A stretch of DNA of 64,000 nt from Cupriavidus phytohabitans. Lineage in GTDB: Bacteria > Pseudomonadota > Gammaproteobacteria > Burkholderiales > Burkholderiaceae. The stretch spans positions 1 through 64,000 of the forward strand of contig NZ_AUFE01000024.1 in NCBI RefSeq assembly GCF_000426345.1, written 5' to 3'. The notes under the pieces are model-generated. The model saw only the letters and a list, made by a program, of their open reading frames with translations, made no database searches and was not told where the DNA came from. Shown piece by piece: positions 1 through 64,000 of this stretch (positions are counted from its first letter, which is position 1; each line of letters starts with the position of its first letter). The position numbers and the translations under genes were made by a program.

Positions 1-407
1 GCGTTGGGCTCGCTCATCGCCAGCGCGCCGATCCACTCGCCCGACACCAGTTTCGGCAGGTATTTCGCCTTCTGCGCCGGCGTGCCGTTGCGGTGGATCT
101 GGTTCACGCACAGGTTCGAATGCGCGCCGTACGACAGGCCCACCGACGCCGAGGCGCGGCTGATCTCTTCCATCGCGATCATGTGCGCCAGGTAGCCCAT
201 GTTGGCGCCGCCGTATTCCTCGGCCACGGTGATGCCGAGCACGCCGAGATCGCCCATCTTCTTCCAGGCGTCCATCGGGAACTGGTCGGTGCGGTCGATC
301 TCGCCGGCGCGCGGGGCCAGTTCGGCCTGGGCCCACGTGCGCACGGAATCGCGCAGCATCTCGATGTCTTCGCCCAGATCGAATTTCAGGCCTGGCAGTT
401 CGGTCAT
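1..407 (-). CDS. ivd: isovaleryl-CoA dehydrogenase, N-terminal part (cut by window edge)
   Basis: Only the first 135 residues are present, read from ATG at 407 with a good AGGAG ribosome-binding site just upstream. The start [18 protein letters not shown], the stretch [19 protein letters not shown] and the stretch [18 protein letters not shown] are those of isovaleryl-CoA dehydrogenase. This FAD flavoenzyme oxidises isovaleryl-CoA to 3-methylcrotonyl-CoA in leucine breakdown and passes electrons to ETF. It lies 36 bp downstream of the thioesterase gene on the same strand and behind a LiuR-type operator, which supports a role in the liu pathway. Catalytic Glu and the C-terminal half are outside the window. 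Another short-chain acyl-CoA dehydrogenase is possible but less likely. Confidence 0.93.
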
Positions 408-443
408 GTCGGTCTCCTGTTGGATTCGGTATGTATGAGTGCT

Positions 444-920
444 TCAGACGTGGTCCAGGGTCTTGACCACGCACAGCGTCATCAGCATGGTGGCCACCTG
501 CTTGCGGCGGCCCTGCTGCTCGACGTACACCTCGCCCTGCGCCACGATCAGCGTGCGCCCGGGCTTCAGCACCCGCCCCACCGCGACCAGGCGTTCGCCT
601 TGCGCGGGGGATAGCAGGTTGATCTTGTATTCGGCGGTCAGCCCCGCCTCGCCCTCGCCCACCATCGACAGCGCGGCATAGCCGCAGGCGCTGTCGGCCA
701 GCGCGCCGACCGCGCCGCCGTGGAAGAAGCCGTGCTGCTGGGTCACGCCTTCGGACCACGGCATCGCGATTTCGACCTCTCCGCGCGCCACCCGCTGCAG
801 CGAGGCGCCGAAGCTGGTCATCAGACCCTGGCGCGAGAAACTGGTGGCGATGGCATCGGCGCGCGCGGCGGACAGCGCCTCGGGTTCGGCGGGTACGGCA
901 CTGGCGTTGGCAGACGTCAT
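444..920 (-). CDS. PaaI-family hotdog thioesterase
   Basis: A 158-residue single hotdog-fold protein. The signature HGGAVGALADSACGYAA (about residues 66-82) is the PaaI-type acyl-CoA thioesterase helix, and the C-terminal half forms the expected beta strands (for example GRTLIVAQGEVYVE). It probably hydrolyses acyl- or aryl-CoA thioesters in the cytoplasm. It is the first gene after a LiuR-type palindrome at 969-990 and is followed by isovaleryl-CoA dehydrogenase, so it may relieve CoA trapping during leucine or isovalerate degradation; that role is inferred from context. The first 20 residues are low complexity, so a later start is possible. Confidence 0.88.
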   Translation of the reverse strand: MTSANASAVPAEPEALSAARADAIATSFSRQGLMTSFGASLQRVARGEVEIAMPWSEGVTQQHGFFHGGAVGALADSACGYAALSMVGEGEAGLTAEYKINLLSPAQGERLVAVGRVLKPGRTLIVAQGEVYVEQQGRRKQVATMLMTLCVVKTLDHV

Positions 921-968
921 GGCAGGGATCCAGCGTGAATGCGGCGGTGAAGGCGTTGGAGTATTCTA

Positions 969-990
969 TTTACGTTTACGTAAACGTCAA
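969..990. promoter_or_regulatory. LiuR-type operator, site 1
   Basis: ACGTTTACGTAAACGT at 972-987 is a perfect 16-bp palindrome, extended to 22 bp by outer bases that match site 2 (1567-1588). It lies about 50 bp upstream of the thioesterase start, in the 105-bp gap after the MerR gene. The shape and core fit the LiuR recognition site described for proteobacterial branched-chain amino acid regulons. Control of the thioesterase-ivd transcript is inferred. Confidence 0.8.
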
Positions 991-1025
991 TCCGAATCGG
1001 CACGAAAGCCGTGCCGGGTGATGTA

Positions 1026-1490
1026 TCAGGCCGATCGTTTCCGGACCGGCGCATCTCCGCCCTCCGTGGCCGCGGGCTTGCCGCCAGTCTGGGCGGCCAG
1101 CAAGTCCTGGCAATGGCGCTCATGCTGGTCGATCTCGGCAAGTTGCGCCTGCAGATCTTCCATCTGCCGCTCGAGCGCGCTGCGGTGGGCGGCAAGCGCG
1201 TGCAGGAAGCGTTCGAGCTGCGGTGCGGTGTCGCGCGGCGACTCGTAAAGGTCCAGGATCTCGCGGATCTCATTGAGAGTGAGCCCTAACCGCTTGCCGC
1301 GCAGCGTCAGCTTCAGCCGGGTCCGCTCGCGGCTGTTATAGACCCGCTTGCGGCCGCCCGGGCCTTCGCGCTCAGGGGCCAGCAGGCCCTGGTCTTCATA
1401 GAAGCGGATGGCGCGGGGCGTGACATCGAACTCGCGGGCGAGGTCGGTGATGGTGTACGTTGCGGAGGCGGGAGATTGCGTGACTGCCAT
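1026..1490 (-). CDS. liuR: MerR-family regulator, LiuR type
   Basis: A 154-residue MerR protein. The N-terminal winged helix (residues about 12-75) contains YTITDLAREFDVTPRAIRFY and the wing sequence GGRKRVYNSRERTRL; a long coiled coil follows (about 80-130), and the tail is charged. It lacks the paired metal-binding cysteines of metal-sensing MerR proteins, having one Cys near residue 131. This fits LiuR, which controls leucine and isovalerate catabolism and is thought to respond to a pathway CoA intermediate. The gene sits between two copies of a matching operator, one upstream of the thioesterase-ivd genes and one in the divergent promoter region shared with the metallo-hydrolase. Confidence 0.9.
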   Translation of the reverse strand: MAVTQSPASATYTITDLAREFDVTPRAIRFYEDQGLLAPEREGPGGRKRVYNSRERTRLKLTLRGKRLGLTLNEIREILDLYESPRDTAPQLERFLHALAAHRSALERQMEDLQAQLAEIDQHERHCQDLLAAQTGGKPAATEGGDAPVRKRSA

Positions 1491-1566
1491 GGGTGCGCCC
1501 AGTAAAGTGAACGGTCGTTCGTTGCGAAGTCAAGTTTTCGCTTAAGATGGAGACGAACCGTCAGAG

Positions 1567-1588
1567 TTGACGTTTACGTTAGCGTCAA
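1567..1588. promoter_or_regulatory. LiuR-type operator, site 2
   Basis: A 22-bp near-palindrome with half-sites TTGACGTTTACG and TAGCGTCAA, matching site 1 (969-990). It lies in the 221-bp divergent region between the MerR gene (start 1490) and the metallo-hydrolase (start 1712). It can explain both autoregulation and inclusion of the hydrolase in the same regulon. Confidence 0.78.
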
Positions 1589-1711
1589 CACCGGCGACTG
1601 GCAACTGGCGCGAACCGGCGGATTGCCCCCTGCGCGCCTGGCATCGAGAAAGCCCGCCTGCCCCCGGCCGGATCACCGGCGCGGCACTAGGCTTCGAACA
1701 AGAGACTCCTC

Positions 1712-2788
1712 ATGAATGCACTCGAACACCAGCTCCAATACCCGTTCGGCGACACCATGCCCGAGCCCGGCAGCAAGCAGGAAGTTGCCCCCGGCGTCTA
1801 CTGGCTGCGCATGCCGCTGCCGTTCGCGCTCGACCATATCAACCTGTGGCTGCTGCGCGACCGCCTGGACGGGCGCGACGGCTGGACCATCATCGACTGC
1901 GGCATCACCAACGACACCATCAAGGCGCATTGGGAGACCATCTTCGCCAACGAGCTGGAAGGGCTGCCGGTGGTGCGCGTGCTGGTGACGCACAGCCATC
2001 CCGACCACGTCGGCCTGGCGCACTGGCTGTGCAAGCGCTTCGACGTGCGGCTGTGGATGAGCCTGGGCGACTACATGAGCGCGCGCGTGATGGGCACCGG
2101 CACCGGTGCCGGCTCCAGCGCGGGCGGCGACGCGGCCGCCGCGCACTTTGCGCGGCATGGCCTGACCGATCCCGACAGCCAGGAAAAGCTGCGTGCGCGC
2201 AAGACCTACTACCCGTCGCTGGTGCCCGACCTGCCGGCCCAGTACCGCCGCCTGATGGATGGCGACACTGTCCGGATCGGCACCGACGCGGCCACCTCGG
2301 GCTGGCGCGTGATCACCGGATTCGGCCATTCGCCCGAGCACGTGGCGCTGTACAACGAAGCGACCAATGTGCTGGTGTCCGGCGACATGGTGCTGCCGCG
2401 CATCTCGACCAATGTCAGCGTGTTCGACATGGAGCCCGAAGGCAACTCGCTGCAGCTCTACCTGGATTCGCTCACCCGCTACGAGCCGCTGCCGCAGGAC
2501 GTGCTGATCCTGCCCTCGCACGGCCGCCCGTTCCGCAACCTGCATACCCGCATCATGCAGCTGCGCGAGCACCACGCCGACCGTCTCGCCGAAACGCTGG
2601 AGGCCTGCCGCGAGAAGCCGTGCTGCGCGCACGATATCGTCAGCGTGATCTTCAAGCGCCAGTTCGACATCCACCAGATGACCTTTGCCATGGGCGAGTC
2701 GCTGGCGCACCTGCACTGCCTGTGGCACCGCGGCGAGCTGCTGCGGCAGCTGGATGACGACGGCGTGTACCGCTTCCGGGCTGCCTGA
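1712..2788 (+). CDS. MBL-fold metallo-hydrolase
   Basis: A 358-residue metallo-beta-lactamase-fold protein. The metal ligands are in order: THSHPDHVG (near residue 93), GHSPEHVAL (near 204), VSGDMVLP (near 222) and LPSHGRPF (near 268). The C-terminal 80 residues form a helical tail typical of the larger hydroxyacylglutathione-hydrolase or lactonase-like members. No signal peptide is visible, so it is cytoplasmic. It is divergent from the LiuR-like gene with an operator between them, which places it in leucine or isovalerate catabolism by inference; the substrate could be an acyl-CoA or a lactone. Start chosen at ATG 1712 after a GAGACT site. Confidence 0.88.
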   Translation: MNALEHQLQYPFGDTMPEPGSKQEVAPGVYWLRMPLPFALDHINLWLLRDRLDGRDGWTIIDCGITNDTIKAHWETIFANELEGLPVVRVLVTHSHPDHVGLAHWLCKRFDVRLWMSLGDYMSARVMGTGTGAGSSAGGDAAAAHFARHGLTDPDSQEKLRARKTYYPSLVPDLPAQYRRLMDGDTVRIGTDAATSGWRVITGFGHSPEHVALYNEATNVLVSGDMVLPRISTNVSVFDMEPEGNSLQLYLDSLTRYEPLPQDVLILPSHGRPFRNLHTRIMQLREHHADRLAETLEACREKPCCAHDIVSVIFKRQFDIHQMTFAMGESLAHLHCLWHRGELLRQLDDDGVYRFRAA

Positions 2789-2810
2789 TATTGCCGACTG
2801 GAAACGCGGG

Positions 2811-3644
2811 CTAGCTGGCGGCCGCCAGCGCCGCCAGGTAGCGCACGCCATCCACCGCGCGGCTGCCGTACCACGACAGCATCTCGCCGTCGACCAGCAG
2901 CACCGGCTTGCCGAGCTGGCGCTCGAGCGCGTCGGCGTGGTCTTCGGTGAAGCGATAGGGCTCGGTCGACAGCAGCACCAGGTCTAGCTCGCGCACCAGC
3001 GCATCGCTCCAGCGGAACGTGGGGTAGCGCTCTCCCGGTGCATTGGGGCGGCTGCAGTCGCCGCCTCCGCAGGCCTGCATGGCATCCTTGCCATCCGGCC
3101 ACGTCTGCCAGTTGGCCAGCGCCAGCATGCGGCTGATATAGGTGTCGCGCGACACCGTCATCCACGGATCCTGCCAGATCGCGTAGAGCACGCGGCGCGC
3201 CGGCCAGGAACGCGCGCGGATGGCGTCCAGCTCGGCCTGCAAGGCCGCGCACAGCGATTCGGCCTCGGCACGGCGGCCAAAAATGCCCCCCAGCAACCGG
3301 TACAGCGGCACATTGTCTTCCGGCGCGCACGGATGCGTGACGATCACGTTGGGCACGAAGGCGCGGATCTCGTCGACGGTCTCGCGCCGGTTTTCGTCGA
3401 TATTGACCACCACGTGCGTGGGCGCCAGCTCGCGCAGCCGCGCCACCCTGACGTCCTTGGTGCCGCCGACCTTGGGCACCGCGCGCACGGCCGGTTCCGG
3501 GTGGATGCAGAAGCCGGTGCGCGCCACCATCTGCGGCGCCAGCCCGAGCGCGAACAGCAGTTCGGTCACCGACGGCACCAGCGAGGCGATGCGCACCTCG
3601 CCGCTTGCCGCGGCGTGCTGCTGGCCAATGGCATCCGTCCACAT
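2811..3644 (-). CDS. cobalamin-binding protein, BtuF-like (no signal peptide)
   Basis: A 277-residue protein of the periplasmic-binding-protein type 2 fold used for B12 and siderophores: RIASLVPSVTELLFALGL near the start, then GGTKDVRVARLRELAPTHVV and a C-terminal lobe with LDLVLLSTEPYRF. Unlike BtuF proper, the chosen start (MWTDAIGQQ at 3644) leaves no signal peptide, and no BtuC or BtuD gene is nearby. It starts two bases after the stop of the SDR gene, so the two are probably co-transcribed and translationally coupled. It converges with the metallo-hydrolase across 22 bp. It may be a cytoplasmic corrinoid-binding protein or an orphan subunit. Confidence 0.8.
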   Translation of the reverse strand: MWTDAIGQQHAAASGEVRIASLVPSVTELLFALGLAPQMVARTGFCIHPEPAVRAVPKVGGTKDVRVARLRELAPTHVVVNIDENRRETVDEIRAFVPNVIVTHPCAPEDNVPLYRLLGGIFGRRAEAESLCAALQAELDAIRARSWPARRVLYAIWQDPWMTVSRDTYISRMLALANWQTWPDGKDAMQACGGGDCSRPNAPGERYPTFRWSDALVRELDLVLLSTEPYRFTEDHADALERQLGKPVLLVDGEMLSWYGSRAVDGVRYLAALAAAS

Positions 3645-3646
3645 GG

Positions 3647-4450
3647 TCAGGGCTCCCTGCTTTCCCCGCGCCGCGGCTTGCGCGGCGCGCCGGTCGCCAG
3701 CATGTCGTACAGCCAGCGCGGCATCACGTGCATCAGCCCAGCCACCACGCCCATCTGCCACGGAATCACGCGGAAGCGCCGGCCGGCGGCGATCACGCGC
3801 GCGGCCTTGCGCGCGAACACGTCGGCATCGGTCAGGAATGGCATCCGGTACGGGTTCTTCGCGGTCATCGGCGTGCGGATATAGCCGGGCGCGATTGTGA
3901 CCACGCGGATGCCATTCGGGCGCTGCTCCAGCCGCAGGCTCTCCAGCAGCTTGATCACCGCTGACTTCGACGCGCTGTACGCACCGGCACCCGGCAGCCC
4001 GCGCACGCCGGCGACGCTGGCAATGCCGACCAGCGTGCCGCGCCGGCCGCCGGGGCCGGGTTCGCGCTGCTGCATCGCGTGCAGGAAAGGCTGGAACGTG
4101 GTCAGCACGCCGAACCAGTTGGTGTCCATCACCTGACGGAACGCATCCAGGTCCTCGCGTTCGCTGGCGACGGTGCCGACCGAGACGCCGGCATTGGCGA
4201 TCACCACGTCCGGACAGCCGAAATGCCCGAGAAAGTCTTCCGCCGCCCTCGCCATCGCGTCGGCATCGCGCACATCGGCGCCGTAGATGCGCGCCGCACC
4301 CGGATTGGGCAGCGTCGCCACGAATTCGCGCAACGCATCTTCGCGCCGGGCTACCAAGCCGAGGATGGCGCCCTGCGACGCGTATTCGCGCGCCAGCGCC
4401 TGGCCGAGCCCGCTGGAGGCGCCGGTGAGGAAGACTTTAAGGGGACGCAT
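3647..4450 (-). CDS. short-chain dehydrogenase/reductase
   Basis: A 267-residue classical SDR. TGASSGLG at residues 9-16 is the cofactor-binding glycine motif, NAG follows near residue 88, and YSASK (Y158, K162) is the catalytic motif with the preceding Ser in the GIASVAGVRG region. It reduces or oxidises an unknown alcohol or ketone with NAD(P). The start at 4450 was chosen because an upstream in-frame ATG (4528) would read through the dsbA terminator hairpin (4478-4506). The cobalamin-binding gene follows after two bases. The substrate cannot be told from sequence. Confidence 0.87.
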   Translation of the reverse strand: MRPLKVFLTGASSGLGQALAREYASQGAILGLVARREDALREFVATLPNPGAARIYGADVRDADAMARAAEDFLGHFGCPDVVIANAGVSVGTVASEREDLDAFRQVMDTNWFGVLTTFQPFLHAMQQREPGPGGRRGTLVGIASVAGVRGLPGAGAYSASKSAVIKLLESLRLEQRPNGIRVVTIAPGYIRTPMTAKNPYRMPFLTDADVFARKAARVIAAGRRFRVIPWQMGVVAGLMHVMPRWLYDMLATGAPRKPRRGESREP

Positions 4451-4477
4451 GGAAGGATGCAGGCTGTCCGAAATGAA

Positions 4478-4506
4478 AAACGGCTGGTACAGGATACCAG
4501 CCGTTT
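4478..4506 (-). terminator. rho-independent terminator of dsbA
   Basis: A 12-bp perfect stem (4478-4489 with 4495-4506), a 5-nt loop, and a T-rich run on the minus strand just past it (complement of 4471-4480). It lies 37 bp after the dsbA stop. Confidence 0.9.
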
Positions 4507-4543
4507 GGCTAACCACCGGCCTGTGCAAGGCCGCCAGTCATAT

Positions 4544-5179
4544 TTACATCTTCTTCGCCTTCACCTGCTCCACCAGGTAATCCATGGCCTGGATCGCGCC
4601 CTGTTTGTTGCCGGTGATCGACGGCGAGGTCACGTACTTGCCCTGCACCACCACTGTCGGCACGCCGTCGATCTTGTAGGCATCGGCGATCTTGTTGGCG
4701 CGCTGCGCGTTGGTGGTCACCGTGAACGAGTTATACGCGTCCAGGAAGGCCTTGCGGTCGACGCCGTTCTTGGCCATGAAGTCGGCGATCTCGTTGCTGT
4801 CGAGCAGGCGCTTGCGCTCGACGTGGATGGCGTTGAAGACCTTCATGTTCATGGCGTCGAGCTTGCCGATGGCTTCGAGCGCATAGAAGATCTTGGTGTG
4901 CGGCAGCAGGTCGTCGCGGAAGGCGACCGGCACGCGCTTGAACACGACGTTGCTGCCCTGCTTCTTGACCCACGCCTCAAGGTCGGGCTCGAAGTCGAAG
5001 CAGTGCGGGCAGCCGTACCAGAAGAACTCGGTGACCTCGATCTTGCCCGGCGTGACCGGCTGCGGCGCCTTCAGGACCTGGTATTCCTTGCCCTCGGTGG
5101 GCGCGGCCTGGGACGGCGCGGACATCAGCAGGCCGCCCACGGCGGCGAACATGGCGAACAGTGCGGCGAGTTTCTTCAT
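4544..5179 (-). CDS. dsbA: thiol:disulfide interchange protein DsbA
   Basis: A 211-residue periplasmic oxidoreductase that introduces disulfides into secreted proteins and is recycled by DsbB. A signal peptide (MKKLAALFAMFAAVGGLLMS) ends near Ala25-Ala26. The active site is WYGCPHC with C57 and C60, inside a thioredoxin fold; the cis-proline stretch is KIDGVPTVVVQGKYV near residue 173. Length agrees with the family. It follows the SPOR-domain gene on the same strand with a 166-bp gap and ends at a strong terminator. Confidence 0.97.
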   Translation of the reverse strand: MKKLAALFAMFAAVGGLLMSAPSQAAPTEGKEYQVLKAPQPVTPGKIEVTEFFWYGCPHCFDFEPDLEAWVKKQGSNVVFKRVPVAFRDDLLPHTKIFYALEAIGKLDAMNMKVFNAIHVERKRLLDSNEIADFMAKNGVDRKAFLDAYNSFTVTTNAQRANKIADAYKIDGVPTVVVQGKYVTSPSITGNKQGAIQAMDYLVEQVKAKKM

Positions 5180-5300
5180 CTTGTGCGGCCTTGCGGTTGG
5201 GTCGATGAGCGTATGACCGCGGCGGCGGCGTCCGGTTCAGCCCGGGCGCCGGCCGCGTTGGTGACAAGGGTGTTGCGTTGGTTACGGCGTATTTATCGCC

Positions 5301-5333
5301 GTTTTCGTGGTGCTTTCGTGGCGCTTTCGTGGC
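5301..5333. repeat. 11-bp tandem repeat, three copies
   Basis: Three head-to-tail 11-bp units reading GTTTTCGTGGT, GCTTTCGTGGC and GCTTTCGTGGC, in the gap between the SPOR gene stop and the dsbA start. The unit sequence is unlike the 11-bp repeat at 30444-30506. Confidence 0.85.
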
Positions 5334-5345
5334 AAATACGCCAGC

Positions 5346-6101
5346 TTACTGCTTGGTGAAGCGGATCACGGACGCCTCGAAGCCCTGCGATTGCAGCCGC
5401 TTGCGCGTCTTGTTCATGTCTTCGATGCGGTTGTACGGGCCCATGCGCACGCGGTACATCTTGACGCCGTTGACGTCGCGCTCGGTGATCCGGGCCTCGA
5501 AGCCCTGCATCGCCAGGTTGGCCTTCTGGCGGTCGGCGTCGTCGGCCGAGCGGAACGCGCCCACCTGCAGCAGGTAGCCCACCTTGTTGGCGTCGGCCTG
5601 TGCGATCTCGGCAATCGGGTCGGACACAGGCTTCTCGGCCGGCCTGGTGGCGACGGGCTTGTCGGCGGGCTTTTCAACCGGTTTTTCAACGGGCTTTTCA
5701 ACGGGCTTCTCCGCCGGGCGGGTGGCCGCCACCGGAGGCTGGCCATTCTGGTGCCCGTTCTGCTGGCTCGGCTGGGTGCTGGGCTTGGGCTCCGGCTCGG
5801 CGGCCTGGCCCACCGGCTTGGCCGGCGTCTTGCTCCACAGCGGCTTGTTCGGGTCGGTCGGGCCCTGACCCTCGTCGGCGCGCTGCGCCGGCGGCGGCAG
5901 CTGGCTGGCGACATTGCCCGGCTCGCTCGGCCGCGGCGCGCTCTTCTGCTGGAACGGCGTCGGCGACTTGGTGATGTACAGGGCCACCACCACGGCGATG
6001 GCCAGCCCGACGATCAGCCCGAGCACAAGGCCCAGGAACGTCCCGCCGCGCTGCTGGCTGCGGCGGGCCTTGCGCGCATCGCGCTTGCGTTGCTGTTGCA
6101 T
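5346..6101 (-). CDS. SPOR-domain membrane protein (FtsN-like)
   Basis: A 251-residue protein with a basic cytoplasmic N-terminus, one membrane segment (about residues 21-43, LGLVLGLIVGLAIAVVVALY), a long Pro/Lys/Glu-rich periplasmic linker with repeated KPVEKPVEKP units (about 115-155), and a C-terminal SPOR domain (about 172-251) that contains LLQVGAFRSADDADR and YRVRMGPYN. SPOR domains bind denuded septal peptidoglycan, so this is probably a division-site protein. It lies 100 bp downstream of argS, the order seen in many Burkholderiales. It resembles FtsN in layout, but identity with FtsN is not certain. Confidence 0.9.
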   Translation of the reverse strand: MQQQRKRDARKARRSQQRGGTFLGLVLGLIVGLAIAVVVALYITKSPTPFQQKSAPRPSEPGNVASQLPPPAQRADEGQGPTDPNKPLWSKTPAKPVGQAAEPEPKPSTQPSQQNGHQNGQPPVAATRPAEKPVEKPVEKPVEKPADKPVATRPAEKPVSDPIAEIAQADANKVGYLLQVGAFRSADDADRQKANLAMQGFEARITERDVNGVKMYRVRMGPYNRIEDMNKTRKRLQSQGFEASVIRFTKQ

Positions 6102-6201
6102 GAAGTCCTCTTAGGTGATGCCGGGATTATAGGGCCACCGCCGGGCAGCCCTGTGCGCCCTTCTTTGCGCCCTTCGTTGCGTCCTTCCTTGCGCGCGTCG
6201 A

Positions 6202-7989
6202 TTACATGCGGCGCGGCGCCGAGACGCCGATCACCGCCAGGCCGTTGCGCAGCACCTGGCGCGTCGCGGCCAGCAGCGCCAGCCGGGCGCGCTTGACCGC
6301 CTCGTCGTCGACCAGCACGCGGTCGGCATTGTAGAAGGCGTGGAAATCGCCGGCCAGGTCGCGCAGGTAGAAGGCGACCGCATGCGGCGCGAGCTCGGAG
6401 GCAGCGGCCGACAGCATGTCCGGGAACTCGGCCAGGCGGCGGCCCAGCGCCTGTGCCTGGGCGCTGGCCTCGGGGCCGGTCACGGCCGACAGGTCGGCGC
6501 CGGCCAGCTCGGCCAGGCGGCTTTCCCATTCGGCGCCGCCCCACGACTCGAAGATCGAGCAGATGCGGGCATGGGCGTACTGCACGTAGTACACCGGGTT
6601 CTCGTCGTTCTGCTTGAGCGCCAGGTCGACGTCGAACACGAATTCGGTATCGGCCTTGCGCGACAGCAGGAAGAAGCGCACCGCGTCGCGACCGCGGGTG
6701 AAGTGCTCCGGCCAGTCGGCCACGCCCTGCTCCAGGCAACCGCGAATGCTTTCATCACCGCCGTTGGACCATTCGATCAGGTCGCGCACCGTGACGTACG
6801 AGCCGGCGCGCTTGGAGATCTTGACCTCCTCGCCGTTCTTCATCACGGTGACCATCTTGTGCAGCACGTAGTCGGGATAGCCCTTGGGAATCCCCATGTC
6901 CAGGCCCTGCAGGCCGGCGCGCACGCGCGCGATGGTGCCGTGGTGGTCGCTGCCCTGCACGTTGATGACCTTGCTGAAGCCGCGTTCCCACTTGGTGGTG
7001 TGGTAGGCCACGTCCGGCACGAAATACGTGTAGGTGCCGTCGGTCTTCTTCATGACGCGGTCCTTGTCGTCGCCGTCGTCGGTGGTGCGCAGCCACAGCG
7101 CGCCTTCGCTCTCGTAGGTCTTGCCCTTGGCCACCAGCGACTGCACCGCGGCTTCCACGCGGCCGTCGCTGTACAGCGACGACTCCAGGTAGTAGCGGTC
7201 GAACTTGACGCCGAAGGCCTGCAGGTCGATGTCCTGCTCGTTGCGCAGGTAGGTCACGGCGAACTTGCGGATCGAGTCGATATCCTCGACATTGCCCGAC
7301 GCGGTCACCGGCTCGCCGTCCGAGGCGCTGACGGTCTTGCCGGCGAGGAAGTCGGCGGCGATGTCGGCGATGTAGTCGCCGTTGTAGGCCGACTCGGGCC
7401 AGTTGGCGTCGCCCGGCTTCAGGCCGCGCGCGCGCGCCTGCACTGACAGCGCCAGGGTCTGGATCTGCACGCCGGCGTCGTTGTAGTAGAACTCGCGGTG
7501 GACATGGAAGCCCTGCCACGACAGCAGGTTGGCGAGGGCATCGCCCAGCGCGGCCTGGCGGCCGTGGCCCACGTGCAGCGGGCCGGTCGGGTTGGCCGAA
7601 ACGAACTCCACCAGCACCTGGCCGTGCACGCCGCGCTCGCGCGCGCCGTAGTGGTCGCCCTCGGCCAGCACCGCGCGCAGCACGTCGGCCTTGGCGGCCG
7701 CGCTCAGGCGCAGGTTGATAAAGCCGGGGCCAGCGATCTCCATGGCCTCGACCAGGCCCTGCGCGCGCGCATCGGCCTGCACCGCGGCGACGATGCGCTG
7801 CGCCAGCTCACGTGGATTGCACTTGAGCGCGCGCGCGACCTGCATGGCGACATTGCAGGCAAGGTCGCCATGGGCGGCCGCCTTGGGCCGCTCGAAAGTG
7901 ACGGCGGGCAGGGAGGCATCGGCCGGGGCGAGCGCACGCACGGCATCGGTGAACGCAGCGGCAAGATTGGAGGTCTGAACAGGCAGCAT
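6202..7989 (-). CDS. argS: arginyl-tRNA synthetase
   Basis: A 595-residue class I aminoacyl-tRNA synthetase that charges tRNA-Arg. The HIGH motif appears as [13 protein letters not shown], and the KMSKS loop as KISKRAG followed by SYVTVRDLI. The N-terminal Add-1 domain (FINLRLS) and C-terminal anticodon-binding domain (ending [10 protein letters not shown]) are both present; the C-terminal RM is typical. The start [13 protein letters not shown] at 7989 was preferred to an upstream frame extension that has no synthetase-like sequence. Length matches the family. Confidence 0.97.
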
Positions 7990-8255
7990 GGATGTCGGAA
8001 GCCCTGTGGGCAAGTATTCAGGCGTCGCGTTCAGCCGGCTCGTCCGAGCGGCTTGAACGCGACACCAACGCCCTGATGCGGCATGTGACGGCAAAGGTAC
8101 GCCGAGCCGCATAACAGGCATTGGAATCGGGAACGCGGAATTTTATCAGGTGCTATGCTGACATCATGCGCGAAGATGGCCCCGGGCCACAATCCATGCG
8201 GCGACCCGCCCCCGGGAACGCCGTTCCCCGCACGTCCGGAAAAGGAAACCACACC

Positions 8256-8579
8256 ATGCTGATCACCTTCAAATCCCACGCTGCGCAAGACCTGATCATG
8301 ATGAAGGATCTGGCCATCACGCTGCTGGGCATCATCGGCAAGCATCTCGGGGAACGAGGGGTGATCACCGTCGAAGAACTGCCACGCGCGATCCAGAAGC
8401 TGGAAGCGGCGGTGGCCGATGCCCGCCGCGACCATCCGGCCAACTCGGCGGTCGAGGAAGGGGCCGCCGCCGCCGAGGACGAGGAAGAGCCGCTGCACCT
8501 GGGACAGCGCGCCTATCCCTTCCTGGACATGCTGCGCGCCTCGCAGCGGGAAGGGACCAACGTCTTGTGGGGCGTGTAG
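8256..8579 (+). CDS. DUF1840 family protein
   Basis: A 107-residue acidic protein starting MLITFKSHAAQDLIMM after an AAAGGAAA ribosome-binding site. The N-terminal 70 residues are helical, a middle section is Glu/Ala-rich (EEGAAAAEDEEEP), and the C-terminus is conserved-looking (RAYPFLDMLRASQREGTNVLWG). This matches the DUF1840 family found mainly in Betaproteobacteria; its function is unknown. It is divergent from argS across 266 bp. Confidence 0.88.
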   Translation: MLITFKSHAAQDLIMMKDLAITLLGIIGKHLGERGVITVEELPRAIQKLEAAVADARRDHPANSAVEEGAAAAEDEEEPLHLGQRAYPFLDMLRASQREGTNVLWGV

Positions 8580-8608
8580 CCCGGCGGCAAGGCAGGCCGC
8601 GGGCGCAC

Positions 8609-8640
8609 AAAAAAACGCCCGGCACCGCGTCGTGCCGGGC
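8609..8640 (-). terminator. rho-independent terminator of the DUF883 gene
   Basis: A 9-bp GC stem (8617-8625 with 8632-8640), 6-nt loop, and seven A at 8609-8615 that read as a U-tract on the minus strand. It lies between two convergent genes and fits the minus-strand gene. Confidence 0.88.
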
Positions 8641-8714
8641 TTCCGGACGAGGGCGCCGGAAAGGGGGGGAATGCTTTTTTCGGCCCCGCCGCGCGGGGTC
8701 CGGTGCCGCCAGGC

Positions 8715-9140
8715 CTACTCCTCTTCGTGGTGGCGGCCGTTGGCCAGCAGCAGGCCGAGCAGCGCACCGATGGCGGCGGCAATCGCTACTGCCTTGAGCG
8801 GCGATTCGACGACCCGCTGGCGCGAATGTTCGACCGCGCCATCCATCCGTTCGCGGGCGCGCATCATGCCATCGGTGGTCTGGTCGCGCAGCCGGTGCGC
8901 CATCTCGCTGGCACGGTCGCGCAGCCGCTGGCCGGCACGCAGGCTTTCGGCCGAGCCTTCCCGCGCCAGCACTTCGATGGTGTGCTCCAACTGGGCGATC
9001 AGCGCCTTGACTTCGCCGGAAACCGGCGCTGCAGCCTCGCGCGAATCGCGTGCGGCGTGCTTGATATGGCGGATGGCGCTGTCAGCACTGTCGGACAAGT
9101 GGTTCAGTTCCTTCCGGACTTTGGGGTTCTGGGTCAGCAT
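8715..9140 (-). CDS. DUF883 (ElaB/YqjD) family protein
   Basis: A 141-residue, mostly helical protein with charged repeats over residues 1-110 (predicted amphipathic or coiled helices) and one C-terminal membrane segment (VAIAAAIGALLGLLLANG, about 117-134). This is the layout of ElaB/YqjD, which sit on the inner membrane by a C-tail anchor and bind ribosomes in stationary phase in E. coli. A GAGGAGA site precedes the start. The small membrane gene at 9190-9354 lies 49 bp upstream on the same strand, so the two may form a unit. Confidence 0.88.
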   Translation of the reverse strand: MLTQNPKVRKELNHLSDSADSAIRHIKHAARDSREAAAPVSGEVKALIAQLEHTIEVLAREGSAESLRAGQRLRDRASEMAHRLRDQTTDGMMRARERMDGAVEHSRQRVVESPLKAVAIAAAIGALLGLLLANGRHHEEE

Positions 9141-9189
9141 GGGGTCTCCTCAGGTTGCGATCGATACAGGAGCCGGCGCGCGGCCGGCG

Positions 9190-9354
9190 CTATCTCCTGC
9201 GAACCAGGCCCATCACCGCGGCCACCAGCGCCACGACCAGGAAGATGAAGAACAGGATCTTGGCGATTTCCACGGCGCCGGCAGCGATACCGCCGAAGCC
9301 GAAGATCGCCGCGATCAGGGCGATGACGAAAAATACGAGTGCATAGTGCAGCAT
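9190..9354 (-). CDS. DUF1328 small membrane protein (YtjA family)
   Basis: A 54-residue protein, [20 protein letters not shown] to LVRRR, with two membrane helices separated by a Gly/Ala turn ([12 protein letters not shown]). It matches the DUF1328/YtjA family, which is often stress-induced. The start at 9354 has a GGGAG site; upstream sequence is not of the family. It is followed by the DUF883 gene. Confidence 0.9.
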
Positions 9355-9629
9355 GCTAGGCTCCCGAAGATGGCTGACCGGGCCGGCACTGGCCCGGGGC
9401 CCAAGTGAAGACTTGCGCCACAAGGTGCAAGCTCATAGCCTCATCGTAGGAAGCCTGCCGCCGCGCCAATACCGACAGCGAGCCGATTCGACTGTCAGCC
9501 GAGTCCTACAAGAGGCAGTACGGGTGCGGCACGCCCGAAGCATCAAGGTTGACCCATGTGGATCGATGTGATCCCATGGGCGCTCCCTGGCGCTGCGCGG
9601 GCAAGCGGCGCGTCCCAAACACAGGAAAA

Positions 9630-11042
9630 ATGACCCCCATGCTCAAGCAATCATTTCTTCCTCATACGCTGCTGCTCGCGGGCGGCATCGTGCTGATGCT
9701 GGCGGTTCTGGTGGCGTCGGAAACCGGCAATATCCGCCTGCGCGAGAGCTACACCGACGTGATCCGCTCGCAGCGCGTGCAGACCGAGCTGGCCGCGCTC
9801 AACGGCGAGCTGGTCAATGCGGAGGCTGGCCAGCGCGGCTTCCTGCTGACCGGCAAGGAATCCTATCTTGAGCCCTACTACAAGGGCCTGCCTCGCATTG
9901 CCGAACTGATGGCGCAGATCCGCGCGGACTACGCCAACGACCCGGAGGGGCTGAAGATGTTCGGCGACACCTCCAAGCTGATCAACAGCAAGCTCAACGA
10001 GATGGCGCTGACGCTCGTCTACGGCAAGCGCGACCTGGAAGTGGCGCTGGACCTGGTCCGCACCGACTATGGCAAGCAGACCATGGACAATGCGCGCCGC
10101 GGGCTCGACCAGCTGCAGGCGCGCGAGGCGGGCTCGGTATCGCATCGGCTGGAAGGCGCGGAGAACGATGTGCAGCTATCTCGCTATGGCATCGGCCTGC
10201 TGACCGCGATCAATATCACCTTGCTGCTCGCGGTCGGCGTGGGCCACGCCAAGCGCCTGTCCATGGCCGAGGCGGTGCGCGCGCAGCTGGAAGAGGAAAG
10301 CGCCAAGCTGGACCGCAAGGTACGCGCGCGCACGCGCCAGCTGTCGGCGCTGGCGGCCCACCTGCAGCGCGTCACCGAAGACGAGAAGACCCGGCTGGCG
10401 CGCGAGCTGCACGACGAGTTGGGTGCGATCCTGACCGCCATCAAGCTCGACCTGCACTGGGTGCGGCGCCAGATCCAGGAGGCGCATCCGCAAAGCGCCG
10501 AGCGCCTCACGCGTGTGATGCTGCACGTAGACCAGGGTATCCAGGTCAAGCGCCGCCTGGTCGAGGACCTGCGCCCCACCGTGCTGCTCAACCTCGGCCT
10601 GCGCGCCGCGGTGTGCCAGCTGGTGGAGGAAGTCGGTGCGCGCAACGGCTGGCAAACGGACGTCAGCGTGCCCGAGGACCTGCCGGCGCTGAGCGACGAA
10701 GCCGCGATCGCGCTGTACCGGATCGTGCAGGAATCGCTGACCAACGCCAGCAAGTACTCCGAAGCCAAGCGCGTCGGGGTCTGCCTGGCGTGCCGCGGCG
10801 AGCTGCTGACGCTGACCGTGCGCGACGACGGCAAGGGCCTGCCGGCCGACTTCGACGCCGGCAGCACCGCCGGCCACCACGGCCTGCTGGGCATGGAGCA
10901 GCGCGTCACCGCGCTGGGCGGCAGCATGCAGATCGACTCGTCGGCGCACGCGGGCGTGCGCATCCACATCGAGGTGCCGCTAACGGCATCGGTGCTGGCG
11001 CCCGCGGAACAGCCGGAAGGCGAAGAGCCTGCGCGCGCTTGA
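9630..11042 (+). CDS. membrane sensor histidine kinase, CHASE3 and HisKA_3 type
   Basis: A 470-residue kinase. The first membrane segment (about residues 10-30) is followed by a periplasmic CHASE3 domain with the typical NAEAGQRGFLLTGKESYL, a second membrane segment near 187-207, then a HisKA_3 dimerisation helix with the phospho-acceptor in ARELHDELGAILTAIKLDL (near 257-275), and a HATPase domain with an N-box near 362 (QESLTNASKYS), DDGKGLP near 398 and GLLGMEQRV near 416. It is of the NarX/DegS class and should phosphorylate a NarL-type regulator; one is encoded at 11561-12193, convergent with it. The stimulus is unknown. Confidence 0.93.
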   Translation: MTPMLKQSFLPHTLLLAGGIVLMLAVLVASETGNIRLRESYTDVIRSQRVQTELAALNGELVNAEAGQRGFLLTGKESYLEPYYKGLPRIAELMAQIRADYANDPEGLKMFGDTSKLINSKLNEMALTLVYGKRDLEVALDLVRTDYGKQTMDNARRGLDQLQAREAGSVSHRLEGAENDVQLSRYGIGLLTAINITLLLAVGVGHAKRLSMAEAVRAQLEEESAKLDRKVRARTRQLSALAAHLQRVTEDEKTRLARELHDELGAILTAIKLDLHWVRRQIQEAHPQSAERLTRVMLHVDQGIQVKRRLVEDLRPTVLLNLGLRAAVCQLVEEVGARNGWQTDVSVPEDLPALSDEAAIALYRIVQESLTNASKYSEAKRVGVCLACRGELLTLTVRDDGKGLPADFDAGSTAGHHGLLGMEQRVTALGGSMQIDSSAHAGVRIHIEVPLTASVLAPAEQPEGEEPARA

Positions 11043-11085
11043 CGCGTGCGGTGCTTGAGTTGTACTTGAGGGTTGCCTTGCCAGA

Positions 11086-11493
11086 TCAGGACGGCGCCGC
11101 CGCGTGTTCCTCGATCACACGGAACACCTGTTCCAGCTCGAGTGACTTGTCGAAGAAATAATCGGCGCCCGCGGCTGCGCACTGGCTTCGGTACATCTGC
11201 ACCTGGGCGTGGTTGGTATAGACAATGCGCACGGTATCCGTGCCTTTGCGCTGCATTGCGCGCAGCACATTGATGCCGTTGCCCTGGCGCAGCTGCAGGT
11301 CGACGATGACGACGTCGTACTTGCCGGCGTCGAGCAGGCGCAGGGCCATGGCTTCGGTGTCGGCCCAGTCCACGTTCTCGATAAACGGGAAATCCTTCAG
11401 GTATTCGAGCAGCATGCCTCGCAGGACCGCCGAGTCTTCGATCAGCAGTATGCTCAGCGCCCGGTAGGAAGTGTTCGAAGCCTGCTCCGACAT
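11086..11493 (-). CDS. single-domain response regulator
   Basis: A 135-residue receiver domain with no output domain. The phosphorylation pocket is complete: E19-D20 (LLIEDSAVLRG), D65 (VIVDLQLRQGNG), Thr in VYTNHA and K116 (YFFDKS). It probably works by protein contact or as a phosphate sink. It lies 67 bp downstream of the NarL-type regulator on the same strand and converges with the kinase gene, so the three are likely one signalling set. A receiver of this type can compete with the DNA-binding regulator for the kinase. Confidence 0.92.
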   Translation of the reverse strand: MSEQASNTSYRALSILLIEDSAVLRGMLLEYLKDFPFIENVDWADTEAMALRLLDAGKYDVVIVDLQLRQGNGINVLRAMQRKGTDTVRIVYTNHAQVQMYRSQCAAAGADYFFDKSLELEQVFRVIEEHAAAPS

Positions 11494-11560
11494 GTTCTGG
11501 TTTGCGGGCCCGGTCCGGTGCGATCCGACCGCAGGCCGCGATGCGGCCCGCGGCGTGCCG

Positions 11561-12193
11561 CTACTCGACCAGGCCGTTCTTGATGGCGTAGTAAGTCAGG
11601 TCCGCGTTGGTCTTCATGCCCATTTTCTCCAGGATGCGGGAACGATAGGTACTGACGGTCTTGACGCTGAGAAACAATTCGTCGGCGATCACCGACACCG
11701 ACTGCCCGCGCGAGAGCTTGCAGAAGATCTGGAACTCGCGCTCGGACAGCATCTGGTGCACCGGCTGCTCGGTCGGCTTGTCGAGCCCGCCGATCAGCAG
11801 GTCGGCCACCGTGGCGCTGACATAGCGCCGTCCCTGCGCCACCGTGCGGATGGCCTTGACGAGGTCGTCGGGCGCGCTTTCCTTGGTCAGGTAGCCTGAA
11901 GCCCCGGCGCGGATCAGGTTGATGGCGTACTGGTCTTCGGGGTAGGTGGACAGGATCAGCACCGGCAGGTCAGGCTTGCGCTGCCGGATCAGCTTGAGCA
12001 CATCGATGCCGTTGCGGTCGGGCATCGAGATATCCAGCACCAGCACATCGAATTCGGCATCACGTAGCCGCGCCATGACTTCGTCGCCGCTGCCGGCTTC
12101 GCCAGTCACCTGGATGTCGGGCTCTTCGGAAATGAATTGTCGCAGCCCGGCACGCACAATCTCGTGATCGTCAGCGATCAGGACGCGGATCAT
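11561..12193 (-). CDS. NarL/FixJ-type response regulator
   Basis: A 210-residue regulator. The receiver domain starts MIRVLIADDHEIVRAGLRQF and has the acceptor Asp in LVLDISMPDRNG and Lys in YLTKESAPDD. The C-terminal LuxR helix-turn-helix includes LSEREFQIFCKLSRG and LSVKTVSTYRSRILEKMGM. It is the probable partner of the CHASE3 kinase at 9630-11042. The start at 12193 begins the receiver fold directly; an upstream extension (to 12274) looks non-coding. Target genes may include the neighbouring small envelope proteins, but nothing in the sequence proves this. Confidence 0.94.
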   Translation of the reverse strand: MIRVLIADDHEIVRAGLRQFISEEPDIQVTGEAGSGDEVMARLRDAEFDVLVLDISMPDRNGIDVLKLIRQRKPDLPVLILSTYPEDQYAINLIRAGASGYLTKESAPDDLVKAIRTVAQGRRYVSATVADLLIGGLDKPTEQPVHQMLSEREFQIFCKLSRGQSVSVIADELFLSVKTVSTYRSRILEKMGMKTNADLTYYAIKNGLVE

Positions 12194-12389
12194 GTGGGGC
12201 TCCACGGGGTTGAACGGACCGGCACATTGCCCGGTGCAGTCGGGTGCAGGCGGAACCGCTTGCGTTGCTGTCATTGTAGTGCCGGCCGGGCGCGCGGGCT
12301 GTCGGTGTCAGGCTGACATGACGCGCGGCCACAACGCGTAAAGCGCACATGGACGGTTCCGCGGCTCAACGGTACGAGGCATGGCGTAC

Positions 12390-12430
12390 AAAAGCAAAGC
12401 GGGACGGCCTGGAGTCCGTCCCGCTTTGCT
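12390..12430 (-). terminator. strong rho-independent terminator
   Basis: A 15-bp stem (12393-12407 with 12416-12430) and 8-nt loop, with an A-run before it that reads as U on the minus strand. It lies 60 bp past the stop of the alanine-rich protein gene. Confidence 0.9.
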
Positions 12431-12490
12431 GCGGCGCGTCAGGCCCCGGGAATCTCAGGGCCTGCGCGCCAGTGCCGGCTGGCGGCGAGC

Positions 12491-12934
12491 TTACTGCACC
12501 TTGGCGCCCGCCTCGGCGCCCGCGTCGACGCTGGCATCTGCCTTGGACTTCTTGGCCGACTTGGTGGTGTGCTTGTCGTGCTTGGCCTTGCTGCCGGCTT
12601 CGGCCTTGGCATCGGCCGACTTGCTGGCACCCTTCTCGACCGCCGCGCCGGCGGTGGACAGCCCCTTGTCAGCCGCAGTGCCCGCTGCCGACATGCCCTT
12701 GTCGGTTGCCGCGCCCGCGGTCGACAGGCCCTTCTCGGCGGCGCTGGTGGCGCCGGTGGCAGCGCTACCCGCGGTATTCAACGCACCCTGCGTGGCGGCA
12801 GAGGGCGCCGGGGCGGTCACCGATGCGCCGACGTCGGCCTTCGCGCCGGCGCCCACACCAGTACCTTGTGCCATGGCCAGCGAGGAAGCGGCGGCGATCG
12901 ACAGGGCGGACAGGGAGAGCAGCAGTTTCTTCAT
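12491..12934 (-). CDS. secreted alanine-rich protein with 11-residue repeats
   Basis: A 147-residue protein with a clear signal peptide (MKKLLLSLSALSIAAASSLA, cleaved near AMA-QG at 22). The mature part is Ala/Gly/Lys-rich. Residues 67-110 hold four 11-residue units: EKGLSTAGAAT, DKGMSAAGTAA, DKGLSTAGAAV, EKGASKSADAK. The C-terminus is Lys-rich (KAKHDKHTTKSAKKSKAD). Such 11-mers resemble those of LEA-type desiccation proteins and other amphipathic helices; function here is unknown. It has its own terminator and lies beside the two-component cluster. The domain family was not recognised. Confidence 0.8.
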   Translation of the reverse strand: MKKLLLSLSALSIAAASSLAMAQGTGVGAGAKADVGASVTAPAPSAATQGALNTAGSAATGATSAAEKGLSTAGAATDKGMSAAGTAADKGLSTAGAAVEKGASKSADAKAEAGSKAKHDKHTTKSAKKSKADASVDAGAEAGAKVQ

Positions 12935-13199
12935 GGACAGACTCCTTTCAGGATGCCCCGCGGCGAAACATTCGTCGCGGTGTTCACGCGCTGGTGTTTG
13001 CGTGAATCGAGCCCTCAGTCTAGGGAGCGCACCGGCCCCGGTCTGTGAGGGATTGAAAGGCTCTGTAAGGAGTTGTGAGGCGCCGGATACACCGCCGCAA
13101 GCGGGCCAGGAAGCCGTCGCGCGAGGAAATTCCCTGTGGCATCAACGGGCTGGCGGCAAGGTCGCGCGGCCGTGGCCGGCGCCCTGCCGTCGCACCCCG

Positions 13200-15947
<2,748 letters not shown>

Positions 15948-15963
15948 GTTCTCGGGCTCCGGC

Positions 15964-17025
15964 TCAGGCGGCGTCGCGGTACTGGCCGGGCCAGGTGCGG
16001 GGTTTCTTGTCGGCCACGCGCTGGGCGATGGCGGCGATGTGCTCGGGCGTGGTGCCGCAGCAGCCGCCCACCAGGTTCACCAGCCCGGAGGCGGCGAACT
16101 CTTCCACCAGCGACGACGTGACCTCGGGCGTTTCATCGAAGCCCGTGTCGCTCATCGGGTTCGGCAGGCCGGCGTTCGGGTAGCACGACACCGCGGCGTC
16201 GCAGATCTTGGCCAGCTCGGCAATATAGGGGCGCATCAGCGTGGCGCCGAGGGCGCAGTTCAGGCCGAAGGTGACCGGCCGCGCATGGCGCAGGCTGTTC
16301 CAGAACGCTTCCACGGTCTGGCCCGACAGGATCCGGCCGGAGGCATCGGTCACGGTGCCCGAGATCATCACCGGCACGCGTTCGCCGGTGTCCTCGAACA
16401 GCTGGTCGATGGCGAACAGCGCGGCCTTGGCGTTGAGCGTGTCGAAGATGGTCTCGACCAGGAACACGTCGGCGCCGCCTTCGAGCAAGGCCTTGCCCTG
16501 CTCGTAGTACGACTCGCGCAGCTCCTCGAAGGTGACGTTGCGCGCGCCGGGGTCGTTCACGTCGGGCGAGATGCTGGCGGTCTTGGGCGTCGGGCCGAAG
16601 GCGCCGGCAACGAAGCGCGGCTTGTCGGGCGTGGTGTACTTGTCGCAGGCGGCGCGCGCCAGGCGCGCGGCCTCGACGTTCATCTCGTACGCCAGGTCGG
16701 CCATCTTGTAGTCTTCCTGCGCCACGCGGGTGGCGCCGAAGGTATTGGTCTCGATCAGGTCGGCACCGGCGGCCAGGTATTGCTCGTGGATCTCGCTGAT
16801 GACCTGCGGGCGCGTCAGCAGCAGCAGTTCGTTGTTGCCCTTCACGTCCACCTTGTGTTCGGCGAAGCGCTCGCCGCGGTAGTCGGCCTCGGTCAGCTTG
16901 TAGCGCTGGATCATGGTGCCCATGGCGCCATCCAGGATCAGGATGCGTTCTTGCAGCAGCCGGGGCAGCTCGGCAGCCCGGGTGTAGGGGCGCGGCGCGG
17001 CCGCGCGGGATTCAGGGGCACTCAT
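15964..17025 (-). CDS. methionine synthase, homocysteine-binding subunit
   Basis: A 353-residue homocysteine S-methyltransferase domain. [13 protein letters not shown] opens the barrel, and the zinc-binding cysteines are in FGLNCALGA (near residue 255) and [11 protein letters not shown] (near 330). It corresponds to the N-terminal module of full-length MetH and must work with the 915-residue protein encoded 16 bp downstream to make methionine. The start [10 protein letters not shown] at 17025 is preferred to a longer frame. A separate MetH1/MetH2 pair is a known arrangement in Burkholderiales. It is divergent from the rhodanese gene. Confidence 0.94.
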
Positions 17026-17246
17026 GGCGGGGAACTCTGGAAAGGCGGCCGGCGCGCGATCATTGGACCGGCGGCGGGCGCTGCTGTGGCCGATGCTGGC
17101 CAAAGAGGAACGATTTTATCAGGTGTATCAAGGCCTTGCGGTTGCCTGTCAGGTCGTTGGCCGCCTACACTGAGAGGCGTAACCGTCACCAATCCGGTCA
17201 TTCCGCGCCCTACCTCGTCCTTCCTCGTACTTTGTCCCCGCCGACC

Positions 17247-17639
17247 ATGCAACACCTGTCCCCATCCGACGCCCAGGCCCTGCTGGCCGATTCGCCCGAG
17301 ACGCTGTTCATCGACTGCCGCAGCGAGATGGAATACCTGTTCGTGGGCCATCCGAAGGGTGCGCACAACGTCCCCTGGAACGACGGGCCGGACTGGGAAG
17401 TCAACCCGCATTTCGTGCAGATGGTGAAGAAGCTGGCCGGCCATGTCTCGGCGCGGCCGGTGTTGCTGATCTGCCGCAGCGGCAACCGCTCGACGGCGGC
17501 GGCACGGGCGCTGGAGGGCGCGGGCTTTGCCAACGTCTACAACGTGCTGCACGGGTTCGAAGGCGATCTTGACGGGCAGCGTCACCGCAATACGCTCAAC
17601 GGCTGGCGCCACGAAGGGCTGCCGTGGGAGCAGTACTGA
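17247..17639 (+). CDS. rhodanese-domain protein
   Basis: A 130-residue single rhodanese domain. The active-site loop CRSGNRS (Cys near residue 76) is intact, preceded by FIDCRSEMEYLFVGHPKGA, and the end GWRHEGLPWEQY is typical of small single-domain sulfurtransferases. It probably carries a persulfide in the cytoplasm. The ATG at 17247 starts at MQHLSPSDAQALL. It is divergent from the methionine synthase genes and convergent with the DUF3567 gene. Confidence 0.92.
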   Translation: MQHLSPSDAQALLADSPETLFIDCRSEMEYLFVGHPKGAHNVPWNDGPDWEVNPHFVQMVKKLAGHVSARPVLLICRSGNRSTAAARALEGAGFANVYNVLHGFEGDLDGQRHRNTLNGWRHEGLPWEQY

Positions 17640-17664
17640 GCAAGGATGCCGGACCCGGCCGCCA

Positions 17665-17691
17665 AAAACAAAAACGCCCGCCAGGGCGGGC
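17665..17691 (-). terminator. rho-independent terminator of the DUF3567 gene
   Basis: A GC stem (17676-17681 with 17686-17691) flanked at 17664-17674 by runs of A that read as a long U-tract on the minus strand. It lies about 45 bp after the DUF3567 stop. Confidence 0.85.
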
Positions 17692-17736
17692 GCGATGGCG
17701 GGTTGCCGGCCATGGCCGGCAACCACGCAAAGCCGC

Positions 17737-17994
17737 TCAGTGCATCACCAGCGGATGCGTCATCACGTTATCGAACTTGCCGAGAAAGTCGTCCACCTCT
17801 TCCACTGACGGCTCGCTTTCGATCAGGCGCTTGACGTCGGCGCGGAAGCTTTCAGCCAGCTGCCCGCCAAGGAAAATCTCGCGCTTCAGGTTCTTGTCGA
17901 CGATTTCATAGCCACCGAACTCGAGCGGCGCTTGCTCGACATCCGCACCGAACTCGACGATGCAGTAATTGTCGCTGTTGTAGATCATTTGCAT
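17737..17994 (-). CDS. DUF3567 family protein
   Basis: An 85-residue acidic cytoplasmic protein starting MQMIYNSDNYCIVEFG, with a middle segment APLEFGGYEIVDKNLKREIF and a helical end (SVEEVDDFLGKFDNVM). It fits the DUF3567 family of Betaproteobacteria, of unknown function. The ATG at 17994 is preferred because the family begins there. It has its own terminator and no same-strand neighbour close by, so it is probably monocistronic. Confidence 0.88.
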   Translation of the reverse strand: MQMIYNSDNYCIVEFGADVEQAPLEFGGYEIVDKNLKREIFLGGQLAESFRADVKRLIESEPSVEEVDDFLGKFDNVMTHPLVMH

Positions 17995-18220
17995 GGCACA
18001 CCTCCTGGGCGTCATGGTTGGGCGGCATGCCCTTTTGATTCTTGCCTCGTCGATGTTGCCGTGAGGGGGCGCCGCGGCTTTACCTCCAAACTTGGGGTGA
18101 CCTGCGCCAAATCAAGGAGTTAAGCAGGTCACTGCGTTGCCACGTCATTGCTGCCTACATAGGTTGGGCATCGTCCTTCGCTACAAGTTTCTTGAGCCTG
18201 GCGCATCAGTGTGTTGTCTG

Positions 18221-19063
18221 TCACGGAACGTCGCACTGGCCGCCGCACGCCGCATTGCCGAGGAACGCCTCCAGCGCCGCGTGGAAGCGTTCGGGCTGCT
18301 CCACATGCACCAGGTGCGCCGCCTGCGGCATCACTTCCAGCCGGGCGCCTCGGATGGCGGCCGCAATGCTCTGCGCCATCGCCACGGTCGCGCCCTGATC
18401 GTTCTCTCCTGCTACTACCAGCGTAGGACAATGGATGCGGGAAAGCGCGCCGGCGAGATCGAAAGCCATGATCGCCTCGGCAACGCCCACGTAGCCGCGC
18501 ACCGGCGTGGCCACCAGCATGGCGTGGATACGCGCCACCACATCGGGATGCGCGGCGCGGAAGTCCGGCGTCAGCCAGCGCTCCAGCGTGGCGTCGGCCA
18601 TGCCGGCCATGCCATGGGCCTCGGCCTGGCCAATGCGGTTGTGCCACATCGGGTGGGCTTCCATCGGGGTCTGGCTGTTGGTGGCGACCAGCGCCAGCGA
18701 CAGCAGCCGCTCCGGATGGCGCAGCCCGAGCGTCTGCCCGATCATGCCGCCGACCGAAATACCACAGAAATGGGCCTGCGGGATTTCGAGCGAGTCCATC
18801 ACCGCGATCACGTCGTCGGCCAGCCGCGTCATGGTGTAGGGCCCCAGCGGCGCCTCGCTGCCGCCATGTCCGCGCAGGTCGGGACGCACCACGCGATAGC
18901 GCGACGCCAGGTGACTGGCGGTCTGGTCCCACAGCGCATGGCTGGCGGCCAGTGCATGGGCCAGGATCACCCACGGTCCGTCGGTGCCGTCGATGCGCAC
19001 GTAAAGCTCGGCGCCGTCGGCATGGACGCGGTGCGTTTCGGCGGGTGGCGTGGCAACAGTCAT
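18221..19063 (-). CDS. alpha/beta hydrolase, 3-oxoadipate enol-lactonase-like
   Basis: A 280-residue alpha/beta hydrolase. DLRGHGGS follows the oxyanion strand, the nucleophile elbow is GISVGGMIG (Ser near residue 120), the acid lies in VAGENDQG and the catalytic His in AAHLVHVEQPE. The overall look is that of PcaD, which opens the enol-lactone ring in the beta-ketoadipate pathway, but no other pca gene is in the window. An AGGAG site precedes the ATG at 19063. The function could be another esterase or lactonase. Confidence 0.85.
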   Translation of the reverse strand: MTVATPPAETHRVHADGAELYVRIDGTDGPWVILAHALAASHALWDQTASHLASRYRVVRPDLRGHGGSEAPLGPYTMTRLADDVIAVMDSLEIPQAHFCGISVGGMIGQTLGLRHPERLLSLALVATNSQTPMEAHPMWHNRIGQAEAHGMAGMADATLERWLTPDFRAAHPDVVARIHAMLVATPVRGYVGVAEAIMAFDLAGALSRIHCPTLVVAGENDQGATVAMAQSIAAAIRGARLEVMPQAAHLVHVEQPERFHAALEAFLGNAACGGQCDVP

Positions 19064-19188
19064 GGCTAGGCTCCTGTCAGTAAGAATGCGCCGAAACTCG
19101 GCAACGTTGACCCGGGCGAGGCGCCTTTTTAACGATTGTTGACATTCGCCCGGCGGGCTACCGGCGATCGCCCGGCGGCGGCGCGTGG

Positions 19189-20280
19189 CTATTGCCCGCC
19201 GTTGCCGCGGTACACCAGTTCGATCTGGGTGCCGTCGGGCTCGGTCTGCCGCAGCCGCACCGGCATCCAGCCTAGCGATTGCGCAAGCCATAGCTCGACC
19301 CGGCGACGGTCATTGGCGCGGCGCGGCAGCCGCACAAAGTGCTTCGCACGTACCACGCCGTTGCCCGTGTCGAAATCCTCTTCTCCAACATACTGCACTT
19401 GCATCGGTTCCACATCACGCGTATCGGCAACCTGGAACGTTTCCGTCACACCGGGGGTGACATAGCGTTGCGGATTGCCACGCACCAGGCCGACCAGCTG
19501 CAGGAACACGCTGAAGCGATCCTGCGACCCGGGCGGGAACGGCGACTGCGCGCCGTTGCGCAGCGTGGCGGTGCCGGCGGCGGTATCAAAGCGCGATGAC
19601 TCGGCCTTGTTGCGCCGGTGCTCTTCGTAGCGTTCCGGCAACAGTCCCTGCTCGGACATCGCACCGCTGCTCTGGAACGCGAAGCGGAACCACAGCACGC
19701 GCGTTTCCACCGCGAGGCGGTAGCGGCGGCCGTCGTGCTCCCAGCGGATCAGGCCATCGGGGTTCTGCACGCCGTTGACGAAGCTGGCGTAGTGGTACGT
19801 GGCGGGCGGCGGCGCGCTGTAGACGACGCCGCCGACGCCGCCCTGCGGACCGCCGGAAGGCGCCGGCGCGGGCGCTGCAGGTGCTGCCGGCGCGGTCCCG
19901 GTGCCGCCCGGCCCGGTCGCCATCTCCACCGGGCCTTGCGGGCTGGTCGCCAAGGGCGGGGCCGGCGGTTCAGGCTCGGGCTGGGGAGCCGGGACCGGCG
20001 CCGCGGGCTTCGGACGCGGCTGTGGCGCGGGGCGCGGCCTGGGCGGAGCCGGTGGCTTGGGCGGCGGCAGCAGGACCGCCTCCAGCGTCGGTGTGTTGCT
20101 GACGTCGAGCGGGATCAGCGGCCCCGGCATGCGCAGGAATCCCACCACCGCCAGCACGTGCACCAGCACCACCAGCGCAACCACGATCACCCAGCGCCGG
20201 CGGCGCCAGACGGCGGCATCCGGGCCCGGGCGGGCACGAAGACTAGGGCTGGCCGGTTTCTCCGGCCGGTGGGGCGGCAC
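19189..20280 (-). CDS. DUF3108 domain protein with TonB-like N-terminus
   Basis: About 363 residues if the GTG at 20280 is used (an ATG at 20358 would give 389). The start is basic (VWRRRRW), followed by a membrane segment (VIVVALVVLVHVLAVVGFL), a proline-rich stretch of about 90 residues, then a C-terminal DUF3108 domain (YHYASFVNG... to ...IELVYRGNGGQ) predicted to be beta-rich and periplasmic. The architecture resembles TonB-type proteins that span the periplasm. It overlaps the 3' end of the IclR gene (stop at 20243), so the two are translationally linked. The exact start is uncertain. Confidence 0.85.
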   Translation of the reverse strand: MPPHRPEKPASPSLRARPGPDAAVWRRRRWVIVVALVVLVHVLAVVGFLRMPGPLIPLDVSNTPTLEAVLLPPPKPPAPPRPRPAPQPRPKPAAPVPAPQPEPEPPAPPLATSPQGPVEMATGPGGTGTAPAAPAAPAPAPSGGPQGGVGGVVYSAPPPATYHYASFVNGVQNPDGLIRWEHDGRRYRLAVETRVLWFRFAFQSSGAMSEQGLLPERYEEHRRNKAESSRFDTAAGTATLRNGAQSPFPPGSQDRFSVFLQLVGLVRGNPQRYVTPGVTETFQVADTRDVEPMQVQYVGEEDFDTGNGVVRAKHFVRLPRRANDRRRVELWLAQSLGWMPVRLRQTEPDGTQIELVYRGNGGQ

Positions 20281-21085
20281 CAAGGTAGCCGAGTTCCGAT
20301 GAGAGCTGTTGGGCGATATCGCGTACGCGACGATCCATCGTACCGCCCCATTCTGCATCGAACAGGCTCTGCGCGCCCAGTACGATTAACCCCATGGCGA
20401 GGTGGCCGTTGGCATCGAACACCGGCATCGAGAACGCATTGATGCCGGGCAGCACACCGCCGCGCGTGCGCGCGGCGCCATGCTCGCGGACTTCGGCACA
20501 GATCGCGTCGTATTCGGCCAGCGACGCCGGCATGTCCGGCACGGCGCCGTTGCCGCGCGCGCCCAGCTCGCGCTCGATCAGCGGCAGGGTCTGCTTGCGC
20601 GGCAGGTAGGCGCCGTAGAGCCGGCCGGTGGCGGAGTTGAGCATCGGCATCACGTCGCCCAGGCGCAGGCTCACGGTCACGGGGTGGCTGGATTCCTCCC
20701 AGTGCACGATGGTGGGGCCATGGTTTCCCCACACGGCGATGCCGGCGGTCAGGTCCATCTCGTCGCGCAGCTGCGACAGGATCGGCCGCGCCTTCTTCAC
20801 CGGATCGAGCCGGTTGAGGCCGGCCAGGCCCAGCTGCAGCGCGAACGCGCCCAGGTCGTAGCGGCCGCTGACCGGGTCCTGCGCCACCGCGCCCAGCCGC
20901 ATGAAGCTGACCAGGTAGCGGTGTGCCTTGGCCGGGTTCATGCCCGCGGCGGCGGCGAGGTCGCGCAGCATCATCGCGCGCGGCGACGCCGCCAGAGCCT
21001 GGAGCAGCTTGAAGCCCACTTCGATGGACTGGATGCCGGAGCGCAGCTTGGCGTCGTCTTCTTCGTTTTCAGCAATGCGTGACAT
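20243..21085 (-). CDS. IclR-family transcriptional regulator
   Basis: A 280-residue regulator. The winged helix is at residues about 17-75 (GFKLLQALAAS, LRDLAAAAGMNPAKAHRYL), followed by the IclR effector domain (TAGIAVWGNHGPTIVHWEE, and GINAFSMPVFDANGHLAMGL near 230). It is divergent from the Bug/FAH genes, with a GGTAAAT/ATTTACC inverted repeat between them, so it probably controls those genes and itself. The start MSRIAENEE at 21085 was chosen. The effector is probably a carboxylic acid, by inference from the target genes. Confidence 0.93.
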   Translation of the reverse strand: MSRIAENEEDDAKLRSGIQSIEVGFKLLQALAASPRAMMLRDLAAAAGMNPAKAHRYLVSFMRLGAVAQDPVSGRYDLGAFALQLGLAGLNRLDPVKKARPILSQLRDEMDLTAGIAVWGNHGPTIVHWEESSHPVTVSLRLGDVMPMLNSATGRLYGAYLPRKQTLPLIERELGARGNGAVPDMPASLAEYDAICAEVREHGAARTRGGVLPGINAFSMPVFDANGHLAMGLIVLGAQSLFDAEWGGTMDRRVRDIAQQLSSELGYLGAAPPAGETGQP

Positions 21086-21134
21086 GGACCAGCGGCGGGG
21101 GAGATCGGCGCCCGGGGATCCGGGCAAGTTCGTA

Positions 21135-21165
21135 GGTAAATTTACTATAGCGAAATCGATTTACC
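21135..21165. promoter_or_regulatory. putative IclR operator
   Basis: Inverted repeat GGTAAAT (21135-21141) and ATTTACC (21159-21165) in an AT-rich patch, 50 bp upstream of the IclR start and about 100 bp upstream of the Bug gene. A second palindrome TAAATTTA overlaps the left arm. Its position between divergent genes fits an autoregulated IclR system. Confidence 0.65.
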
Positions 21166-21263
21166 AATTTTTAAGCCGTCGGTAGACTTCCTTCGCAACA
21201 GACCCGGCGGCGCACGTGTCGATGCCTGCCGAACCGGGCCCCTTTTTAACACGGAGACTACCG

Positions 21264-22271
21264 ATGCGCCCCCTGCGTCCCTTCCTCGGGCGTCGTTATG
21301 CCCATCTCATGCTGGCCGCCATGGCTGCCGCCGGCGCCATTATCGCCGCCAGCGCACCCGCTCACGCCGAAGAATGGCCCACCCAGCCAATCCGCTGGGT
21401 CGTGCCCTACCCCGCCGGCGGCGGAACCGACGTGGTGGCGCGCACCGTGGCCCAGGCCATCACGCCCGGGTTGGGCAAGCAGGTGGTGATCGACAACCGG
21501 CCGGGCGCGGCCACCATCGTCGGCGCCGATGCCGTCGCCCATGCCAAGCCTGATGGCTACACCGTGCTGACCGCCGACACCGCCACGCTGGCGGCCAATC
21601 CGTCCCTTTACAAGAAGCTGCCGTACAACCCCGACAAGGACTTCGTCTATATCGGCCAGCTGGCGCGTTTCCCGCTAGTGCTGGTGGCCACCCCCAAATT
21701 CCCGGCACAGACGCTGAAGGAAGCCATCGAGTACGCGCAAAAGAACCCCGGCAAGGTCAACTTCGCCTCGCCCGGCGCAGGCAGCCCGCACCACCTGGCC
21801 ATGGAGCTGTTCATGGACCAGGCCAAGGTCAGGATGACGCACGTGCCCTACAAGGGCGCGGCGCCGGCGGTGCAGGACCTGCTGGCCGGCCAGGTCGACC
21901 TGATGTTCCTGGACCTGGCCTCGGGCCAGCAGAACGTGGGCGCCGGCAAGCTGCGCGCGCTGGGCGTGGCCACGCCCAAGCGGCTGGCCGTGTTGCCCGG
22001 CGTGCCGACCGTGGCCGAAGGCGGCGTGAGCAACTTCGAGGCCTACGCCTGGCAAGGCATGGTGGCGCCGGCGGGCACGCCCAAGGCGGTGGTCACGCGG
22101 CTGAACGCCGAGCTGGTCAAGGCGCTGAAGACGCCCGAGGTGCAAAAGAAGCTGGAAGGCGTCGGGGTCGAGGCGGTGTCGAGCACGCCCGAGGAATTCG
22201 CTGCCTACGCCCGCGCCGAAGGCGAGCGCTGGGGCAAGCTGATCAAGGCCAAGGGCATCACGGTCGACTGA
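21264..22271 (+). CDS. Bug-type tripartite tricarboxylate transporter solute-binding protein
   Basis: A 335-residue periplasmic protein. A signal peptide with hydrophobic core LMLAAMAAAGAIIAASAPAHA is cut near residue 37, and the mature part starts with the Bug signature WPTQPIRWVVPYPAGGGTDV and has NRPGAATIVGADAV and THVPYKGAAPA. Bug proteins bind carboxylates for TctAB-type carriers, but no tctA or tctB gene is in the window, so this is an orphan receptor. A CGGAGA site supports ATG 21264. It is the first gene of the IclR-divergent unit, followed by an FAH-family hydrolase. Confidence 0.93.
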   Translation: MRPLRPFLGRRYAHLMLAAMAAAGAIIAASAPAHAEEWPTQPIRWVVPYPAGGGTDVVARTVAQAITPGLGKQVVIDNRPGAATIVGADAVAHAKPDGYTVLTADTATLAANPSLYKKLPYNPDKDFVYIGQLARFPLVLVATPKFPAQTLKEAIEYAQKNPGKVNFASPGAGSPHHLAMELFMDQAKVRMTHVPYKGAAPAVQDLLAGQVDLMFLDLASGQQNVGAGKLRALGVATPKRLAVLPGVPTVAEGGVSNFEAYAWQGMVAPAGTPKAVVTRLNAELVKALKTPEVQKKLEGVGVEAVSSTPEEFAAYARAEGERWGKLIKAKGITVD

Positions 22272-22308
22272 GCGATGGCCACGGTAGACTAGCGGCCAAA
22301 TCAGCACC

Positions 22309-22351
22309 GTCGTTCCCGCTCCTACCCAAGGGGCACGTGGGCGGGAACGAC
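22309..22351. other. intergenic hairpin between Bug and FAH genes
   Basis: An 11-bp perfect stem (22309-22319 with 22341-22351; arm GTCGTTCCCGC) closes a 21-nt loop. There is no U-tract on either strand, so it is not a classic terminator. It could tune expression of the FAH gene relative to the Bug gene. Confidence 0.6.
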
Positions 22352-22376
22352 AGGCAACCCTACCGCATCGCATCCC

Positions 22377-23357
22377 ATGAAACTCGCAACCCTGAAGGAC
22401 GGTTCGCGCGACGGCCAGCTGGCGGTCGTGTCGCGCGACCTGAAGCAAGCCCACTTCGCCACCGATATCGCCGGCAAGCTGCAGACCGTGCTGGACGACT
22501 GGAATTTCTACGCGCCGCAGCTGCAGGACCTTTACGACGCGCTCAACACCGGCCGCGCGCGCCATCCGTTCGCATTCAACCCCAAGGACTGCATGGCGCC
22601 GCTGCCGCGCGCCTACCAGTGGGCCGATGGCTCGGCCTACGTCAACCACGTCGAGCTGGTGCGCAAGGCGCGCGGCGCCGAAATGCCCCCCGAGTTCTGG
22701 ACCGACCCGCTGATGTACCAGGGCGGATCGGACGACTTCCTCGGCCCGCAGGACGACATCGTGTGCGCCAGCGAAGCCTTCGGCATCGACTTCGAGGCCG
22801 AGGTCGCGGTCATCACCGGCGACGTGAAGATGGGCGCCACCCCCGAGCAGGCCGGCGAAGCCATCCGCCTGGTGCTGCTGGCCAACGACGTCTCGCTGCG
22901 CAACCTGATACCGGCGGAACTGGGCAAGGGCTTCGGCTTCTTCCAGAGCAAGCCGGCCACCGCCTTCTCGCCCGTCGCCGTCACGCCGGACGAACTGGGC
23001 GAGGCCTGGCGCGAGCGCAAGGTGCACCTGCCGATGACGGTGCACTGGAACAGCAAGAAGGTCGGCCAGCCCGACTGCGGCACCGACATGGTGTTCGACT
23101 TCGGCCAGCTGATCGCGCATATCTGCAAGACCCGCAACGTGCGCGCCGGCAGCATCGTCGGCTCGGGCACGATTTCCAATGTCGACCGCAAGAAGGGCTA
23201 CTGCTGCATCGCCGAGAAGCGCATGCTGGAGACCATCGACGATGGCAAGCCGAGTACCGAATTCATGAAGTTCGGCGACGCGGTCAAGATCGAGATGTTC
23301 GACGCGCAGGGGCATTCGGTGTTCGGTGCAATCGACCAGCTGGTGGCCGCGCCCTGA
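22377..23357 (+). CDS. fumarylacetoacetate hydrolase-family protein
   Basis: A 326-residue FAH-fold enzyme. Metal ligands are in IDFEAEVAVI (near residue 140) and in the following LANDVSLRN; the glycine-rich strand GSIVGSGTISN lies near 260. The family cleaves C-C bonds of acylpyruvates or hydrolyses related substrates. It shares its promoter region with an IclR regulator through the Bug gene, suggesting uptake and cleavage of an aromatic-derived acid; the substrate is not known. The start MKLATLKDGSRDG fits the family and the length is usual. Confidence 0.92.
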   Translation: MKLATLKDGSRDGQLAVVSRDLKQAHFATDIAGKLQTVLDDWNFYAPQLQDLYDALNTGRARHPFAFNPKDCMAPLPRAYQWADGSAYVNHVELVRKARGAEMPPEFWTDPLMYQGGSDDFLGPQDDIVCASEAFGIDFEAEVAVITGDVKMGATPEQAGEAIRLVLLANDVSLRNLIPAELGKGFGFFQSKPATAFSPVAVTPDELGEAWRERKVHLPMTVHWNSKKVGQPDCGTDMVFDFGQLIAHICKTRNVRAGSIVGSGTISNVDRKKGYCCIAEKRMLETIDDGKPSTEFMKFGDAVKIEMFDAQGHSVFGAIDQLVAAP

Positions 23358-23416
23358 ATCGGCCGCACCTGTCGGCGAGCGTCCGCAGGTGATGGGCGGC
23401 CGGATGCGCATATAAT

Positions 23417-23438
23417 TTACCGACCGATCGGTTGGTTA
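23417..23438. promoter_or_regulatory. TetR-type palindromic operator overlapping a -10 box
   Basis: ACCGACCGATCGGTTGGT at 23419-23436 is an 18-bp palindrome with one mismatched pair, centred on CGATCG. It directly follows a TATAAT box (23411-23416), about 55-70 bp upstream of the crotonase gene. The form is typical of TetR-family fatty-acid regulators. No tetR gene lies in the window. Confidence 0.75.
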
Positions 23439-23489
23439 ATCCACGATGCAACCGGCGCAGTTGCGCGCCACTCACCTGACAGGCTACCC

Positions 23490-24326
23490 ATGACTGCCCC
23501 CAACGACGCGTCTTCCACCGAACTTTCCGAACGCTACGCGCGCTACCGCGCGCTGACGCTGCGCCGCCACGGCGCCATCCTCGAGATCATCATGGGCGCG
23601 GCGCAGTCGGCCAACCAGAAGCTGGCCACCGCCGACGCCAACATGCACCGCGAGCTGGCCGAGATCTGGCGCGATGTCTCCGCCGATCCCGACATCCGCG
23701 TGGCGCTGATCCGCGGCGAGGGCAAAGGCTTTTCCGCCGGCGGCGACCTGGCCCTGGTGGAAGACATGGCCAACGATTTCGAGACCCGCACGCGCGTGTG
23801 GCACGAAGCGCGCGACCTGGTCTACAACGTCATCAACTGCGACAAGCCGGTGGTCTCGGCGATGCACGGCCCGGCCGTCGGCGCCGGGCTGGTGGCGGGC
23901 TTGCTGGCGGATATCTCGATCGCGGCCAAGACCGCGCGCATCGTCGACGGCCACACCCGGCTGGGCGTGGCGGCGGGCGACCATGCCGCGATCGTGTGGC
24001 CGCTGCTGTGCGGAATGGCCAAGGCCAAGTACTATCTGATGCTGTGCGAGTCGGTCAGCGGCGAAGAGGCCGAGCGGATCGGCCTGGTCTCGCTGGCGGT
24101 GGAAGAGGACGAACTGGTGGCGCGCGCCTTCGAGGTTGCCAACCGGCTGGCGGCAGGGTCGCAGACGGCGATCCGCTGGACCAAGTACGCCCTCAACAAC
24201 TGGCTGCGCATGGCCGGTCCCGCTTTCGATACCTCGCTGGCGCTCGAATTCATGGGCTTTGCCGGCCCCGACGTGCACGAAGGCATGGCGAGCCTGCGCC
24301 AGAAGCGGCCGCCACAATTCAGGTAA
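23490..24326 (+). CDS. enoyl-CoA hydratase/isomerase (crotonase) family protein
   Basis: A 278-residue crotonase. The oxyanion-hole stretch is [18 protein letters not shown] (near residue 73), then [19 protein letters not shown]. The usual catalytic Glu region reads [12 protein letters not shown] instead of the PEx-rich form of hydratases, so an isomerase or other crotonase activity is likely. The C-terminal helix ends with LRQKRPPQF. It is the first gene behind the TetR-type palindrome, and phaM follows 63 bp later. Confidence 0.9.
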
Positions 24327-24389
24327 CGACGACGCAGCCGCGCGGCCCGCATCCGGGCGCGGGCTGCGCCGCACACGGAGCACGCGACC

Positions 24390-25286
24390 ATGTTCGGACA
24401 GATTCCCGATTTCACCAACAGCTTCGACTTCATGCGCCGGCTGTGGGGCGCCGGCGCCGGCATGCCCGGCAGCCTGATGCCCGGGCTGCAGGCGATGACG
24501 CCGCCGATGGACCTGGACGACCTCGACAAGCGCATCGCCGACCTGAAGGCGGTGGAGAGCTGGCTGCAGTTGAACACCAACCTGCTGCGCACCACGATCC
24601 AGGGCCTGGAGGTGCAGCGCGCCACGCTGGTGGCGCTGCAGACCTTCGGCAACGCGCTCTCGCCCGACGCCATGCAGACGGCAATGGAAAACGTGGCGCG
24701 TGCCGCCACTGCGCCCAGCGCAGCGCCGCCGCAGCGCGCCGGCGCCGACACCGGTACCGGCAGCGCAGGGCTGCGCGAAGAAGCGCCCGCGGCGCAGGCT
24801 GCGCCCCGGCCCGGCGCCGAGCCCGAGCCGGCTCCCGAGCCCTCGGCCGAGGCAGCGCGAGATGCGTCCTCCGAGGCGGCGCCCGAGGCAGCACCCAACG
24901 CCGCGGTGTGGTGGGACCTGCTGCAGCATCAGTTCAGCCAGATTGCCAGCAGCGCCGCCGCGGCCAGCATCGCACCGTTCAACATGGGCGCCTTCGGCGC
25001 CGCTGGCACGCCGGCACAGCCAGGCGCCACGCCCGCCGCCAAAACCACGCCAGGCAAGGCCGCTGGCAACGGCAATGGCGCCAGGGCGAGTGCCACGGCA
25101 AAGAGCGGCGCCACGGGTGCGGCGAAATCCGGAGCCACGTCAGCGGCCAAGTCCGCCGCGAAATCGGCTGCAAAGTCCGCCGCGAAGTCCGCCGCGAAGA
25201 AGCCCGCGGCAAAGAAGCCCGCTGCCGGCAAGACGGCCAACGCCACACCCAACGGCAACGATGCTGCCAAGGACGGCAACGAATGA
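24390..25286 (+). CDS. phaM: PhaM-like PHB granule protein, PHA synthase activator
   Basis: A 298-residue protein. The N-terminus [19 protein letters not shown] followed by a helical region ([34 protein letters not shown]; about residues 45-105) is that of PhaM. The middle is Ala/Pro/Glu-rich, and the C-terminus is a histone H1-like tail with repeated [10 protein letters not shown] and [16 protein letters not shown] units. In R. eutropha, PhaM binds PHB granules, DNA and PHA synthase PhaC1, activating it and linking granules to the nucleoid. This copy is longer than the known 263-residue protein because of its linker. A GGAG site precedes the ATG. It points strongly to Cupriavidus. Confidence 0.92.
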
Positions 25287-25331
25287 CAGATCGCCGCACC
25301 GCCTGATCTGTCGCTACGCCGGGCCCCCGCC

Positions 25332-26645
25332 ATGCACCGCGATCCCCTGCCAGGACACCATCCAGCCCCGCACAACGGCCCTGGCGCCCCTGGCACCCCT
25401 AACGGTCCTAACGGTCCCAACGGTCCTAACGGCCCCAACCCCGCCGCCACCGCGCTGATCATGATGGGTGGCGGCGCGCGCGCCGCCTACCAGGCCGGCG
25501 TGCTGTGCGGGCTGGCGCGCATCGCCGCGCGCCACGGCAAGGCGCATGGCGGGCTGCCGTTCGGCATCATCGCCGGCACCTCGGCGGGTGCGATCAACGG
25601 TGCCGGGCTGGCCATCCACGCCGGCGACTTCCAGGCCGCCACGCAAAGCCTGGGCGCGCTGTGGCACGGCATCCATGCCGACGACGTCTACCGCACCGAC
25701 GTGCTGCGCGTGGGCATATCGGGCGCGCGCTGGCTGTCGACGCTGGCGCTGGGCTGGGCCACGCAGCGCAGGGCGCCGCGGGCGCTGTTCGACAACACGC
25801 CGCTAGGCAGCATGCTGGGCGAGCTGTTCGATCCCGCGCGGGTGCAGGGCAGCCTGGACAGCGGCGCGCTGCAGGCGTTCGCGGTCACCTCGCTGTCCTA
25901 CAGCACCGGCCGCCATGTCACCTTCTACCAGTCGCACCACCGCATCCATCCGTGGCACCGCAGCCAGCGCATCGCGGTGCCGGCGCCGATCACGGTCGAC
26001 CACCTGCTGGCCTCCGCGTCGATACCGTTCCTGTTCCCGTCGGTTCCGCTCGAGATCGACGGCCATCACGAGTGGTTCGGCGACGGCACCATGCGGCAGA
26101 TGTCGCCGCTGTCGCCGGCGATCCACCTGGGCGCGTCACGCATCCTGGCGATCGGCGCGGCCTCGCGCCAGCGCTCGGGCTGGTTCGACACCGTGCCCGC
26201 CGGCGGCTACCCGTCGCTGGCACAGGTGGGCGGGCAGGCGCTGGCCAGCATCTTCCTGGACGGGCTCAATGCCGACCTGGAGAGGCTGCTTCATATCAAC
26301 CGGCTGCTGGCGCGCATGCCCGAGATCGCCGGCGACCGGGAAGGATGGCGCCCGGTGCAGGTGATGACGATCTCTCCCAGCGAACCGATCGAAGCGCTCG
26401 CCGCCGAGCACCAGAAGCAGCTGCCGCGCACCGTGCGTGCGCTGCTGGCGCCCTTGGGCGGTACCGAGGCGCGCGGCGCCGCCTTCGCCAGCTATCTGCT
26501 GTTCGAGCCCGAGTTCACGCGGGCGCTGATGGCGCTGGGCGAGCGCGACGCCGAAGCACAGGCCGCCGAGCTCGCCGCGTTCCTGTACGGCGTAGTGCCG
26601 GACACTGCACCCGCCGCAACGCCCGAGGGCGCGCTCTCGCCCTGA
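25332..26645 (+). CDS. patatin-like phospholipase
   Basis: A 437-residue protein of the patatin fold. The glycine-rich oxyanion loop is MMGGGARAAYQAGVL, the nucleophile is in GTSAGAIN (near residue 84), and the catalytic Asp in FGDGTMRQMSPL (near 255). Residues about 23-35 are a run of Asn-Gly-Pro units coded by a 9-bp tandem repeat, unlike the rest of the protein; this part may not be conserved. It hydrolyses acyl esters of lipids. It follows phaM by 45 bp on the same strand, so it may act on the lipid layer of PHB granules or on membranes; this is inference. Confidence 0.9.
   Translation: MHRDPLPGHHPAPHNGPGAPGTPNGPNGPNGPNGPNPAATALIMMGGGARAAYQAGVLCGLARIAARHGKAHGGLPFGIIAGTSAGAINGAGLAIHAGDFQAATQSLGALWHGIHADDVYRTDVLRVGISGARWLSTLALGWATQRRAPRALFDNTPLGSMLGELFDPARVQGSLDSGALQAFAVTSLSYSTGRHVTFYQSHHRIHPWHRSQRIAVPAPITVDHLLASASIPFLFPSVPLEIDGHHEWFGDGTMRQMSPLSPAIHLGASRILAIGAASRQRSGWFDTVPAGGYPSLAQVGGQALASIFLDGLNADLERLLHINRLLARMPEIAGDREGWRPVQVMTISPSEPIEALAAEHQKQLPRTVRALLAPLGGTEARGAAFASYLLFEPEFTRALMALGERDAEAQAAELAAFLYGVVPDTAPAATPEGALSP
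25398..25439. repeat. 9-bp coding tandem repeat (Asn-Gly-Pro)
   Basis: Four full copies and one partial copy of a 9-bp unit (CCTAACGGT and close variants) inside the patatin gene, giving the NGP run near the N-terminus. Unit number could vary by slippage without shifting the reading frame. Confidence 0.9.
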
Positions 26646-26840
26646 GCGGCCTGAGCGCCCTTTCTCCAGGCGCCGCTGCTGGCACTTGGCCGGCGCACCG
26701 AGCCGCTGATCGCCCGCAATATGCAGCGGGCTGCGCCAAGCCTCTGCAAAAGTCGTTGCAATTGCCCCCATCCGCCCTAAAAAAGGGGAAGAGAATAATT
26801 CGCATCTGGTAGAATCTCGCCGTAATTTCAAAGGCTTACC

Positions 26841-27704
26841 ATGCTCTACCCCGAACTGTTCAAATCGTTGGAAGCGGTCCGCTGGCACATGGACAAGGAC
26901 ATCCCCTGGGATACCTTCGACGCCAGCCTGCTGACGGACGACCAGGCCAAGACCATCCGCATGAACGCGATCACGGAATGGTCGGCCCTGCCGGCGACCG
27001 AGATGTTCCTGCGCGACAACCGCCACGATTCCGACTTTTCGGCGTTCATGAGCATCTGGTTCTTCGAGGAGCAGAAGCACTCGCTGGTGTTGATGGAATA
27101 CCTGCGCCGCTTCCGCCCGGACCTGGTGCCGACCGAGGAAGAGCTGCACGCAGTGCGCTTTGAATTCGACCCGGCGCCGCCGCTGGAAACGCTGATGCTG
27201 CATTTCTGCGGCGAGATCCGCCTGAACCACTGGTACCGCCGCGCCGCCGAATGGCACTCGGAACCGGTGATCAAGCATATCTACCGCACCCTGTCGCAGG
27301 ACGAGGCCCGCCACGGCGGCGCCTACCTGCGCTACATGAAGAAATACCTGGCCCAGTTCGGCGACACCGCGCGCGCCGCGTTCGCCAAGATCGGCGTGCT
27401 GATGGCATCGGCGCGCCGCACCGAAAAGCCGCTGCACCCGACCAACCTGCACGTCAACAAGGCGCTGTTCCCCAACGACACCGTGCAGTCGCGCCTGCCC
27501 GACCCGGACTGGCTGGAGAAATGGCTGGACGAGCAGATCCGCTTCGACGAAGGCTGGGAGAAGAAGGTCATCGAACGGATCCTGCACAATATGTCGCTGC
27601 TGTTCGAGCGCACCTTTGAAAGCGTGCAGGACCTGAACCGCTACCGCAAGGAACTGAACGCCCGCCTGCCAGGCTCCGGCGGCGCCCAGCCAGCACAGGC
27701 CTGA
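26841..27704 (+). CDS. ferritin-like di-iron protein
   Basis: A 287-residue, all-helical protein. Likely iron ligands are E in ITEWSALP, EEQKH (WFFEEQKHSLVL, near residue 76), E in CGEIRLNHW (near 124) and DEARHGG (near 155), matching the four-helix di-iron pattern of ferritin-like proteins and acyl-ACP desaturases. No signal peptide. It may be a desaturase or hydroxylase; the sequence does not settle this. The first ATG (MLYPELFKSLE) is used. It is followed by a strong terminator and has its own promoter region of about 195 bp, so it is probably monocistronic. Confidence 0.85.
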   Translation: MLYPELFKSLEAVRWHMDKDIPWDTFDASLLTDDQAKTIRMNAITEWSALPATEMFLRDNRHDSDFSAFMSIWFFEEQKHSLVLMEYLRRFRPDLVPTEEELHAVRFEFDPAPPLETLMLHFCGEIRLNHWYRRAAEWHSEPVIKHIYRTLSQDEARHGGAYLRYMKKYLAQFGDTARAAFAKIGVLMASARRTEKPLHPTNLHVNKALFPNDTVQSRLPDPDWLEKWLDEQIRFDEGWEKKVIERILHNMSLLFERTFESVQDLNRYRKELNARLPGSGGAQPAQA

Positions 27705-27730
27705 TCCGGCGGCTTGCTGCACCCCGATAA

Positions 27731-27756
27731 AAACCTCGCTGCGGCGAGGTTTTTTT
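27731..27756 (+). terminator. rho-independent terminator of the ferritin-like gene
   Basis: A 9-bp stem (27731-27739 with 27744-27752; arm AAACCTCGC), a 4-nt loop and a run of seven T from 27750. It lies 26 bp after the stop. Confidence 0.94.
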
Positions 27757-27896
27757 GTTGGCGCCCGCCGCCATCGGTGGTGGCACCGGCCGGGCGAGCA
27801 GCGCTGAACGAACGGCGAACCTCACCGGACGGGGTACCATTCGGGCAAGCGTGCCGGCACCGCCAGCGCCGGCCTCCACCATCCGATCCATGACCC

Positions 27897-28391
27897 ATGT
27901 CCCTACCCGCCTTCGAATCCAAGCTGACTCCCGCCGACAACCCCGCCGAGCTGGCCGCGCGCATCGCCGCGCTGCCGCGCCCGCTGGTGTTCACCAACGG
28001 TGTCTTCGATATCCTGCACCGCGGCCATGCCACCTACCTGGCGCAGGCGCGCGCGCTGGGCGCCAGCCTGGTGGTCGGCGTCAACAGCGATGCCTCGGTC
28101 AAGATGCTGGGCAAGGGCGACGACCGCCCGCTCAACCATGAATCGGACCGCATGGCGCTGCTGGCCGCGCTGGCGTCGGTCGACCTGGTGGCGATGTTCC
28201 GCGAGCAGACGCCGGTCGAGCTGATCCGGCTGGTGCGCCCCGACATCTACGTCAAGGGCGGCGACTATGACATCGATAGGCTGGAAGAAACCCGGCTGGT
28301 GCGCAGCTGGGGCGGCCAGGCCTATGCCATCCCCTTCCTGCACGACCGCTCCACCACCAAGCTGCTGACCAAGGTCCGCCAGGCCGGCTGA
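27897..28391 (+). CDS. rfaE2: D-glycero-beta-D-manno-heptose 1-phosphate adenylyltransferase
   Basis: A 164-residue nucleotidyltransferase. The HxGH-type motif is FTNGVFDILHRGHATYL (near residue 33), then GVNSDASVKMLGKGDDRP, and VKGGDYDIDRLEETRLV near 118. It makes ADP-heptose from heptose 1-phosphate for the LPS core. Here it is a single-domain form; the kinase part found in bifunctional HldE is elsewhere. The end of the gene converges with the small membrane protein gene after 9 bp. Confidence 0.94.
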   Translation: MSLPAFESKLTPADNPAELAARIAALPRPLVFTNGVFDILHRGHATYLAQARALGASLVVGVNSDASVKMLGKGDDRPLNHESDRMALLAALASVDLVAMFREQTPVELIRLVRPDIYVKGGDYDIDRLEETRLVRSWGGQAYAIPFLHDRSTTKLLTKVRQAG

Positions 28392-28400
28392 ACCGCATCC

Positions 28401-28649
28401 TCAGCGCTGGCGCCGGACCACCGGCAAGGTGCCGCGCGGCGCGGCACCTGGTGCGGGCAAAGGTGCCGGCGGCAGCAACAGCAGGCGCTCGGAGCGCACC
28501 TGCTGCCCGAGCCGGTGCGGCTCGCGCGGCGTGCCGAACCAGCCCCCGAGCGGATTGGCGCCGAACAGGCCGGCGAGCGCGGCCACCAGCAAGGCGTTGG
28601 CGAGCAGCAGCAACAGCAGGGCGATGCGCAGGACGCGTGGGGCGGGCAT
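28401..28649 (-). CDS. small hypothetical membrane protein
   Basis: About 82 residues from ATG 28649: MPAPRVLRIALLLLLLANAL, one membrane helix (about residues 7-27), then a Pro/Arg-rich tail (RLLLLPPAPLPAPGAAPRG). No family recognised. It follows coaX on the same strand; a start at 28724 would overlap coaX by 26 bp. Reported as a gene because the frame is open, begins with a signal-like helix and fills the gap between convergent genes. Confidence 0.6.
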   Translation of the reverse strand: MPAPRVLRIALLLLLLANALLVAALAGLFGANPLGGWFGTPREPHRLGQQVRSERLLLLPPAPLPAPGAAPRGTLPVVRRQR

Positions 28650-28698
28650 TGGAACGGCTGCGGGAGCGTGCGGGATTCCGTGGTGAAGGCGATGGTCA

Positions 28699-29538
28699 CT
28701 AAGCCTCGGCCGACGCCATCGCATGCAGGCCGAGCAGCACCAGATTATCGTGCATCTCGAAGGGCACCGCGAGCGCGCCAGCCAGCGCGGTGCGTGCGCC
28801 GCCAGACAGCAGGCAGCGCGTCGGCCCGCGTTCGCCCAGCGCGCGCCAGGTGCGTTCGATCGCGCCCGCCTGCGCGGCCAGGCAGCCGGCGGCGATGGCG
28901 TCGTGGGTGTTGTCCGCCCAGCGCAGGTGCGCGCCGGCCACGGTGCCGGCCCCCTCCACCTCCTCCACCCCCAGCGCCGGCAGCTGCGCGGTATTGCGCG
29001 CCAGCGTGCCGAGCATCAGCGCCAGCCCGGGCAGGATCAGTCCGCCTTCGAAGCGCGCGCGGCCATCCGCGCCGACAGTAACGATATCCAGCGTGGTCGC
29101 GGTGCCAGCCGTCACCACCAGCAGCGTATCGTGCGGCAGCCAGCGGTGCGCGCCGATGGCGCCAACCCAGCGGTCAACACCCAGCTGCGTGGGCTCGCGA
29201 TAGCCGTTGACCAGGTTGCCGTGCGCCGCGGTGCTGCGCACCCACTGCACCGATGCGCAGCCGCCGAAGGCGTCGGCCAGCGCGGCATCGACGGCGGCGG
29301 CAATCACCGGGCCGGCGACATTGGTGATCCAGACCGCCGGCATCGGGCCGCTGCCGCGCAGCGCGCGCAGGTCGGCGGCCAGGGTCTTCAGCGCATTGTC
29401 ATCGGCATGCGCCACCGCGCCGCCGTGCTGCCACGGCGTGGGCAAACCCGCCCCGGCCGGCAGCGGCACGCCCGCTTCGCACCACGCCCATTTCAGGCGC
29501 GTGTTGCCGATGTCGATCAGCAGCTGCGGCACATTCAT
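28699..29538 (-). CDS. coaX: type III pantothenate kinase
   Basis: A 279-residue kinase that makes 4'-phosphopantothenate, the first step of CoA synthesis. The phosphate-binding strand [16 protein letters not shown] opens the fold; [12 protein letters not shown] and [12 protein letters not shown] are the other ASKHA motifs, and [12 protein letters not shown] follows. Its start overlaps the birA stop by four bases (ATGA), so the two genes are translationally coupled, as in many Betaproteobacteria. Confidence 0.95.
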
Positions 29539-30416
29539 GCGCCATCCTCCTGCCCCGGCGCGGGGCGCAGCGACAGCTCGCCGCTGGCGACCCGTTCCAG
29601 CCCCGCCGGCGTTTCAAGCAGCAGCTGGCCGGCCTCGTCGACGCCGCGCGCCATGCCTTCGGCGATCACCTTGCCGTCGTGCAGCAGCCGCACCGGCTGG
29701 TCGCGGTAGGCATCGGCGGCGGACCAGCGCGGCGCCATCGGCCCGAAGCCATGGGCCAGGAACGCGGTGCGCATCGATGCCAGCCGCTCCAGCACCGCGG
29801 CCAGCAGGCGCGCCGCGTCGCGGCTGGCGTCGAAGCCCGGAACGGCCTCGGCCACGCCGGCCAGCTCGCGGCCCAGCGCGGCTTCCATCTGCGCATCGCG
29901 CACCAGGTTCAGGCCGATGCCGATGACGGCCCAGATCCGGTTCTGCCCGGCGCGCACCGATTCGATCAGGATCCCGGCCAGCTTGCGGCCGTCGATCTGC
30001 AGGTCATTCGGCCATTTCAGGCGGACGCGGGCGCCCAGGCGCGCTTCGACATCGCCGAGCGCCTCGGCCAGCGCCAGCCCCACCGCCAGGCTCAGGCCGG
30101 TGAGTTGTGCCGGCGCCAGCGCGAGCGGCAGCGCCACCGAGAAGGTCATGCCCGCTTGTCCCTGCCACGGCCGTCCCAGGCGCCCGCGCCCGGCGGTCTG
30201 GCGGTAGGCCAGGCGCAGCCGGCCGGCATCCGACCAGGGTGCGTGGCGGCACGCGGCGGTCAGGTCGGCATTGGTCGAGCCGGTTTCTTCGACCAGTTCC
30301 AGCGTCCAGTCGCGCAGTGCCGGCGACAGCGCGGCGCGCAGGGCGGCGGGGTCGATGCGCCAGGGAGCGGACGGGCCCGGTGCGGGCGTAAGAGAGGTGT
30401 CAGGGGCGTCTGGCAT
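29535..30416 (-). CDS. birA: biotin--[acetyl-CoA-carboxylase] ligase, no DNA-binding domain
   Basis: A 293-residue biotin protein ligase that attaches biotin to acetyl-CoA carboxylase. The ligase motifs are ETGSTNADL (near residue 48), [13 protein letters not shown], and [18 protein letters not shown], with a C-terminal SH3-like domain ([19 protein letters not shown]). The N-terminal winged helix of E. coli BirA is absent, so it should not repress the bio genes. The start at 30416 ([11 protein letters not shown]) leaves the upstream 11-bp tandem repeats outside the coding region. Confidence 0.93.
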
Positions 30417-30443
30417 GGGAAGCTGCGCTGGTGGCAATCGGCG

Positions 30444-30506
30444 GTGCGAAGGTGGTGCGAAGGTGGTGCGAAGGTGGTGCAAAGGTGGTGCAAGGGTGGT
30501 GCAAAG
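30444..30506. repeat. 11-bp tandem repeat, 5.7 copies
   Basis: Head-to-tail copies of GTGCGAAGGTG (first three exact), then GTGCAAAGGTG and GTGCAAGGGTG, and a partial copy. It lies upstream of birA and 145 bp before the divergent permease gene. There are no spacers, so it is not a CRISPR array. Confidence 0.95.
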
Positions 30507-30651
30507 ACTGGCAGGCATGGCGCCTGCCCGACTGCCGCATTGTAGCCGCGCCGCGCGCTTGCTCCGTGCCCGCCCCTGCCGTGCATGGCCGCGGTCGCGC
30601 CAGCCGGGCGGGTGGCTTAGAATCGGGACTCGGCCATCACATCGCTAGCCC

Positions 30652-31782
30652 TTGGAACGCCAGACGACGCCAGACTTCCATATCACGCGCGGGGACGGAA
30701 CCGTCAGCGTAGCGCTGCGTGGCGACTGGACCGCGCTCGCGCTGGCCGGCTGCCACCAGGCGCGCCATCTGCGCGCGCAGTTGCACGACCTGGCGCAGGC
30801 GCCGGAGCATGCGCAATGGTCGCTGGCCGAGGTGCAGCGGCTGGACCATATCGGCGGACAGCTGCTGTGGCAGGCGTGGGACGGCAAGATGCCGCAGCAG
30901 ATCGAGGCCAGCGAGGGCCAGCGCCGTGTGTTCGAGCGCATCGCGGCGGTGCAGGACGAAGGCTGGACGAAGCACATGGTGGACCGCTTCAACCCGGTTA
31001 TGCTGCTTGGCACCAACGTGCTGTCGTTCGGCGTGCAGCTGGCCATCGGCATCACCATGCTCGGCCAGCTGGCGTTCGACCTGATGCGCTTCGCGCGCAT
31101 GCCGCAGCGCGGCCCCTGGCGCGAGGTCTCGGCCAATATCTACAACGTCGGCTACAAGGCGCTCGGCATCACCGCGCTGGTCGGCTTCCTGATCGGCATC
31201 GTGCTGTCGTACCTGTCGGCGAACCAGCTGCGCATGTTCGGCGCCAGCACGTTCATCGTCAATATCCTCGGCATGGCGGTGATCCGCGAACTGGGGCCGG
31301 TGCTGGCGGCGATCCTGATCGCGGGCCGGTCCGGCTCGGCCATCACCGCGCAGATCGGCGTGATGCGCGTCACCGAGGAGCTCGATGCCATGCGCGTGAT
31401 GGGGATCTCCCATGGCTTCCGGCTGATCATGCCGCGCGTGATTGCGCTGGCCGTCTCGATGCCGCTGCTGGTGGCGTGGACCGACGTGATGGCGCTGGCC
31501 GGCGGCATGGTGGCAGCACGCATGCAGCTCGGCATCAGCGCCGCGTTCTTCCTGCGCGAGCTGCCCGACGCGGTGCCGGTGGCCAACCTGTGGCTGGGGC
31601 TGGGCAAGGGCGTGGCGTTCGGCATCCTGATCGCGCTGACGGCATGCCACTTCGGGCTGCGCATCAAACCCAATACGCAAAGCCTGGGCGAAGGCACCAC
31701 GGCATCGGTGGTGACCTCCATCACCATCGTGATCCTGGCCGACGCGGTGTTTGCCATCCTGTTCAAGGACGTTGGGATATGA
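30652..31782 (+). CDS. MlaE-family ABC permease with N-terminal STAS-like domain
   Basis: A 376-residue protein. Residues about 10-110 form a STAS/MlaB-like domain (VSVALRGDWTALALAGC, VQRLDHIGGQLLWQAW); the rest is an MlaE permease with about five membrane helices and the motif ELGPVLAAILIAGRSGSAIT, GVMRVTEELDAM. It moves phospholipids with the ATPase, MCE and lipoprotein genes that follow. The start is TTG at 30652, because an in-frame TAG lies six bases upstream and no ATG precedes the STAS domain. It overlaps the next gene by ATGA. Confidence 0.92.
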   Translation: MERQTTPDFHITRGDGTVSVALRGDWTALALAGCHQARHLRAQLHDLAQAPEHAQWSLAEVQRLDHIGGQLLWQAWDGKMPQQIEASEGQRRVFERIAAVQDEGWTKHMVDRFNPVMLLGTNVLSFGVQLAIGITMLGQLAFDLMRFARMPQRGPWREVSANIYNVGYKALGITALVGFLIGIVLSYLSANQLRMFGASTFIVNILGMAVIRELGPVLAAILIAGRSGSAITAQIGVMRVTEELDAMRVMGISHGFRLIMPRVIALAVSMPLLVAWTDVMALAGGMVAARMQLGISAAFFLRELPDAVPVANLWLGLGKGVAFGILIALTACHFGLRIKPNTQSLGEGTTASVVTSITIVILADAVFAILFKDVGI

Positions 31783-32621
31783 GCGCGCCAACGGAACCGG
31801 CAGCATCACCCGCACCGGCGCAGCGTACCGCGGTGATCGAGGTGCGCGACCTGGTCAAGCGCTTCGGCAAGGCCGTGGTGCACGACCACGTCAACCTGGA
31901 CGTGTGGCGCGGCGAGCTGCTGTCGATCGTGGGCGGCTCGGGCAGCGGCAAGACCGTGCTGCTGCGCCAGATCGTCGGGCTGGAGCGGCCGACCTCGGGC
32001 TGCATCAAGGTCTTCGGCGAAGACCCGGCCAAATTGCGCCCGGCGCAGCTGCAGGCGCTGCGCAACCGCTGGGGGCTGCAGTTCCAGCGCGGCGCGCTGT
32101 TCTCGGCGCTGTCGGTGATCGACAATATCGCGCTGCCGCTGCGCGAGCTGCGAGCGCTGCCGGACAACCTGATCTGCCGGGCGGCGCTGCTCAAGCTGCA
32201 GCTGGTGGGCCTGTCGGCGCGTGATGCGGACAAGATGCCGTCGGACCTGTCCGGCGGCATGATCAAGCGCGTGGCGCTGGCACGCGCGCTGTCGCTGGAG
32301 CCGGAACTGCTGTTCCTCGACGAGCCCACCGCCGGGCTGGACCCGATGGCTTCGGACGACTACGTCGCGCTGATCCGGGAACTTCGGCGCGAGCTGGGCC
32401 TCACGGTAGTGATGATCACGCACGACCTCGACACGCTGGTGGCGCTGTCCGACCGCGTCGCGGTGCTGGCCGACCACAAGGTCATCGCCGCCGCGCCGAT
32501 CCCGGAAGTGGTAAAGGTGGACCACCCTTTCATCCGCGAATATTTCCTGGGCGAACGCGCCCAGCGCGCCTTGCAGGCGCTGCCGCAGACCGGGCAGCCG
32601 GCGCCCCCCGGAGAAGCATGA
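31779..32621 (+). CDS. MlaF-like ABC ATPase
   Basis: A 280-residue ATPase. Walker A is GGSGSGKTVLL (near residue 52), the signature is LSGGMIKRVALARAL, Walker B LLFLDEPTAGLDP, and the switch His is in MITHDLDT. It drives the phospholipid permease encoded just upstream (4-base overlap) and the MCE protein downstream (4-base overlap). The start at 31779 gives MSAPTEPAAS; a longer open frame running back into the permease gene is not real. Confidence 0.94.
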   Translation: MSAPTEPAASPAPAQRTAVIEVRDLVKRFGKAVVHDHVNLDVWRGELLSIVGGSGSGKTVLLRQIVGLERPTSGCIKVFGEDPAKLRPAQLQALRNRWGLQFQRGALFSALSVIDNIALPLRELRALPDNLICRAALLKLQLVGLSARDADKMPSDLSGGMIKRVALARALSLEPELLFLDEPTAGLDPMASDDYVALIRELRRELGLTVVMITHDLDTLVALSDRVAVLADHKVIAAAPIPEVVKVDHPFIREYFLGERAQRALQALPQTGQPAPPGEA

Positions 32622-33559
32622 TGGAAAACAAGTCATACGCGTTCCTTGCGGGCGTGTTCACCATCGGCCTGGCAGTGCTGGTACTGTTCGCGCTGTTCTG
32701 GTTCAGCAGCGACCATGCCGTGCGCGTGCCGTACGACCTGGTCACGCGATCCACAGTCAATGGGCTCGGGCCGCAGGCCGACGTCAAATACCGCGGGCTG
32801 GCGGTGGGCAAGGTGGACTCGATCAAGTTCGATCCGGAGGTGCCGGGCCAGATCATCGTGCGCATCAGCGTCAACCAGGACACGCCTATCACGCGCACCA
32901 CCTACGCCACGCTGGGCTTCCAGGGCGTCACCGGCATCGCCTACGTGCAGCTGGACGACACGGCGGCGCATGCGGGCGCCGAAGCCTCGCCGCCGCTGAC
33001 CACCTCGCCCAAGGCGGTGGCGCGGATCGCCATGCGCCCGGGCTTCTTCGAAGAACTGGAAAAGCGCGGGGATTCGCTGCTGACGCAGGCCGAGACGCTG
33101 ATGGCCTCGCTCAACGACATGTTCCAGGCCGCCAACCGCAATGAACTGATGACCGCGATCCGTTCGGTGCGCAAGACCGCCGAGGACTACTCGAAGCTGG
33201 CGGATTCGCTGGTGCCGGCCGCCAACCGCCTGCCGCGCGTGGCCGAGAACCTCAACGCCACGCTGGAATCGACGCGGCGCCTGACGCAGGAGCTGGCCAG
33301 CCCCAACGGCACGGTGCTGCGCACGGTCGACAGCGTCGGGCGCGACCTGCAGGGCGCGGCGGCGTCGGTGCAGACCGCGGCTGGCACCTTCAGCCAGGAG
33401 ACCCTGCCGCAGCTCAACGGGCTTGCGCGCGATGCGCGCCAGACCGCGCGCAGCTTCGAGCGTGCCGCCGGCCAGTTCAACGATAGCCCGACCAGCGTGC
33501 TGTTCGGCGCGCCGGCGCCCGCGCCAGGGCCGGGGGAGCCGGGTTTCAGCGCGCCCTGA
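32618..33559 (+). CDS. MCE-domain (MlaD-like) membrane protein
   Basis: A 313-residue protein anchored by one N-terminal helix (AFLAGVFTIGLAVLVLFALF), followed by one MCE domain (VNGLGPQADVKYRGLAVGKV; about residues 37-125) and a long helical tail (about 140-300) that fits a tube or shuttle to the outer membrane as in PqiB/YebT. It binds phospholipid in the periplasm. Two adjacent ATG codons at 32618 and 32621 overlap the ATPase stop. Confidence 0.93.
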   Translation: MMENKSYAFLAGVFTIGLAVLVLFALFWFSSDHAVRVPYDLVTRSTVNGLGPQADVKYRGLAVGKVDSIKFDPEVPGQIIVRISVNQDTPITRTTYATLGFQGVTGIAYVQLDDTAAHAGAEASPPLTTSPKAVARIAMRPGFFEELEKRGDSLLTQAETLMASLNDMFQAANRNELMTAIRSVRKTAEDYSKLADSLVPAANRLPRVAENLNATLESTRRLTQELASPNGTVLRTVDSVGRDLQGAAASVQTAAGTFSQETLPQLNGLARDARQTARSFERAAGQFNDSPTSVLFGAPAPAPGPGEPGFSAP

Positions 33560-33579
33560 TGTAACGACGACCCATCGCC

Positions 33580-34263
33580 ATGCCAGAGAACGACAACCGC
33601 CGAGACTTCGCCGTGATCCCTGCCACCGAGAATTCACGCCAGCACTGCGGCTCCCGCACCGCCGCCACGCTGCTGGCGCTGGCCGGCGCCGCACTGGTGC
33701 TGTCCGGCTGCGCGCTGTCGCGCGGCACGCCGACCGTCACGTATGACCTGGGGCCGTCCGCCGCGCTTGCCGGCACGGCGGGCAACGCTGCCGGCGCAGC
33801 GCCCGCGCCGCTGCCCAGGCTGCGCGTATCGCAGACCGACGGGCCCGACTGGCTCGAAGGCAATGCGCTCTACTACCGCCTGCTTTACGCGCAGGCGCAG
33901 CGGCTGCAACCCTATGCCACGCAGCGCTGGGTGATGTCGCCGACACGCCTGTTCGACGAGCGCCTGCGCGAGTCGGTGTCGGCGCGCGGCAGGCTGGCCT
34001 GGTCCGGCGACACCAGCGTGCCAGGGCTGAAGGTCGACCTGCTGGCCTTCGAACAGGTATTCGACAGCGCCACCACCAGCCAGGGCGTGGTGCGGCTGCG
34101 CGCCACCGTGTACCACCACGGCCAGCTCGGCCAGCAGACCTTCGAGGCGCGCCGGCCCGCACCCAGCGCCGACGGCGCCGGCGGGGTCAAGGCGCTGGCC
34201 GATGCCAGCGATGCCGCCATCGCCGCGCTGCTCGACTGGACCGCCACGCTACCGCTAAAGTAA
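33580..34263 (+). CDS. PqiC-like ABC-transport auxiliary lipoprotein
   Basis: A 227-residue lipoprotein. A signal segment with core LLALAGAALVLSGC ends at Cys44, a lipobox; the start is unusually long, so translation may begin at the GTG at 33613. The mature part resembles the ABC-type transport auxiliary component family (TYDLGP, WVMSPTRLFDERLRESV, ending TATLPLK). It probably sits in the outer membrane and completes the lipid-transport complex made by the three genes upstream. The gap to the MCE gene is 20 bp, so all four are one operon. Confidence 0.88.
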   Translation: MPENDNRRDFAVIPATENSRQHCGSRTAATLLALAGAALVLSGCALSRGTPTVTYDLGPSAALAGTAGNAAGAAPAPLPRLRVSQTDGPDWLEGNALYYRLLYAQAQRLQPYATQRWVMSPTRLFDERLRESVSARGRLAWSGDTSVPGLKVDLLAFEQVFDSATTSQGVVRLRATVYHHGQLGQQTFEARRPAPSADGAGGVKALADASDAAIAALLDWTATLPLK

Positions 34264-34283
34264 GAGAGACAAGGAGATTTGCC

Positions 34284-35606
34284 ATGGAGCCGGCTGCCCC
34301 GCCGCCCTCCGCACCGCCCCCGGCACCCGCCGCGCAGCCGATGACGCAAACGGCAGCGCATCCGGCAGCCCAACCGGCAGCCCAACCGGCGGCGGTAGTG
34401 ATCGTGACCGAACCCTCCGGCCCGCAATATTCGCCGCTGGCCCGCGTGGGGCTGCTTTGCTTCACGCTGCTGGTGGTGTATGCCAGCCTCTACCCGTTCT
34501 CGGGCTGGGTCGACAACGGCATCTCGCCGTTCGCCTTCGTCACCGCGCCCAAGCCGCGCTATATCACCGACTTCGACCTGCTGACCAATGTCATCGGCTA
34601 TGTCCCCTTCGGGGCGCTGGTTGTGCTGTCATTGCATCCGCGCATGTCGGGCGGGCGCGCGACGCTGGTGGCGCTGTGCGCCGGCGCGCTGCTGTCGGCC
34701 TGCATGGAAGCCTTCCAGACCTGGCTGCCGAACCGGATCTCGTCCAACATCGACCTGATCACCAATGCGCTGGGCGCGCTGCTGGGCGGCGCGATGGTGG
34801 CGCCGTTCGCGCATGCGCTGATCGACGACGGCCGGCTGACCCGGCTGCGCCACGCGTGGTTCGAGCCGCATGCCAGCTTTGCCATCATCCTGCTGATGCT
34901 GTGGCCGTTCGCGCAGATCTTCCCGCAGGAGCACCTGTTCGGCATGGGCGGCATCGTGCGCGAATGGCTGACCGATCCCGAATCCTGGCCGATGCAGGTG
35001 CTGCAGATGCTGTTCCCTCGGCTGGAGGCGTGGCAGGTCCACATCGGCCTGCGGCCCGAGGACATGCAAAGCCAGCAGCTGCTGGAATCGCTGGTGACCG
35101 CCAGCAGCTGGATCGGCACCGGCCTGTTCGCCTCGATCGCCATGCGCCGCAACGCGCCGATGCTGCGCATCCTGGCCGGCCTGCTGGCCGCCGCGCTGCT
35201 GATCAAGGCCGCCGCCGCAGAATTGCAGTTTCCCGCCGACAGCGCCTTCAACTGGCTGTCCGAAGGCGGCCGCTTCGCGCTGCTGACCAGTTCACTGGTG
35301 CTGGCGCTGCTGCTGTACCTGCCGCGCTGGCTACGCGCGGTGCTGGCGATGGTGGCGCTGTTCACGCTGGTGGTGCTGACCAACGTGCTGCCGTCGAATC
35401 CCTATGCATGGATTTCCGAGCAGGGCTGGCGCATGGGCCGCTTCATCCACTTCAACAGCCTGGCGCAATGGCTGGGGTGGCTCTGGCCGTTCCTGGCGTT
35501 CTGCTATGTGATCTGGCGCTTCGAGCAGGTCAGCCTGCGCCGCCACGCCATGAAGAAGGCCGCGGCGCGCCGCGAGTCGGCCGCGGCCGGTACGCAGGAG
35601 CCGTGA
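34284..35606 (+). CDS. VanZ-like membrane protein
   Basis: A 440-residue protein. After a Pro/Ala-rich N-terminus (about 50 residues with AAQPAAQPAA repeats) come at least eight membrane helices. The first part holds the VanZ motif DLLTNVIGYVPFGALVVL and SSNIDLITNALGALLGG. A strong AAGGAGA site lies 20 bp after the lipoprotein gene, so it may be the last gene of the MCE operon. VanZ function is not well known; some members affect cell-envelope polymers or teicoplanin resistance. The C-terminal half has a second four- to five-helix domain, making it longer than a simple VanZ. Confidence 0.85.
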   Translation: MEPAAPPPSAPPPAPAAQPMTQTAAHPAAQPAAQPAAVVIVTEPSGPQYSPLARVGLLCFTLLVVYASLYPFSGWVDNGISPFAFVTAPKPRYITDFDLLTNVIGYVPFGALVVLSLHPRMSGGRATLVALCAGALLSACMEAFQTWLPNRISSNIDLITNALGALLGGAMVAPFAHALIDDGRLTRLRHAWFEPHASFAIILLMLWPFAQIFPQEHLFGMGGIVREWLTDPESWPMQVLQMLFPRLEAWQVHIGLRPEDMQSQQLLESLVTASSWIGTGLFASIAMRRNAPMLRILAGLLAAALLIKAAAAELQFPADSAFNWLSEGGRFALLTSSLVLALLLYLPRWLRAVLAMVALFTLVVLTNVLPSNPYAWISEQGWRMGRFIHFNSLAQWLGWLWPFLAFCYVIWRFEQVSLRRHAMKKAAARRESAAAGTQEP

Positions 35607-35629
35607 CAGCGTGACTGCGGGCGCCGCCG

Positions 35630-36376
35630 TCAGTTGCCCGCGCGGATGGCGATGCCCTCGGCTGTGAGCCGGTCCCGGATGCGGCGCGCAAAGGCCAGCG
35701 CATGGGCACCGTCGCCGTGCAGGCAGACGGTCTCGGCCTGGATCGGCACCCAGGTGCCGTCGATGGCGCGCACGCGTTTTTCGCGCACCATGGTCAGCGT
35801 CTGGTTCAGCGCGACTTCCTCGTCCTCGTGCAGCGCGCCGGGCGTGCCGCGCCTGACCAGCGTGCCATCGGGGTTGTAGCCGCGGTCGGCAAACACCTCC
35901 TGCTTGACGCGCAGTCCGGCCTCCCTGGCGATGTCGATCATCTGGCTGCCGGCCAGGCCGAAGAACACCAGGTCGGCATCGAAGTCCCGCACCGCGCGCA
36001 CGATGGCGCGGGCCAGCGCGGGATCGCGCACGGCCTGGTTGTACAGCGCGCCGTGCGGCTTGACATGGTGCAGTTCGCCGCCCTGCGCGCGCACGATCGC
36101 CTCAAGCGCGCCGATCTGGTACAGCATGTCGGCGTAGACGTCCTCGGGGTCGCGCTGCATCTCGGTGCGGCCGAAATTCTCGCGGTCCGGATAGCTCGGG
36201 TGCGCGCCGATGGCAACCCCATGCTGCAGCGCCCACTTCACCGTCTGCACCATGGTGGCGGCGTCGCCCGCGTGCCAGCCGCACGCTACGTTGGCGGAAC
36301 TGATCAGCGCCAGCAGCGCCTCGTCGTTGCCGCAGCCTTCGCCGAGGTCGGCGTTCAGGTCGATTTCCATTGCCAT
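35630..36376 (-). CDS. pxpA: 5-oxoprolinase subunit A (LamB/YcsF family)
   Basis: A 248-residue protein with the family start [20 protein letters not shown], then [30 protein letters not shown], and [11 protein letters not shown]. With PxpB and PxpC it hydrolyses 5-oxoproline to glutamate using ATP. It is the last of the three pxp genes on this strand, 66 bp after pxpC. The first methionine could be at 36376 or 36370. Confidence 0.95.
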
Positions 36377-36442
36377 TCTCCCGGGCGGTGCGGCGAGAAG
36401 CCGCGGTACCGCCTTCTGTCGATGGGTTCAGGCGCTCCCGGC

Positions 36443-37462
36443 TCAGGCCGCCGCGCGGCTCAGCGTGCGCCGGCGCGCGGCGATGGCCATGCCGTCGCCC
36501 TGCCATTGCAGCGCCTGGTCGATCTGGCGCAGGTAGCGGTCCAGCTCCGCCTGCGCGGCGGCGGCCTGCGCCAGCGTCACCGGCACGAAGCGCACTGCCG
36601 CGCCCAGCGGCACCTGCGCCAGCCGCCACATGTCGGCGCCGATCACCACGCCGATCTTGGGATAGCCGCCGGTGGTCTGCGCATCGGCCATCAGCACGAT
36701 CGGCTGCCCCGCCGGCGGCACCTGCATCACGCCCGGCACCACGCCGTGCGAAAGCAGGTCGGCGCTGCGCTCGGCGCGGCGCGCCAGCGCAGGGCCATTC
36801 AGACGCAGGCCCATGCGGTTGCTGTTGGGCGTGACGACCCAGTCGGCCTGCCACAGCGCCTGCTGCGATTCCGCCTCGAAGTCCTCATACTCCGGCCCCG
36901 GCAGCATGCGCACCGGCGTGGCCTTGCCGGCGGCGTCGGCCGGCAAGGCCCACGCGGGCGCCTGGACGCCGATCCAGTCGCCATCGGCCGGCAGCCCAGC
37001 GCGTCCCACCGGCAGCCGGTCGCCCTCCTGCAGCGCACGGCCGTCGAGCCCGCCAAAGGCGGCTTTCAGGTCGGTACTGCGCGAGCCCATCACCGGCTCG
37101 ACGGCGATGCCGCCGGCCACGCACAGGTAGGCATGCGTACCGCCGCGCGCCGGCGGCAGCACCAGGACTTTGCCCGCGTGCGCGTCGAAGGCATGCCAGG
37201 ACCATACCGGCGTGCCGTCCAGCGTGGCGCCGCACTCGGCTCCAGCCAGCGCGACGCGCATGTCCGCATGGAAGCGCACTGCGGCGCGGCCCAGCGTGAA
37301 TTCAATGACGGCGCACTCGGGCGCATTGCCCAGCAGCCGGTTGCCGACCGCCACGGCCAGCCTATCCATCGCCCCGCAACTGCCCACGCCGAAACGGCGA
37401 AAGCCGGTACGGCCCAGGTCCTGCACCGAGGCGAGCGCGCCAGGTCGGATGATTTCGATCAC
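36443..37462 (-). CDS. pxpC: 5-oxoprolinase subunit C (biotin-dependent carboxylase-like, KipA family)
   Basis: A 339-residue protein with the start MIEIIRPGALASVQDLGRTG, then GSCGAMDRLAVAVGNRLLGN, SNRMGLRLNGPAL and QTTGGYPKIGVVIGAD. These are the KipA/PxpC features. It overlaps pxpB by four bases and so is coupled to it. It acts in the cytoplasm as part of the oxoprolinase. Confidence 0.95.
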   Translation of the reverse strand: MIEIIRPGALASVQDLGRTGFRRFGVGSCGAMDRLAVAVGNRLLGNAPECAVIEFTLGRAAVRFHADMRVALAGAECGATLDGTPVWSWHAFDAHAGKVLVLPPARGGTHAYLCVAGGIAVEPVMGSRSTDLKAAFGGLDGRALQEGDRLPVGRAGLPADGDWIGVQAPAWALPADAAGKATPVRMLPGPEYEDFEAESQQALWQADWVVTPNSNRMGLRLNGPALARRAERSADLLSHGVVPGVMQVPPAGQPIVLMADAQTTGGYPKIGVVIGADMWRLAQVPLGAAVRFVPVTLAQAAAAQAELDRYLRQIDQALQWQGDGMAIAARRRTLSRAAA

Positions 37463-38109
37463 GCGATGATTTCCTCGGCGACAAAACGCACCGTATCGCC
37501 GGGCGCCAACAGGGACGGCGGATCGCGATCCGCGACGAAGAGTTCGATATCGGTGTGGCCGATCAGCTGCCAGCCGCCCGGCAGCACCGCCGGATAGATG
37601 CCGGTCTGCTCGCCGCCGATGCCGACCGACCCGGCCGGCACCGCCAGCCGCGGCTCGCGCCTGCGCGGCGTGGCCAGTTCGGGCACCAGCCCGCCCAGGT
37701 AGGCAAAGCCGGGCTGGAAACCCAGGAAATAGACCACGTACTCGCCGGCGGCATGGCGGCGCGCCACTTCACGCGGCGACAGCCCGGTATGCGCGGCCAC
37801 ATCGGCCAGGTCCGGCCCATGCCCGCCGCCGTAGCGCACCGGGATCTCCACCACCTTGCCGGTGGTGTTGCGCGCCTCGCCCGAGGCCCAGGCCTGCTTC
37901 AGGCTGCGCTCCAGCGCTTCGACATCGGCGCTGCCGTCGAAGATCACCGTCAGGTTGTTCATGCCCGGCACCACGTCGACCACCCCGCGCCATGCTTCCG
38001 CCCGGGCTGCCATCGCCCAGATGCGGCTCTGGACCTCTAGCGATGCGGGGGGCGCCACGCTGTAGAGCAGCGCTTGTTCGGCGAGGCGGTGGATTGTGCA
38101 AGGGCTCAT
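37459..38109 (-). CDS. pxpB: 5-oxoprolinase subunit B (KipI family)
   Basis: A 216-residue protein from ATG 38109. The motifs are GMNNLTVIFDGSAD, VRYGGGHGPDLADVA, YVVYFLGFQPGFAYLGGL and AVPAGSVGIGGEQTGIYP. It is the first gene of the pxpB-pxpC-pxpA unit. The longer frame to 38256 is rejected because it would include the lipA terminator. Confidence 0.95.
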   Translation of the reverse strand: MSPCTIHRLAEQALLYSVAPPASLEVQSRIWAMAARAEAWRGVVDVVPGMNNLTVIFDGSADVEALERSLKQAWASGEARNTTGKVVEIPVRYGGGHGPDLADVAAHTGLSPREVARRHAAGEYVVYFLGFQPGFAYLGGLVPELATPRRREPRLAVPAGSVGIGGEQTGIYPAVLPGGWQLIGHTDIELFVADRDPPSLLAPGDTVRFVAEEIIA

Positions 38110-38190
38110 GGGATTCCTGGTAGCGCACTTTTTACCAGTGTAGGCTGGCAGCCGGGGGAATGCGATGCGGAAAACAGGCCTGCGCAAAGC

Positions 38191-38218
38191 AAAACGGCCG
38201 GGGTGAATCCCGGCCGTT
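38191..38218 (-). terminator. rho-independent terminator of lipA
   Basis: A 10-bp stem (38193-38202 with 38209-38218; arm AACGGCCGGG), a 6-nt loop and four A that read as U on the minus strand. It lies 30 bp after the lipA stop. Confidence 0.88.
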
Positions 38219-38248
38219 CTAAAACGCATTTCTTCAACCCGATGCGAA

Positions 38249-39253
38249 TCAGGCAAACCCCGCCTGATGCGCCTGCTGGTCTGCGTGGTACGAGCTGCGC
38301 ACCATCGCGCCCACGGCAGCGTGGGTGAAGCCCATCTTGTAAGCCTCTTCCTCGAACATCTTGAACGTGTCCGGATGCACGTAGCGCAGCACCGGCAGGT
38401 GATGGTTCGACGGCGCCAGGTACTGGCCGATGGTCAGCATGTCGATGTCATGCGCGCGCATGTCGCGCATGACTTCCAGGATTTCCTCGTCGGTCTCGCC
38501 CAGGCCGACCATCAGGCCGGACTTGGTCGGCACGTCGGGGTTGCGGCGCTTGAATTCCTGCAGCAGCTTGAGCGAGTGCGCGTAGTCCGCGCCCGGTCGG
38601 GCCTGCTTGTACAGGCGCGGCACGGTTTCCATGTTGTGGTTCATCACGTCAGGCGGGCAGGCCTGCAGGATGTCCAGCGCCTTGTCCAGGCGGCCGCGGA
38701 AGTCGGGCACCAGCACTTCGATGCGGGTGTCGGGCGACAGCTCGCGCGTCTGCGAGATGCAGTCGACATAGTGCTGGGCACCGCCGTCGCGCAGGTCGTC
38801 GCGGTCGACGCTGGTGATCACCACGTAGTTCAGCTTGAGCTGGGAGATGGTGCGTGCCAGGTTGCCGGGCTCATTTACGTCCAGCGGATCCGGGCGGCCA
38901 TGGCCGACGTCGCAGAACGGGCAGCGGCGCGTGCACTTGTCGCCCATGATCATGAAGGTCGCCGTGCCCTTGCCGAAGCATTCGCCGATATTGGGGCAGC
39001 TGGCCTCCTCGCACACCGTCACCAGGTTGTTGGCGCGCAGGATGTCCTTGATCTCGTAGAAACGCGAATTGCCGGTGGCGGCCTTCACGCGGATCCAGTC
39101 CGGCTTCTTGAGCTTTTCGGCCGGCACGATCTTGATGGGGATGCGTGCGGTCTTGTCGGCCGACTTCTGCTTGCGGGTCGGGTCGTACGCCTCCGCGGGG
39201 GACTGCGGGGCTTCGCTGGAAGATGCGATCGGGGCGATCAGGGCGTCGCTCAT
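38249..39253 (-). CDS. lipA: lipoyl synthase
   Basis: A 334-residue radical-SAM enzyme that inserts two sulfurs into octanoyl groups on lipoyl domains. The auxiliary cluster motif is [12 protein letters not shown] and the radical-SAM motif CTRRCPFC; the C-terminal RSSYHAD carries the third-cluster Ser. An N-terminal extension of about 50 residues is typical of Betaproteobacteria. It follows lipB by 40 bp on the same strand. Confidence 0.97.
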
Positions 39254-39293
39254 ACATTTCTCCGCACGCGCTCAGCGTGCATTTCGCTTTTGA

Positions 39294-40031
39294 CTAGGAG
39301 GCCAGGGCCGGGTCGGCATTCACGTCGGCGGCTTCTGCCGCCAGCACGCGGGATTCGTGCGCTGCCAGCACTTCGCACAATGCAGCCGCCAGGCGCTGTG
39401 CGATGTCGGGTTGTCGTGCCGCGGTCACGGGCAACGGCGCGCCATCGGCATCCGCCACCGGGCAGGTGGCGCCCGCGGTAGCCATGTCGACCGTTTCCAG
39501 TCCGGCATAGCCGCAGGGGTTGATGCGCAGGAACGGCGACAGGTCCATCTGCACGTTGAGGCTGACGCCATGGTAGCTGCAGCCGTTGCGGATCTTGAGG
39601 CCGAGCGCGGCAATCTTGGCGCCCTGGTGCGGCCCGTCGGACAGGTAGATGCCGGGGGCGCCGGGCTTGCGTTCGGCTGCGAGATTATACGCCGCGAGCG
39701 TGTCCAGCACTGCCTGCTCGATGGCGTGGACCAGCTCGCGCACCATCAGGTGGCGGCGGCGCAAATCGAGCAGCAGGTAAGCCACTACCTGGCCTGGACC
39801 GTGATAAGTGATCTGGCCGCCACGATCGATCTGCACCACGGGGATGTTGTCATCAGGCGACAGCAGGTGTGCGGGATCGCCCGCCTGGCCCAGCGTGTAG
39901 ACCGGCGGATGCTCGACCAGCCAGATCTGGTCGGGCGTCTCTGGCGTGCGTGCGGCGGTGAAGGCGCGCATCGCGTCGAAGCACGGCTGATAGTCCTCGC
40001 GGCCGCGTTCGATGATCTGAATCGGATGCAT
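39294..40031 (-). CDS. lipB: octanoyltransferase
   Basis: A 245-residue enzyme that moves octanoate from acyl-carrier protein to lipoyl domains. Conserved parts are [37 protein letters not shown] (catalytic Lys) and [13 protein letters not shown] (catalytic Cys). ATG 40031 ([13 protein letters not shown]) is used; the frame extends upstream into a terminator hairpin and is rejected there. It is co-directional with lipA, the next step in the pathway. Confidence 0.96.
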
Positions 40032-40046
40032 GGCGAGAGTGTAACG

Positions 40047-40070
40047 AAAAGGGCCGGCTTGCGCCGGCCC
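40047..40070 (-). terminator. rho-independent terminator of the DUF2917 gene
   Basis: An 8-bp GC stem (40051-40058 with 40063-40070), TTGC loop, and four A at 40047-40050 that read as U on the minus strand. It separates the DUF2917 gene from lipB. Confidence 0.82.
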
Positions 40071-40195
40071 TGCCCTGTCACTGTCAGCCTTGCGGTGCCG
40101 GGAAATCGTCGGCCGCGCCACGCGACCAGGCCAGGCGCAAGTGCGCGCGGCGCCGGTGTGACGCGGACGATACCCCGTCCGCTTCCGTGTCGGCT

Positions 40196-40564
40196 TCAGG
40201 ATGCGGCAGCCTGGTCCTGGTTAGGCGTCCATTCCGTGCCTCGAACCAGCCGGCGCAGGCTGCGGTACACCAGGTGCGGCACATCGGCCAGCGCCAGCGC
40301 CGGACGGCGTGCCTCGGCGATCAGCGCCAGGCGTACCGGTTCCTGCGCGCGCGGGTCGATGCTGACCACCACCTCGTCGCCGGAGCGGAGCAACAGGCTG
40401 CCGCCACAACGCAGCCAGTAGTCCTCCGAATCGCCTTCGCGCGTCAGCCATACGTCCATGCCATTGGCTTTCTCGACATGCAGGCGCTGGGCGGCGTGTA
40501 CCGACAGGGCGGTGACTTCGCCAGGATTCAGGGTGAACACGGTCGTTGTGAGCACGGTTTTCAT
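40196..40564 (-). CDS. DUF2917 family protein
   Basis: A 122-residue protein. The pattern [39 protein letters not shown] and [13 protein letters not shown] is that of DUF2917, a small cupin-like beta protein with the Trp-Leu-Thr and GD turns. Function is unknown. The gene is divergent from a GcvA-like LysR regulator, an arrangement often seen for this family, so that regulator is its likely controller. Confidence 0.88.
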
Positions 40565-40635
40565 GGAGGTTCTCCGTTCAGCCGGCCGGGGGGCACTTGC
40601 GCCACACTGTCGCTTATGGGCAACGAATCCACGGA

Positions 40636-40665
40636 AACTGGCCCGGCAAGGGGACCGGGCCAGTT
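40636..40665. other. hairpin between DUF2917 and LysR genes
   Basis: An 11-bp perfect stem (AACTGGCCCGG with CCGGGCCAGTT) and 8-nt loop, about 70 bp upstream of the DUF2917 start. No U-tract follows on either strand. It could be in the 5' leader of the DUF2917 transcript. Confidence 0.6.
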
Positions 40666-40813
40666 AAATCTTAGGGAATTCGCCGTTAAGTGAATCGCTA
40701 CAGCGGGGGCCGGTGAAGGAATATTAGTGATTGCCCGGACACTATCAAAACGATATATTTTCTTTGTTCTTGTTAGTCAAACTCACATACACCCGACTTC
40801 ACCGGAGGCAGCC

Positions 40814-41770
40814 ATGGCCTGGAAGAGTGCCTGGGAAAAGGACCTGCCGCGCGGCTGGCACCGCGAATTGCCGCGCCTGCCGGCACTGACCGCCCTGCGC
40901 GCGTTCGAGGCGGCGGCGCGCCATGAGAGTTTTTCGCGCGCGGCGACGGAGTTGTTCGTCACCCACGGCGCGGTCAGCCACCAGATCCGCGCGCTGGAAG
41001 ACGAGCTCGGCCTGCCGCTTTTCGAGCGCCACGGCAAGCGCGTGGCGCTGACCCCGGCGGGCCGCGTCTACGCCGAGCGCGTGCGCGACGCACTGCTGCA
41101 GATCGCCGATGCCACGCGCGTACTGCAGGCCGGCAACCGCGACAAGCGCCTGACTATCAGCACCATGCCCTCGTTCGCCGCGCGCTGGCTCACACCGCGC
41201 ATCGGAAGCTTTATCGAGCGCCATCCGGAGCTGGATGTCGAGCTGCTGTCGTCGAACACGCTGGTCAACTTTGCCCATGAGGAAGTCGATATCGCGCTGC
41301 GCATGGGCAGCGGCGACTATCCCGGCCTGTACGTGGAAAAGCTGCTCGACGACGTCTTCTTCCCGATGTGCAGCCCCGGCTTCAATGGCGGCCGGCTGCC
41401 GCAGAAGCCGGAGGAGATGGCCGGCCTGCCGCTGCTGCGCGGCGAGGGCGATCCGTGGAAGCCATGGTTCGAGGCCGCCGGGCTGGACTGGCCCGAGCCG
41501 CGCAAGGGCCTGCTGATGGAAGATTCGTCGCTGCTGCTGCAGGCCGCGTCGGAGGGCCAGGGGATCGCGCTGATCCGCTCGTCGCTGGCCTACAACGACC
41601 TGCTGGCGGGGCGCGTGGTGCGGCTGTTCGATGTCAGCATCCCGTGCCCGTGGCTGCTGTACTTCGTCTGTGCGCCGGGCTCGCTGAACCTGCCCAAGGT
41701 ACAGGCCTTCCGCAGCTGGCTGATGCCGGAGATCGAGCGCTTCCGCGAGGAGCTGGCGCAGTGGGAGTGA
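40814..41770 (+). CDS. LysR-family regulator, GcvA-like
   Basis: A 318-residue LysR protein. The helix-turn-helix starts at LPALTALRAFEAAARHESFS and continues with THGAVSHQIRALEDELGLPL; the effector domain has SFAARWLTPRIGSFIERHP and VDIALRMGSGDYPG, close to GcvA-type regulators. The ATG at 40814 is used because upstream sequence is AT-rich promoter. It is divergent from DUF2917, with an AT-rich patch (40740-40785) between that could hold its operator. It converges with xerC leaving one base between the stops. Confidence 0.93.
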   Translation: MAWKSAWEKDLPRGWHRELPRLPALTALRAFEAAARHESFSRAATELFVTHGAVSHQIRALEDELGLPLFERHGKRVALTPAGRVYAERVRDALLQIADATRVLQAGNRDKRLTISTMPSFAARWLTPRIGSFIERHPELDVELLSSNTLVNFAHEEVDIALRMGSGDYPGLYVEKLLDDVFFPMCSPGFNGGRLPQKPEEMAGLPLLRGEGDPWKPWFEAAGLDWPEPRKGLLMEDSSLLLQAASEGQGIALIRSSLAYNDLLAGRVVRLFDVSIPCPWLLYFVCAPGSLNLPKVQAFRSWLMPEIERFREELAQWE

Positions 41771-41771
41771 T

Positions 41772-42884
41772 CTAGTCGCCGGCTTCGGCTTCGTCGTCGG
41801 CGGCGTCCACCTCGTCCGGCGGTGGCGGCGCCGAGCGCCGTCCCGCGCGCGGGTGCGCCTTATCGTAGACCTGCGCCAGGTGCTGGAAATCCAGCGCCGT
41901 ATAGATCTGCGTGGTCGAGATGCTGGCATGCCCCAGCATCTCCTGCACCGCGCGCAGGTCGCCCGACGACTGCAGCACGTGCGTGGCGAACGAATGCCGC
42001 AGCATATGCGGATGCACGTCGGCCGGCACGCCAGCGCCCAGCGCGTGCTGCTTGAGCCGCAGCTGCACCGTGCGCATCGACAGCCGCCGCCCGCGCGGCC
42101 CCAGGAACAGCGCATGCGCGTCTTCGGGCGCCGCGCCGGGGCGCAACAGCGTGTCGCGCACGGCGATCCAGGCGTGCAGCGCCTCGATGGCCTTGCTGCC
42201 GACCGGCACCGTGCGCCGGCGTGCGCCCTTGCCGGTCACCGTCACCTCGGCGCCAGCCAGGTCGAGCCAGCCGCTGGACTGGTAGCCGTCGACGCTGGCA
42301 TAGCGCAGGTCCAGCTGCACCAGTTCCGACAGCCGCAGGCCGCTGGAATAGAACAGTTCATGCACCGCATGGTCGCGCAAGGCCTGTGCATCGGTGCCGC
42401 CGGCGTGGGCAACCAGCGCCACCGCATGCTCGACCGACAGCGCCTTGGGCAGCGCATGGCCGGATCTCGGCGCGCGCACGCCATCGACCGGATTGACCGC
42501 GACGCCATGGCCATGGCGCGCCGCCCACTGGTAGAAGCCGCGCCACGCCGACAGCGTGCGGGCGATGCTGGTGCCGGCCAGCCCGCTGCCATGCAGCCGG
42601 GCGGCAAAGTTGCGGATATGGTGGGTCTGCAGTGCCAGCAACGCGACGCCGGGCGCGTAGCGCGCGGCATGCGCCTGCAGCACGCGCAGGTCGCGGCTAT
42701 AGCTGGCAAGGGTATGGTCGGCCAGCTTGCGGCTGCCGCGCAGCCAGTCGAGATAGCGCGCGACCAGCGGATCGACCAGCGGATCGACCCGCGCATCGGA
42801 CGTTGCATCGGCCGACGGAGACGCGCCGTCATCCGCCGGCGCCGGCGCGGGAGCGGGCTGGCGCGGCGGCCGGCGTGCGCTCAC
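41772..42884 (-). CDS. xerC: tyrosine recombinase XerC
   Basis: A 370-residue recombinase that resolves chromosome dimers at dif with XerD. The N-terminal SAM-like domain has YLDWLRGSRKLADHTLASYS; catalytic residues are R in SSGLRLSELVQL, K in GKGARRRTVPVG, HMLRHSF, H in LGHASISTTQ and Y in IYTALDF. Extra Ala/Pro-rich residues lie at the N-terminus (about 30) and an acidic tail at the C-terminus. It follows DUF484 by 10 bp, the usual neighbour. Confidence 0.94.
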   Translation of the reverse strand: MSARRPPRQPAPAPAPADDGASPSADATSDARVDPLVDPLVARYLDWLRGSRKLADHTLASYSRDLRVLQAHAARYAPGVALLALQTHHIRNFAARLHGSGLAGTSIARTLSAWRGFYQWAARHGHGVAVNPVDGVRAPRSGHALPKALSVEHAVALVAHAGGTDAQALRDHAVHELFYSSGLRLSELVQLDLRYASVDGYQSSGWLDLAGAEVTVTGKGARRRTVPVGSKAIEALHAWIAVRDTLLRPGAAPEDAHALFLGPRGRRLSMRTVQLRLKQHALGAGVPADVHPHMLRHSFATHVLQSSGDLRAVQEMLGHASISTTQIYTALDFQHLAQVYDKAHPRAGRRSAPPPPDEVDAADDEAEAGD

Positions 42885-42894
42885 GGCATCGGCC

Positions 42895-43575
42895 TCAGTC
42901 GCGCAGGCGGTTCAGCGCGGCGCCGGCGACTTCGCCGATCTGCGCCAGGTAGGCGGTGCCCATGCCTTCATGGAAGCGGCGCGGGTCCGGCGATCCCAGC
43001 ACCAGCAGGCCGAACGCGGCGCCCTGCATGTCAGCACCGGCATCGGCCGCGCGCATGGGCACGCGCAGCGCCACCATCGCCAGCGAGACGATATCGTCGC
43101 GCTCCAGCAGCGCCGCCGCCTCGAAGCCGCCGTTGGCGCCGCAGTACGGCGCGCGCAGGCCGTCGGCAAACAGGCGCAGGTCCTCGCTGGCGCCCTGCGC
43201 GACTTCCATATGGGCGTACTGTTCGGCCACGTTCCACAGCCTGAGCGCCACGGCCGGCACGTCGAACACCTGCTGCAGGCCGTCCTGCACGGCGTACGGC
43301 AGCGCGTGCGAATCGGCCTCGGCCAGCAGCCGCAGCTGCCAGTCGTGCAGGCGCTGCTGGGTGCGGTCGTTCTCGTGGCCATGGCGCACCAGGTCGGCCA
43401 GGCGCAGCTCCAGGCCCTTGTTCTTCTCGCGCAGGATTTCCATCTGGCGTTCCTGCAGCGACACGGCGCGGTGGCTGTGCGGGCTGGTCAGCTGCACCGC
43501 GGCCAGCAGCTCGGCGTGCTCTTCGAAGAATTCGGGATGGCTCTGCAGGTAGGCGGCAACGTCTTGGGCGTTCAT
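42895..43575 (-). CDS. DUF484 family protein
   Basis: A 226-residue protein. The start MNAQDVAAYLQSHPEFFEEH and SLQERQMEILREKNKGLELR (coiled coil, about residues 40-65) are those of DUF484; the rest has a GAF-like fold ending FGLLVLGSPDPRRFHEGMG. Function is unknown; genes of this family are regularly found upstream of xerC, as here. Confidence 0.92.
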   Translation of the reverse strand: MNAQDVAAYLQSHPEFFEEHAELLAAVQLTSPHSHRAVSLQERQMEILREKNKGLELRLADLVRHGHENDRTQQRLHDWQLRLLAEADSHALPYAVQDGLQQVFDVPAVALRLWNVAEQYAHMEVAQGASEDLRLFADGLRAPYCGANGGFEAAALLERDDIVSLAMVALRVPMRAADAGADMQGAAFGLLVLGSPDPRRFHEGMGTAYLAQIGEVAGAALNRLRD

Positions 43576-43653
43576 GAGGCTTGGACCGGTAGAGGAAAAT
43601 TGGGTGGCAGTTTAGCAAAGGGGCGTCGGTTCCCTTTTTCCGTGCCGCCCGCG

Positions 43654-44796
43654 CTACGTCTGGATCAACCGTTTCTGCCGCGAAATGCTCAGCAAGATGC
43701 CGATGCCCGCCCCCAGCGTCACCAGCGCCGTCCCGCCATAGCTCATCAGCGGCAGCGGCACGCCCACCACCGGCAGGATCCCGCTGACCATGCCCATGTT
43801 GACGAAGGCATAGGTAAAGAAAATCAGCGTGATCGACCCCGCCAACAGCCGCGAGAACAGCGTCGGCGCGTTGGCGGCGATGAACAGCCCGCGGAATATC
43901 AGCAGCAAGTAAAGCACCAGCAGCAGCGCATTGCCGATCAGGCCGAACTCCTCGGAGTAGACCGCGAAGATGAAGTCGGTGTGCTTCTCGGGGATGAATT
44001 CGAGGTGGGTCTGCGTGCCCTTCAGGAAGCCCTTGCCCTCCACCCCGCCCGAGCCGATCGCGATGATCGACTGGATGGTGTGGAAGCCCTTGCCGAGCGG
44101 GTCGCTGGTCGGGTCGAGCAGCGTGCACACGCGGTGCTGCTGGTAGTCGTGCAGCACCGGCCAGTTCACGCCCGGCGCGCATATGTCGTTCTGGAACGTG
44201 ATCAGCAATGTAATTGCCACCACCAGCAGCCCCATCAGCGGCAGGATCAGCTTCCACGACAGTCCGGCGAAGTAGATCACGTACAGGCCCGCCGCCATCA
44301 CCAGCAGCGCGGTGCCCAGGTCGGGCTGCTTGGCGATCAGGCCGACCGGGATCAGCAGCAGCCCCAGCGCGACAATGAAGTCGAACCACCTGATCACGCC
44401 CTCGCGCTTCTGGAAGTACCACGCCAGCATCAGCGGCATCGAGATCTTCATGATCTCCGACGGCTGGATCACCATGCCGACATAGAGCCAGCGGCGCGCG
44501 CCCTTGCGGATCAGGCCAAACATCGCCACCGCGATCAGCAGCGCCACGCCGATCGTGTAGATCGGCACCGCCACCCGCATCAGCGTCTGCGTGGGCAGGT
44601 AGGCAATCACGAACATCACCACGTAAGACAGCAGGATGTTGCGCAGCTGGTCTTCGACGCGGCCCGGCATGTCGATGGCGGCCGAGTACAGCGCGACGAT
44701 GCCGGTGGCGAACAGCAGAAAGACGATCAGTGAAAGCGGTTTGTCAAAACCGGTCAGCGCGGTCTTGATCAGGGACATGACGCGGCGGCGATCCAT
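43654..44796 (-). CDS. rodA: rod-shape peptidoglycan polymerase RodA
   Basis: A 380-residue SEDS-family protein with about ten membrane helices. Conserved parts are KQPDLGTALLVMAAG, SDPLGKGFHTIQS, IAIGSGGVEGKGFL, LEFIPEKHTDFIFAV and PLPLMSYGGTALV. It polymerises glycan strands with PBP2 during elongation. The ATG at 44796 has a strong GAAGGAGA site and starts 11 bp after the PBP2 stop; a second start at 44778 is possible. It is the last gene of the mreBCD-mrdA-rodA run. Confidence 0.96.
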   Translation of the reverse strand: MDRRRVMSLIKTALTGFDKPLSLIVFLLFATGIVALYSAAIDMPGRVEDQLRNILLSYVVMFVIAYLPTQTLMRVAVPIYTIGVALLIAVAMFGLIRKGARRWLYVGMVIQPSEIMKISMPLMLAWYFQKREGVIRWFDFIVALGLLLIPVGLIAKQPDLGTALLVMAAGLYVIYFAGLSWKLILPLMGLLVVAITLLITFQNDICAPGVNWPVLHDYQQHRVCTLLDPTSDPLGKGFHTIQSIIAIGSGGVEGKGFLKGTQTHLEFIPEKHTDFIFAVYSEEFGLIGNALLLVLYLLLIFRGLFIAANAPTLFSRLLAGSITLIFFTYAFVNMGMVSGILPVVGVPLPLMSYGGTALVTLGAGIGILLSISRQKRLIQT

Positions 44797-44807
44797 GCGC
44801 GTCTCCT

Positions 44808-47096
44808 TCAGCGGGTGGCGTCGGCACCGCTGGCCGCCTTGGCGGACACGGGCTTGACGCGAGGTTTGGGCGCGGGCGCCCTGGCGGGCTGCACGGCGGG
44901 GGCGGAGGCCGGCTGCGGCGCGGGCTTGCTGTGGCCAAGGGCCTGCAGCATGCGCTGGTCCAGCGTCTCGACGGCCGAGGCTGGTGCGATTGCCTCCGCG
45001 TTCAGCGCGGCGGCGATGGCTTCCGGCGTCACCGGCTGCGCGCCGGAGGCCGCGGCCACGGCGCTGGCGGCGGCGCCGGAGGACATCACCGTGGCACTGG
45101 CGATGCTGGCGGTCTGGCCGGTGGTGAACACGCTCGGCGTATCCACGGGCGGGCGGCCGGCCACGCGCTCGCTGGCCGGCGGCGCCATTGCCTCCAGTTC
45201 GGCCGGCCACTTGCCGGTCAGGTAATAGTCCATCAGCTTGCGCGCGATCGGCGCGGCCACCGCGGCGCCGAAGCCGGCGTTCTCGACGATCAGCGCGATC
45301 GCGATCTTCGGCTGGCCCGCCGGCGCGAACGCGGTATACAGCGAGTGGTCGCGCTTGTGCTCGGCCAGCGCGTGGTGGTTGTACTTCTCGCCCTTGGACA
45401 GGCTGTAGGTCTGCGCCGTGCCGGTCTTGCCGGCCGACTCATACGAGGCGCCGGCGAATACGCGCGCCGCCGTGCCTGAGTGCGTCACCGCAACCATGGC
45501 GCGCTTGATCACGTCGATGTCGGCCTGCTTGAACGGGATCGTGTAGCTTTCCTTGGGCACCGTCAGCGTGCGCTTGCGCGTGACCGCGTCTTCGACCGCC
45601 TTGACCAGGTGAGGCTTCATCACCTTGCCGTTGTTGACGATCACCGAGGTGGCCTGCGCCAGCTGCAGGATGGTGAAGCTGTTGTAGCCCTGGCCGATGC
45701 CCAGCGAGATGGTCTCGCCGTCATACCATTTCTGCTGCTCGGGCTTGCGGTAGGCCTTGCGCTTCCAGTCGGTCGACGGCAGGATGCCGCGGCTTTCGCC
45801 CTCGATATCGATGCCGGTGATCTGGCCGAAGCCCAGCGGCTTCATGAAGTCATGGATGCCGTTGACGCCCATGTCGCGCGCCAGCGCGTAGTAGTAGGTG
45901 TCGCACGAATGCACGATCGAGCTGTGCATGTCGACCCAGCCGTGGCCGCCCGGCTTGTCGTCGCGGAAGGTGTGGTTGCCCAGCGTGAAGAAGCCCGGAT
46001 CCGACATGCCCCAGTTTGCGGTGCGCTTGCCGGTGCTCAGCGCCGCCAGCGCCATGAACGGCTTGTAGGTCGAGCCTGGCGGATAGGTGCCACGCAGCGG
46101 GCGGTTCAGCAGCGGCTTGTCGGGCGAGCCGTTGAGTTCGTTCCAGGTATTGGTGTCGATGCCCTCGACGAACAGGTTGGGATCGAAGGTCGGCTTGGAA
46201 ACGAACGCCAGGATGTCGCCGGTGGTCGGCTCGATCGCCACCAGCGCGCCGCGGCGGTCGCCGTAGAGCGCCTCGGCCAGCTGCTGCAGGCGGATATCGA
46301 GCGACAGGATCAGGTTGTTGCCCGGCGTGGCGGGCGAGGTCGAAAGCGTGCGGATCGGGCGCCCGCCGGCGCTGACTTCCACTTCCTCGAAGCCGGTCAG
46401 GCCATGCAGCTCGGTCTCGTAGCTCTGCTCCAGGCCGATCTTGCCGATGTAGTTGGTGCCCTTGTAGTTGTCGGCGTCCCTGCGCGGATCGTATTTGGCG
46501 CTGTCGGCATCGTTGGCCTCGTCCATGGCCTCGATCCGCTCCTGGTCGCGCTGCGAGATGCGCCCCAGGTAGCCGATCACGTGCGAGGCTGACTCGCCCA
46601 GCGGGTACTGGCGGAACAGCCGCGCGCGCACGTCCACGCCCGGAAAGCGGAAACGCTGCGCGGAGAAGCGCGCCACTTCCGCATCGGTCAGCTGGCTGCG
46701 GATCGGCAGGCTTTCAAAGCTGCGCGACTCTTCCATCAGCCGCTTGAAGCGGCGCCGGTCGCGCGGCTGGATCTCCACCAGCCCCGACAGGCCCTCGATG
46801 GTGTTGTCCAGCGTATCGGTCAGCTTGGACGGCGTGATCTCCAGCGTGTACGCCGAATAATTGCGCGCCAGCACGATGCCGTTGCGGTCCATGATGATGC
46901 CGCGGTTGGGCTCGATTGGCGCCACCGAGATGCGGTTATCCTCCGCCTTGGCCGAGTACTGGTCATGCTTGTACCACTGCAGCCACAGGAAGCGCGAGAA
47001 CAGCAGGCCAAAGCAGATCACCGTGAACAGGGCCGCGGCCGCCACGCGGATGCGGAAGCGGCCGATTTCCAGTTCGACGTTGCGGATTTCGGTCAT
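44808..47096 (-). CDS. mrdA: penicillin-binding protein 2
   Basis: A 762-residue transpeptidase for cell elongation. One N-terminal membrane helix (about residues 17-37), a dimerisation domain, then the transpeptidase with PGSTYKPFMAL (SxxK near 347), HSCDTYYYAL, and AGKTGTAQ (near 555). The last 130 residues are an Ala/Pro/Ser-rich extension ending ASGADATR, not found in E. coli PBP2 (633 residues). It lies between mreD and rodA and works with RodA. Confidence 0.96.
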   Translation of the reverse strand: MTEIRNVELEIGRFRIRVAAAALFTVICFGLLFSRFLWLQWYKHDQYSAKAEDNRISVAPIEPNRGIIMDRNGIVLARNYSAYTLEITPSKLTDTLDNTIEGLSGLVEIQPRDRRRFKRLMEESRSFESLPIRSQLTDAEVARFSAQRFRFPGVDVRARLFRQYPLGESASHVIGYLGRISQRDQERIEAMDEANDADSAKYDPRRDADNYKGTNYIGKIGLEQSYETELHGLTGFEEVEVSAGGRPIRTLSTSPATPGNNLILSLDIRLQQLAEALYGDRRGALVAIEPTTGDILAFVSKPTFDPNLFVEGIDTNTWNELNGSPDKPLLNRPLRGTYPPGSTYKPFMALAALSTGKRTANWGMSDPGFFTLGNHTFRDDKPGGHGWVDMHSSIVHSCDTYYYALARDMGVNGIHDFMKPLGFGQITGIDIEGESRGILPSTDWKRKAYRKPEQQKWYDGETISLGIGQGYNSFTILQLAQATSVIVNNGKVMKPHLVKAVEDAVTRKRTLTVPKESYTIPFKQADIDVIKRAMVAVTHSGTAARVFAGASYESAGKTGTAQTYSLSKGEKYNHHALAEHKRDHSLYTAFAPAGQPKIAIALIVENAGFGAAVAAPIARKLMDYYLTGKWPAELEAMAPPASERVAGRPPVDTPSVFTTGQTASIASATVMSSGAAASAVAAASGAQPVTPEAIAAALNAEAIAPASAVETLDQRMLQALGHSKPAPQPASAPAVQPARAPAPKPRVKPVSAKAASGADATR

Positions 47097-47143
47097 GGTA
47101 CTGCGCGGGGCCTGTTAGGGATGAGTGGCGTCAAATCCGGGCG

Positions 47144-47656
47144 TCAGATCGGACGCGTCTCGTCGACATCGCTCGAACGGCGCTGCGGCGCCAGCAGCAG
47201 GCTGGTCGCCAGCGGCCACAGCAGCGCCTCGATCGCCGGCGCGAGCAGCAGCGGCCAGCCCGGCAGCGGCGCGCCCATCGCCAGGCGGATCAGCACCGGC
47301 ACCGCGTGCGCGATGAACAGCAGCGGCAGCACGTGCAGCGCCTGGGTATAGACCGTGAACCACAGCACGCGGCGGTGGATGGTGATGGCAAAGTAGGCCA
47401 GCAGCGTATAGGCCAGCGCATGCTCGCCCAGCAGGCGCGCATCGTGCACGTCCATCAGCAGGCCCAGCGCAAAGGCCACGCCCATGCCCACCTTGCGCGG
47501 CTGGTGGATGTTCCAGAACACCAGCACCAGCGCCACCATGTCGGGGATCCACAGCGTGTCGCCCCACGGCATCAGGTTGAACAGGAATGCCAGCACGAAG
47601 CTGAGCGCGATAAACGCGGGATTGACGGGCCGCAGCAGGTATTGGGGATTGGTCAC
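47144..47656 (-). CDS. mreD: rod-shape protein MreD
   Basis: A 170-residue inner-membrane protein with about five helices (FIALSFVLAFLFNLMPWGD, MVALVLVFWNI, VGMGVAFALGLLMDVHDARL). It binds MreC and links the cytoskeleton to wall synthesis. The start overlaps the mreC stop by four bases. Confidence 0.94.
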   Translation of the reverse strand: MTNPQYLLRPVNPAFIALSFVLAFLFNLMPWGDTLWIPDMVALVLVFWNIHQPRKVGMGVAFALGLLMDVHDARLLGEHALAYTLLAYFAITIHRRVLWFTVYTQALHVLPLLFIAHAVPVLIRLAMGAPLPGWPLLLAPAIEALLWPLATSLLLAPQRRSSDVDETRPI

Positions 47657-48612
47657 CGTTGACCCTCCTTGGCATCCCTGGCCGCCGCGGCGCTGGCCGC
47701 GGCCGCGCGTGCCGCGGCGGACTTGGCGCCCTTGACCGGCGCCTCGGGCTTGGCCTCGACCGACTCGCGCGGCGGGATGGCGGAGTCATAGCGCACCACC
47801 AGCAGCTGACGGTGGGCGCGCACGCCGGCCACCGGCTCGCAGTAGATGCGCGAGAACGCGGTGTCGGCCTTGCGCTCGATTTGGACGATCTTCGCCACCG
47901 GCAGCCCCGGCGGATAGATGCCGTCCAGCCCCGATGTCACCAGCAGGTCGCCCTGCTGCAGATCGGCGGCGGCGGCCATGAAGCGCAGGTCCAGCTGGCC
48001 CGCGCGCGCGCCGCCGAAGGCCACGCTGCGCAGGCCGTTGCGCACCACCTGCACGGGAATCGCCTGGTCCTTGTCGGTCAGCAGCGTCACTTCGGACTGG
48101 AACGGCGACACCCGCGTGACCTGGCCCACCACGCCGCGCTCGTCGATCACCGGGTAGCCGGCGCGCATGCCTTGCTGGCTGCCCTTGTCGATCACGATGC
48201 GCTGGCTGTAGGGGTCGCGTGCGTCATAGAGAATCTCGGCCGCCGTCACCGGCGTGGCCGATTGCCGGGCCAGCCCCAGCAGCTTGCGCAGCTGGTTGTT
48301 CTCGGCCTCCAGCTGTGCCTGGCGCACCGAGGCCTCGGCCTGCTGCACCGCGATCTGGCGCAGCTCGCGGTTCTCGGAGGCGAGTATCGCCGACGACTGC
48401 GCGTAGTCGAACGCGGTGCGCAGCGCGTCGCGCGGCACCAGCACCAGGCGCTCGACCGGCATCAGCACGGTGGCGGCCACCTGCCGGCCCACGCTGAGCG
48501 CATTGAAACGGGCGTCGACCACCAGCAGCGCCAGCGCGATGCCCACGTAGAGCACCAGCCTGGCGACAGCGGAGGAGCCTTGCTTGAAGAGCGGCGGAGG
48601 AGAGTAATCCAT
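47653..48612 (-). CDS. mreC: rod-shape protein MreC
   Basis: A 319-residue protein with one N-terminal helix (LVLYVGIALALLVVDARF), a coiled coil (about residues 70-110) and the two-lobed beta domain (GQQ-like GSQQGMRAGYPVIDERGVV, DLLVTSGLDGIYPPGLPVA). The C-terminus is an Ala/Lys-rich tail (AKSAAARAAAASAAAA). It forms the periplasmic scaffold of the rod complex. A gap of 196 bp separates it from mreB, so it may have its own regulation. Confidence 0.95.
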   Translation of the reverse strand: MDYSPPPLFKQGSSAVARLVLYVGIALALLVVDARFNALSVGRQVAATVLMPVERLVLVPRDALRTAFDYAQSSAILASENRELRQIAVQQAEASVRQAQLEAENNQLRKLLGLARQSATPVTAAEILYDARDPYSQRIVIDKGSQQGMRAGYPVIDERGVVGQVTRVSPFQSEVTLLTDKDQAIPVQVVRNGLRSVAFGGARAGQLDLRFMAAAADLQQGDLLVTSGLDGIYPPGLPVAKIVQIERKADTAFSRIYCEPVAGVRAHRQLLVVRYDSAIPPRESVEAKPEAPVKGAKSAAARAAAASAAAARDAKEGQR

Positions 48613-48808
48613 TTACCCGAACGCAGGCCGGTGCACGCATGCGAATGCCGCAAACACCGCGCCGCCCGCGGTGCCGCGCCCGGCGGGGGCACGGCGCCGC
48701 AGGGCGGCGGGCGTTGCCGGGGCGATCCCCCGGCCGATGCGGCGCCGCGACACCGCCCTGATCCAACGATCCGGCAGCCCGCGCATCGCCACGTGCAGTT
48801 CCTGGTGC

Positions 48809-50477
<1,669 letters not shown>

Positions 50478-50777
50478 ATGGCCCTCGACCTATCCGACGT
50501 CAAGCGCATCGCCCACCTGGCCCGCATCGAAACCAGCGATGCCGAGGCCGAACAGACGCTTGCGCAGCTGAACAACTTTTTCTCGCTGGTCGAGCAGATG
50601 CAGGCGGTCGACACCACCGGCATCGAACCGCTGGCGCACCCGCTGTCGGCCGTACGCGACATGGTGCAGCGCCTGCGCGACGACGCGGTCACCGAGAACG
50701 ACCGCCGCGACGATTACCAGCGTCCCGCCCCGGCCACCGAGAACGGGCTGTACCTGGTGCCCAAGGTCATCGAGTGA
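50478..50777 (+). CDS. gatC: Asp/Glu-tRNA amidotransferase subunit C
   Basis: A 99-residue protein, [20 protein letters not shown] to [12 protein letters not shown]. It clamps GatA and GatB in the complex that converts Glu-tRNA-Gln or Asp-tRNA-Asn to the correct amide. The C-terminal VPKVIE is diagnostic. It is the first gene of the gat run and lies 103 bp before gatA. Confidence 0.96.
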
Positions 50778-50880
50778 CCTGCGCCGGCCGCGCGCCTTGC
50801 CGAACCTGGCGAATCTCGCAGAACCTTGCCGCCCCGGCCGCCCCAGCCAGTACGCCACCCCGAATGCCAACCCGACTGTC

Positions 50881-52386
<1,506 letters not shown>

Positions 52387-52388
52387 CC

Positions 52389-52847
52389 ATGACCCCGACC
52401 TTCCTCCGGCTGCTCGCCGCCCTGGTATTCGCCACGCTGGTGGCGGGCTGCATCCAGCTGCCGATCATCGGCAAGCCCACGCCCATCGCCAGCCGCGACA
52501 TCGACCTGGCCGGCGACTGCCGCCGCACCGAGGAAGACGGCTTCCGCGAGGATGCCCAGTTGCGCGTTTCCGACAACACCGTGCAGCAGCTCTCGTGGAA
52601 ACTGTGGGTGGGCCGGCGCGGCTCGTGCACCTTCAACCTGGCCGACTTCCGCCAGGTCCAGAAGAGGCCGCATATCGAGCTGCGCGCCAACGACGGCAGC
52701 GGCTGCAAGCTGATGGTCTGGCAGGACCCGCGCCGCGTCACGCTGGCGCATGCCAACTGCCAGCAGCGCTGCACGGCCGGCATCTACGAACAGGCCTGGC
52801 CCGTGATGTTCGAGCCCGGCAGCGGCGGCTGCGCCGCCACGCGCTGA
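52389..52847 (+). CDS. hypothetical lipoprotein in gat operon
   Basis: A 152-residue protein with a lipoprotein signal: MTPTFLRLLAALVFATLVAG and Cys21. The mature part is Cys-rich (CRRTEEDGF, GRRGSCTFN, GSGCKLMVW, CQQRCTAG), so disulfides are likely in the periplasm. No family recognised. It begins two bases after gatA and ends 23 bp before a hydrolase gene, inserted between gatA and gatB. Confidence 0.82.
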   Translation: MTPTFLRLLAALVFATLVAGCIQLPIIGKPTPIASRDIDLAGDCRRTEEDGFREDAQLRVSDNTVQQLSWKLWVGRRGSCTFNLADFRQVQKRPHIELRANDGSGCKLMVWQDPRRVTLAHANCQQRCTAGIYEQAWPVMFEPGSGGCAATR

Positions 52848-52870
52848 TACCCGCTGATATCGCCACCGCC

Positions 52871-53989
52871 ATGCCGCGCACACCCGCCTTCCGGCCCCGA
52901 CCCGACACCGCAAGCGCCGTCCGCGCCGCGCGCCGCACTGCGGCAGCGGTGCTGGCGTTCGGCCTGGTTGCATGGTCGGGCGGCGCCGCGGCGCATACAC
53001 CCGACCTGCCGGCGCCGGCGCTGGTGCAGCCGCCGCTGCTGTCGCCGGCCGGCGCGCTGGCGCCCGGCACGGTGACGCGCCAGGGAGCCGCGCCGGCAAC
53101 GGCGGCCCCCAGCTCAGCTCCTGTGCCCGCGCAACGCGTGCTGCTGCGCGGCGACGCGGCCACGCCGGCGCTGACCGCCTACTGGTTCGTGCCGCGCGAA
53201 GGCGCCTCGCCACGTGCGCTGCCGGTGGTGGTAGCGCTGCATGGCTGCGGCGGCCTGCTGTCCCCGCACGAGCCCATGACCACCGTGGCCGCAGATTACG
53301 GCGCCGACGCGTCGGCGCTGCTGCAGCAACGCTACCGCGAATACGCCCAGTGGCTGACCGCGCGCGGCTACGCGGTGCTGATGCCGGACAGCTTCAGCGC
53401 CCGTGGCAAGCCTCACGGCACCTGCACCGAGCCGATCGACAACCGCGGCATCGACGACCGCACGCGCCGCGCCGATGCGCTGGCAGCATTGCGCTGGCTG
53501 GGCACCCAGCCGGGCGTCGACCCCGCGCGCATCGTGCTGCTGGGCTGGTCCAACGGCGCGCAGGCGGTGCTGGCCACCGTCGACGCCAGCCGTCCGTGGC
53601 CGACGGGCACGCCGCAAGTGGAGCGCGCCGTCGCGTTCTACCCCGGCTGCAAGCGCGCGGTGCGCCAGCACGATTACCGGCTGCGCGCGCCCGTGCTGCT
53701 GATGATCGGCGGCGCCGACGACTGGACGCCCGCCACGCGCTGCGCCATGCTGCAGTCCGCCGTGCTGGCGCGCCAGCCCAACGCGCGCTTCCGGCTGGAG
53801 ATCTACCCCGGCGCCCATCACGGCTTTGACGGCACCAGCGAGCTGCACGTCCGCCGCGACGTGCCCGCGAGCAGCAACAGCGCCGGCGGCGTACGCAAGG
53901 CGCGCGCGGTTACCGTCGGCGGCGACGCGGTCGCGCGCGCCGCGGCGCTTGCGCAACTCGATTCCTGGCTTGCCAGCCCCGAGCCCTGA
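52871..53989 (+). CDS. exported dienelactone hydrolase-like protein
   Basis: A 372-residue alpha/beta hydrolase. An N-terminal signal-like segment ([19 protein letters not shown], near residue 43) suggests export. [14 protein letters not shown] is the oxyanion region, [10 protein letters not shown] the nucleophile elbow (near 225), [12 protein letters not shown] the acid and GAHHGFDG the His. This matches dienelactone hydrolase-family proteins of the exported type. Substrate unknown. It lies between the lipoprotein and gatB genes in the same direction. Confidence 0.87.
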
Positions 53990-54086
53990 GGGCCACAGCC
54001 GGACAGACGCCAGACAGACCGAACCCGGGGCGGCCCGCCGCCCCGCCGCAACAGACAGAACGAAAGAACCGAACAGGAATACCGCC

Positions 54087-55544
54087 ATGCAATGGGAAGT
54101 GGTGATCGGCCTCGAAACGCACGCGCAGCTTTCGACGGCCTCCAAGATTTTCTCCGGCACCTCGACCGCCTTCGGGGCCGAGGCCAACACGCAAGCCTCG
54201 CCGGTGGACCTGGCGCTGCCCGGCGTGCTGCCGGTGCTCAACAAGGGCGCGGTCGAGCGCGCGATCCAGTTCGGCCTGGCAATCGGCGCCACCATCGCGC
54301 CGCGCAGCGTCTTCGCGCGCAAGAATTACTTCTACCCTGACCTGCCCAAGGGCTACCAGATCAGCCAGTACGAGATCCCGGTGGTCCAGGGCGGCACCAT
54401 CACCATCCAGGTCGAAGGCAAGAAGGGCGAATTCTACGAAAAGACCGTCAACCTGACGCGCGCGCACCTGGAAGAAGACGCGGGCAAGTCGCTGCACGAG
54501 GACTTTGCCGGCATGACCGGGATCGACCTCAACCGCGCCGGCACGCCGCTGCTCGAGATCGTCACCGAGCCCGACATGCGCAGCGCCGCCGAAGCGGTGG
54601 CCTACGCCAAGGCGCTGCATTCGCTGGTAGTGTGGCTGGGCATCTGCGACGGCAACATGCAGGAAGGCAGCTTCCGCTGCGACGCCAACGTATCGGTGCG
54701 CCCGTACGGGCAGAAGGAATTCGGCACCCGCCGCGAGATCAAGAACCTGAACTCGTTCCGCTTCCTGCAGCAGGCCATCGAATACGAAGTGCAGTGGCAG
54801 ATCGCCGAGATCGAGGACGGCCGCAAGATCCAGCAGGCCACCGTGCTGTTCGATCCGGACACCGGCGAAACCCGCGCGATGCGCACCAAGGAAGACGCGC
54901 ACGACTACCGCTACTTCCCGGATCCGGACCTGATGCCGCTGGAGATCGAACCGGCCTGGATCGAGCGCGTGCGCGATGCCCTGCCCGAGCTGCCGGCCGC
55001 GATGCAGGCGCGCTTCGTGTCGCAATACGGCCTGTCAGCGTATGACGCGACCACGCTGACCTCGACCAAGGCATTTGCCGCCTACTACGAGGCCGTGGTT
55101 GCCGATGCCGGCACCGCCAACGCCAAGCCCGCCGCCAACTGGCTGATGGGCGACGTGGCGTCGCAGCTGAACCGCGAAGGCATCGCCATCGACGACGCAC
55201 CGGTCAAGCCGGCGCAGCTGGCCAGGCTGCTGGCGCGCATCGCGGACGGCACGGTATCGAACAACACCGCCAAGAAGGACGTGTTCCCGGCCATGTGGGC
55301 GGGCGAGCACGACGGCGATGCCGACGCCATCATCGCCGCCAAGGGCCTGAAGCAGATGTCGGACAGCGGCGAGCTGGAAAAGATCATCGACGACGTGCTG
55401 GCGGCCAATGCCAAGTCGGTGGAGGAATTCCGCTCGGGCAAGGAAAAGGCGTTCAACGCGCTGGTCGGCCAGGCGATGAAGGCGACCAAGGGCAAGGCGA
55501 ATCCGGCGCAGGTGAACGAGCTGCTGAGGAAGAAACTGGGCTGA
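54087..55544 (+). CDS. gatB: Asp/Glu-tRNA amidotransferase subunit B
   Basis: A 485-residue enzyme that activates the mischarged tRNA and transfers ammonia. [17 protein letters not shown] opens the kinase-like domain, [15 protein letters not shown] and EEDAGKSLH follow, then the YqeY-like tail ([20 protein letters not shown]). The ATG at 54087 lies 98 bp after the hydrolase. It ends the gat run before a dispersed-type hairpin. Confidence 0.97.
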
Positions 55545-55569
55545 GAGGCCGCACCTAACCCGATTGTTT

Positions 55570-55599
55570 GCTCCCTCTCCCGCTTGCGGGAGAGGGAGC
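55570..55599. repeat. palindromic intergenic hairpin after gatB
   Basis: A 14-bp perfect stem (55570-55583 with 55586-55599; arm GCTCCCTCTCCCGC) with almost no loop. It lies between convergent gatB and Sel1 genes. The sequence looks like a dispersed palindrome family rather than a U-tract terminator. Confidence 0.75.
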
Positions 55600-55641
55600 C
55601 GGCCTTCAGTCAATGAAGGTTTGCGTACTCCGACGCGCCCT

Positions 55642-56343
55642 TCACATCCCCGCCCTCCCCCTCACCGTCTCCTCCAGCAGCGACCGCAACTTCGCCAGCG
55701 CCCCCGGATCTCCGTGTGCCGCCGAGCGCGCGTACCAGATCTTCGCCTGCTCGATATCCCGGTCCACCACGCCAGGCTCGCCGTGCTCATAGAAGCTGCC
55801 GACGATGTACTGCGCGCCACCATCCCCCGCACTCGCCGCGCGCCGGTACCACGCAAACGCCTGCGCATAGTCGCGCGGCAAGCCACGCCCGGTGAAGTAA
55901 TTCGTCGCCAGCTCCATCTGCGCCTGCACGTGCCCGCCTTGCGCCGCGCGCTCATACCAGCGGTTCGCCTCTTCCAGCGATTTCGGCACCAGCTCGCCGC
56001 GCTCGTAAAGATCGCCCCAGGTGTATTGCGCATGCGTCATGCCATTGTCGGCCGCCTTGCGCAGCCACACTAATGCCTCTTGTGGCCGCGCGGCAGTGCC
56101 CTCGCCACGCAGCAGCATCATCGCGTAGTTGAATTGCGCAAGGCGGTTGCCCTGGCGCGCGGCGCTGGAGAAGCCCTGCAAGGCCTCGTCGAAGCGGCCC
56201 AACTCATAGGCGGCAACAGCGTCGCGGGTCTGCGCCTGCGCGGGAGCGGGCGGCTGGGGTGCGGCGGCAGCCGGCGGCAGGCACAGCCATGCGCAGAGGA
56301 TGCCGGCCAGCACGGCGGCATGCGGGGAACGGGCTTTCGACAT
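55642..56343 (-). CDS. secreted Sel1-repeat protein
   Basis: A 233-residue protein with a signal peptide (AAVLAGILCAWLCLPPAAAA) and about four Sel1/TPR-like repeats from residue 45: AQFNYAMMLLRGEG, EALVWLRKAADNGM, AQYTWGDLYERGE, ANRWYERAAQGGHVQAQ, AFAWYRRAASAGDGGAQ. Such proteins bind other proteins in the periplasm or at the envelope. It is downstream of corA on the same strand but separated by an AT-rich hairpin, so it is probably transcribed alone. Confidence 0.9.
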   Translation of the reverse strand: MSKARSPHAAVLAGILCAWLCLPPAAAAPQPPAPAQAQTRDAVAAYELGRFDEALQGFSSAARQGNRLAQFNYAMMLLRGEGTAARPQEALVWLRKAADNGMTHAQYTWGDLYERGELVPKSLEEANRWYERAAQGGHVQAQMELATNYFTGRGLPRDYAQAFAWYRRAASAGDGGAQYIVGSFYEHGEPGVVDRDIEQAKIWYARSAAHGDPGALAKLRSLLEETVRGRAGM

Positions 56344-56414
56344 GGCGGACTCCGGGCGCGGCGCCTACTTTGCTCCAGTGTAGGAGTCAGCGAAGGCGCC
56401 CGGTAGGCCACCAG

Positions 56415-56477
56415 CTTATCGATACGAATAATCAACCACCATAAAAACATGGATTAATCATTCTTCGCATCGATAAA
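56415..56477. other. AT-rich long imperfect hairpin between corA and Sel1 gene
   Basis: TTATCGATACGAA (56416-56428) and TTCGCATCGATAA (56464-56476) form a 13-bp inverted repeat with one mismatch; inner sequence continues the pairing imperfectly towards a short loop. The stretch is far richer in A and T than its surroundings. Confidence 0.6.
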
Positions 56478-56490
56478 TCATCTGCAAGGA

Positions 56491-57462
56491 TCATATCCAT
56501 CCCGCGCGGTGCAGCCGGCGCCACAGCAGTCCGCACGCCACCGCCGTCACGCCGATCACCGCCGGATAGGCATAGTGGAATTTCAGCTCCGGCATGAAAT
56601 TGAAGTTCATCCCGTACAGGCTGAACACGACCGTGGGGATCGCCAGGATTGCACCCCAGCCGGCAAGCCGCTTGACCACCTCGTTCTGGCCCACCGTCAC
56701 CAGCGCCAGGTTGACCTGCACCGCGGTGGTCAGCATTTCGCGGACCACGTCGAGCGTGCGCACCAGCCGGCTGGCGTGGTCCTCGATGTCGCGAAAGTAA
56801 GCGCGCAATTCGCGTGGCACCAGTTGCTCATGCAGCCGGATCAGCTGGCCGCACATGTCCTCTACGGGGCTGACCGCATTGCGCAGGCGCAGCACCTGGC
56901 GCTTGACCCGGTACAGGTGCTCGATCGCCCCGCGATCGAACTCGTCGTGGAAGATGCCCTGCTCAAGGTCCTCCAGCGTGTCTTCCAGCCGCGTGACGAT
57001 CGGCATGTAATGGTCGACCACGAAGTCCATCAGCGCATACAGCACGTAGCCGGGTCCGTTGGACAGGCCCTGCGGATCGCTTTCGCAGCGCTCGCGCACC
57101 GGGGTGTAGGCGCTGCTCGCGCCGTGGCGCACCGAGACCACGTAGTTGGGACCGACGAACAGGTGCGTCTCGCCGACCACCACTTCGTCTTCGACCAGCT
57201 GCGCCGTGTTGAGCACGACGAAGACCGAATCGCCATAGGCCTCGAGCTTGGGCCGCTGGTGCGCATCGAGCGCGTCTTCCACCGCGAGGTCGTGCAGGCC
57301 GAAGGCGAGCTGCACCTGGCGCAGCAGTATCAGGTCGGGCTCATGCAGCCCGAGCCAGACAAAAGTGCCGGGCACGCCAAGCACCGAGGGAATCTCTTCC
57401 ATGCCGACCGTGCCGAGCCGCTTGCCCTGCCGGTAGGCCACGCAATTGACGATGGCGCCCAT
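56491..57462 (-). CDS. corA: CorA-family magnesium/cobalt transporter
   Basis: A 323-residue channel. The cytoplasmic domain (residues about 1-260) includes FVWLGLHEPDLILLRQVQ and LAVEDALDAHQRPKLE; the two C-terminal helices carry the YGMNF selectivity motif (near 285). The start at 57462 (MGAIVNCVAYRQG) is used; the longer frame to 57543 has no family sequence. It is divergent from minC. Confidence 0.95.
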   Translation of the reverse strand: MGAIVNCVAYRQGKRLGTVGMEEIPSVLGVPGTFVWLGLHEPDLILLRQVQLAFGLHDLAVEDALDAHQRPKLEAYGDSVFVVLNTAQLVEDEVVVGETHLFVGPNYVVSVRHGASSAYTPVRERCESDPQGLSNGPGYVLYALMDFVVDHYMPIVTRLEDTLEDLEQGIFHDEFDRGAIEHLYRVKRQVLRLRNAVSPVEDMCGQLIRLHEQLVPRELRAYFRDIEDHASRLVRTLDVVREMLTTAVQVNLALVTVGQNEVVKRLAGWGAILAIPTVVFSLYGMNFNFMPELKFHYAYPAVIGVTAVACGLLWRRLHRAGWI

Positions 57463-57704
57463 GGAACCTCCGCTATCAGATGGCGCAATCGTAACAAGGC
57501 TTTGCAAATTGCTACGGCGGCGCGTGCCGGTGCTGCGTGTCACCCATCACTCGGGATTTGATTCGCGAGCCGCCTGAGGCACAACGCGGGCGCGGATGGA
57601 ACGCACAGGGCACCCATCTCTCTCCGATCTCACGTATCGCGCCAATTGTTACAGTTAGCGAGTAAGAGAACGTTAGAATGTGGCATTTCCACGGTCACCC
57701 GGCT

Positions 57705-58535
57705 ATGTCCCAGAAGAAATCGCCACGCTTCGAGCTGCGCAGTGGCAACGTCGACGCCCTCCTTCTCGCCCTCCAGACCGCCGACATGGCTGCGCTGCGG
57801 GATGACCTCCTCTCCCGGTTCGAAGCCACTCCCGATTTCTTCTCCAATGACGTGATCGCACTGGACCTGCGCGCGCTCGAGGACGATAGCGAAGTCGCGC
57901 TCGGCACGGTGATCGAGACTCTTGCCACGCTCAAGGCACGCGCCATCGGCGTGGTGGCCCGCGCGGGCCAGCGCGAATGGGCCGAGCGCTTCGGCCTGCC
58001 GCTGCTCGACAGCCAGAGCCGCCGCGGCAGCGGGGCCGGCGCCGACCGTGCCGCCGAGGCCAAGGCCGCTGCCGAGGCGGAACAGGCTGCCGCACAAGCC
58101 GCCGCACAGGCCGCGGCCGAGCAGGCCGCGCGCGAGGAAGCCGCCCGCGCCGCCGCCCAGGCCACCACCGATGCCGCGGTCGCCGCCGCAGTGCGCCAGC
58201 ACCAGACCCTGCTGATCGACAAGCCGCTGCGCTCGGGCCAGCAGGTCTACGCGCACGGCGACGTGGTGATCCTCGACGTGGTCAGCTATGGCGCCGAGGT
58301 CATCGCCGAAGGCAACATCCATATCTATGCCCCGCTGCGCGGCCGCGCGCTGGCGGGAGTCAAGGGCAACACCGCCGCGCGCATCTTCAGCACGTGCATG
58401 GAGCCCGAGCTCATTTCCATCGCCGGCATCTACCGCACCGCGGAGCAGACGCTCCCGGCCGATGTGCTCGGCAAGACGGCCCAGGTACGCCTGGCCGAAG
58501 AAAAACTGATCCTCGAGGCGCTGCGGCTCAAGTAA
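57705..58535 (+). CDS. minC: septum-site determining protein MinC
   Basis: A 276-residue FtsZ inhibitor. The N-terminal domain ([19 protein letters not shown], about residues 8-110) is joined by an alanine-rich, probably helical linker (about 112-160) to the beta-helix C-terminal domain ([37 protein letters not shown]). ATG 57705 (MSQKKSPRF) is used; an upstream ATG adds nine unrelated residues. It is the first gene of minCDE. Confidence 0.95.
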
Positions 58536-58602
58536 CCGCACCGGCATCGGGGACCCCAATCAAGCAGCGCAAGCTTCAACCTAATTACTGGACCAAAGAG
58601 CC

Positions 58603-59418
58603 ATGGCAAAAATCATCGTTGTGACCTCCGGCAAGGGAGGCGTCGGCAAGACCACCACCAGCGCCAGCTTTGCCGCCGGCCTGGCCCTGCGCGGCCACAA
58701 GACTGCCGTGATCGACTTCGACGTCGGCCTGCGCAACCTCGACCTGATCATGGGTTGCGAGCGCCGCGTGGTGTACGACCTGATCAACGTGGTGCAGGGC
58801 GAAGCCAACCTGCGCCAGGCGCTGATCAAGGACAAGAAGTGCGAGAACCTGTTCATCCTGCCGGCCTCGCAGACTCGCGACAAGGACGCGCTGACCAAGG
58901 AAGGCGTGGAGAAGGTCATCAACGGCCTGATCGAGATGGACTTCGAGTACATCGTGTGCGATTCGCCCGCCGGCATCGAGTCGGGCGCGCTGATGGCGAT
59001 GTACTTTGCCGATGAGGCACTGATCGTCACCAACCCCGAAGTGTCGTCGGTGCGCGATTCGGACCGCATCCTCGGCATCCTGTCGTCCAAGACTAAGCGC
59101 GCCAGCGAGGGCGGCGACCCGATCAAGGAGCACCTGCTGATCACGCGCTACAACCCCAAGCGCGTGCATGGCGGCGAGATGCTGTCGCTGACCGACATCC
59201 AGGAAATCCTGCGCATCAAGCTGATCGGCGTGGTGCCTGAATCCGAAGCCGTGCTGCACGCATCGAACCAGGGCACGCCCGCCATCCACCTGGAAGGCAG
59301 CGACGTGGCCGACGCCTATGGCGACGTGGTGGACCGCTTCCTCGGCAAGGACAAGCCGATGCGCTTCACCGACTACCAGAAGCCGGGGCTGTTCTCCCGC
59401 ATCTTCGGCAACAAATAA
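58603..59418 (+). CDS. minD: septum-site determining ATPase MinD
   Basis: A 271-residue ATPase. The deviant Walker A is SGKGGVGKTTTSASFAAGLA, then DFDVGLRNLDLIMGCERR and the C-terminal amphipathic membrane helix (PGLFSRIFGNK). It recruits MinC to the poles and oscillates with MinE. It lies 67 bp after minC and 21 bp before minE. Confidence 0.97.
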   Translation: MAKIIVVTSGKGGVGKTTTSASFAAGLALRGHKTAVIDFDVGLRNLDLIMGCERRVVYDLINVVQGEANLRQALIKDKKCENLFILPASQTRDKDALTKEGVEKVINGLIEMDFEYIVCDSPAGIESGALMAMYFADEALIVTNPEVSSVRDSDRILGILSSKTKRASEGGDPIKEHLLITRYNPKRVHGGEMLSLTDIQEILRIKLIGVVPESEAVLHASNQGTPAIHLEGSDVADAYGDVVDRFLGKDKPMRFTDYQKPGLFSRIFGNK

Positions 59419-59439
59419 ACGGTCCGGAGGCACATCCCA

Positions 59440-59694
59440 ATGTCGATCCTTTCCTTCCTGCTGGGGGAGAAGAAAAAGTCCGCGTCGGTCGCCAAGGAGC
59501 GGCTGCAGATCATCCTCGCCCACGAGCGCACCGGCCATTCCGCCCCCGCCGACTACCTGCCCGCGCTGCAGCGCGAACTGGTGGCGGTGATTTCCAAGTA
59601 CGTCAAAATCAGCGACCAGGACCTGCGCGTCAGCCTCGAACGCCAGGACAACCTGGAGGTGCTCGAAGTCAAGATCGAGATCCCGCAAGGCTGA
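59440..59694 (+). CDS. minE: cell division topological specificity factor MinE
   Basis: An 84-residue protein. The MinD-binding segment [14 protein letters not shown] (near residues 20-33) and the C-terminal [13 protein letters not shown] are typical. The N-terminus [15 protein letters not shown] is the short amphipathic membrane sensor. It ends the min operon at a 15-bp terminator. Confidence 0.96.
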
Positions 59695-60028
59695 TCCGGG
59701 CCGGCCCGCGCGGCCGGTCCCCATCCGTTCCGCTACAGGCCAGGGCGCAGTGTCTGCGCCCTGGCCTGTCGTCTTTTGCGCACCGCCGTGGCCTCTCAGC
59801 CCAGTGCCCAAGCTGCATGGCGGCATTTGCGCGACGCACCAAAACTGGAATATGTAGCGGCCAGACAACGGATTCGCACCAAAATCCTGCTTGAAAGCCG
59901 GGCTTGGCGGACATTTGTGTCCTTACTGCTAACGTTTTGTTAAATTTTCGCCGGCGTTTACACGAAACGTAGACCTTCGTCCCTGCCGTGATCCGGCGGA
60001 GAACAGTACAAGACAGAAAAGGAGCACC
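59695..60028. other. minE-porin intergenic region
   Basis: 334 bp. The first part holds the minCDE terminator (59736-59768). The rest becomes AT-rich near 59925-59950 (GCTAACGTTTTGTTAAATTT) and is probably the porin promoter and operator region. A clear -35/-10 pair was not identified. An AAAGGAG site precedes the porin ATG. Confidence 0.6.
59736..59768 (+). terminator. rho-independent terminator of minCDE
   Basis: A 15-bp perfect stem (59736-59750 with 59754-59768; arm CAGGCCAGGGCGCAG) with a TGT loop, then TCGTCTTTTG. It lies 42 bp past the minE stop. Confidence 0.9.
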
Positions 60029-61108
60029 ATGAAGAAATCGGCCATCGTCCTCGCAGCCGGCAGCCTGTTGGCGGGTTCGGCATTCGCCCAGTCGTCCGTC
60101 ACCCTGTACGGTATCGTTGACCAGAGCATCCGCTTCCAGACGAACTCGAGCGCCAACAACGACAACTCGTGGGAACTGACCAACGGCGCAGTGACCAACA
60201 GCCGCTGGGGCCTGAAGGGCAGCGAGGCCCTGGGCAACAACCTGAAGGCGATCTTCCAGCTGGAAAACGGCTTCGATCCGGACACCGGCCGTGCCAACCA
60301 GGGTGGCCGTCTGTTCGGCCGTCAAGCCTATGTGGGCCTGTCGGGCGACTTCGGCACGATCAAGCTGGGCCGCCAGTACACCGAAGGCTTTAATTTCTTC
60401 GGCGACTACGATCCGCTGACCATCGGCAACTACACCAACAACGCCTGGCCGTTCTTCCTGACCAACTTCCGTAACGACAACGTCGTCAGCTACGGCGGCA
60501 AGTTCGGCGGCCTGGACGTTGGCGCCAGCTACGGCTTCGGCGAGCAGCCGGGCAGCATGAGCCAGAACCAGTACTGGGGCGCGCGTGCCGCTTACACCTA
60601 CGGTCCGTTCGGCATCGGCGGCGTGTACCAGGAAGTCCGCAACACCACCGGCCAGAAGCAGCAAATGTGGGGCGCTGCCGGTAAGTACTCGATCGGCCCG
60701 GCAAAGATCTTCCTGGGCTACATCGGCGGCCAGGACCGCACCGGCTCGGTCGACGCTTCGCTGAACTTCACCGGCGGCGCGACGCAGAACCCGGTCCCCG
60801 CTGGCGGCAACTTCGCGGCTAATCCGCGCAAGGACACCATCGGCTACATCGGCATGACCTACCAGGCCACCCCGGCACTGGCCCTGACCGGCGTGTTCTA
60901 CGGCGACTACGTCGAGAACGTGAACGGCGTGAACGACAACAACGGCCGCCGCTACACCGGCGTGCTGCTGGCCGAGTACTCGCTGTCCAAGCGCACCCAG
61001 GTCTATGGCACCGTGGACTTCAACAAGGTCTCGGGCGGCACCATCACCGAAATGCCGGGCCGCAACAACCAGACCGGCGCCGCCGTCGGTATCCGCCACA
61101 TCTTCTGA
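60029..61108 (+). CDS. general outer-membrane porin (OmpC/Omp32 type)
   Basis: A 359-residue trimeric porin. Signal peptide MKKSAIVLAAGSLLAGSAFA, mature start QSSVTLYGIVDQS, many alternating beta strands and a C-terminal Phe (VGIRHIF) needed for outer-membrane assembly. TNSRWGLKGSEALGNNLKAI and GRQAYVGLSGDFGTIKLGRQ are hallmarks of the Betaproteobacterial porin family. It is expressed from its own promoter region and ends at a terminator. The transcript is likely abundant; its codons are notably optimal. Confidence 0.96.
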   Translation: MKKSAIVLAAGSLLAGSAFAQSSVTLYGIVDQSIRFQTNSSANNDNSWELTNGAVTNSRWGLKGSEALGNNLKAIFQLENGFDPDTGRANQGGRLFGRQAYVGLSGDFGTIKLGRQYTEGFNFFGDYDPLTIGNYTNNAWPFFLTNFRNDNVVSYGGKFGGLDVGASYGFGEQPGSMSQNQYWGARAAYTYGPFGIGGVYQEVRNTTGQKQQMWGAAGKYSIGPAKIFLGYIGGQDRTGSVDASLNFTGGATQNPVPAGGNFAANPRKDTIGYIGMTYQATPALALTGVFYGDYVENVNGVNDNNGRRYTGVLLAEYSLSKRTQVYGTVDFNKVSGGTITEMPGRNNQTGAAVGIRHIF

Positions 61109-61135
61109 GCGTTACACGATCAGCAGTCGATGGCG

Positions 61136-61160
61136 AAAGGCACCTCCGGGTGCCTTTTTT
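61136..61160 (+). terminator. rho-independent terminator of the porin gene
   Basis: A 9-bp stem (AAAGGCACC at 61136-61144 with GGTGCCTTT at 61149-61157), TCCG loop and six T from 61155. It lies 28 bp after the porin stop. Confidence 0.94.
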
Positions 61161-61179
61161 CATGGGCGCGCGCCTGCCC

Positions 61180-61887
61180 TCATGCGGCAGCGCGCTCGAT
61201 CCGTTCCAGCCGGTAGCCATGCGTGTAGACCGGCGTCAGCCGCAGCGCCCGCGACGCCTGCAGGCCGAGCTTGCTGCGCACGCGCGACACATGGGTATCG
61301 ATGGTGCGCGACAGCGACGAGATCTCGCGCCCCCAGACCGCGGCGGTGATATGGTCGCGCGTGACGATGCGGCCCTCGTTGCGGAACAACAGCACGGCGA
61401 GGTCGAACTCCTTGGGCGTCAGGCAGACAGGATGTCCGTTGCAGGTGGCTGAGCGCATGGCGCAGTCGAAGGCGTATTCGCCCAGCCGCAGCGGGGCGTG
61501 CGGCGACTGCACCGCAGGATAGGCGCGCCGCAGCAGGCATTCCACGCGGGCCGAAAGTTCGGCGGGACGCACCGGCTTGACCATATAGTCGTCGGCGCCG
61601 GCGGCGAGCGCGCTGATGATGTCCTGCTCGGCATCGCGCCCGCTGAGAAACATCACCGGCACGCGCCGGTCGAGATGCGTGCGCACCCACGCCAGCACCT
61701 CGCGCCCGGACAGGTCCGGCATCGACCAGTCGAGCAGCAGCAGGTCGAAGCACGCATTGCGCAGCGCCAGCAGCAGCTTGCGGCTTTCAGTGAAGGTCAC
61801 GCACTCATGCCCGCCGCCGGCAATGATCCGGCGGATCAGCGCCGCATCGGCGGGCGCGTCTTCCAGCGATGCAATCTTCTTTCCCAT
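61180..61887 (-). CDS. OmpR-type response regulator
   Basis: A 235-residue regulator. The receiver is complete: E9-D10 in IASLEDAPADA, D53 in LLLLDWSMPDLSG, Ser in FLSGRDAE, K104 in YMVKPVRP. The winged helix has LTPKEFDLAVLLFRNEG and RTIDTHVSRVRSKLGL. No kinase gene is near. It is divergent from a closely similar regulator (62174-62854), with 286 bp between them, and converges with the porin. Start MGKKIAS at 61887. Confidence 0.93.
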   Translation of the reverse strand: MGKKIASLEDAPADAALIRRIIAGGGHECVTFTESRKLLLALRNACFDLLLLDWSMPDLSGREVLAWVRTHLDRRVPVMFLSGRDAEQDIISALAAGADDYMVKPVRPAELSARVECLLRRAYPAVQSPHAPLRLGEYAFDCAMRSATCNGHPVCLTPKEFDLAVLLFRNEGRIVTRDHITAAVWGREISSLSRTIDTHVSRVRSKLGLQASRALRLTPVYTHGYRLERIERAAA

Positions 61888-62173
61888 GTGTGGTCTCCGG
61901 CGACGTTTGCCGGCCAGGGCAGCGCACCATGGCTGCCGGCCGTAGCGGGTCATTTAAGACCGCGCGACCGGCGGGACGAATAGGAAAGACCTCAATTCAG
62001 GCTTTCAACAATCTTTTACTTCTTGCCTCGGCACCGTGCCCATAACATGGCATCGCCGCGGCGCCGGGCAACCGGCGCCGATGGCACAACCGCGTCAGCA
62101 TTTGCGTTTGAGTTCCCGTTTGCATTCCTGCCCGCATTCTTTGCCGGTGGCACGCCCCGGCAGGAGCACGACC

Positions 62174-62854
62174 GTGAAGATTGCCTCGCTGCAGACCGAT
62201 CCGACCCTTGCCATCCGCATCGAACAGACCCTGCGCCTGGACGGCCACCAGTGCCGCCGCTACCTGAGCGGCCGCACGCTGCTGGGCGCGCTGCACGCCG
62301 AGACGTTCGACCTGCTGATCCTCGATTGCGAAACGCCGGGAATCCCGGCACTGGATGTGCTGGCGTGGGTGCGGCGCTCGCTCGGCCATGACCTGCCGGT
62401 GATGCTGACCGGCGGCTCGAACGAAGAGGGCTTTGTCGCGGCCTGCTTTGCGCAGGGCGCCGACAGCTACCTGCCCGCGCCGCTGCGGCTGGGCGAGCTG
62501 GGCGCGCGCGCGCAGGCGCTGCTGCGGCGCGTGCGGCCGGCCACGCAGGCCTGCGACGTAGCGCATGGCGCGTTCCGTTTCGCCCCCTCGGAGCGGCGTG
62601 CCTGGGTGCATGGCAGGCCGGTGCCGCTGGCGCCCAAGGAGTTCGACCTGGCCGTGCTGCTGTTCCGGAATCTCGGCAGCGTGGTGCCGCGCCAGACCAT
62701 GGTCGACCAGGTGTGGCGCCACCACGTCGAGCCGACCTCGCGCACGGTGGACAGCCACCTGTCGCGCGTGCGCACCAAGCTGTCGCTGTGGCCGCACAAC
62801 GGCGTGCGGCTGTCGTCGGTCTATGGGCTGGGAAGCCGGCTCGATACCGCCTGA
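62174..62854 (+). CDS. OmpR-like regulator with degenerate receiver
   Basis: A 226-residue protein starting at GTG 62174, seven bases after a strong CAGGAG site. It is clearly a paralogue of the regulator at 61180-61887: KEFDLAVLLFRN and RTVDSHLSRVRTKLS match in the winged helix. The receiver keeps D51 (LLILDCETPG) and T79 but has lost the acidic pair (Q7-T8 in IASLQTDPT) and the conserved Lys (A102 in SYLPAPLRL). So Mg2+-dependent phosphorylation is doubtful. It may act constitutively or form heterodimers with its neighbour. Confidence 0.88.
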   Translation: MKIASLQTDPTLAIRIEQTLRLDGHQCRRYLSGRTLLGALHAETFDLLILDCETPGIPALDVLAWVRRSLGHDLPVMLTGGSNEEGFVAACFAQGADSYLPAPLRLGELGARAQALLRRVRPATQACDVAHGAFRFAPSERRAWVHGRPVPLAPKEFDLAVLLFRNLGSVVPRQTMVDQVWRHHVEPTSRTVDSHLSRVRTKLSLWPHNGVRLSSVYGLGSRLDTA

Positions 62855-62869
62855 GCCGGCGGTCGCCGG

Positions 62870-63859
62870 TCAATCGGCCTTGATGCCGGCTTCCTTGACG
62901 ATGCGCGCGTTCTCCGCGTACTCCTCGCGGATCGCCTTGGCGAATTGCGCCGCCGTGCCGCCGGTAGGCACTTCGCCGCCCTTGAGCAGGCGCTCGTGGA
63001 CTTCCGGTTCGGCCAGTGCCTTGTTCAACTCGGCATTCAGGCGATCGATGATCGCCGCGGGGGTCTTGCCCGGCGCGAAGACGCCGAAGGTCGAAGTCAG
63101 GTTGGCCTTGGGATAGCCAAGCTCGGCGAGCGTGGGCACCTGCGCCAGGCTATCCAGCCGCCTGGGAGCGCCGACCGCCAGCGCGCGCAGGCGGCCGGCC
63201 TGCATATGCTGGGTCAGTGCCGGGCTGGCGTTGGTGCTCATCACCTCGAACTGGCCACCCAGCGCATCGTTCATCTGCTGGCCGGCGCCCTTGTACGGGA
63301 TCAGCGTGATGTCGGCCTTCGACTTCTGCCTGACCTGTTCCAGCACCACATGGCCGACCGTGCCCAGGCCCGAGGTCGCCCAGCGCACCGAACCCGGCCT
63401 GGCGCGGGCCTGGCCGACCATGTCGGCGAAGCCCTTGCCGCTGAAACCGTTGGTGGCGACCACCAGCACCGGCGAGTACATCACGCTCATCACCGGCGCC
63501 ACGTCCTTCTGCGGGTCGTAGTTGACGTGGCCGACATGCGGGTTCAGCGTCAGCGGGCTGGTCGAGGCGAAGCCGAGCGTATAGCCGTCCGGCGCTGACT
63601 TGGCGACGGCGTCGATGCCGATACTGCCGCCGGCGCCGGCCTTGTTCTCGACCACCACGGAGGTGCCCATCTGCGCCGACAGGCGCTCGCCGAGCGCGCG
63701 CGCCACGGTGTCGCTGATGCCGCCAGTCGGATAGGCGACGATCAGGCGGATCGGGCGGCTGGGGTAGTTGTCTGCGGCGGCGGCGGGCAGTGCGGCGGCG
63801 GCGAGCAGGCCGGCGGCAACGGTGGCTGCCAGCAGGGTCGGGCGGAACAGGAAGGCCAT
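62870..63859 (-). CDS. Bug-type solute-binding protein
   Basis: A 329-residue periplasmic protein with a signal peptide (LLAATVAAGLLAAAALPAAA) and mature start DNYPSRPIRLIVAYPTGGIS. AGAGGSIGIDAVAKSAPDGY and DITLIPYKGAGQQM are Bug motifs. It is only distantly similar to the Bug protein at 21264-22271. No transporter genes are beside it. The stop lies 15 bp from the convergent stop of the regulator gene. The ligand is probably a carboxylate. Confidence 0.93.
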   Translation of the reverse strand: MAFLFRPTLLAATVAAGLLAAAALPAAAADNYPSRPIRLIVAYPTGGISDTVARALGERLSAQMGTSVVVENKAGAGGSIGIDAVAKSAPDGYTLGFASTSPLTLNPHVGHVNYDPQKDVAPVMSVMYSPVLVVATNGFSGKGFADMVGQARARPGSVRWATSGLGTVGHVVLEQVRQKSKADITLIPYKGAGQQMNDALGGQFEVMSTNASPALTQHMQAGRLRALAVGAPRRLDSLAQVPTLAELGYPKANLTSTFGVFAPGKTPAAIIDRLNAELNKALAEPEVHERLLKGGEVPTGGTAAQFAKAIREEYAENARIVKEAGIKAD

Positions 63860-64000
63860 GATGTCGGGAATACCGGGAGAGGGTCTGGGGCGCGCCTTCG
63901 CCGGGCAGAGCCGCCGGCCGGCGCGCGACAGCCGCTATCTTAGCCGATCGGTTGCGCGCTCAACGGTGCTCAGCGAACCACTCAGCGCACCAGCGGGCGC

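Follow-up and report, generated by a model that had tools for sequence, protein, structure and literature searches.

A divergent pair of OmpR-family regulators in Cupriavidus, one of them with a pseudo-receiver

Pseudo-receivers, or atypical response regulators, are defined as PF00072 domains that lack one or more of the catalytic residues DD, D, T and K, and a 2025 perspective gives their share in a representative bacterial set as about 6% and calls their on/off switching a mystery (PMC12632262). Residue loss in the regulator considered here is therefore, taken alone, not rare. CmrR/CmrT of Clostridioides difficile is a linked pair of OmpR-family regulators in which a full receiver stands beside a pseudo-receiver, encoded in one operon with the kinase CmrS; the full-receiver member is reported to bind upstream of its own operon, heterodimers were observed in pull-downs but not in two-hybrids, and the authors doubt an origin by duplication (PMC12548384). 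BldM and WhiI of Streptomyces are two atypical regulators that form homo- and heterodimers with different targets (PMC4125116, PMC12632262, PMC12548384); they are not co-transcribed, and no kinase-like partner gene is mentioned in the accessible portions of two of these papers (PMC12632262, PMC12548384). HP1043, CosR, ChxR and RitR combine degenerate or non-canonical receivers with a winged-helix output; they have been studied singly, and several regulators of this kind are reported to be active without phosphorylation.

Here we analysed a pair of regulators, P and M, in a 64,000-nucleotide stretch of Cupriavidus phytohabitans DNA (hereafter the window). Like CmrR/CmrT, they are linked OmpR-type regulators of which one has a complete receiver and the other a pseudo-receiver. 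Unlike CmrR/CmrT, P and M are divergent paralogues that share no operon with a sensor kinase, the nearest HATPase_c domain being 50 kb off, and the kinase partnered with them survives in relatives only in degenerate form and is missing from the window. P resembles HP1043, CosR, ChxR and RitR in its receiver and output domains; in contrast to these, it belongs to a divergent pair in which the losses vary by lineage. Neither this pair nor its kind is described among the open-literature titles and abstract openings listed by our searches.

P (positions 62174..62854, plus strand, 226 aa) begins with a GTG codon preceded by AGGAG, and M (61180..61887, minus strand, 235 aa) points away from it across a 286-bp intergenic region (61888..62173), as the first-pass annotation had described. 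Both contain Response_reg and Trans_reg_C domains above the curated Pfam cut-offs, and the Pfam matches, the structure model of P and its fold matches all place the pair in the OmpR/PhoB family. M is separated by a 71-bp gap (61109..61179) from a Porin_4 gene (60029..61108, plus strand), which lies tail to tail with it as a neighbour; P lies tail to tail with a conserved neighbour, the gene of a TctC-type solute receptor (62870..63859, minus strand). P and M stand head to head in 55 of 60 Cupriavidus genomes. In the rest, P is at a contig end in two, P occurs alone, without M, in one, another showed just a third type of regulator, and G055 was left out at this locus; no M was found in G036 at 1e-40. 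Among stretches of 4-8 kb, the TctC gene was on P's side in 28/28, and the porin together with min-type genes, which we take to be minC, minD and minE, was on M's side in 27/28, the one miss being a contig end. A terminator-like hairpin of 16 pairs (59735-59769) lies between the min-type genes and the porin. P is 92% identical in Cupriavidus sp. LEh25, 78% in C. necator SHC 2-3 and 70% in C. laharis. Interrupted genes were found for M in three loci (L045, L061, L064) and for P in two (L079, L080).

Receiver residues and dimer face

At the five catalytic places, P of the window has Q7, T8, D51, G80 and A102, so that four of the five residues are lost and Asp51 is kept. M has E9, D10, D53, S82 and K104, all five being present. 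The first-pass annotation had indeed noted Q7-T8 in place of the acidic pair, A102 in place of the Lys, the retained D51 and the completeness of the minus-strand paralogue, and each of these was borne out. It overlooked the fourth loss, at the Ser/Thr place, because T79 resembles that residue; the ungapped alignment puts T79 one residue early and Gly80 at the place itself. With a Response_reg (PF00072) score of 38.6 bits (cut-off 30.2; M, 70.6 bits) and four of the five residues gone, P is a pseudo-receiver protein by the published definition. It is not an aspartate-less receiver (ALR), since D51 is present, and the Asp is absent in 6/56 relatives.

We then scored 56 P (without the interrupted copies of L079 and L080), 53 M (without those of L061 and L064, and with the frameshifted M of L045) and 25 hand-chosen copies of a third paralogue, among which L083 and L099 are nearly identical and from which L156 was omitted (neither a FecR nor a kinase match, but likewise an intact receiver). 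A complete set of five residues is present in 4/56 P, 36/53 M and 25/25 third copies, and Asp51 is retained in 50/56 P. An intact receiver in relatives, which the first-pass annotation had named as a refutation of its reading, thus occurs in only four of the 56. Only the window species and the four relatives closest to it have lost the Lys; in the next group of P, about 77% identical, the Lys is present and the other losses are shared with P of the window. On a tree of P built without the catalytic columns, some inner branches of which are weak, the fewest changes that explain the data are four and one at the first and second acidic places, one at the Asp, five at the Ser/Thr and three at the Lys.

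Both proteins could be scored in 51 loci: only P is broken in 34 of them, P and M together in 13, only M in three and neither in one, so that at least one broken receiver is found in 50/51. The 13 loci with both receivers broken, and the genome that has P without M, speak against the view that a dead receiver is always paired with a live one. In L076, L078 and L081 the receiver of P is intact and the phospho-acceptor Asp of M is Glu, and the roles look reversed.

A further difference between P and M was found outside the active site, at the K-4 place. This place, which we mapped to P together with the PhoB and RegX3 residues by way of the K-4 position and an alignment with RegX3, corresponds to Asp97 in RegX3 and Asp101 in PhoB (PMC4511772, PMC10609481); the accessible part of one source gives the RegX3 residue as Asp96 (PMC4511772), whereas the K-4 place points to Asp97. 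In PhoB, R115D lowers DNA binding and activity and D101R partly restores both (PMC4511772). The K-4 residue is Asp in 53/53 M and 25/25 third copies, and Ala, Ser or Gly in 56/56 P (S98 in the window, where the facing R112 is kept); the facing Arg is retained in 55/56 P. The Asp is missing even in the four P with intact catalysis, and the change common to all P therefore sits in the dimer face and not in the active site. This change would suit a P-M dimer with the Asp contributed by M, and heterodimers are thus indirectly suggested; P-P dimers may form as well, through different contacts.

The strongest alternative is that P and M are separate homodimeric regulators, with P constitutively active, controlled only by transcription and forming no heterodimer. 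The genome with P and no M and the 13/51 loci in which both receivers are broken are consistent with it, as are the fifteen known pseudo-receiver structures that the perspective counts as dimeric without phosphorylation (PMC12632262). However, loss of the K-4 Asp from 56/56 P, with the facing Arg kept in 55/56, would weaken a canonical P-P interface, and we consider separate homodimers a serious but somewhat less probable arrangement.

The kinase-like gene beside M and the origin of the pair

The first-pass annotation had stated that no kinase is near. This is correct for the genome of the window, in which the only HATPase_c match on the contig (10704-10985) is 50 kb to the left of the pair and no HATPase_c match was found in the 33 kb between the pair and the contig's right end. 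It does not hold for relatives: 28/55 head-to-head loci contain a kinase-like gene, here called HKL, a roughly 230-300-codon open frame that comes immediately after M on the same strand and separates M from the porin. The distance from M to the porin is 753-1028 bp with HKL (18 HKL loci with the porin inside the stretch) and 77-318 bp without it (27 loci), and HKL is absent from the 71-bp gap of the window. Judged across these loci, the kinase-less state of the window is a derived one, because HKL directly follows M in 28/55.

HKL carries a His box (H[DN]LR) in 27/28 copies. HisKA was matched only below the cut-off (E 0.06-0.07) in two of four copies tested with Pfam, HATPase_c was found in none of the four, and nucleotide-binding boxes were not seen by eye in a 12-row alignment of the 28 HKL. 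HKL thus shows the ATPase degeneracy of kinase-derived histidine phosphotransferases and appears to resemble Spo0B, ChpT and PhyT, degenerate histidine kinases that serve as phosphotransferases with the phospho-His region kept and the ATPase lost (PMC5898713); in contrast to these proteins, HKL is known from sequence alone. Without an ATPase domain, HKL cannot be the sole source of phosphate for M. Its frame is split in L040 and L045, and its pN/pS is 0.32 (four pairs).

Where HKL is present, M is intact in 27/27 loci; where it is absent, in 9/26 (Fisher p 1e-7, which ignores kinship). P is broken in 26/27 and 23/26, respectively. On the tree, HKL changes at least five times and the state of M three times, and independent pairs show either the same direction or no difference, never the opposite (sign test p 0.5, few events). 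The HKL-M link would accordingly stand on few independent events. It may instead be an accident of kinship, with HKL an inert remnant and the losses in M unrelated to it; the small number of changes and the 9/26 loci that keep an intact M without HKL are in line with this. Against it, no broken M was found in 27 HKL loci, and HKL keeps its His box in 27/28 copies and has a pN/pS of 0.32. We regard an accident of kinship as rather unlikely.

Two further relatives of the pair are encoded in the same genome, C58:30513 (40-47% identical) and C20:28299 (36-37%). The first, the third paralogue, leads an operon of response regulator, FecR-type protein and CHASE2 histidine kinase (RR-FecR-CHASE2; L085:4348-9338). 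A FecR or kinase match was found beside the third-type regulator in 27/28 loci of the genus and beside the regulator in 29/40 loci of other genera, for some of which the flank covered no more than 1.5 kb; FecR-type or kinase neighbours are also annotated in Paraburkholderia largidicola and Eleftheria terrae, and are not annotated in P. ginsengisoli. In a quick tree of 184 sequences, which left out duplicate loci, the distant own-genome paralogues (L005-L025), frames below 200 aa and BLAST scores below 110, P and M each fall into a clade of their own (SH-aLRT 99 and 98); the stem of the P clade is long, and the joins between groups are weak. Sequence comparison shows P and M to be of the same family as the regulator of the genome's own RR-FecR-CHASE2-histidine-kinase operon. 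A search of 70 stretches from the pair loci at 1e-10 gave no FecR-type match and one kinase match, between the CHASE2 kinase and the HKL of locus L034 (29% identity across 141 aa, E 2e-11), so common descent of the two is likely, if thinly shown. In the BiofilmReg operon of Burkholderia contaminans, RR-FecR/LysM-kinase (PMC5192318), the genes are ordered as in the operon that the third paralogue, the kinase-linked relative of the pair, belongs to. In contrast, the pair loci have neither a FecR-type match (0/70 stretches) nor an intact kinase beside the regulators, and the pair is thus not of the BiofilmReg type.

The second relative (C20:28299-28925; L086:9743-10594) also has a degenerate receiver, with the acidic pair, the Ser/Thr and the Lys gone, and lies tail to tail with what looks to us like an EAL-GGDEF protein. 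In another genus, L131:3001-4668 holds two relatives head to head that fall outside the P and M clades; both of their receivers are intact and a CHASE2-type kinase is alongside.

The divergent intergenic region and the porin

In the 286-bp region between P and M, the middle ~100 bp are conserved and the flanks are not. The conserved core CTTTCAACAATCTTTTACTTCTTGCC (62002..62027, plus strand) is proposed as a shared operator. It lies 15 bp ahead of TAACAT (62043..62048, plus strand; TACCAT in relatives), a putative -10-like element for P, and 16 bp from TCCTATT (61979..61985, minus strand), a putative -10-like element for M; a consensus scan found no promoter. The core is matched at 22-26 of its 26 bases in 24 loci and at 10-19 in the other 27. 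It has no second match within the window (0 in 100 shuffles), and as a 20-mer it has no match with fewer than three mismatches elsewhere in the genome; one match with three (C23:63231) is about what chance would give by our estimate. The core profile scores 41.1 bits at the core itself and finds nothing in the upstream stretch of the third paralogue (best -1.9). An 11-bp direct repeat in the core is not significant, 494 of 5000 shuffles reaching such a repeat, and it was accordingly not read as a PhoB box. At 19120-19151 of the window, overlapping profile matches on both strands (14.7 and 11.6 bits) form a near-palindrome.

The first-pass annotation had pointed to the adjacent porin as a candidate target of the pair. 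The porin does adjoin M, and it is a conserved neighbour (27/28 stretches of 4-8 kb), yet the two genes converge tail to tail and the upstream region of the porin is ~1.86 kb from the divergent region. That upstream region holds a block conserved in its own right, without the core (21 of 31 loci aligned). Its best match to the core profile, at 5.7 bits, exceeds the baseline (95% of 300 random 430-bp stretches score 4.4 bits or less); however, it ranks eighth in the window, is AT-rich and falls 35 bits below the true site. These data do not support control of the porin by the pair, which we consider quite improbable. The stretch 59890-60028 (TTTTGTTAAATTTTCGC ... GTTTACACGAAACGTAGAC), which precedes the porin gene, shows high conservation across the genus.

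Selection on P and the fate of the locus

For ten sister pairs picked by eye from the tree, pN/pS was 0.25 for the receiver and 0.30 for the DNA-binding domain of P, and 0.27 and 0.22, respectively, for those of M; by this measure the receiver of P is under purifying selection. Over all pairs of 51 loci, which are non-independent, the receiver of P diverges 1.36x as fast as that of M, and the pooled dN/dS is 0.49 for P vs 0.39 for M. The recognition helix reads S-R-T-x-D-[ST]-H-x-S-R-x-R, alike in P, M and the third copies; the named residues are found in 56/56 P, save that the first Ser is Ala in 10, in at least 51/53 M and in 25/25 third copies. A structure model of P was built from eight sequences (mean pLDDT 81.8, pTM 0.56); superposition of its receiver on solved receiver chains gave 1.0-1.5 A for five of them. 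The fold matches include CosR, RitR and an atypical orphan regulator (2hqr). Full-length TM-scores are only 0.36-0.59, because the two domains are placed differently in each structure, and only the receiver superposes closely.

It is conceivable that P is still controlled by phosphorylation of Asp51, through the CHASE2 kinase of contig C58 or acetyl phosphate, given that Asp51 is kept in 50/56 P and that a kinase of the parent family exists in the genome. However, P of the window is without the metal-binding pair, the Ser/Thr and the Lys, and the Asp itself is gone in 6/56 relatives, which makes such control very unlikely. Least probable is that P is a duplicate in decay that is turning into a pseudogene: receiver residues have repeatedly been lost and P is interrupted in L079 and L080 (the L080 genome is 86% complete and has neighbouring genes split too), whereas 56/58 copies are open over at least 200 codons, the receiver pN/pS of 0.25 is close to M's 0.27 and the recognition helix is nearly fixed.

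Taken together, the pair is real, conserved and under selection; pseudo-receivers are already known, and we infer its function from sequence. The first-pass interpretation stands in part. Residue counts, pN/pS and the conserved head-to-head arrangement support a selected, genus-wide pseudo-receiver regulator beside a full-receiver paralogue. We propose that the locus is probably a two-component system being dismantled, in which P would act without phosphorylation. As the sequences show, M has a complete catalytic set in every locus with HKL and has often lost residues of it where HKL is gone, and HKL may act, or may have acted, on M's receiver. P, whether HKL is there or not, has lost catalytic residues step by step and more than once, and has kept its fold, its DNA-reading helix and purifying selection; in the window species, HKL has been lost, with M still intact and P among the most eroded. 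P would bind DNA with no need for Asp phosphorylation, the amount made and its partner determining how active it is, and P and M, with nearly the same recognition helix, would act on one conserved element between their promoters. More tentatively, P may prefer M as its partner, since its K-4 Asp is gone and its Arg is kept for M's Asp to hold. Several findings count against the proposed dismantling: the small number of independent HKL-M events, the lack of an ATPase domain in HKL, the 13/51 loci with both receivers broken, the genome with P and no M, the interrupted copies of either gene, the faster divergence of P's receiver over all pairs, the non-significant repeat and the poor core match in 27 loci. 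The retention of Asp51 in 50/56 P also counts against it and is unexplained by plain drift.

A bolder extension of the dismantled-system proposal, which we hold to be possible and on balance doubtful, is that a duplicated two-component locus was rebuilt by decay, with P tied to M and HKL dedicated to M. An early change in the dimer face would have bound P to M; the duplicated kinase would have lost its sensor and ATPase and become HKL, a dedicated phosphotransferase or phosphatase of M; and loss of HKL would free the receiver of M to decay, even to the phosphomimetic-like Glu of L076, L078 and L081, where the receiver of P is the only intact one. If this is true, the genus would display, as a natural series, how control of a single operator passes from phosphorylation-dependent to phosphorylation-free, with the window representing the step right after the loss of HKL. 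At one locus in one genus, receivers are found in complete, half-broken and fully broken states beside one candidate operator, in some loci together with a degenerate kinase and in others not, and the order of events in the dimer face, the kinase and catalysis is therefore directly testable.
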